The position numbers were made by a program, and so were the translations under genes. Shown here in pieces: positions 1 to 36,611 of a DNA stretch of 36,611 nt. The stretch's first letter is position 1, and each line of letters begins with the position of its first letter. The notes below the pieces were generated by a model. The model did not search any database. It was not told the origin of the DNA and was given only the letters and a program-made list of their open reading frames with translations. Origin of the DNA: Monosiga brevicollis MX1 (Eukaryota > Opisthokonta > Choanoflagellata > Craspedida > Salpingoecidae); contig NW_001865064.1 of the NCBI RefSeq assembly GCF_000002865.3, forward strand, positions 62,041-98,651. Direction: 5' to 3'.

Positions 1-727
1 GCGAAGGCACTGGTTACAACCAGGCCAGCGGTCGGTTCAGCAGCGGCGGGTAGGAGGGTGACGGTGCCGGCGGCGGGTGGTAACAAGGTCCAACCAGTGT
101 AGGTGCGGGGTGTTGTGTTGTTGCTATAAAAGATGTAGGCCGTGGACAAGCTGTTGTCTTGGGGGGCGGCGGTGAACGAGGCGGGTCGCTGGGACTGTAG
201 GGCGGCTTTGACGGAAGCAGGTTCAAAGCCAAGTGGCTGGCGGTAAGTGACGACCAGTGAGACGGCTTCGGCGACGCCCGTGCCCGTGTTGCTGTCCTCC
301 AGAAACAGGGCAAGATGAGAGGCACCGTCGACACGCAAAAGTTTGGAGAGGGAGGAGACGACGTCGATGGCCACGTGGCTATGGCCAGATGACGTGTTGA
401 ACGTGTTAAGATACGGGCGGTGCACGAGTGTAACGGCATTGTCATCCGTTCCCAAGGTCACGCGCCAGGTAGCTTGGAGCAGATTGCTTTGGGCGTGCTC
501 CGTCAGGTTGGACACGAGCAAATGTGCCGAAGCCGGGATCATTGGCCCAAATGCCCCAGCATCCTGAAATCTAAAGAGTCGAGAATTCAAGTCGGCGGGG
601 TCGATCGTGGCCACGCGGGTCACCACCGAAGCAGCTGCGGATTGAAAGAAGCAAAAAATAGATGATAAGAAGACCAAGAGCGAACAAGAACCAAAAAAAA
701 AAACGCAAGAGCAAGCCAGACAGATAA

Positions 728-762
<35 letters not shown>

Positions 763-2347
763 GTGTGTAAGGCAAGATGAGGCGAGCAACAAAAGCTCAA
801 AGCAGCGCTTCTGAATCCTAGACAAAGCTCCAAAAAGGCACCATGTAGCTCATAAACGCACCAGAAGCCTGACCGGCGGCCGATCGCAAGGCAGAGGGGG
901 CTGTGCCACGAATGTAAATATCGTTGAGATCATTATCGCTTGCAGAGACCAGATCTAAGTAGGTTGTGGCACTGGTGGATACTGCAAGCATTGATGGGCA
1001 CCAGGCAAAATAGATACGTGGAGAATGAATACACTTCATCTGTCAGTCTTGTTTCTTTGCGATTGTTCTTCGCTTTGTGTGGGGGTGAGTGACAGCACAG
1101 GGCCGTGCCAAGCTGCATTTGTCGATGAAGTCAAAGCGAAAGAGATGGAGGCGATCATACACACCGGAGCAGGACAACGACGTGACGAAAGGGCTGACGA
1201 CGGGGACAGCAGGGACAAGAACGCCATTGGCCCAGATGAGGTGGGTGCTTGGAAGGCGATCAGAAGTCGATGCTGCTAGTTCAACGCCGCGACTGTTGTT
1301 AAGGCTACAGCCCCAAGAGTCGTCAAGGATGGGGTAGCCCTGAACCAGGACGAGCCCGATCAGGCTGCTGTTGGCGGGGACAGAGGTGGTGGGGGGCATG
1401 GGGGTGGTAGTTGTGGTGTTTGCAGACGGGGCAATGGTTGTGGTCGCCGCCAGTGTTGTGGTGATTGTGGGCATTGTGGTTGTAGTCGTGGTTGTAGTCG
1501 TGGTTGTAGTTGTCGTCGTCGTTGTAGTTGTTGTCGTCGTCGTGGTTGTTGTAGTCGTTGTGGTTGTCGTTGTGGTTGTGGTGGTGGTGGTGGTGGTGGT
1601 GGTGGGACGAGAACAGATGGGACAGGCACGCGTAAAGCGACAGTCTAACTGATGACCAACCACGGGGAGCGTGACAGCGGTACACGTCTCCACTTGAATG
1701 TTGTCCTGTTGAATGGCAACACCAAAAATGTCGGTTGTGCACACGTCATTGGCGAAGAAACGAAAGCCGTAAAGATCCGTGTTTGTGACACCACGACTGG
1801 CGCGCATGTACGCCTCATTGATGCCGAGTCCATCAAAGCCTTCAGCGTCAATCTCTTCACAAACATCAACCTCAACCAGTTGACACCAAGCATTACCTGT
1901 GCAAATGGACCAAACAAAAAGGACCGCCACGCACCAGGTCAGGCAAAGAGGTAAATGACAACCGAGTGGGCCAGCAGCGCAAGAACGCCGACACGCAGCG
2001 GCAGACGGGAACGCAAGGACGTGAACAAGATCGGAACGCACTGTTGTAAGCACAGCCTTCGTCGGGCGCAAAGGTGCAAAAGTAAATTTCATTGGCCGCC
2101 AAATCTACAATGATGATGGGCGGGTGGCAGGAGCGACGGAAGTGAGTCTCGATTTGTGTCGCGGGTTGGGGGGCCGCGGCAAAAAGAGCCGAGGCTTGGG
2201 TGACGGAACAAACACACCATCTTCACAAGTGACAAGCACCGTAAGGCAGAGCAAATTTAGCAACCAAACCAGCGAGGCTGAAGCATAGCGCCGGCGCGGG
2301 TATCCGCGGCCTCCATTGCCGCGACTCGCTACACCCGGCCGCCACAT
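1..2347 (-). CDS. Secreted threonine-rich protein, 5' part of gene (3' end beyond left edge)
   Basis: I do not recognise the family. Proposed exons are 2347-2227 (alternative donor gives 2218), 2104-2042, 1896-1094, 1039-862 and 634 to beyond position 1; phases match at every junction. Exon 1 encodes an Arg-rich start and then a hydrophobic stretch (SLVWLLNLLCLTVLV), read as a signal peptide. A Cys-containing region follows (FCTFAPDEGCAYNS, then WCQLVEVDVCEE), then about 55 consecutive Thr encoded around 1446-1605, a Thr/Pro-rich tail, and a second globular part with N-glycosylation sequons. The last exon is open across its whole length and reads as ordinary globular protein (for example YIFYSNNTTPRTYTGW). 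The Thr block would be a mucin-like O-glycosylated stalk, so a cell-surface or extracellular-matrix role is inferred. An upstream in-frame Met lies at 2497. The least certain junctions are 1094/1039 (54-nt intron) and 862/634. Confidence 0.7.
729..759. repeat. Poly(A) tract (poly-T on the gene strand)
   Basis: Thirty-one consecutive A. It lies inside the proposed 861-635 intron of the Thr-rich gene, where it reads as a poly-T run upstream of the acceptor at 635. Confidence 0.9.
1446..1605. repeat. Trinucleotide-type repeat coding for poly-Thr
   Basis: On the plus strand this is a run of GTT, GTC, GTG and GGT triplets. Read on the minus strand in the gene frame it gives ACN codons only, an almost pure Thr tract of about 55 residues. 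Synonymous third positions vary (ACA, ACC, ACG, ACT) while the amino acid stays constant, except in the purest part near 1580-1603. This suggests the protein sequence, and not only the DNA repeat, is maintained. Confidence 0.85.
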
Positions 2348-2796
2348 GGCGCGCACGGGGGGCGGAGAAAAGAAGAAGGCGGGGAAGAAAAAGACCAAGA
2401 AATCGATGGAAGAGAGGCAGGAGAACACGAGGGTACAGCGCCGGGCCAGAGGCAAGAGGCAACAATAAGGGCAGCCCCCGTTCAGGGCAGCGCGCAAACG
2501 CCTACGCGCGGCAACACGACGGCGACGGCGGCGACGACGGGACGGCGACGTCGTTCAAGTCGTTGCCTCCCGACGCAGAGACAAGGCACCAAAGGGGGTC
2601 GTCCGGTAGAGAACAGTGGGAACCGGGAAGAAAAGTGCAGAGATGTTGAGAAGTAGCTGATACCAAAGCGAGGATTTTCTACTACGTTTACAATCTTATG
2701 CAGAGACATGAAGTTGTAGGGTTTAAAATTTAGAGAATAGGTACTCAGCTGTGACTCGGACAGAGAGACGAACAAACATTGTGTGCTCCAGTTGGA
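2348..2796. other. Upstream region of the Thr-rich gene, no further gene seen
   Basis: This is the stretch between the signal-peptide exon and the CTCTCT satellite. Minus-strand reading is open to 2497, so translation could begin there. Otherwise it is GC-rich, with an AT-richer part from 2640. No other coding signal was found. Confidence 0.5.
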
Positions 2797-3145
2797 CACG
2801 CTCTCTCGAAAGCTCTCTCGAAAGCTCTCTCTCTCTAAAGCTCTCTCTCTTTTGGAAGCTCTCTCTCTAAACTAAAGCTCTCTCTCACGCTAAAGCTCTC
2901 TCCTAGCTCTCTCTCTCTCTAGCTCTTGCTCTAGCTCTCTCTCTCTCTAGCTCTCGCTCAAGCTCTCTCTCTCTCTCGAAAGCTCTCTCTCTAAAGCTCT
3001 CTCTCTCTCGAAAGCTCTCTCTCTCTCGAAAGCTCTCTCTCTAGCTCTCTCTGTCTCTAGCTCTCGCTCTAGCTCTCTCTCTCTCAAAGCTCTCTCTCTC
3101 TCTCAAGCTCTCTCTGTCTAAATATCTCTCTCTCTAAATCTCGCT
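2797..3145. repeat. AAAGCTCTCTCTCT-type satellite
   Basis: About 350 bp built from units of AAGCTCTCTCTC, AGCTCTCTCTCT and CGAAAGCTCTCTC with variable CT number. Each unit is a CT run punctuated by AGCT or AAAGCT, so AluI-like AGCT sites recur every 10-18 bp. No reading frame of interest crosses it. It separates the Thr-rich gene from the end of the OTC gene. Confidence 0.9.
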
Positions 3146-3240
3146 GCATCAATAAAAAATGAATTGCAGGCACAGAGATCAGGCAAGCAGGTCGGGGTTT
3201 AGACGTGGTGGGAGCAACTCAACAGGCGCTCGAATGAGCT

Positions 3241-4595
3241 TCAAACGACAATGCCTAACAGGAACAGCGAGTGGGCATTGAGTTTGTTTTTCCACGTGAT
3301 GTCTGCATCGGCCATATGAGTAAGCATGGCGTACCTTTGAGGAAGCAGACGACGGCCTTTTGGGCGTGCAAACGGTTTTCGGCCTGCTGGTAAATAACGC
3401 TCTGTGGGCCATCAATGACCTGTTCCGTGACTTCAATGCCACGATATGCTAAGGAAAAAAAAGAAAAAAAAAAAAGCATAAATGAATCGAGGCGCCCGTG
3501 CGTGAGCAGCGCTCAACTCAAAACAGCAAGGCCAGAATAAAAGGGTCGTGCAATCTCTCGCTCCACCTCCGTTTGCGCCCCTCTCTGTTCGGAACATCAA
3601 TGGAACAAACCGGGCATGTCATGCATAAAGATGGCAGTGGGTTTGGCGTGGGCCATGACGTCCTGCGTGACTTGGTAACCGTCAAACTCTTTGAGGCGGC
3701 GGGCCTTGTCGGCTTCTTGGCCCATGGAGACAAAGGTGTCGGTGTAAACCACGTCGACATCGCGCACGGCTTCTGCGACATCCTCCGTCTCTGTGATGGA
3801 GCCGCCACTGATCTGGGCCAGCGCCTCGGCTTCTGCACGCACGGCCGGGTCCATGGCGTGAGCTGCGGGGGCGGCCACGCGAAAGTGCATGCCGAGGTAG
3901 CCAGCCGCCAAGGCCAGGGAGTGGGTGACGTTGTTGTTGCCATCACCCACAAAAGCCAGCGCCAGGCTGTTGTCAAGACGGCCGTAGTGCTCGTAAATGG
4001 TGAGGACGTCGGCCATGGCCTGGCACGGGTGCTCGCGATCGCACAGCGCATTAATGACGGGGACGTGCGAGTGATCGGCCAGCTCGCGGACCGTGTCGTG
4101 CTTAAAAACACGGGCAATAATTACATCCACCATCCGGGACAGTACGTTGGAAACGTCCTTGATGGGTTCGCGCGTACCCAGACCAATGTTCTCCGGGCCC
4201 AGGTACATGGCATGGCCACCCAGCTGAGTCATGCCGGTTTCAAACGACGTGTGTGTGCGCAGGGATGGCTTTTCAAAAATCATGGCCATCGTATTACCCG
4301 GCAACAACTTGAGCTGCTGGCGCTTGGGCATCTGTTTCAATCGCGCTGCCGACGCGATCACCGACCGCAGCTCCACCGCGTTGAGGTCTGTGATGCGCAA
4401 AAAGTGGCGCAAAGGTGGTGACATGATGAACCGTTCCGGCGATGCAACAGCGTGCAGGCACGGAGAACGTCGTTGCAATGCCTCGTGTTCCTCGGTCTCA
4501 GATACCCAGTGAACGGGCTGCGCTCTACATGCACCCAAAGTCAGCGGCACGGACGCGGGCACGACGTCAGCACGTGAATCAACTCGGCTCGCCAC
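3241..4595 (-). CDS. OTC: Ornithine carbamoyltransferase
   Basis: Catalyses carbamoyl phosphate + ornithine to citrulline (arginine synthesis or urea-cycle step); in eukaryotes it usually acts in the mitochondrial matrix. Exon 1 is 4595-3611 and exon 2 starts at 3448 after a 162-nt intron whose phase-1 junction rebuilds MPAYRGIEV. Visible motifs: carbamoyl-phosphate loop SLRTH (residues 111-115, usual form STRTR), HPCQ (189-192), ornithine-loop DTFVSMG (286-292) and HDMP (325-328) where most OTCs have HCLP. The C terminus follows the family ([20 protein letters not shown]). The end has two readings: unspliced to the TAG at 3257-3255 (392 aa), or an 80-nt intron 3334-3255 with a stop at 3241 (370 aa). 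I prefer the second because it removes a non-family tail. About 57 residues before the MSPPLRHFL start of the core could be a transit peptide. The gene is divergent from the giant gene. Confidence 0.93.
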
Positions 4596-4597
4596 TT

Positions 4598-4618
4598 ACA
4601 CACACACACACACACACA
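4598..4618. repeat. CA microsatellite
   Basis: About ten CA dinucleotides immediately upstream of the OTC start codon on the minus strand, where it reads as GT repeats. Confidence 0.85.
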
Positions 4619-5752
4619 AACACATTAAGCAAGCAACTGGACACGAAGAAGCCAACATGTCCCTGTGACTCTTGACATTGTATACGATCCATCTGATCAG
4701 ACAGGGGCAGCCCACTGGCCACCGGGGGAGCGGGCGGGGAGCAGCGCGGCTCCGGGGACTGGCTGCCGTTTCCGTTCCCATGTGCCCACTGACCCAAGTT
4801 GCTGACAATTGGAGTTTGAGGCGAGAAAATGCGGCAAACCTTCGACTTGTTGCAGATGTTAAAGCATACCCTGATTTACTTTATGAAGTTTTCAACAGCG
4901 TTTTGCTTATTTGGGTCTGGAAAGGCGTTTATGCTCCTAAATCCAGACTTTTCGTCGTTTTGTTGAGAACAGTAATGTAAGTTGATGCACATGTCCGCGT
5001 CGCTTTTAACCAAAATGCCGAGTCTGGTTCGTGCATCCAATATCACACTTTCTGAAGAATGTATAATGTTCACAACGTTATTTGATAAAAGTTATTTTAC
5101 GGTTTTCGTAGTCTTGCGCCTCACACAATGTGAGGGTACAATAACCCTCAACGCAACAACACGACACGGCACGACGGGCTCGACGGGTGGACCAGTGGGT
5201 ACGATTTGGGCAGCAGCCAGGTGGCCTTATTGGGCTAACTCGGCGCTTTAAGCAGAGGTTCCACCTGCCAAGATGCCTCGTCCCGATACATCGACAGCAG
5301 CGCACACGGCAGAACACCTGACAAACTGTACCCTGGTCATCCCAATGGAATGGGGAAGAGTGACCCGGCGGCGTCGTTTCCTTGTTGCCTACAATGAACA
5401 TGATGATGTCGACTGCTTGTCGACCTGCCAACTTGAATCGGCCCATGCCTCTTTCAGATACTACAAAAGACGCAAGGGTAGACTCCAATGGCATCCACCC
5501 CTTTTGACTGTTGCTGGTTGTCTGTGTCTGCTGTCGGACTGGTAGAGATCAATCAACCCAAACCATGTCATTGACCAGACGAGCAACGTCACTTGTGGAG
5601 CAGCCAGCCAGCTCAGCGTCTGTTGACGTTCTGCAAGCAAAGTGTTTGCGCTACCTATGCTCGAGAACCTGGCTGCTTGCTGCTGGTTGCTCTCAAGCTC
5701 AACACACAAGCATACAAGCAAAAAACACTCTTCCATCATAAGGTTGGCTCTA

Positions 5753-5868
5753 TGGAAGCACATACAAGCACTTGGTGCTTTCATGGAAGCACATACACAT
5801 ACAAGCACTTGGTGCTTTTATGGAAGCACATACAAGCACTTGGTGCCTTTGTGGAAGCACATACAAGC
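5753..5868. repeat. 31-bp tandem repeat, three to four copies, each with a hairpin
   Basis: The unit begins TGGAAGCACATACAAGCAC and continues TTGGTGCTTT. Copies start at 5753, 5784, 5821 and 5852; the second carries an extra 6 bp (a duplicated CATACA) and the last is partial. Inside each full copy AAGCAC-TTG-GTGCTT is a perfect 6-bp stem with a 3-nt loop. The array ends about 230 bp upstream of the giant gene's start codon. Confidence 0.85.
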
Positions 5869-6097
5869 TCACACCACTGGCATGGCATCATTTTTCAATC
5901 TCGGGCTCTGGTTGTCTTCAAACGACTCCCTTGCGCCCAGTGATCCGTGTCTTCCCCATCCACCCTACGGCTCGCCCTTTCCCGCCTTCTGCTCGACTTG
6001 CTCTACCGACCTCAACTACACCACAACGACTTTCCTCTTCGCTTCTGGTCCTCCAAACCGGATTTCTTCCTTCACCTCCTCCCCCGCGACCGTGATC

Positions 6098-9000
6098 ATG
6101 AGCTTTTGGTCTGCTTTGAACAAGTAAGTCAAGTTGATGCTAACCCCTGCCATTGCCCTTCAAGTCATCTCATGCGCGTACCCGACTGGCTGCAATGGAT
6201 GTGATAGACTTGAAACGTCTGACCTGCCTCCGCCACCGGATGAAACTACTGAAGCTGCGGAAACAGATGAAGGATGGGATGCTGTCACAATTGTCAGCGC
6301 AGGTACGTCGGGTTCCCTGAAAGAGCCTTGATTATCGTCATCTTGCCACACCTCACTCAATTTGTGCACGTAGTGTCGGGCGAAGAACCAACACTCGAGG
6401 TCTCGGCTGTTTCCAAGATCAAGGAGAAGGCTCAAGCCCGCTCGACCAACGAAGAAGAGCGTCGTCCACCGGGCGAGCATCCTCCTCCAACAGTGCCTCC
6501 TGTTCCCCGTGCTGTCTCTCGTGCAGCCTCGAAGGTGGAAGAGACCGTCAAGACTGCGCGTCAAGTGGACGCCAGTGAGCTGGCGCGCGAGGCTCAAAAG
6601 CGGATCGAGCTTCTTGAGGCTAATCTTGTTGAGTACAACCTGGTGGGCTCGGACGCCAACACTGGAGTAATCTTCCTCGCTCCAACGAGCTCTGGCAAGA
6701 CGACCACGCTGCTCTGGCTTGAAGGCCATCCGATTGAAGAGCGTGCTGTTCCCGGCAAAGAACACTTGCGCCATCTTAACGTGGCCTGCAGCGCCCCCGA
6801 CGAAGTGCAGGGGCTAGTGGGGGACGGTATATCGGCCAGGACCATCACGCCGCGCTATCTCGCGAGGGATCGCATCGTGTACGTTGACCCTGCTGGGTTC
6901 AACGACACCCGCTCGGTCATCCTCGCCATGATCAACAGCATGGGTTTGCGCCACCTCCTGGACAAGATGCCCCGCAAGCGAATCGTCCTGCTCGTCAACT
7001 TCCGGGGTCTCTCCCGCCTTGATGCCGTCTCTAGCATGCTGCAGAGCTTGCAACGGCTTTGCCCCGACTTTGAGGCTCTGGCTCCGGGAATCCTCTTTCT
7101 GTACTCCCGCCTGGACGGGAATACGAGCAAAGAGGTCATCGTCGAGCTTCTCAACGGCTACAAGGCGCGCCAGGGCATTCGCGAAGTACCCTACTACACC
7201 AAGACGCTGGACCTGATGATCCACCAACTCGAGCGCCACGAGGACACTGTCCTCCTCTACCCACACCTTGATGCCCCCGATGGCGTGCGCAATATCATTG
7301 CTCGTGGCATTCGCGATTGCTTGCCGTTTCATCATATGGGGTCACCCCTTGAGGATGGCGAGATTGCCATGATACAGCAGGCCATTGGCAAGGAACTGGG
7401 TAGCTTGCATACCTACCTCAGCAGTGAACAGCCCAGCGTTTATCGCCAGGGCATCAAACACCTGACCACGATTCGCACGCTTGCTCAGCTCATTAATGAC
7501 GAGGCCATCTCTGAGATGTATCACCAAGCTCTCGATCTCCTGGGCAAGGTCATTCAAACGCATGCTGTGAGCTTTGCGCGCGCTCTGAAATCTGGGCAAT
7601 TTGAGGTAGCCGCCCGTCACGACAAGACCCTTCAAGCTCTGGAAGGCTACAACCAAGAGTTGCAACAGACCACTGCCATCTCTCGAAACCTTTGGTCGCG
7701 TGTGCAGCAAGCCTGCGACCTTGTCGACAGTGCGCAAGCCTTTGAATCTCTCGCCGATTTGCAGCGAGCGCTTCGAGCGGCGGCTGCAGCGGTGGGCATG
7801 CGCTTGGCCAAGGACGTATCAGACGCTAACGAGCAAGAGGCGTTTGCCGAGTGCGCGCTGCCGGCCGTGGCCACGCTGTGTCAGTTTGACCAACACCTTG
7901 CTTCTTCCTGCTCGGGACGCTTGCTATGGAATCCAATTGCCGAATCGCTGCTGAACGAGGCAGTGCAAGCTTCAGCGGCCATCACCGCCGTGGTCCAGGC
8001 CCTGAACAGCGCTATCACCGTCCCTTCTTCGCGCAATGATCTCTCTGTTGACATGTGGCAGGCGCTGCGCTCTGCTCTGGGCCTGCACCAGCGCGCACAA
8101 GCGTACAGCGGATATGTGCTTTTGGACCAGCTGCGCACTTGCTATGATCAGGACAAGACCTTGCTTCTCGAAGCTGCCAGCCAGCTCTGTGCAACCATCA
8201 CAACCATCCACAAGCTGATGGCCGAGTATCACGCAGAAGACCTTATGCTGGAGCGCTTGGCTAGTCTCATGGCCTTGCTTCGGCACGTGGAAACGGTAGC
8301 CGGGCCCGAGTGCGTGGCCCCTGGCTCGCGCCATGCCGACATGCAAAGTGCTTTTGCTCGCGTTGTCCGCGATCGCTTGAAGAAACCCATCGCCCACGCC
8401 GTCACCGACGAGCAGCCAGCGCTTGCCGCATCTGCCCTCGGGCAGCTACTTGCCCTCCTCGAACCCTTTGGAGCAGACGAGGTGGTGCAAGATACTCAAC
8501 GCGATGCCCTCCTACTCCTCAATCGCCTGGCCAACCAGCAGCGCCACTGCCAAGAGACCCTGCGCACGATACTCGCCCACGAGGGCTCTGCACGGGATTT
8601 TGAGGCCTTAGTCAAGGCGATAAAAGCGCTCACCGCGTGCCAAGTTCTTGACAAGATTATCGAGGATGCCCGCTGGTTGCCTGCAGATGCCGGCTCACCA
8701 GACGCCCAAGCGCAAGATCAAGGGCAAGAACAGGGTGCTTTGTCAGCCAAAGTGACTTGGCAAACCAGCGCCCCGCTTATTAAGCGCACTATCCAAGAGC
8801 TGCACGACTTTCTTGGCTCCTTGTGCAAGGACCTTGCATCCGCGCTCAACACGCGAGCCACTCCCGGAGATCGCGTTTTGACAAGCCTGCAAGCCTTCCA
8901 CCTCGTTCAGAGCCTGCTCGACGATGAGATTGTGCAAACCCTGGTGGCGCAAGTCGCTGCTACCATCACGCAAGCCTGCGACCATCTTGCTTGTTCCAGC

Positions 9001-12000
9001 GTTGAGAGCATGAGTGGTCACACCCGGGATGGCCACTTGAAGTGGTTAACGCAGACGGCCGAGTTTGTCGGTGATCTCGACGCTACCTATCCGCTCTTGC
9101 GCAGCCCAGAATGGGCTTCGGTTCAGGCTAGCCTCAAAGATCAAAATGAGCGCATGCTCGCCGACACCAAGGCTTGGGGGGACCAACTGGTTGCTACAGT
9201 GCGTGACACAGTTTCCGAGGATCGCCTGGGCGAAACAGCATCTGAGCTCGATGCGCTGCACGAGTTGGGCCATGCGCAGGATCTGCAGGTCCAAGGCATT
9301 GCAGCCCCCTTGTATGAACAAGCATTGGAGGTTGTGCGTCGTCGTTTGAAAGAGCTTTACGAGGAGTTTAATCTCTCTATCAGCGCGACAGATCTGGGCG
9401 TCTCAGTGAAAGCCAAAAAAGTTCTCATTGATGCCATAGTGTTGCATCCCCATCTCCCCGAGGCCAATCTTATTACCAAGTCCATTGAAGAAAAAGACCA
9501 AGCCATGATGAATGCCCTCCGGGAGCAATTTGACACCGACCTTCTTGCCAACAACTTCCACGCAATCCATGATGTTCTTACGGGTCTGTTACAGACTCAA
9601 GACGCCCCAGAATGGCGCGCCGCCTACCGAGGGCTCAAGCGCACTGCTATTCTCAAGATGCAGCCAGAGTTGAATCAGCGTGTGGAGGAAATGCAACGCG
9701 CGGCGCGTGGCATTCGTGCCACCCATGCCAGTACTCAGATTGGCGATTTGCTACAAAGGCTCGATCAGCAGGACGCCTGGTTTGTCAAGGCGCGTGTCCT
9801 GGATGCTGCCCTTCCTGAGCTGCGTCTAGCCGAGGCAGAAAAGCAGTTTTCAATCATTGTCAAGAACATCTACCACCGCTTGTGCAGCCGACTCTGGGCA
9901 GCTATGAAAAAGTACCATTTCAATACAGCTGAGACTCTCTACGGTCACCTCCAAGCGTGGCAATGCGTACACCGCGCTGACCTGGACTCTTCCGATTTCC
10001 TTAACGATACATCCATGGCTGACACTTCCGTTGCCGGTGAGGCGCCGATGAGCGATAGTGCCAGCGAGGCCCCCAGCGATGTTTTCGGCGCCCCTAGCAA
10101 GTTGACGGCCATTGAACGCTACGCCGCCGAACTAGATACACAGGTGACCAATCATGTCACGTCTCTTTTGAAGGAGCGGCGTGGTGTGGAACTCGCTCGT
10201 GTGCTACGCAGCCTGAAGTCAGTGTACGATGGGGTGTCAGAGCAGGGTCTGTTCACAACGGATCTGGTTGGGCTGGTGGATCAAGTCTTCCACCAGGTGC
10301 ATCGCGAGGCACAAGCCGAGCTTTCGGGCATGCAGCGCACCCTGTACCGACAAGGAGGTCCTGCGGCAGCCCGCGAGCAGCTGGCCGCGTTCGACGAGTT
10401 ATTTCGACCGCTGGAAACGCAACGTCTGCCGCCCTTTGAGAATGACGAGTCGCAGATTTGTCAGCTGCACAGAGCAGTACTGACAGAAGTCCGCGATACC
10501 GAGGAATATTTCACCTTGCCCGCGCTTTCACCTGAGGTAGCAGATGAAATTCTTGCCATGCTGGCTCAGGGTCGAGCGGGGAACATGGGCAGAGTACTTG
10601 ATTCGGTCAAGGCCCTCTGTAAGAGGGCGGTGGCTGATTTGCAGGGAAATTGCTACGCCAATGAATTGGGCCTTGGTCTGACTGACATTGTCGTGGACCG
10701 CTTCTTGGGGCTTGCCAAGCTTGGGACCGAACTCAAGCGTCCCGACATTGCTTTGGCATCACAACACGTCAATGCCATGCTGGGCAGCAGCGTCACCGAA
10801 GGCTTTCGAGCCGTCAACAAATGGCTGCGCTCAGATCTTCAAACAGTCCATAATATGTTGAAGGCTTTTAATGTGGACCAAGCGCGAGAGGCCCTCTCGG
10901 GCCTGACGCAAAGCGTCAATCGCCTCTCTGCTACAGGCCTTCCAGCCGAGTCGCTGGATTTCCTCAAGATGCTTCAGGACACTCTCGAGTCGTTTACGGT
11001 CAATGTCAAGTATGGCACCGATCCGGTGGATCGACTCGACTTGGCTGGCTTCATTGCCGATAGCTTTTCAGCCGAGACCTTGGCGGCTCGCATCGACCAA
11101 TTGGCCATGGTCACCTCGGCACAGCACTCGAGCAAGAGCGCACCCGTGTTTGGCAGCCAGGACGTCTTCAATCCCGGACAAGCCCTGAATAAAGTCCTTG
11201 TGCATTGGCAGGGTCTACTGCGGCAGGCTACCACAGTTGTAGAGGAGTGCATTGCTGGCTGTCAGGATGTTAGCATCCTTGCGGCACACTACGCGGCCGT
11301 GGCCAAGCTGGCACAACGACAGCCTGCCGAGCTGAACGACGACGTAGCCAAGACACTGCACCACTTGAATGACCGCCTCGCGGCCTTTGCGCGTTCGGCC
11401 GGGGCTCGCGTTCAAGCCCGGGTCGAGGGAAAGCACTGGCACGAGCTAAACGAGAACCTTTCGTTCACTTATCAGGTCGAACGTGCCCTCGCCACTTTGG
11501 CACAGGCCCAGCTCCCCGCGCTGACCACACCCCTTGCAGATTCGCAGGAGCAAGCACTCCTTTCGCGGGTCCAAGCCGAGGACTATGTGGGCAACGACAC
11601 ACTCGACGAACTCGCACGCTGTTTGGGGCGCCTTCAAGAGCTGTCCTCCAACTGTCTCGCAGAACGAGTCAAGACTGAGGTCAAATCGCGCATCAAGGCT
11701 CGACTAGACGGTCTGAAGGGCCAGGGGAGCACTGTCGACTTGGACCTGGCCGACTGCTTGTCCGACGTTGGCGAGTATGGCGAGGAGGTCAAGCAATCTT
11801 ACAACCAGTTTGCGGAGGCATTGGTTCGCCAGCGAAAGGCAGCAACCAAGACCATGACGATTGACAAGGCCTTGGCCGATATGCAAGCGGGGCCTCACGC
11901 CATCTCTGCCGCACATGCCGATCGCCTGCGAGCTGCCTATGACAGCTACCGTCGTGAGTTTGAAACACACATTGCAAAATCAACTTCGGCCATTCCGGCC

Positions 12001-14514
12001 CTCGTGGATGCCGTTCGTCAAAAGTGCGACAAAGTGGCCCACCGACCCAACGCCCTGTTGACGGAGTTGCCGGTCATCCTCGCTGTGCTCGCAGCGATTT
12101 GGTCCCTGGGCAGCCGCAAAGCCATGGCTAAAGCCTCGCAAGCGGATCGCGGGATTTACAAGGAACTGCACACGATTCAGGTGTTGGCACTCTTTGAGCT
12201 GCTGGGCTTGTGCGACGCCAAGGTTGGCTTGCGGCGCGTGGCCTCTTGGGTCAAGTCCTTTGTCCCCTTTGGTGCCCACGACAAGCTCAGTGGAGCCTTC
12301 GTGCAGATACAAACAGGCGGGGGCAAGAGCATTTTACTCGGGTTTGCCAGCACGCTCTACGCCCTTCTGGGGTTTGAAGTGTCCTGCGCCTGCTTTAGCA
12401 ACATTCTCAGCTCGCGCGACTACAACGACTTTAAAGACTTTTTTGATGTGGTTCAAGTGGCAGGACTTGTCAAGTATGGCCCCTTGAGCGAGTTGGCCCG
12501 AGCCGAACTGAACGTCAACGGAGATATCCGCCAGGCCCTGCAGACGCTCGTGATCGACGGCCGCCTTTCGGATCCAACGGTGCGGCCGGGTGCCCTGCCC
12601 AAAGTCCTGCTGGTCGACGAGGTCGACACGTTGCTGTCAAATGTTTTCCTGACCGAGCCATATACTCCCGGCACGCTGGTGCACGATGACAGCTTTTTGG
12701 AGCTCCTGCGCGCCGTGTGGCAGGACCAGTCGCTCACCTTGGCGCAGATCCAGGCGCTGCCCAGCGCGCAAAAACTGCTGCAAACCTATGCTCACACCGA
12801 GAAGTTGGTGCTCGCTGCACTGGAGAACGTCGCGTTGGCCCGAGCAGCATTTGAGCGTCGCGAGCACCCATATGAAGTGCAGGAAGGCCTCATCGCGTAT
12901 AAGCGTGAGGGCCTGGACGAGCCCAGCTCTGATATTTCCTACGGCTACGAGACGCAGTTTGCCTACTTGGCCGAAGAAGCGCGCGGCGCAGTGATGCCTG
13001 AGGTGTGCAGGCAGCACGTGGGGCTTTTCTGCTCGGGCGGCCGCTTCAGCTTTGTCAAGTTGATTCAGAAATTTGACCTCATTAGCGGCGTCACCGGGAC
13101 CATACCCGACGACCTGGCGCTCCTGCGCACCAAGTTTGGGGTTGGGCGGTGTTCGTACATGCCAAGCATGTATGGCAAGATCAACTTTCAGCGCGACCCA
13201 GTGCAGCTGACCAGCAACAAAGCGCAGCAGCACCAGGCGATTGCAGGAGAGACCTTTGAGCGGGCCCAAGGGCGGGCAGTTATTGTCTTCTTTCAGACCA
13301 CGGCCGATCTCGAGGCCTTTCGAGCTTCGCCCGAGTTTACTGCCAAGCTTGGAGGACGGCCCATAAACATCATCACCGTGGGGTCGCCCGACATTCCTCA
13401 TCGCATCAAGCAAGCCACGCGAAAGGACATGGTGACGCTGGCCACGGCACCCTTTGGTCGAGGCTCTGATTTCACCGTTCTGAATCGCGACATTGAAAAG
13501 AACGGGGGCATTCACGTGATTCAGGCCTTTCTCTCTGTCGAGGTGACTGAGCAAATCCAGATTGAGGGCCGGACCGCTCGCGAGAGCAATAGCGGCAGTT
13601 ACCGCCTCGTGCTCTGCCTGGAAGACGTGCAAGCGCTGCTGGGCGAGCACTTCCCGTCGGACATTCATGAGGGTGCCTTTGCCGAACTGCCCCCGACGCT
13701 GGATGCAGCCCGGCGCACCTTGCATGCGGAGATGCTTGCGCAGTCTTTTGAGGCACTGGCGGCGTGTGAGGCAGCGCACGACACGTCCCTCAAGCTGGTT
13801 CGAGAGCTCTTCAGCGGCAAAAAGGGCGACCCCCAGAACGCGCTGCGCTACGTGCATGAATATTCGGCCCAGGCAGAGTATGCCGAGGCCGTGGATGTTG
13901 TTGTGGTGGTGGATATTTCGGGTAGCATGGGGCCCCATGTCCCGCAGGCCCAGGCATTCGTGCGCACCATTGCTCAGGAAGGGTTTCACTTGGACCAGGC
14001 TTCGAGTCGGAATCGCCTGGGCATCTTGACGTTTGATGTGCAGGCTCAAGCCATGGGTGGAGAGGACTTTTTGTCCGACGACTGGACCACAGTGCAGCAG
14101 CGCGCCGCGGCCATTGCCACCAAAGGCTACCAAACCTTTTATCTGCCGCCTCTGAAATTGTTGGAGGAGAAGCTGTGCCAGGCCAAGGCCGCTGATCCAA
14201 CTCGCTACGCTTCGACTCGCCGCATTGTACTCTTCCAAACGGACGGCGCCAACATGGACACGGAAAAGTCAAGCGCCATTCGCGCAACCGCAGAGCGGAT
14301 CGTTGACGAGCTGGACACGACGCTCATGGCCGTCTTGACGGGGCCAGACGTGCCCCCAGATAGCGTGGCCTACTTTGTGGGCCGGGCGGGTCAGTTTAAG
14401 ACCATGGACCGCAGCGACTCGGACTTTTTGGCTCAGCTCATCATCACGGTGGACACTTACGACGCACTGGTGCAACGCGCCAGCAACATTGCCAACTGCG
14501 CCACCTCAATGTAG
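6098..14514 (+). CDS. Giant P-loop GTPase-like / helical / SecA-like DEAD motor / VWA protein
   Basis: Exons are 6098-6123, 6208-6302 and 6374-14514, giving 2753 aa. Donors are GTAAGT and GTACGT, acceptors GATAG and CGTAG, with phases 2 and 1 matching. Domains: acidic/Pro-rich start (1-100); P-loop APTSSGKTT (143-151), a DPAG switch motif (212-215) and SRLD (285-288), suggesting a GTPase of the AIG1/septin/dynamin type; about 1600 residues rich in helix and probable coiled coil; a SecA-like motor with QTGGGKS (2020-2026), DEVD (2122-2125), GVTGT (2279-2283), GRGSD (2402-2406) and EGRTAR (2438-2443); and a VWA domain with MIDAS DISGS (2554-2558) and a later QTDGAN. Motif order and spacing match SecA NBD1/NBD2, but the helical scaffold after NBD2 is missing. 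No signal peptide or membrane segment is seen, so it is probably cytosolic. Function unknown: an NTP-driven remodelling or conflict machine is inference. Domain calls are firm for SecA and VWA, moderate for the GTPase. Confidence 0.93.
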
Positions 14515-15254
14515 GGAAGCAGCCGATGATTTCCTGTAGCATGTCGAAATGGGGAGGATTTGATCTGTTTCTTCTTGCGTGTGCGTGTGTGTGTGTGTCA
14601 GGCTCCAGCACGCGTGGAAGCACGGATTTGACGCTAACACTGTGTGTGTGTGTGTGTGTGTGTGTCGGCCACTGATGGCGAGGGAGAGGCGGGAAGCTCT
14701 CCTTTGCCGTCAAGGTCTTTCACGAAAAATTCAAACAGTTTACATCCAGATGTTCTCCTAAGCACGTTGAACGCACCACCATTCCGCAACAAAATCAGAA
14801 TCACATGTACATGCTATGGCTTGCTGGAAGGAGCGCTTGACGGCAACCCTTCATCGGGCCAATGCAGAGATGCTTCGCCATCGCTTTGGGCAGATCCTTG
14901 AACTCATCACCGACGTCTAGCCACTTTGCTTCACTGCATCGTGCGCTCCCTATTACAGTAGTGTTCTTTGAGTCGTTCGTTCAGGTTTTTCTTTTTCCCT
15001 AAGAAGTCACTCTTTGGTCTTTTGACTCTCTTTTTCGTTTTCTGTTTCAGTCGCGAGACGCTTTGACACTTGTGGTGGTGGTGGTGGTGGTGTACAGGCT
15101 TTGACCTTCAACCTCCAGGCGTGGAAGAGTGCACACTGACTATTGCCAGCTAATGAAGAGCACCCCTCGAATCAAGCGTCAGTACTGTGTGTATCTACCA
15201 CTATAAAACAACAAGCGAAAAAAAAAGCACAAAAACAGCGAAAAATTCTGAAAA

Positions 15255-15455
15255 AGAGAGAGAGAGAGAGAGCAGAGAGACAGAGACAGAGAGACAGAGA
15301 GACAGAGAGACAGAGAGACAGAGAGACAGAGAGAGACAGAAAGACAGAGAGAGGACACAAGACAGAGACAGGGACAGCGAGAGGATACAAGACAGAGACA
15401 GGGAGACACACAGAGAGGACAGAGACAGAGAGAGACAGAGAGACTGAGAGACTGT
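15255..15455. repeat. GAGACA / GAGA simple-sequence block
   Basis: A purine-only top strand built of AGAGAC, AGAGAG and GGACAGAGAC units. Long open frames on both strands here (RDRETERQ on plus, LSLSLSV on minus) are by-products of the repeat. Confidence 0.9.
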
Positions 15456-15866
15456 AAAGCCCAAGAGAAAGACTGATTTCTGGTGCACTTTGGAGACCAA
15501 ACTGAGAGAGGACCTCGTTTGCATGTGACGACGACTCCGGCCGGTTCTGATGATGCAGGGCGCCTGTCATTGACGTTGCGCGATACGCTGATGTGTGCAA
15601 GCAAAGCGCAAAGCACCCCCACACGCCCCACCACCAAGGAAAAAAAAAGGAAAGACAAACAATCAAGACCGAGGGGCATCGCTTGATCACTGCCCGCCGG
15701 ACCAGCCAGAGCGACCTCAAACTGCCATTCCATTTGGCACCACCATACCAGCGCAGCCCAATAGGACCTTGGACGCGACTGCCGTTTGAATCGCCCTCGT
15801 ATCACATTATTGCAGCCCATCAGTGAAATTGCAGTATATTCTGCATAGGCCGAAATTTGGCCTAGA

Positions 15867-15981
15867 GTTTGAGAGAGATTTTGAGAGAGAGATTGAGAGA
15901 GAGAGAGATTTTGAGAGAGAGAGAGAGAGAGATTTTGAGAGAGAGAGAGAGATTTTGAGAGAGAGAGAGAGAGAGAGAGAT

Positions 15982-16016
<35 letters not shown>

Positions 16017-16052
16017 GAGAGAGAGAGAGATTTAGAGAGAGAGAGAGAGATT

Positions 16053-16084
<32 letters not shown>
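15867..16084. repeat. TTTTGAGAGAGAGA tandem block
   Basis: At least eight copies of TTTTGAGAGA or TTTAGAGA with GA runs of growing length between them, period about 14-34 bp. This is an interrupted GA microsatellite in which the interruption itself has been amplified. Confidence 0.9.
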
Positions 16085-16089
<5 letters not shown>

Positions 16090-16552
16090 TACAAAGAAAG
16101 GCACATGCCTGGACATGAGCAAAGGACGAAGCGGACGCACGCGCAAGTGGTGGGGGTATGGGTTTGGGTGGGTTCAGTGATATCGACGTCATGAAGCCGC
16201 GACACGATTTTGTAGAAACGTGTTGAGAGAAGGTTATGAGTGCGGTGTGCGAGGGGCGGGCGAACCCTTTGTTGTTTTGTTGGATGTGCTGGTGGTGGAT
16301 ATACTGTTGGAAGCTCGCAAAAGTTGATCGCATGGAGAGAATCGTGCAACAAGTGGAACAAGACGGCCACGAGCATCGCAAACGCGGCGACGATGCTGTT
16401 GCCACCCCCGTGGAGCGCGCAAAGTTCAACCGAGCACATCAACTACAGCTCGAACCATCGTCGCCCTTTGGTCGCCGCCCAACCGCCACGCGTGTACTCT
16501 CCATTACGTGTGTGTGTGCGTGTGTCAAAAATTGGATAAGCAAAAAAAATTG

Positions 16553-16695
16553 AGAGATTGAGAGAGAGAGAGAGACAGGAGAGAGCGAAGAGGGATTGAG
16601 AGAGAGAGATTGATTTAGAGAGATTTAGAGAGAGGGAGGGACGAGGCAACCAGAGATAGAGAGAGATCAAGGGATAGATCAAGAGATCAAGTGAG
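16553..16695. repeat. GAGA-rich block with GATTGAGAGA and TTTAGAGA interruptions
   Basis: Related in composition to the blocks at 15255-15455 and 15867-16084, on the same strand. It ends at the probable promoter side of the PLP gene. Confidence 0.8.
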
Positions 16696-16834
16696 AGAGA
16701 AACCTGCAACATGACCAAACCCCACCACCCACAAAAGGACCCACATTCACACCCCTAACTCCATACCACCTGTACCCACCCATACCCAATACCCCATACA
16801 GGGACACATTTCGTGTGTGTGTTGCCTTTACAAC

Positions 16835-16839
<5 letters not shown>

Positions 16840-16917
<78 letters not shown>
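16840..16917. repeat. AC dinucleotide microsatellite
   Basis: About 39 uninterrupted AC repeats, the longest pure dinucleotide run in the window, roughly 290 bp upstream of the next start codon. Confidence 0.95.
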
Positions 16918-16919
<2 letters not shown>

Positions 16920-17210
16920 GCATGGCACGGGTACGAGTGTGCTCTCGCTTCTCGCCCCCCACTGCCGCCCGCCCTCCCCCGCCCGCCCCTGCCCGCCCAC
17001 ACCCACAGACACAGACACAGACACATGTAGATGGCATTTCCCGCGGAAGTTTGATCGTAGCGACGAAAGTGCAAGGCACGGTTTCGGTGCTGTTCAATAC
17101 AGTCCGACACGGGCCCGGTACTAGTACAACTGCGGCTACGGCTACGGCTACGGCTACGGCTGTAGCTCGGATTGATCTGAAGCAAAGAGGCAGACGGCGC
17201 AAAGATCGCC

Positions 17211-17632
17211 ATGGAGTCGGAATACACGAAGAATCTGGCAGCGCTGGATCTGGAGGCGCAGGCCGAGGCCAACATGTCGGATGAGTCCCGTACCCTTCTG
17301 GAACGCATTCGCACTGGCATCATCGGCGATTATACCAGCATTGAAGGTCAGCCCCGCGCTCTCATCGGACCAATGGCCACCATCACATCGGCTGCCGTGA
17401 CCCACAACACTGCCACACGGGCTAAACAGACACTCCCCCCTTCCCCGCCGCGCCCCACTCGCTGTCCTCTGGCAAACAACAACCCTGCTCCTTGCGATTT
17501 TGTGACTTTGTCCACCGGCTGACCACCTTGTGATGGCCTTGTGATGGCCTTGAGAGCAGTCTGGTCTCGGCTCCACCAAACCTCACACTTGGCATCCATC
17601 CACCTCTTTTGGCTTGCAAGTCATCCGCGCAG

Positions 17633-17725
<93 letters not shown>

Positions 17726-20203
17726 CCACCGCCGCCCTTGTTTACTTTGTGCATGCATTCCTGATCCCATTATTCCGGATGCCCTAGCACATGATCTCTC
17801 TCCACCCAAACCCTCTTCTGCCCCCTCACACCGCCTCTCTCTCCTCCATCTCCTCCATCTCCTCCCACTGTTCTTTCTTTCCTCGCCCCTTCCATTTCAC
17901 TCCCCCTTCTGCCCAATTAATCATGGTCAAACTCTTCCTCTCGCCCCTCTCAACCGCCACTGTCTCCATCATTTCGCTCGGGTTTAGGTCCGTTTGGCCC
18001 AAAGCCCATGATCTATGCCGACTTTACCGCTTCCGGCCGTAGCCTGCGCTTTGTCGAGGACTACCTGCACGACAAGGTCATGCCACTCTATGCCAATACC
18101 CATACCGAAGCAAGCGTCACCGGTCGGGTGACCACCGAGGCTCGAGAGGAAGCCCGTCGACTCGTGGTGGAGGCCTGTGGGGGCAACACCAACGAACACG
18201 CCGCCATCTTCACGGGTTCAGGCTCCACCGCCGCCATCTACAAATTCATGGGCCTCATGAACCTCATGCCGCGGGCTCGTGCCTCGAGCAGCCGCGCCGT
18301 GCAAGTGGAAAAGGATGGTCGGCGTGGTGTGAGCATCAAAGCCAACGCCCGCGAACCCGGCCCACCCCGCCGCCAACGACCCGTCATCTTCATCTCCGAG
18401 TACGAACACCACTCCAACGACCTTCCTTGGCGTGAAGCCCCCGTCGACTTGGTCCGCATCATCAGCGGCTCCGATGGTGCCCTCGACCTGCAAGACCTTG
18501 AGGAACAGGTCAAAAAGTACCGCCGCCGCCCTCTCTTAATCGGCTCCTTCAGTGCAGCTTCCAACGTCACCGGAATCATCACCCCCGTCCGGGAAGCCGC
18601 CAAAATCATGCACAAATACGGGGGCCTCGCCTGCTTTGATTACGCAGCCTCGGCCCCCTACGTCCCCATCAACATGGGCTCCCGCGAAAACGGCGACGAC
18701 GACTACCTCGACGCCATCTACATCAGCCCACACAAGTTTGTCGGTGGCCCTGGCTCGCCGGGCGTCCTCATTCTTCGTCGCAGCATCTGCACCAATCTGG
18801 TTCCCGTCATGCCAGGTGGTGGCACTGTCCTCCTTGTGGAAAAGGATCTGCATGTGGTACGGTCACGCCCCTTTTCGCGCCTACTTGTCAGCCGTAAACC
18901 CTGCCCCATGTACAAGACCTCATGTCCCACAATCTTCCGTGGCCTGCTTGTAGTATACCCAAGAGGTGGAACACCGCGAGGAGGGTGGCACTCCCGACAT
19001 TATGGGCTCAATCCGATGCGGCCTCATCTTTTCCATCAAGCAGCGCCTCGGTCCGGATTTTATCGTCGCCCGCGAACGCGAGCTCATTCGTCGCGCCAAC
19101 GCGGTAAAACAAATCTGCGCCTCTGAGGATGTCCAGATTGTTTTGAGCGCCCTCGCGCATCCATCTCACTCACAAACGTTGGGCTTTTTCTGGTGTTCGA
19201 CTCTAGATTTGGGAGCCCATCGCCCACCAAATGGTTTTGTTGGGTCCAGACACCGAGGAGAAGCTTACGGTGTCCTCCTTCCTTCTTCGATGTGCCGGCA
19301 AAATGCTGCACTACAATTTTGTCGTTTCCCTTCTCAACGATATCTTTGGCATCCAAACCCGCGGTGGCTGCTCTTGTGCGGGTCCCTACGTCACCAAACT
19401 GCTGCAGCCCACAGATGACATGACCAACTGGATGCACCATGAAGCCCGCAAGGGACACTTTGGTGCCAAACTCGGCTGGTTCGTTGATTGTCGTCCCATG
19501 ATCTGCGATGCCACAGCCTTGACCATTAAAGGCTCACTTGCACACAGCTTGATGAACTCACCACGAGGCCGGTCGTGTTGTGTTGTGTTGTGTTGTGTTG
19601 CACTGCAGGACGCGCTTGAACTTTCCGTACTTTTTCACCGACGAGCAAGCCGATTACGTCAGCAAGGCCGTTGCCCTGGTTGCCGTGCATGGCTGGCGGA
19701 TGCTCAAGCACTACAACTTTGACGTTGTCACTGGGTTTTGGACGCACAAGGACTTTACCCCAGCGCCGCGCCAATCCCTACTCAACCTGTTCAACGAGAG
19801 CTCGGAGCCCAGCCGAGATCCCTTGGCCGTGCCCGACTATGACGCCTTGTTGCGCGAGGGAGAGATCATTATGACCGGTGGAAAAGTTGACGAGTGGTCT
19901 GAGATTTTGCGGCAGACGGAAAGCCGCCACAGTGCCGATTCAGGGGTCAGTGTCGATTTTACAGTGGACGACGATTCCCCCCGCTGGTACCTGCTGCCCA
20001 GCGACATGGCCAGTTTCAGCGTGACTCTGTCCTTCAACAAGAGCAAAGACCAGAGCGGAAACAGTTCCCAGAACAATTCGCGTAAATCTTCCACGTGGAA
20101 CCCGCCCTCCAAGGCAACATATACGCCGGTCGCCCGGAAAGATCGCAAAAAGGAACTTGAATGCGCTGACGGAACCTGTCAGCTGGTCATGTCCGCTCCC
20201 TGA
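17211..20203 (+). CDS. Class V aminotransferase-fold PLP enzyme (cysteine desulfurase-like)
   Basis: Five exons: 17211-17346, 17988-18856, 18954-19103, 19207-19478 and 19609-20203, 673 aa; all phases match. The start has a good Kozak context (GCCATGG). Class V enzymes bind PLP on a Lys; here SPHKFVGGPGSPGVL gives K295. Other family marks are IYADFTASGRSLRFVEDYL near the start, FTGSGSTAAI, EYEHHSNDLPW, FDYAASAPYV with the PLP-binding Asp, REEGGTPDIMGSIRCG, and a Cys-rich loop RGGCSCAGPY (C440, C442) where cysteine desulfurases carry the catalytic Cys. The C-terminal ~100 residues (Ser/Asn/Lys-rich, ending CQLVMSAP) look like an extension. The donor at 18857 could instead be at 18854, which changes one residue. 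This is a broad family without a settled substrate, so I give no gene symbol. Intron 1 (641 nt) carries CA/CT microsatellites. Confidence 0.92.
17636..17722. repeat. CA-CT-CA compound microsatellite inside intron 1 of the PLP gene
   Basis: About 18 CA, then a short CTCTCTCT run, then about 18 CA, inside intron 17347-17987. The remaining intron sequence is pyrimidine-rich up to the acceptor at 17987. Confidence 0.9.
19574..19600. repeat. TGTTG pentamer repeat next to a splice acceptor
   Basis: Five copies of GTGTT/TGTTG just before the acceptor CACTGCAG at 19608 in intron 19479-19608. The T/G-rich run takes the place of a normal pyrimidine tract. Confidence 0.85.
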
Positions 20204-21258
20204 GCGGTCGTCGTGGTTCGTGTTCAAGCGGTGGCATAAGCTTGCCCCCTTATCTCTCTCATCGATGGTCAAGCTCATCGTCAGGACTGTCCGTGTATCG
20301 CATGTCCTCGTTTGCGCCGTGTTGTGAGTAGTGTTGCGCCAGAGTCGCTTTACAAGGGGGTTGGAAATCCCGCTCATTGAACTGACTCCATTTATCAATT
20401 GAGGCCCAGCCGCCACAGCACCTTGATTCCGACAACTCCACATTGCCCACGGTTCAACCTCCCCATGTTATTCTGAAACTCTTCTGCCAGAGACTCCTGC
20501 GTTGGCGTGCATAGTCAACATAAACTTGTGCCTGTTCTACCTACTGCTGCTGTATATCTGCTACTGGTACTGTACCTGCTGCTACTGCTGCTGCACCTGC
20601 TCCTACTGCTACTGTACCTGCTGCTGTACCTGCTGCTTCTGCTACTGTACCTGCTGCTACTGCTGCTGTACCTGCTGCTACTGCTGCTGTACCTGCTGCT
20701 ACTGCTGCTGTACCTGCTGCTACTGCTGCTGTACTTGCTGCTGCTACTGGACCTGCTGCCACTGCTGCTGTACTGTTCCTTCTGCTACTGGTACTGTTCC
20801 TGCTGCTACTGGTACTGTTCCTGCTGCTACTGGTACTGTACCTGCTGCCACTGCTACTGTATCTGCTGCCACTGCTACTGTATCTGCTGCCACTGCTACT
20901 GTATCTGCTGCCACTGCTGCTGTACCTGCTGCTACTGCTGCTGTACTGTTCCTTCTGCTACTGGTACTGTTCCTTCTGCTACTGGTACTGTTCCTGCTGC
21001 TACTGGTACTGTACCTGCTGCCACTGCTACTGTATCTGCTGCCACTGCTACTGTATCTGCTGCCACTGCTACTGTATCTGCTGTCACTGCTGCTGTACCT
21101 GCTACTACTGCTGCTACACCTGCTGTTATCTCTGCTTCACTTTTCGCTATTTCAATCACCCTCTCGGCTTTTAACTGTAAAAGCTCAAGTTTGTTAAAAA
21201 AAAATTCTGAAACTTTCAATCATTTTTAAATAAAATAAAATAAAATAAAAAGAAGGTC
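20204..21258. other. Intergenic region between the PLP gene and the LRR/IQ gene
   Basis: Mostly the tandem repeat at 20555-21120, flanked by about 330 bp of unremarkable sequence on the left and an AT-rich stretch on the right. The right end has AAATAAAATAAAATAAAAT at 21226-21250, ending 8 bp before the start codon of the LRR/IQ gene. No gene is called. Confidence 0.6.
20555..21120. repeat. TGCTGCTACTG(CTG/GTA)CTGTACC tandem repeat
   Basis: About 560 bp of 15- to 21-bp units built from TGCTACTGCTGCTGTACC, TGCTGCTACTGGTACTGTTCC and TGCTGCCACTGCTACTGTATC. Variants come in blocks, and the order 'TTCC x n, ACC, ATC x 3, ACC' occurs twice (about 20775-20930 and 20945-21100), so a higher-order unit of about 165 bp has itself been duplicated. 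Stop codons are absent from most frames on both strands, which yields spurious ORFs (LLLLL, CCTCCYC, VPAATGT, AVAAGT). Confidence 0.9.
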
Positions 21259-24200
21259 ATGGCGACGGGGTCGTCGTCCCGGCTGCCCGCGGGCGCTGCT
21301 GCAGGTCAGAGTGCTCAAATGATGGATGATTGGCCGGATGTGGATGATGCCGAGGCTATTGAGGCTTGGATTCAGGCGCAGCTTGAGGCGCTGCCCGTTC
21401 CGACGCCTCGGAAACGCGCCTCTCCGGCAACGCTGGCCTTGGCGACGGGTGCGGCGGACAGTGCAGCGCGGCCAGAGGGCGTCGTAACCGATGCCTCGGT
21501 CGCCACTGGGCATGGGGAGTCTGCCATGATGGACGCGCCTCTGACCACGCGTACGAGCGCTTTACACCCGGCTACGCCGCGTCTGGGCTGGCGATCCATC
21601 AGCCAGCGCCTGGCGCATGCGCCTTCAGCTCCAGTCGACCCGGACACGGATGATCCCGACGACATTGACTCTCCAGCTTATCTCGAGCGCAAGGTGCAAA
21701 TTTTACGCGCCGAACGCGCAGCCAGCTTGAGCGATGACAACGTCAAACGCAATGCCGGTCCACCGCCGCCTCATCGGCCCTCGAGCAGTGTCAGCCACGA
21801 TCAACATTTGGATTCTGCGGCCGTCGCCCCACAAGACCGCCGTCCCTGGGAGCTCCTGGTCCGCGAGTTTGTCACAAAGTCTCAGCAGCTGGCGGAAGCG
21901 CATCACGCGGCACTGCAAGAACTTGCGGCGACTACTTTGCCGACCCCAATCCTGGCGTGGGGCGAACCTGCCCAGGACGACGAGGCCAACCAGCCAGCCC
22001 GTAACGAAGCGACCCCCGATACCTCCAGCGACCTGCCCGCCTCCCCCGCGAGTGCAAGTCACACAGGCAACAGTGCAGCAGACGAGGGACAGCCAAGCGC
22101 TAGCGGTTTGAATCTCAATCCTGCACCACACCCTCAAGCACAGCCTGCACAGCAATCCCGGCAAGCAGCAGCCAAACTTCAGGCACGCTTGGCTGAGCTG
22201 GAAAAAACGCGCCAGGCCAGCCAACAAGCCCGTCAACTTGCCTCTGCCAGAGTTTTACAGCGCGTCTTTACTGCTTGGTGTGCCCGTGACTTGTGGCGTC
22301 CGCGCTTGCACGCTGCACATGTGCAATACCAGGCCCAACAGGCCCGGGCCGCCACGCGCCTCCAGGCCCTTGTGCGGGGCTGGTTGTGTCGCCGGCGCTA
22401 CAGCAGCGCCATAGCCACCGCCATCCAGCGCACAAGAGCCAAATCGAAACTGCTTCAGACTTGGTGCCACAGCGGGTTGGGTACAGGGCTCACTCAGCGC
22501 TGCCGTGGTGTAATCGTACGACAACGCATGGCTGTTGAACTTGCAGATGCCGCTCATCGTGGCTTGGCTGCACATCATCGAGCACAAGAGGAACAGGCTG
22601 AGCGACAGCGACTGGAAGCAGAGCGCCAGGCCGCCCTTCAGGCTCATCGACGACAGGAAGAAGAAGCTGCGCGCCTTGCCGCCCAACGGGCAGCCGAAGA
22701 AGCCCGCCTGGCTGAAGAGCGGGCTAAACGCCAAGCCGCCCAGCGAGCACACGAAGCACAACTGCAGCGGGCCGAACAGGCGCTCACCCAACTAGAGCTA
22801 GCTCGCCAACAAAGCTCTCCGCGTCTATTGGGTACGTGCCACCACATCAACATTTGAGGCTGACTCAGGCCCTCACGCCACTTTTTTCCGCTTCCTCACT
22901 GCCTCGCTCATTTCTGCAAAATACTCACCTCTATTTGGCTTTCACGTAGACGCCCTTCACGCTGTAACAGCGCCTCCTCGGGACGTCTTTGCCGACGATC
23001 CAGCCAGCCATGTCACTCTACGCACGCCCACCAGCGAGGTACCTGTCGTCACCAAACGTGACGTCTGGCCCCATGCCTGCATCCTGCATCCTGGCTCCTC
23101 TGATGTTGACACACCTCTTCTGATAGCATGCACCTACCATGCGAATCCTGAGCTCCGGCGGCCGCTGGTCCCATTTTCCCGGTTTCACGAGCCATCTTTC
23201 AGTTCTCCGGTAAGAAGCCACCCTCTAGATGGTTCACTGAACCTTCCCTCAACGGTCCTCGTCTCACCGTGCTCGCGCACAGGCTGCAGGGTTGTAACTT
23301 GTCAACCATCCCAGAGCTGGCCGCTCTGCCCCTCTTAACCTACCTGGATGTTTCACACAACAAGCTGGCCTCGATCAATGTGCACCACTTACCGTGGCTG
23401 ACCTATATGAATGTGGCGCATAACGACCTGACTGCGTTGGAAGTCATTGAGACGGTATTCATTCACGTTGTGCCCGCTTGCTCGGCCCTTTTGAACGTCC
23501 AAGCTCTTGTGCTCATAAAATGAAATGAAATTCCTCTTCCTTGCACGCTTAGCCCTCGCTTCGTCTCTTAGATTGTAGTCGGAACCAGTTGACCACCTTC
23601 CCGACGTGGCCGGCACCGCTGGCGCAGCTGCAGCACCTGGATGTTAGTCACAATCAGCTACAGGATCTGGGTGGTATTCTCAGTCACGTGGCACCTGGGC
23701 TGCGTCGGCTTGTGGCGCTGGATAACCCGCTTCAAAAGTTGACCGTGGATGACATCCCTGTTTTGACCACGGCTACCATCAGCGTCGAGACTTGGGGAAC
23801 CGCGGTGGGCGTCGACGAAGCCGAGCGCTGGCGCATTGTCTCTGGTGATCGGGCCAAAATGATGATAACCCTACCTCGACTCGCCCCCGAACATCCAGCC
23901 TGGGCAAAACTGGAAGCGGCAGCCCCCCTCGTGGAATTGAATCCCTTGCAGACTTTGGTGCAAACCGACGGCTCGGTGGCAGAACTTTTGGCTGCGCTCC
24001 GTCGCTGGCTTGCGCTAACCAACTCCCATGCCGTGCAACCCAAAGACTTGGATGCGTTGTGGCCGCTGGCCCCAAATCGGCGCAAGCACGTTGCAGCCAC
24101 CCGTATTCAGGCCGCTTGGCGAGGGCATCATTTACGCCGTCATTTGGATGCCATTTTACACAATGTCTTTGCCGTGAACGCTGGTGCTTCGAATGAGCAT

Positions 24201-24723
24201 GGCGAAGATGATCAGGTCCTCCGTTTCAACGAACCAGACGCGTCGGATCTGCTCGACTTGGAGCGTGCTCCTCGAAAAACCTCAGGGCCAACTATGAGTC
24301 GCAGCAAAGTGCGCACTGGCAATGTCACGCCCGCCGATGCTCGAGCAGAGGCAGCGGTTTCCCAGGCCACTGAGCCCGTCCCGTTGCCCGCTCCTGATCG
24401 GTGGATGCAGCCCATGTCTGCCACCTCGCGTCCCCGTTCGGCCCAAGATCTACCCCCGGTCCGTGCATCACGCGATGCCCCACCTAACCACGATGCCACA
24501 ACCCGAAGCCTTCCGCCCGAAGCCAGCGACCGCGCGGCTCTGCTCTACACCCAACGTCAAAAAAGCGCTCGGGCCCAACATCACAAGAGGCGCTCCACCT
24601 CGGTCTGTTTCATTGTTTTGCAACAAGTCACCCAAATTGTTTTTTTATTGTGCATTTCCTTCGGCTCTTGTCTCATTCGCGCACGCTTGTGTTTGTGCTG
24701 GCGTTTGGTAGACATGGAAGTAG
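21259..24723 (+). CDS. Leucine-rich repeat, IQ-motif and coiled-coil protein (LRRIQ1-like)
   Basis: Exons 21259-22831, 22950-23209, 23290-23454, 23553-24602 and a small last exon 24712-24723 give about 1019 aa; the first four junctions are phase-consistent with good donors (GTACGT, GTAAGA). Features in order: low-complexity start; IQ motif ATRLQALVRGWLCRRRY near residue 365-385; Arg/Glu/Ala coiled coil (about 430-515); LRRs (about 612-720) such as LPLLTYLDVSHNKL and LRLLDCSRNQLTTFP; a second IQ motif TRIQAAWRGHHLRR near 845-865; disordered Ser/Pro tail. IQ motifs bind calmodulin or myosin-type light chains. IQ + LRR + IQ resembles LRRIQ1, found in ciliated eukaryotes, so a ciliary role is inferred. 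The last intron is doubtful: without it the frame runs to 24749. The 3' end is convergent with the CBP80 gene. Confidence 0.85.
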
Positions 24724-24813
24724 CTGGAGAGGCCAGTTTTGGCAGATAGCCGGATTCTGATTTGATTGAATATGCGCTGGTCGCAAGGCCACTTGCAAAG
24801 GGGTCGAGGCTTG
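24724..24813. other. Short gap between convergent 3' ends
   Basis: The LRR/IQ gene (plus) stops at 24723 or 24749 and the CBP80 gene (minus) stops at 24814. Only 64-90 bp separate the two stop codons, so the 3' UTRs must overlap or be very short. Confidence 0.6.
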
Positions 24814-27800
24814 TCATTGAGCAACAATGTCAAAAATCCAAGCCACCCATTTCTTCTTTTTGATTTTGCTACGGGCCGCCCGATTGAGTTTAATCGAGCC
24901 AAAGACGCCCGGGCTAACTAAGAAGTGCCAGGATTTTCTTCGTGTCGGTAAAATTGGTACCCTAAGACCATGGACAGAGTAAAAAAAGCATTCAGGGCAG
25001 TCATATAAGCGAATTTGTCGGTGCAAAATTGTGGACGCAGGGGATACCTCTGCGACACAGCCTTGGATCAAACTGTTGAGATGGGATTGTGCTGCCTCGG
25101 GCAGGGTCGATAAATTTTCTGCAACCTGCATGACAATCTCCTTGACAATGCCGGTTTGGTTGGCCTAAAAGCGGCGGCATTCAATCTTGTCAGCTATAGT
25201 ATAGACATTTGTGCACCTCAAAGAGAGGCAATGGTTGAAAACGGAAAAAAAAAAAAAAAAAAAAAAAAATTAATGGGGCGTGCTTGACTGACCTCAACCG
25301 ATAACGTCAAACACTCTTGCAACAGGCGCAAGGCATAAAAGCTATAATTGCAAGCGTTGCTGGCATGAGTTAAAAGTGCAAATGTTCTGCGCTTAGCCCT
25401 TGCACCAACTCTTAGACACTTGAACGAACTTGTAAGGGTCCACCAGAAGCACTTCGTCGACGACATAAGTCGCAAGGGTCGGGATGGATACTAGTTTGTA
25501 GGCCAGCAGCATGCGCCAGAGTGCCGACGCGATGGCCGAGTTGAAGTTGAGCGTAGCTACTAGTTGATGTGTGAGAACATCCTCATCAAGTCCAAGCAAC
25601 ACTGGCAAGAGCCCGAGCCTAGCAAATGGGGGGTGAATTGAGGCTAATCGCTTGCTGTTGTGCTAGCAACGACAAGGCATGGCGGTGTGCACCCACTGTT
25701 CAAGACGGTGCACAATGCCCATGTGAAATTGCTGAGACTGGAGGCCAAGCAAAAGCGCAACAAGGGCCAGTCGTTGACCCTCCTCCAGTGCTGCAAAGCA
25801 TGAGCAAATCACAAGTCAGTAAACACTATCCGAACAAGGCCGGCGTGCTGGTTGATTAAGCGTAGGCCTCGAGACACGCGAATGTGCCACGCGCACACAG
25901 TTTAACGATAGAGACTCACCTTCCAGGCCTTCAATGGGCGCGGCACTGAGGGCATCCCGCAACGAATCAGGGAGCGCGCCGTCATCATTGGCCGAGGCTA
26001 CCAGTATCGGTTGAAAACGGCTGCATATGAGTGCCCGGCGTGCATAACGGCTGGGAAAATAGCGTTCATACCTGCCGGTGAGGCGGTCGCAAGGAGAGAT
26101 ATCAGCTGGTGACCACGGGGTTCTGCCTCGCCCTCTGCGTTTGTCAGGGTTTCGGCAAACCAGGCCGAAAGTGGGGCAGTCTCGCGAATGGGCGGGCTTT
26201 GCTGTGTATAAATGTGATGCTCGGCCTTGAGGTCGCGGCGCAGGCGAGCTGGATAGCTGAGCCTGTGGAATGCACGTGGACGAGGAGTGAGCGGGGTGAT
26301 GCTTTTTCACATTTTAAGACATTTGTGTCCTGATCACGTCAAAAGATTCAGGGTCCTAAATGGGCACGCACTCGATGGCTGCGCCCAGGATGCATAGCGC
26401 CAAACTGCAACGTCGTGGCTCGTTCTACGAGTAGGAGCAATGCGCCAAGTGTCAGTGTTTCATGTAGAGCGTGAACTGGCTCGTTGACGCCAAAATAAGG
26501 TCGGCAACAGGAACACACAGAATCGAGGGCCAAGCTGATGAGAGGCCAGGGGAGATCCCATTCAATCTGAGCGCCAAAACGGGCGAGCACACCAGCCAGT
26601 CGAAGCTGCGCCAAGGTGGAGAGATATTGCCCACGCTGTAAGGCAGCCGCCATGACGTGAATGGAAGCCTCGGCAAAGTGCGCCTCCCTACCATGACAGG
26701 CACGCGCATGAGGACAGGCACGCGCATGAGGACAAGCACACAGTGTGCGAATGTGTGTGCTGAGTGCGTGGGCAAATGAGACGAATGACGATGATGATGG
26801 TGATGGAAGAAGGGGAGGGCCGAACCGCATAATGTCCCTTAGAAGATACTCGACAAACGCCCGAAGGCGGGCAACACCATGCATCGCAAAGCTGATCAGT
26901 TCCTGAAACACGGGGCAATGCCGAGGAGTTAGGCAGTAGAAAAGGAAGGAAAGCGGGGATCCTGGTTGCATGTCCGAGTGAAGCGGTGCGTACGAAGCTT
27001 GGTGCTTTGCGTCTGCGCTTACTTCAATGACGGGGACTGTGAGGTCATGACTGTAGCAGAGATGCATGAGCTGCTTTAACTCGTCAATGGCGGTCCGGGC
27101 TTCGCCACGACACTGGGCCACGATGCGACGAACGAGACGTTTGATGAAGAAGCGTTCAACGGTGCCTGGGGGAGGAACCACGACCTCTTTGGGCAGGTGT
27201 TCGGGCAGGACAAGGTCAAGAAAGCCAGCTCGAAGGTCAAAGCCAGACTCTTGCCGAGGACCTGTGGTGACGGCTGATTCGACGTCCCACTTGACCACCA
27301 TCTCGTGCTGGTAGCCATCAGATAGTTCAGCAGCAAAGTGGATGTAGGGGCGATGAACGAGCGTTTCACGCCAAGATTGCTGTTCAAAGTGTTTGAGACA
27401 GTGCAGGGCCGTGGCCGCAATGCCTGCAGGCTCAATCAGAAGGTCTGTTGTTCCTGGGGCTGCAGCAGGACAGGTTCTGTTGGTGATGCAGTGGCGGTGA
27501 GGTGCGGGGTGAAAATTGAGCTGAGGCCGATCAAAGCAAAGGAGGGGGCGAACGGAGAAGGCGGGTGAACGGGGGGGGGAATGCAACTTGCTCGAGATGT
27601 TCGCGGAGGGTTTGTAGAAGCTTTTGGAAGAGTTTTGGAACCCGATTGCTGAGGTCGCGGCTGCAGAGGACCATCAATTCGACGAGGGCCAGCAAAATCT
27701 CGAGTCGATCGGCAGGGTGGAGGTCGGCGTTGGCGGCCAGGGCTTCCAGGAGATCAAGGACCATGGACACGAGGGCTTCCGGGGTCAAAGAGCAGGCGTT

Positions 27801-28687
27801 GCAGCAGTCACCGGCCAGAAGCAGCAGGTTGGCCAGCCGATCAAACTGGCGGCCTGCGAGCGCATGACGAAGGCTTGAGGCCAGGCCATCCACAAACTAG
27901 GAGCCGATGATGGCGAACCAGGTGGTTGCAGGGAGATGCGGGGCGAAGGGTGAGTGGACCGTGAGGTGGCAAAGCTGAGGGGGTGAGACACGGAACGAGG
28001 CAGGGAGGTGACGGTGTTGCGAGGCCACGGGACAATGAGTATGGATAACTGCAAGAAAAGGCTCTCACCATCCGACCGAGGCGCGAGTCGCGGGCGTTGA
28101 CGAGGCTGGCAACGGTGCTCACAGCAGTCGTACTAGCAGGGTGTCGATAGGCACTGGTGCAGGCGGATGAAAGCGAACCAAGGTGAGCTCAGCCACTCTA
28201 GGCTACAGCTTCCATCTCTCCGGGCCAAGCTGAAAGGGCTTTGATCACCGGCAAGCGTGCATGGGCACATTCACATCACTTGACCGGGCGGCGAGTGCAG
28301 TGCGCGGGGACGTACTGGGCCAGCAGTCGATCGGCGACGTCGACGGGGTACGGCACCTGGTTCACGTCCTGCATAAAGGCTTCCGCAATATGCAGCAGGG
28401 TGTTTCGGTACTGCGAGACGGCCAGCTGGGACGGGCAGATCGGTAGTGAGTGAGCCAAACGGTGAGCCGCGAACCGTTGGCCGCTACGCGCGAGCCGCAG
28501 CCCCCGCCTCGTGTTCACCCCCCTGCGAGGCCGCTCGTCCCCACAGTCAACCCTCCGCTCCTCCCCTCCACTTCCTCCTCCACCTCCTCCCAATTCTACG
28601 CCAGTCACCTGCGCCATCCAAGAGCTGGAGGAGGAGGCTGCCACTTACATCGCTCTGCAGCGCCGACAGCGCTCCCGGAAGCGCCAT
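24814..28687 (-). CDS. NCBP1: Nuclear cap-binding protein subunit 1 (CBP80)
   Basis: CBP80 pairs with CBP20, binds the 5' cap of RNA polymerase II transcripts in the nucleus and supports splicing, export and the first round of translation. Thirteen exons fit with matching phases: 28687-28649, 28425-28280, 28132-28069, 27896-27588, 27520-27023, 26902-26826, 26687-26406, 26262-26072, 25997-25920, 25790-25697, 25618-25430, 25386-25293, 25164-24814 (803 aa; human is 790). Landmarks shared with CBP80: TVASLVNARDSRLGRMFVDG, SWRETLVHRPYIHF, PGTVERFFIKRL, QIEWDLPWPL, TLQLSYPARLRR and a C-terminal MIF4G-like helical part. The N terminus starts at the first MIF4G helices and lacks the NLS-bearing leader of animal CBP80. 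Intron 25429-25387 is only 43 nt. The last exon is read to the stop at 24814; a donor at the GTACCA in the last exon (about 24962) could change the final 40 residues. Confidence 0.86.
25242..25269. repeat. Poly(A) tract in a CBP80 intron (poly-T on the gene strand)
   Basis: About 28 A inside intron 25292-25165, just downstream of the exon-12 donor when read on the minus strand. Confidence 0.9.
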
Positions 28688-28711
28688 TCCTCTCCGTTTC
28701 GTCAACAGAGA

Positions 28712-28808
<97 letters not shown>

Positions 28809-29418
28809 TGAGAGAGAGAGAGAGGAAGTGCCGATGTTGAGACAGAGAGAGAGAGAGACCGAAAAAAAGTCAGAGAGTGAATGGGTTCAAAAGGAAAAAA
28901 AAGACAAAATGAGTGTGGTAAAAAAGGGGAAGAAAGAGAGCGTGATTGAGACGGACATGGAGTCAGAGATCGAGAGGGATCAAGAGGGTTATTAGAGAGG
29001 GGCATAGTTCTCTTCGTTTTTTCCCCCAGCGACGCGCAGAAATAGAAAGGAGAGTACGACGGGACAGCAACGAGCGGCGCGAGGTGGTTGCTGCCTGTGG
29101 TGGGGTGAAAGGGCATCCATCTACCAAGCATGAGCGGCAACGGCCCAAGAAGTGATCAACTTGCAACTTTTGACAGGACCATCAATTTTGCACGGGCTCT
29201 GGTGTGTGATGCCGAGCCAGCGCAGTGGGAGGAGAGATAGATCAGAAGAGGTGGCCCGATATGTGTGTATGTGTGTGATTGAGGCACGGCCACGACATGA
29301 GAGAGGCGAGGAGGAGGAGAAAAAGAAGAAGAAAAGGGGAATAGGTCCTACCCCTTGATCAACAAGGGAGAAGGAGATCTTGAGAAGAAGAAGAGGAAGA
29401 GGGGGGAGCAGAGACGGC
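28688..29418. other. Intergenic region between MDH and CBP80 genes
   Basis: Holds the GA/GT microsatellite at 28709-28843 and, to the right, purine-rich sequence on the plus strand up to the MDH stop codon. Both flanking genes are on the minus strand. Apart from the 3' UTR of MDH and the promoter/5' leader of CBP80 I see nothing coding. Confidence 0.6.
28709..28843. repeat. GA/GT compound microsatellite
   Basis: About 29 GA dinucleotides, then about 19 GT, then a short GA run. On the CBP80 strand it reads CT, then CA, then CT, ending about 20 bp upstream of that gene's start codon, so a CT-rich tract would lie in its 5' leader or core promoter. Confidence 0.9.
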
Positions 29419-32000
29419 TTAGTTGTCGTTGGCCCACTTGATGCCCTTCTCGATGGAGGCCTTGAGCTCGGGGATGACCTCGGTGTCGAGCTTGTGCTTC
29501 TCGTAGTCGCTGAGCTCGCCCAGGCCGAGGTTGCGCTCAATGCCGTTGACGCCGAGCTCAATGGGGGTGCTGAAGTACTGGCACTCGGTCACGTCCGACT
29601 CGACCATGGCGCACTCGACAATGCCCTTCTCGCCCTTGAGGGCGCGGATGAGGGAAAAGGCAAACTGGGCACCGGCCCAGGCCATGGAGAGGGTGGCCGA
29701 ACCGGCACCGGCCTTGGCCTGGACAACCTCGGTACCGCCGTTCTGGATGCGGTCCGTGAGGGCATCACGGTCCTCATCGGAGAAGGAGCAAGAGGGCTCG
29801 ACACGGGAGAGCAGGGGAAGGATGGTACCACCGGCGTGGCCGCCAATGACGGGGACGTTGATCGACTGGGGGTCAAAGCCCTTGTTCTGGCCGATAAAGG
29901 TGCGGGCGCGCACAACATCGAGGGTGGTGACACCAAAGAGCTTGCGGGGGTCGTAGACACCGGCCTTCTTCAGGGCCTCGGCGGCAATGGGGACCGTGCT
30001 GTTGACGGGGTTGGAGATGATGGCAATGCAGGCCTCGGGGCAGTACTTGGCGCAGGCCTCGGCCAGCGACTTGACAATCGAGGCGTTGGTGTTGAACAGA
30101 TCGTCACGGGTCATACCGGGCTTGCGGGGCACACCAGCGGGGATGATGACAATCTTCGAGCCAGTCAGCGCGGCGCCGAGCTCCTCGTTGCCGACGTAAC
30201 CGTGGCACTACGAGCAGGAAGGGGGAAGGAAAAAAAAAAAAAGCAATGAGGATGACAGATTTTGAGACGAGAAGCGTACACGAGAAGAGCACAAGTCGTG
30301 TGCCAGGGGGAAGAACAACAAAGGCTTTCGCTCAAGGCGAGAGGGCAAAAGAAAGAAATGACTCGAAAAGGCGACTTCAGTCCAGTGGCACGTGATGCAA
30401 AGGTGTGTACCACCAAAAGGAAAAAAAAAAAAAAAAAAAGAAAGGATCGGGATGAAACAATGGCAGTGGTCAGAGTCGGGAAAGGTGCGAGCCAACCGAG
30501 AGCACGGAAGAAATTCCAAATTAAAAAAGAAAAACGACAGGCCTCGCACACTGCCATCAGACAAAACAACCAGGGCAATGCATGTTTTGTTCTGTTTTGT
30601 TTCTTCCTGGCCAGTGATTGGATTGGCAGGTGCGCGGCGAGAAAAACAACAACCACCTTGATGGCCTCGGGTACGTTCAACCCCAAAGAGCATTATCATC
30701 CCCATGCGCGTGTGTGGGGCGGGCAGTGCTGCACAGACAAAAGGACACAGCCGAAGCAACAACCAGATTCGGGGGCAACTTGTTGAGACTTACGCTGGAG
30801 GGGGTATCAATGTGGCTGAGGTCAGCGGCGACACCCTTGGCATGGGCGAGATCGTAGACGGCCACCTCCGAGACGTGGGCCGGGGGGTGGGAGATCTTCA
30901 TGAGCATGGAGAGGGGCTGGCCAATACCGCCAGCACCACCCAGCACCGCCACCTTCATGTCCTGCGCCATGATGAAAAATTATAAAAATACAAAAGATAG
31001 TGAGTGAGAGAAGAGAGAGAGAGAGAGAGAGTGAGTGAGTGAGTGAGAAAATGAGTGTGTGTGATAGAGAAAGAGAGAGAGAGAGAGATGTAAAACGTGT
31101 AAGAAAATGTTGTGTGACAGCAACACAGTGAAAGCCTGTGTGGTGTGTGTGAAGAGAGAGAAAGAGGGGAAGAAAGAGAGAGAGTGCAAGAAACCTGTCA
31201 TACACAACACACACACTGGCACACCGAGGACCCAACACAAGGGGGAAATTGGTTACCACAGCAGTAGCAGCACACAGACACACACTCATCATGATGATCG
31301 ATTGACCAACACACACACACACACACACACACTGGCCAGCTCAACTCCAAACTCAACACCTTCTTCGCTTTTGGCACGGGGCCCCAGATAAGCAAGGAGA
31401 GAGAGCGCCGACTGAGGAAAGGCCTGTGATGTGTGTACGTGGACGTGTCTGAAGAAAAAAGAAAAAAAAAAGAGGGCACAAGCTCGAACATGTACATGTC
31501 ACAAGTGCCAAAGACTCCGCTGGCTCACAGTACCAGAGGCGCCAGCAAAAAAAAAAAAAGCCTTGACCTCGAGAATGTACAAGACATCACGGCCACAAGC
31601 CACCAACGCTGTGCGTGTGTGTATGTGTGTGGGCGGAAGCGAGGACAACAGAAAGACAAAAAGGACGCTCGCGTTTCAGAGTTCAGAGAGAGACAGCGCC
31701 CAAACGACGCCAAAAGCGGGCACACAGGCCTCAAGCCCCCCAACGACAACAACCCAAGGACAGAACGTCGACCTCCCCCCATCTTCCCTGCCAGAAGACT
31801 CGACAATCACGGCGCTCTGCCAAGGACCACAGAACCCAGTACAGTATCGGGCAGCGCGCACATGTTCACAAGCAAGACGCCACATTCTTTTCGAGTTGAA
31901 GATAACTTAAACTTACGTTGCTGCCAGTGGACATGGCACGGAGCGCCGTCGAGGCAGCCGACTGCGCCGAAGCGCTACGCAGAGCATTGACCATCATCAT
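29419..32000 (-). CDS. MDH2: Malate dehydrogenase, mitochondrial
   Basis: Oxidises malate to oxaloacetate with NAD in the TCA cycle. Exons 32000-31917, 30961-30794 and 30207-29419 give 346 aa (human MDH2 is 338); all junctions are phase 0 with GTAAGT-type donors. Exon 1 encodes a transit peptide rich in Ser, Ala and Arg without acidic residues ([18 protein letters not shown]). Exon 2 carries the NAD loop [10 protein letters not shown] (36-45). Exon 3 has the substrate loop [10 protein letters not shown] with R112 and R118, [11 protein letters not shown]181/R184 in TTLDVVRAR and the catalytic His H208 in [11 protein letters not shown]. All catalytic residues are present. The mitochondrial form is preferred over the peroxisomal one because of the N-terminal presequence and the lack of an SKL-type end (it ends KWANDN). 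Intron 1 is 955 nt and intron 2 is 586 nt, unusually long for this window; both contain simple repeats. Confidence 0.96.
31009..31092. repeat. GAGA/GAGTGAGT block in MDH intron 1
   Basis: A purine-rich microsatellite close to the acceptor of intron 1; on the gene strand it forms a long CT tract upstream of exon 2. A separate CA run at 31308-31332 lies deeper in the same intron. Confidence 0.8.
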
Positions 32001-34133
32001 CTTGAACGGTGTCGTGTGTGTGTGCGTCGAGTCCTCGACCTCTCTCTCTCTCTCTCGGTTCGAGCGCGCGGTTTTTTTTTTTAATAAAATACAACACAAA
32101 TGGCAGACTAAGGTTAGGAGTGGAAGTCAGAGGGACGGCAGTCGGATGGATAAAGTTGCAGAGAGTCTTTTAACACTGGTCTCAAAATCAGAGATATATT
32201 GGAGAAAGCGATGGCCAACAGCACGAAATTAAACAGTAAAAAGGAGATTATTGTTAAAAGCAGCTTCTTTCAGAGAAGTATGCAGTCTACAAGGAAAAGT
32301 CAGAGAGGTGAGAAAGGCGCCACATGGTTCAGGAACAATGTGCACGGCGTATCATGGCAGAGCGACACATGCCGACCGCACTCCGGGCAGAGATTGGGGT
32401 GTCAACCGGTTGCATCCTGACCAAGAATGGCTTTGAATTCCCTCACCACCCAGAGGTGGTGGTAACCACTGCTCATCTGCAGAGACCATCGCATCGCACG
32501 ATCCGCGATCGGGCATGCATGCAGGTGTAGCAGTCGTAACGTGTTATCCATTCACACCTGACTGTCAGGTGTGGTCTTGCTTCTTCTCTCGCAGCTGCAC
32601 ATTACCACGAATTGCAAGTTGATTCTCCTACACGCTCAAGCAACGCGTTTTAATCATGGAAAAATGTAACATATGTCACACTGTTTGTGTCTCATGCCGT
32701 CAGGTGGTGCTACTTGGCAGGCAATTGTCAGAGTTTCGAGTAAATGTCAATGTCAGATAGATGTAGATAACAGGTGTTATGAACGCGACTGCGCCGGTGC
32801 TCAGCCCGCTGCCTCGTCGACCTGATCGCGCCATCTCATTCTTCCAGCGTGCGTGCTGTCTCCCATCGCCGCGGCGACGACATCACACGGGACCGCACAT
32901 GGCCCCCAGTCAACCACCTCCCCGGAGCCAGCCGGGATAGTACTGTACATGCATTGACCATTCTTCTGATTTTAGATCACGGACATGCTCTGCTACGTAA
33001 AAGACCCATGATGACACGATCGTCCGCCCGCGCACAGCTGGCGCGCCGAAACCCACACGCAGCACCCCAACCCCATACATCCCCGTCGTGGGTTCCTGCT
33101 TCACACGAAACGGTACGGCAGTGCTGCAGCGTCATCCCCCTCGACAATGAACGACCGAATGCTCCTTCCTCATCTACATCCATACATGCATGCATGCATG
33201 GACGTTTGACTGATTCGAGTGCCAAGCCCCGGAAGCAGGTGGGGTGGGGCCAACCTTTTCCTCGTGCACTGCCCTTTTCACTCATCGCCTCACCCACCAC
33301 CTCGCCACTCGCCTACCTTGCTGTAACTGTCCTGCGCCCCAAAACTTGGGGGCGAGCTTTTCTCCGTGTCGACTGTTCGTCACGTGCGGACCGTCCAGAT
33401 CCTTGCTTGCTTGCCTGCATCCACCACTATACCCAATGTGTCATGGTGTCACCCACCCCTGCATCTCGGCTGTCATGTCCGCCACGACCTCTACCTCATC
33501 CGTGATTTTCAAACGAGTTTAACCGTCGGCTAGGCGTCGTCAGTGAGGAATTCAAGCCGAGGCTGACGACCGCCTTCCCCCTTGTCCTGTCCTTTTTGAG
33601 GCCCTCTCACGTCCAACCATCTGTATGTTTCTGACCTGCATGCAAACGCCACCACCTGCGCTCCCCACCCCCATCCCCACAACACTCACTCACTCGCACA
33701 CACTCACACACACATTCCGTCCCTTCCTCCATTCTTTCTTCCATTCCCCTTCTCATCGCGTCAGCCCGGACCAGTCGTTGCTAAAGACGACTTTGGCCGA
33801 CCACGCCCCCCCTTCCCACCCACACCCCACCACGACCTTCAAACGAATCACAATCCAGCCTGCGAAAGTGCCGCCCATCTATGTCACATACACCTTCACA
33901 TACACAGACACATACAACCGTCGCGCGCATGGCCTCTCCCTACCCAACCGCTACTCACCTTGTTGTTGGCGCGCTGTTGCCCCCACCTGCCTGCCGCCGT
34001 CTGCTTTCCACCCAGTTGCTCCACCGGCATTTTTTGCTTCATCACGCGTGCCATTTTGCTTTTTCTCCGAGCCTCTGCCACCCTGCCTTTGACGCACGCC
34101 TGGAACACCTTCACTGCCTTGGGCTCCGCTGCC
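32001..34133. other. Intergenic region with no recognisable gene
   Basis: About 2.1 kb between the divergent MDH gene and the Cys-rich secreted protein gene. The left end has a poly-T/ATAAAA stretch at about 32071-32095 just upstream of MDH. A GCATGCATGCATGCATG palindrome lies near 33185-33201. The longest frame, 218 codons at 32849-33505, has Ser/Pro/His/Cys-rich random-looking composition and no family motif. Pyrimidine-rich sequence (33600-33850) precedes the next gene. Confidence 0.55.
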
Positions 34134-35579
34134 ATGTTTCGTCTGTTGGTGGCCGGCTTGGTCGTGGCTGCTCTCGGTTTGTGTCCTTGCGCTGCCGTGC
34201 ACGACCCTCGTGTTGAAGACGCACGACACATGCCGTCTCACCCTTGTGCCTTGCTGTTGTGACGCTGCCTGCAGCCCCCTCGACATTGGCCGAGTACATG
34301 ATTTTTGGCGACTGCAATGCCAACCGCAGTGATTCCGTCGTCACCTACACTGTTTACCCCGCCGACACTTGCATGGGCTATCCTGATGGCTTTTCGGAGC
34401 GCAACTACTGCGAAAACGGCCGCGTACGCCGCCCCCCCCGCCTCCCCCCCCCTTTTTTTTTCGGGCCTCTTTGCCCTTGCTACCTTTACTGCCCTTGCTG
34501 CCCTTGCTGCCCTTTCTTCTCGTTGGGCAAGCATGTGCGTGTGGGCATGTGTGGAGGCAAAGCCAAGCCTCATCCCTCGCTTGGTGCTGATCATGTCATT
34601 AGGCCTACTTTCGTGTCTGGAATGATGTTTCCAACTGCTCCGGGGTGAGTCTTGTTGCCGATAGCGCGGAGAGAGGGGATGAGAAAGGCCACCTCGCGTC
34701 GCCATGTCACGTGGCTGCCATGTGCTCGCCTCACCTGACACGCAACGACGATGCCCTGGTGCGGTTGATACCATAGAATGCCGATGCCGCCTTTAGCTAT
34801 CCTGTGAATACCTGCAACGATGGCTATGAGTTTTATTGCACGGAAGAGCTGCCGACGGACGTTGTGGCACACATCACTTACCATGAAGACAACGGCTGCA
34901 GCGATGAGCCTTTCCACATGAAGCTGTTGGCCGAAACCTGTACGCGGGGTCACAGCTCGGCGTCGGCCAGCGTCTCCTGCAGCGGTAACTCCTTTAGCAT
35001 CACCTCCTATACTGAGTCAGACACGTGCGACGCCGCGACGCCTTCCAAGGTCAAGCAGTTTAACATCGGCGAGTGCTTTGACGATCGCGCGTATGACGAT
35101 GACGTTGTCGACATGGATGATTTCAACTGGTGCGTCCCGTCGGCGGCGCTCTGTAAACGGCTGTCTTTGTATCTGTCTCTGCCTCTGTCTCTCTCTGTCT
35201 GTCCGTGCTTGAAGTCTTTTGTCGAATACTGACGTGTGGTGTGCTTGTTTGCGCGCGACGATGTAGGCGTGCCAATGATGGCGATGACGCTCAAGATGAT
35301 CTTTGGGTTGATGATGACCCGAACGATACCCCAGCGCTGGTAGCCCGTCGTTCCACACTCCCGGTCCCGGCTGTCGAACTCCTAGGCGTGGCACCACGGG
35401 CGCGCTCGCGACGAAGCGCAGAGCAATGGTCGGTTGCCATTGGCTGTGGCCCATACGACCCCTTTAGCACGTCTACATTCACCACGCGCACCACCACCAC
35501 CACGGGCGCTGCTGCTGCGGCCCTTCCCTGGACAATGTTGGGCCTGTTTGCGGCTCTCCTGGCCCGACTGTCCCTCTAA
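34134..35579 (+). CDS. Small Cys-rich secreted protein, probably GPI-anchored
   Basis: I do not recognise the family. Exons 34134-34176, 34275-34423, 34603-34644, 34777-35129 and 35267-35579 give 299 aa, with matching phases at all four junctions. The protein opens with a clear signal peptide (MFRLLVAGLVVAALAPSTLA). It then has about 150 residues with at least twelve Cys in spaced pairs (for example FGDCN, ADTCMGY, NYCEN, SNCSG, NTCNDGYEFYC) and sequons NRS and NCS, an acidic Asp-rich spacer, a Thr run, and a hydrophobic C terminus after a small-residue patch (TTGAAAAALPWTMLGLFAAL). That end fits a GPI-attachment signal or a single membrane anchor. A cell-surface protein stabilised by disulfides is inferred. 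The Cys pattern hints at two related subdomains (about 20-75 and 80-160). Confidence 0.78.
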
Positions 35580-36611
35580 GCTCTGCCAGCGCATAGCAAG
35601 CTGGGTGGGCCCGGCTCGGCTCTCTTGCTCTGTCTGTGTGTCTGTATTTGTGCTTCTGGTTCTTGTTTTCTTGTTGCGCCATGCTTTAAATTTTTGTAAA
35701 GGAGTGCTGTCCGTCCCTGTCTCGTTGTTCCTGACCGGTTTTTCTTTTCCCGCTTCGCGAGAGAAGTCGTGTCGCGCCACCACCAGCATGTTTGCCCCCA
35801 AGCGGGCATATTCACGGGACGGTGCGTGTGTGCGTTGTTTCTTGACCACACGGGGCAGTCGTGTCTTTCTCTCTTTAGACCCGTACCCTTTCTGCCCTTG
35901 CTACTTTGTAGCTGTGTTTTTCCCTCGTTGTGCCTGCTTTGGCGCCTTTCTTTCCGTGGCGCAGTATCTCCAGATGCTGCTGCTTGGAACGTGCCCAATC
36001 TGACGCTGACCGTGGACATGTCGCTGCCTTTTCTTTTTCTTTTTGACTGACCTGTGTTATCTCCTCTCCGTCTTATCGTCTTCTTGAGATGGGTTTTTTG
36101 TTGGACCCTCCCCTGGACTGCGTCAACAGGCAATCGAAGTCCCTTTCTACTTTTTGATCTTTGTCGCGCGTCCCAAAGGCGGATGGCTGCGGACTTTTGT
36201 GCCGATGACGTTCCCTGTGACTGTTTGCTCATCTTTCCGCCCGTCGATCAAGGTGGATGTGTAATCTGCGTCTTTGCCAGTCTGCCGCCGAGACTGCCAG
36301 CCGCCAGCCGCCAGCCGCCAGCACTTTCTGAGCTCAAAGACGGACTGTGAAACATCATCTTGACTTATGACCCGGTTACTGTATCTAATATAAAAGTTAT
36401 TGTAGATTATCAGAGGAAACGCAAGGCAACATAGTGTAAAATAACTTTGAGTTTATGAAGTAATTGATGCGGTTAAAGTAATACGAGTCGCACGCCCCAA
36501 TCTCGATTCCCATCGCTGCGATTCAAAGTCATAAAAGTGACGAGCTCAGCTCGCCAGCAACCCCGTCTGTGCCCTCTCCGTACGTGTATGTGTGATAACG
36601 CCGTCAGTGAC
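35580..36611. other. 3' flank of the Cys-rich gene, no further gene seen
   Basis: Pyrimidine-rich sequence with several TTTTTCTTTTTC runs, then an AT-rich stretch from about 36350 to 36480 resembling in composition the AT patch at 4800-5150. A CCGCCAG triplet repeat sits at about 36293-36318. Open frames (for example 35434-36003) overlap the last exon of the Cys-rich gene in another frame and are not protein-like. Confidence 0.5.

Follow-up and report, generated by a model that had tools for sequence, protein, structure and literature searches.

A giant Monosiga brevicollis protein predicted to join a GTPase-like domain, a SecA-like motor and a VWA domain, and its bacterial relatives

The gene at positions 6098..14514 on the forward strand of the window, by which we mean the whole 36,611-nucleotide stretch of Monosiga brevicollis DNA that was analysed, is predicted to encode a 2,753-residue protein of four modules, namely a GTPase-like domain, a long arm, a SecA-type ATPase and a VWA domain. 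Giant eukaryotic SecA-domain genes were known previously; what is new here are bacterial giants with the order GTPase-arm-SecA, found in four genomes of one class.

Gene model and the SecA-type motor

The gene was modelled with three exons, all features described below lying on the forward strand. Exon 1 (6098..6123) starts with the ATG, encodes residues 1-9 and is followed by the putative donor GTAAGT; exon 2 (6208..6302), likewise placed by its splice letters and followed by the donor GTACGT, contains an N-terminal GWxxV motif; and exon 3 (6374..14514), with its stop at 14512-14514, carries all the named domains. Joined, they form a single open frame of 2,753 codons. With the ATG at 6098 as the start, 35 of the donor/acceptor pairings tried for two introns keep the frame open, the chosen model among them, so the exact 5' splicing should be regarded as one candidate option and not as proven. 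The last exon contains no stop in 2,713 codons, for which the chance estimated from dinucleotide composition is about 1e-33, and the other five frames across it have 33 to 113 stops each. One antisense frame over this exon is fairly open too (33 stops). Along the reading frame the motifs APTSSGKT, DPAGFND, QTGGGKS, DEVD, GVTGT, GRGSD, EGRTAR and DISGSM follow each other in this order. The earlier note on this DNA had claimed a single spliced frame of this length, the named motifs in this sequence and a trio of domains, and all of this was borne out, the trio as a P-loop domain with conserved G1, switch-I threonine and DxxG, a SecA-type motor and a VWA domain with a MIDAS. No Rfam family reached its gathering score anywhere in the window.

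The predicted motor, a SecA-derived two-lobe ATPase core at 12115..13677, was delimited by profile searches and alignments, with the motifs QTGGGKS (12310-12330), DEVD (12616-12627), GVTGT (13087-13101), GRGSD (13456-13470) and EGRTAR (13564-13581). When a profile of the family was searched against the PDB, every one of the 24 matches at E<=0.01 was a SecA, the best reaching 4.5e-13 over both lobes. Alignment with E. coli SecA over both lobes gave 3.1e-13 and 3.2e-17, as compared to 0.17-0.93 in all ten shuffled controls and 0.66 for the reversed sequence. On the whole window protein Pfam SecA_DEAD was found at 2.4e-4, just under its curated cut-off, and the NCBIfam matches were to four SecA families, the strongest at 7.8e-8, apart from an unrelated one at 0.11; no generic helicase family was listed at E<=1, where HMMER filters discard most matches above 0.1. 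In the motor part of the paralogue C48, SecA_DEAD scored 36.3 bits versus 14.7 for DEAD and 17.0 for Helicase_C, so that the earlier concern that the SecA_DEAD and VWA profiles might do no better than generic helicase families did not materialise. The residues G2015, G2017, K2018, S2019, D2115, E2116, D2118, G2272, G2275, T2276, R2396, G2397, D2399, Q2429, R2433 and R2436 (P0001 numbering) are invariant between the window protein and its four bacterial relatives. As judged from these comparisons, the motor is specifically SecA-like, as had been proposed.

The SecA translocase (PF07517, PF21090 and PF01043) has the motif order Walker A, DEVD, GxTGT, GRGTD and GRxxR in common with the window motor. 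The window protein differs from it in being fused to a GTPase-like domain, an arm and a VWA domain (2,753 versus 901 residues) and in having no detectable clamp or helical-wing family. The preprotein cross-linking domain PF01043, i.e. the clamp, is absent from the complete Pfam lists of the window protein, L024 and the C48 motor; the helical wing/scaffold and two-helix finger families are absent from the Pfam lists of the same three; and neither PF01043 nor the helical wing appears among the first 25 of the 31 families matched by five members. The insert between DEVD and GVTGT, 157 residues in the window protein and 180 in E. coli SecA, may nevertheless represent a diverged SecA clamp. Because the clamp and helical wing went undetected, the protein is not filed as a SecA translocase. 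Of the threading or remodelling motor envisaged in the earlier note, the SecA type thus stands and the threading is uncertain.

The GTPase-like domain, the arm and the VWA domain

Near the N-terminus the sequence DEGWDAV (6266..6286) provides the GWxxV motif, which recurs near the start of the C51, C48 and C44 open frames and which we take to resemble the LIR/Atg8-binding core. It is followed by the P-loop GTPase-like domain (residues 139-359, 6667..7329), recognised by BLAST to a Legionellales protein (8e-11), by alignments and by weak profile matches. The TRAFAC-type elements, that is the G1/Walker A P-loop APTSSGKT (6679..6702), the switch-I (G2) threonine (6841..6843) and the G3 DxxG within DPAGFND (6886..6906), are present and invariant across five distant members, and G141, K142, T144, T190, D205 and G208 (P0001 numbering) are identical in the window protein and its four bacterial relatives. 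The G4-like position (7105..7116) varies among the paralogues, reading SRLD in the window protein, SRLG in C51 and SHLE in C48, and the canonical NKYD occurs only in the Legionellales member. G1, the switch-I threonine and a DxPGFxD-like motif are common to the window domain and the septin, IRG, GIMAP and dynamin GTPases, from which the domain differs in its variable G4, its lack of a Pfam family and its fusion to a motor. At E<=1 the window domain matched no Pfam family, and hence none of the AIG1/GIMAP, septin or dynamin profiles. Weak Pfam matches across seven members were mixed, with ABC_tran as the commonest (five of seven), followed by Dynamin_N (three), Septin (two) and AIG1 (two). A profile search of the PDB placed mixed P-loop proteins first (5.4e-6 and 9.1e-6) and the best septin at 3.8e-5, the septin matches covering G1 to G3. 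Since G4 varies and the matches do not point to one GTPase family, the domain is best described as a GTPase-like P-loop domain whose preferred nucleotide may be GTP or another. The two-nucleotide machine suggested in the earlier note fits the invariance of the catalytic residues of both sites in the five distant members, with GTP as the putative first nucleotide.

The arm of about 1,500 residues (7510..12057) is putatively helical; it is low in proline and glycine, which fits the helical arm that had been described. Compared with C51 it is 24-37% identical over most of its length and 53% in the last 150-residue bin; conservation between the two proteins is lower in the arm and highest in the GTPase-like domain, motor and VWA domain.

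The VWA domain (13894..14334), whose metal motif lies 115 residues past motif VI of the motor, was assigned by profile match and motif positions. On the whole protein Pfam found VWA_2 at 1.3e-4 and VWA at 1.8e-4, both just under their curated cut-offs, while the excised domain passed the cut-off of PF00092 (3.2e-6, 27.9 versus 23.8 bits). The metal-residue pattern of a MIDAS consists of DxSxS, a threonine and an aspartate, and all are present in the window VWA domain (DISGSM at 13912-13929, the threonine in QTFYLPP at 14131-14151 and the aspartate in QTDG at 14236-14247) and retained in C51. The C-terminal VWA domain with DISGS, as first noticed, is thereby confirmed at the level of profile and metal site.

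Paralogues and bacterial relatives

In the M. brevicollis genome the window gene, C51 and C48 are open, C44 is decayed and C52 and C41 are relics. As a weak hint at the source, 22 strong matches to the Tyr/Ser-Thr kinase family point to a holozoan, maybe a choanoflagellate. C51 has all modules in one frame; C48 has kept the GTPase-like domain and the motor but has no VWA domain, and C44 has lost most of the GTPase-like domain, so individual copies can do without one or the other end module. The window gene and C48 have predicted introns. Between the window gene and C51, dN is 0.60 and dS 3.35, the latter being saturated, which is read as a sign of constraint. A sister subfamily is represented by C16, an ankyrin-SecA giant that is nearer to SecA and keeps the clamp PF01043 (8.1e-11).

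The family had initially been described as eukaryotic, which holds for the gene of the protist and is too narrow for the design, since the four bacterial genomes encode the GTPase-arm-SecA order in frames of 2,792-3,464 codons. A Legionellales MAG encodes, in one gene, a protein of 3,272 aa with the same order, the motor matching that of the window protein at 6e-74, and three further bacterial frames have 3,093, 2,792 and 3,464 codons. Three of the four bacterial frames end in a VWA-like domain. These C-terminal domains are similar among themselves (2e-18, for example), showed no significant similarity to the protist VWA domain (best 0.48) and matched Pfam VWA at 0.01, at 0.066 and not at all, and the MIDAS threonine is missing from the Legionellales domain; they are therefore named VWA provisionally. 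In one member, G171, both the motor motifs and the C-terminus are degenerate. Blastp among 14 chosen flanking frames revealed no common neighbour of the bacterial copies. Of these frames, ten were scanned with Pfam; three had no family and seven had ordinary ones (aconitase, EAL/GGDEF, hydrolase, DUF2207, TPR, exonuclease and antiporter). An ankyrin-PARP gene adjoins the Legionellales copy.

The protist copies form one clade (support 100/100), and the bacterial members were grouped in 10% of the bootstrap trees, with a p-AU of 0.29 when held together. The distribution suggests that the GTPase-SecA(-VWA) design moved between protist and bacteria, in either direction. Two profile scans of a viral collection produced 61 and 39 pattern matches, none of them a relative, tblastn against phages gave four records with weak matches over 9-11% of the query, and the plasmid searches gave ten and three records, none reaching 80% query coverage. 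The PADLOC anti-phage models gave no match for the window protein and a single P-loop match (0.0057) for L024.

Proposed function and significance

We tentatively favour, at somewhat less than even confidence, a protein-remodelling machine with a SecA-type ATP motor, a VWA dock and a GTPase-like switch, working in a setting of microbes or cargo. The protein would probably be cytosolic; the VWA metal site would grip a target protein, and the motor would pull on it, unfold it or dislodge it at the expense of ATP, with the GTPase-like domain, at the opposite end of the arm, serving as an assembly or recruitment switch. Midasin combines an ATP motor with a VWA domain. MoxR-VWA chaperone-cochaperone pairs offer a further precedent for a motor with a VWA domain, according to the available part of PMC8195603. 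The logic would be the same here by analogy, with a SecA-type motor in place of the AAA+ motor and the GTPase-like domain as an addition. The family looks microbe-engaged because bacteria have it too, and because it occurs in several copies that decay and lose modules; cell-autonomous defence or the handling of intracellular cargo would therefore be the likeliest setting. A far more specific version, which we consider doubtful, is a GTP-gated, SecA-powered and VWA-docked disassembly weapon of host against microbe, exchanged between protists and their resident bacteria, tied to autophagy through the conserved GWxxV motif and dismantling proteins on intracellular cargo.

The alternative that survives best, albeit as a rather unlikely one, is a nucleotide-switch scaffold whose SecA lobes cycle conformationally without pulling and which nucleates an immune or cell-death assembly like the STAND NTPases. 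The undetected clamp and helical wing and the degenerate motor of one bacterial member fit such a scaffold, as does the commonness of NTPase-plus-repeat scaffolds in conflict systems described in the accessible text of PMC8195603. However, Walker A, DExD, motif V and motif VI are invariant in very distant members, as expected of an active motor, and the window protein has neither a listed death or adaptor domain nor a match to a defence model.

It is improbable, somewhat more so than the scaffold, that the family is a manipulation tool found mainly in protist-associated bacteria, acting in host cells and captured by the protist or the reverse. Such a role would agree with its presence in four genomes of one bacterial class, with the ankyrin-PARP neighbour, with the SecA-like helicase-related domains among the effector modules of Amoebophilus (PMC3482391, as far as its available text goes) and with the eukaryotic-type giant secA genes of Wolbachia (PMC3639933, likewise). 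Against this, the protist copies are one diverged and constrained clade, of which the window and C48 copies have predicted introns, which marks a resident gene family in the protist, and by the bootstrap and p-AU values above transfer may have gone either way.

A true preprotein translocase, driving proteins through a membrane channel of an organelle or phagosome, is quite improbable: the motor is SecA-specific by several tests, but PF01043 and the helical wing are undetected, both ends are fused to other domains, and it is the sister C16 that is closer to SecA and has the clamp. An SF2 nucleic-acid helicase or remodeller was put lower still, since the DEAD-like core common to SecA and the weak Helicase_C and DEAD matches of C48 are outweighed by the SecA-only PDB matches and by generic families that score below SecA_DEAD or are unlisted. 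That the region holds several separate genes, or that its frame is a fusion by chance, would suit a gene model that is predicted and the rather open antisense frame, but is hardly credible given the stop-free last exon, the single frame of C51 and the GTPase-like domain and motor that stay joined in C48 and the four bacterial frames.

Among known systems, the window protein may be compared with the giant secA genes, presumably described under the author name Duplouy. That work of 2013 reported, in its available text, very long eukaryotic-type giant secA genes in insects, Wolbachia (wBol1_1091/1092), Tetrahymena, Polysphondylium, Salpingoeca and Amoebophilus, horizontally exchanged between eukaryotes and intracellular bacteria (PMC3639933). 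Length and sharing between two groups are common to these genes and the window family; the likeness is one of description only, and C16 may be the nearer match. The words GTPase, VWA, P-loop and von Willebrand occur zero times in the main text of PMC3639933 in its available form, and we found no paper in the literature that describes the GTPase-arm-SecA-VWA architecture. That no function had been described, as the earlier note put it, still holds, with the qualification that giant eukaryotic SecA-domain genes have been on record for years.

Textbook accounts present SecA as an ATPase devoted to export in bacteria and plastids. The window protein puts a SecA motor to new use in a giant that also carries a GTPase-like switch and a VWA head, and rare bacteria share a similar design with the protist. 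Should the motor be active, the protein would be a VWA-coupled protein remodeller running on a non-AAA+ engine, and the family common to protist and bacteria would offer a concrete, testable case of exchanged machinery.

Gene structure and module identity

The analysis shows a single reading frame carrying four modules, namely a GTPase-like P-loop domain, a long arm, a SecA-type motor and a C-terminal VWA domain. The gene lies on the forward strand with exons at 6098-6123, 6208-6302 and 6374-14514 of the window (C31:62041-98651 in a host genome of 39.5 Mb in 57 contigs), together encoding 2,753 residues. The 5' splicing is inferred, the chosen combination being one of 35 that keep the frame open, and both introns have a donor (GTAAGT, GTACGT) and an AG acceptor in the window sequence. 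Exon 3 alone comprises 2,713 codons without a stop (chance expectation about 1e-33), and all motifs quoted in the earlier note were located in the order that it gave. A tandem repeat of 31-37 bp (5751-5868) ends some 230 bp short of the start codon, and a long minisatellite with periods of 21, 42 and 173 bp (scores 453, 627 and 834) occupies 20541-21125. Ordinary neighbours on the reverse strand are an ornithine/aspartate carbamoyltransferase frame (3597-4592) and a lactate/malate dehydrogenase frame (29419-30129).

In Pfam searches with the full-length protein, SecA_DEAD (2.4e-4), VWA_2 (1.3e-4) and VWA (1.8e-4) fell slightly under their cut-offs. The earlier assignments to SecA and VWA were borne out, as NCBIfam lists four SecA families for the protein (best 7.8e-8) and the excised C-terminus passes the Pfam VWA cut-off at 3.2e-6; generic helicase profiles, on single sequences, rank under SecA_DEAD or go unlisted. 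A motor profile combining four copies from the protist with one bacterial relative retrieved 24 PDB sequences (E ≤ 0.01), every one of them SecA (best 4.5e-13, positions 100-542). Using hhalign, E. coli SecA aligned to the motor family with a probability of 98.0 (E 3.1e-13) and to the wider family at 3.2e-17, compared with 0.17-0.93 for ten shuffled SecAs and 0.66 for reversed SecA as controls.

The proposed GTPase stood as regards its motifs (G1, switch-I Thr and DxxG) and did not as regards a family match. No Pfam match was obtained for this domain of the window protein, and a seven-sequence profile reached 347 PDB sequences with an E of 1 or better; mixed P-loop proteins head that list, and the best septin stands at 3.8e-5. 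The weak Pfam matches were most commonly to ABC_tran (5/7), followed by RsgA_GTPase (4/7) and MMR_HSR1 (3/7), and G4 is not conserved. Since these matches are mixed or weak, we call the domain GTPase-like by motifs and not by family.

Copies in the host genome

The motor-VWA part of the window protein gave nine matches in the host genome. C51 is an open frame of 2,790 codons with all modules, 61% identical over this part, and both it and the window protein have a full MIDAS (the VWA metal site). Identity between the two is 46% in the GTPase bin, falls to 24-37% over most of the arm and reaches 53-69% from residue 1801 onwards; with dN 0.60 and dS 3.35, dS is saturated and the dN/dS ratio is therefore indicative only. 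C48 is an open frame of 2,564 codons with GTPase-like domain and motor but no VWA, and a tblastn search of the retrieved, partly masked locus downstream of it likewise detected none. C44 closely resembles C51, with 93% identity across 1,635 codons (dN 0.036, dS 0.091), and is decaying, with most of the GTPase-like domain gone, a split into two frames and QTGGGKR as Walker A. C52 and C41 are relics present as fragments; together with C44 these decaying copies are L018/L019, L022 and L023.

C16 (L014/L015, G000:C16:126515-137638) belongs to a sister subfamily of giant SecA proteins: its 3,707-codon frame has ankyrin repeats (Ank_2 4.3e-54) and matches SecA_DEAD (4.9e-48), and its motor is near-canonical SecA including the preprotein-crosslinking domain. 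One GWxxV, at 6266-6286 in the window, stands near the start of each of the open frames of the window gene, C51, C48 and C44, and the motif was absent from the four bacterial frames and C16; in the window gene and C48 it is followed shortly by a predicted intron. We take this motif to resemble an Atg8-binding core (LIR-like), although the preceding acidic residues are missing in C48.

Bacterial relatives and the motor tree

One pattern scan with two narrow peptide patterns over contigs of 84,980 species gave 85 pattern matches and one relative, L024 from a Legionellales MAG. Its gene encodes 3,272 aa in the window order, the GTPase-like domain matching the window at 8e-11, the motor doing so at 6e-74, and a DATGSM domain forming the C-terminus; the contig also carries dnaE-, recJ- and flavoprotein-like genes that are presumably bacterial. 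An ankyrin-PARP gene adjoins this copy (L024:14817-17150). The genome samples searched gave 6 of 36 genomes at order level (1e-10), 5 of 369 at class level (1e-20; the seed, G099, G171, G165 and G324) and 1 of 398, the seed itself, at phylum level; as the draws overlap and few candidates were scored per genome, these counts are lower bounds. Of the six order-level genomes (the seed, G033, G015, G004, G016 and G035) the first three were examined, and among these only the seed belonged to the GTPase-SecA subfamily, G033 and G015 being nearer C16. SecA-like proteins weakly similar to the motor are also encoded on plasmids CP113870.1 and NZ_CP110822.1 (Candidatus Megaera, Bandiella; from Euplotes).

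The seed, G099, G171 and G165 have GTPase-like domain and motor within one frame. L024, G099 and G165 have C-terminal domains that share DATGSM and are mutually similar (e.g. 2e-18); these domains showed no significant similarity to the protist VWA (best 0.48), and Pfam VWA scored 0.01 for L024, 0.066 for G165 and none for G099. They are VWA-like domains of uncertain kinship to the protist VWA. In G171 the motor motifs and C-terminus are degenerate. A 1,096-codon frame matching no Pfam family overlaps the end of its giant frame (L038:1678-4965) and resembled none of the neighbours of the other bacterial copies with which it was compared. G324 (L040:1-6556) has a 910-codon ankyrin frame (Ank_2 7.7e-67) and a 1,283-codon SecA-like frame overlapping by a few codons; both match C16, and the pair is a split counterpart of that protist fusion.

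When the motor sequences were placed in a tree rooted on E. coli SecA, the GTPase-SecA subfamily came out as a single group and the protist copies as a single clade, each supported at 100/100. Bacterial members grouped together in 10% of bootstrap trees, and a constraint holding them together was not rejected (p-AU 0.29). G015, E. coli SecA and G171 sit on long end branches, and composition is odd in G015 and C16.

Possible mechanism and role

Catalytic residues at both nucleotide sites are invariant in five distant members, a set outside which the decayed C44 falls. The preprotein clamp (PF01043) was in no Pfam list of the GTPase-SecA subfamily (window protein, L024, C48 motor), was likewise missing among the best 25 of 31 families for five members, and turned up only in the sister protein C16. 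The threading motor proposed in the earlier note holds as a SecA-type motor, but strict SecA-style threading is doubtful because the clamp was not detected. The VWA domain would dock a target protein, on which the motor would then work as a remodeller, and the GTPase-like domain may act as a switch for assembly or recruitment. Midasin is one precedent for remodelling by motor plus VWA. MoxR-VWA pairs are another, according to PMC8195603 (2021), which also mentions a SecA-like ATPase within giant actinobacterial toxins.

The combined GTPase-arm-SecA-VWA architecture appeared in no title or abstract in a literature search that covered few subscription papers. Giant secA-domain genes were described in PMC3639933 (2013; reportedly by Duplouy) from Wolbachia, insects, Tetrahymena, Polysphondylium, Salpingoeca and Amoebophilus, together with transfers between eukaryotes and bacteria. 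In PMC3482391 (2012), the modules of Amoebophilus effectors include GIMAP-type GTPase domains and domains related to SecA-like helicases. The distribution, the copy turnover and the literature suggest that the family may act where the cell meets intracellular microbes.
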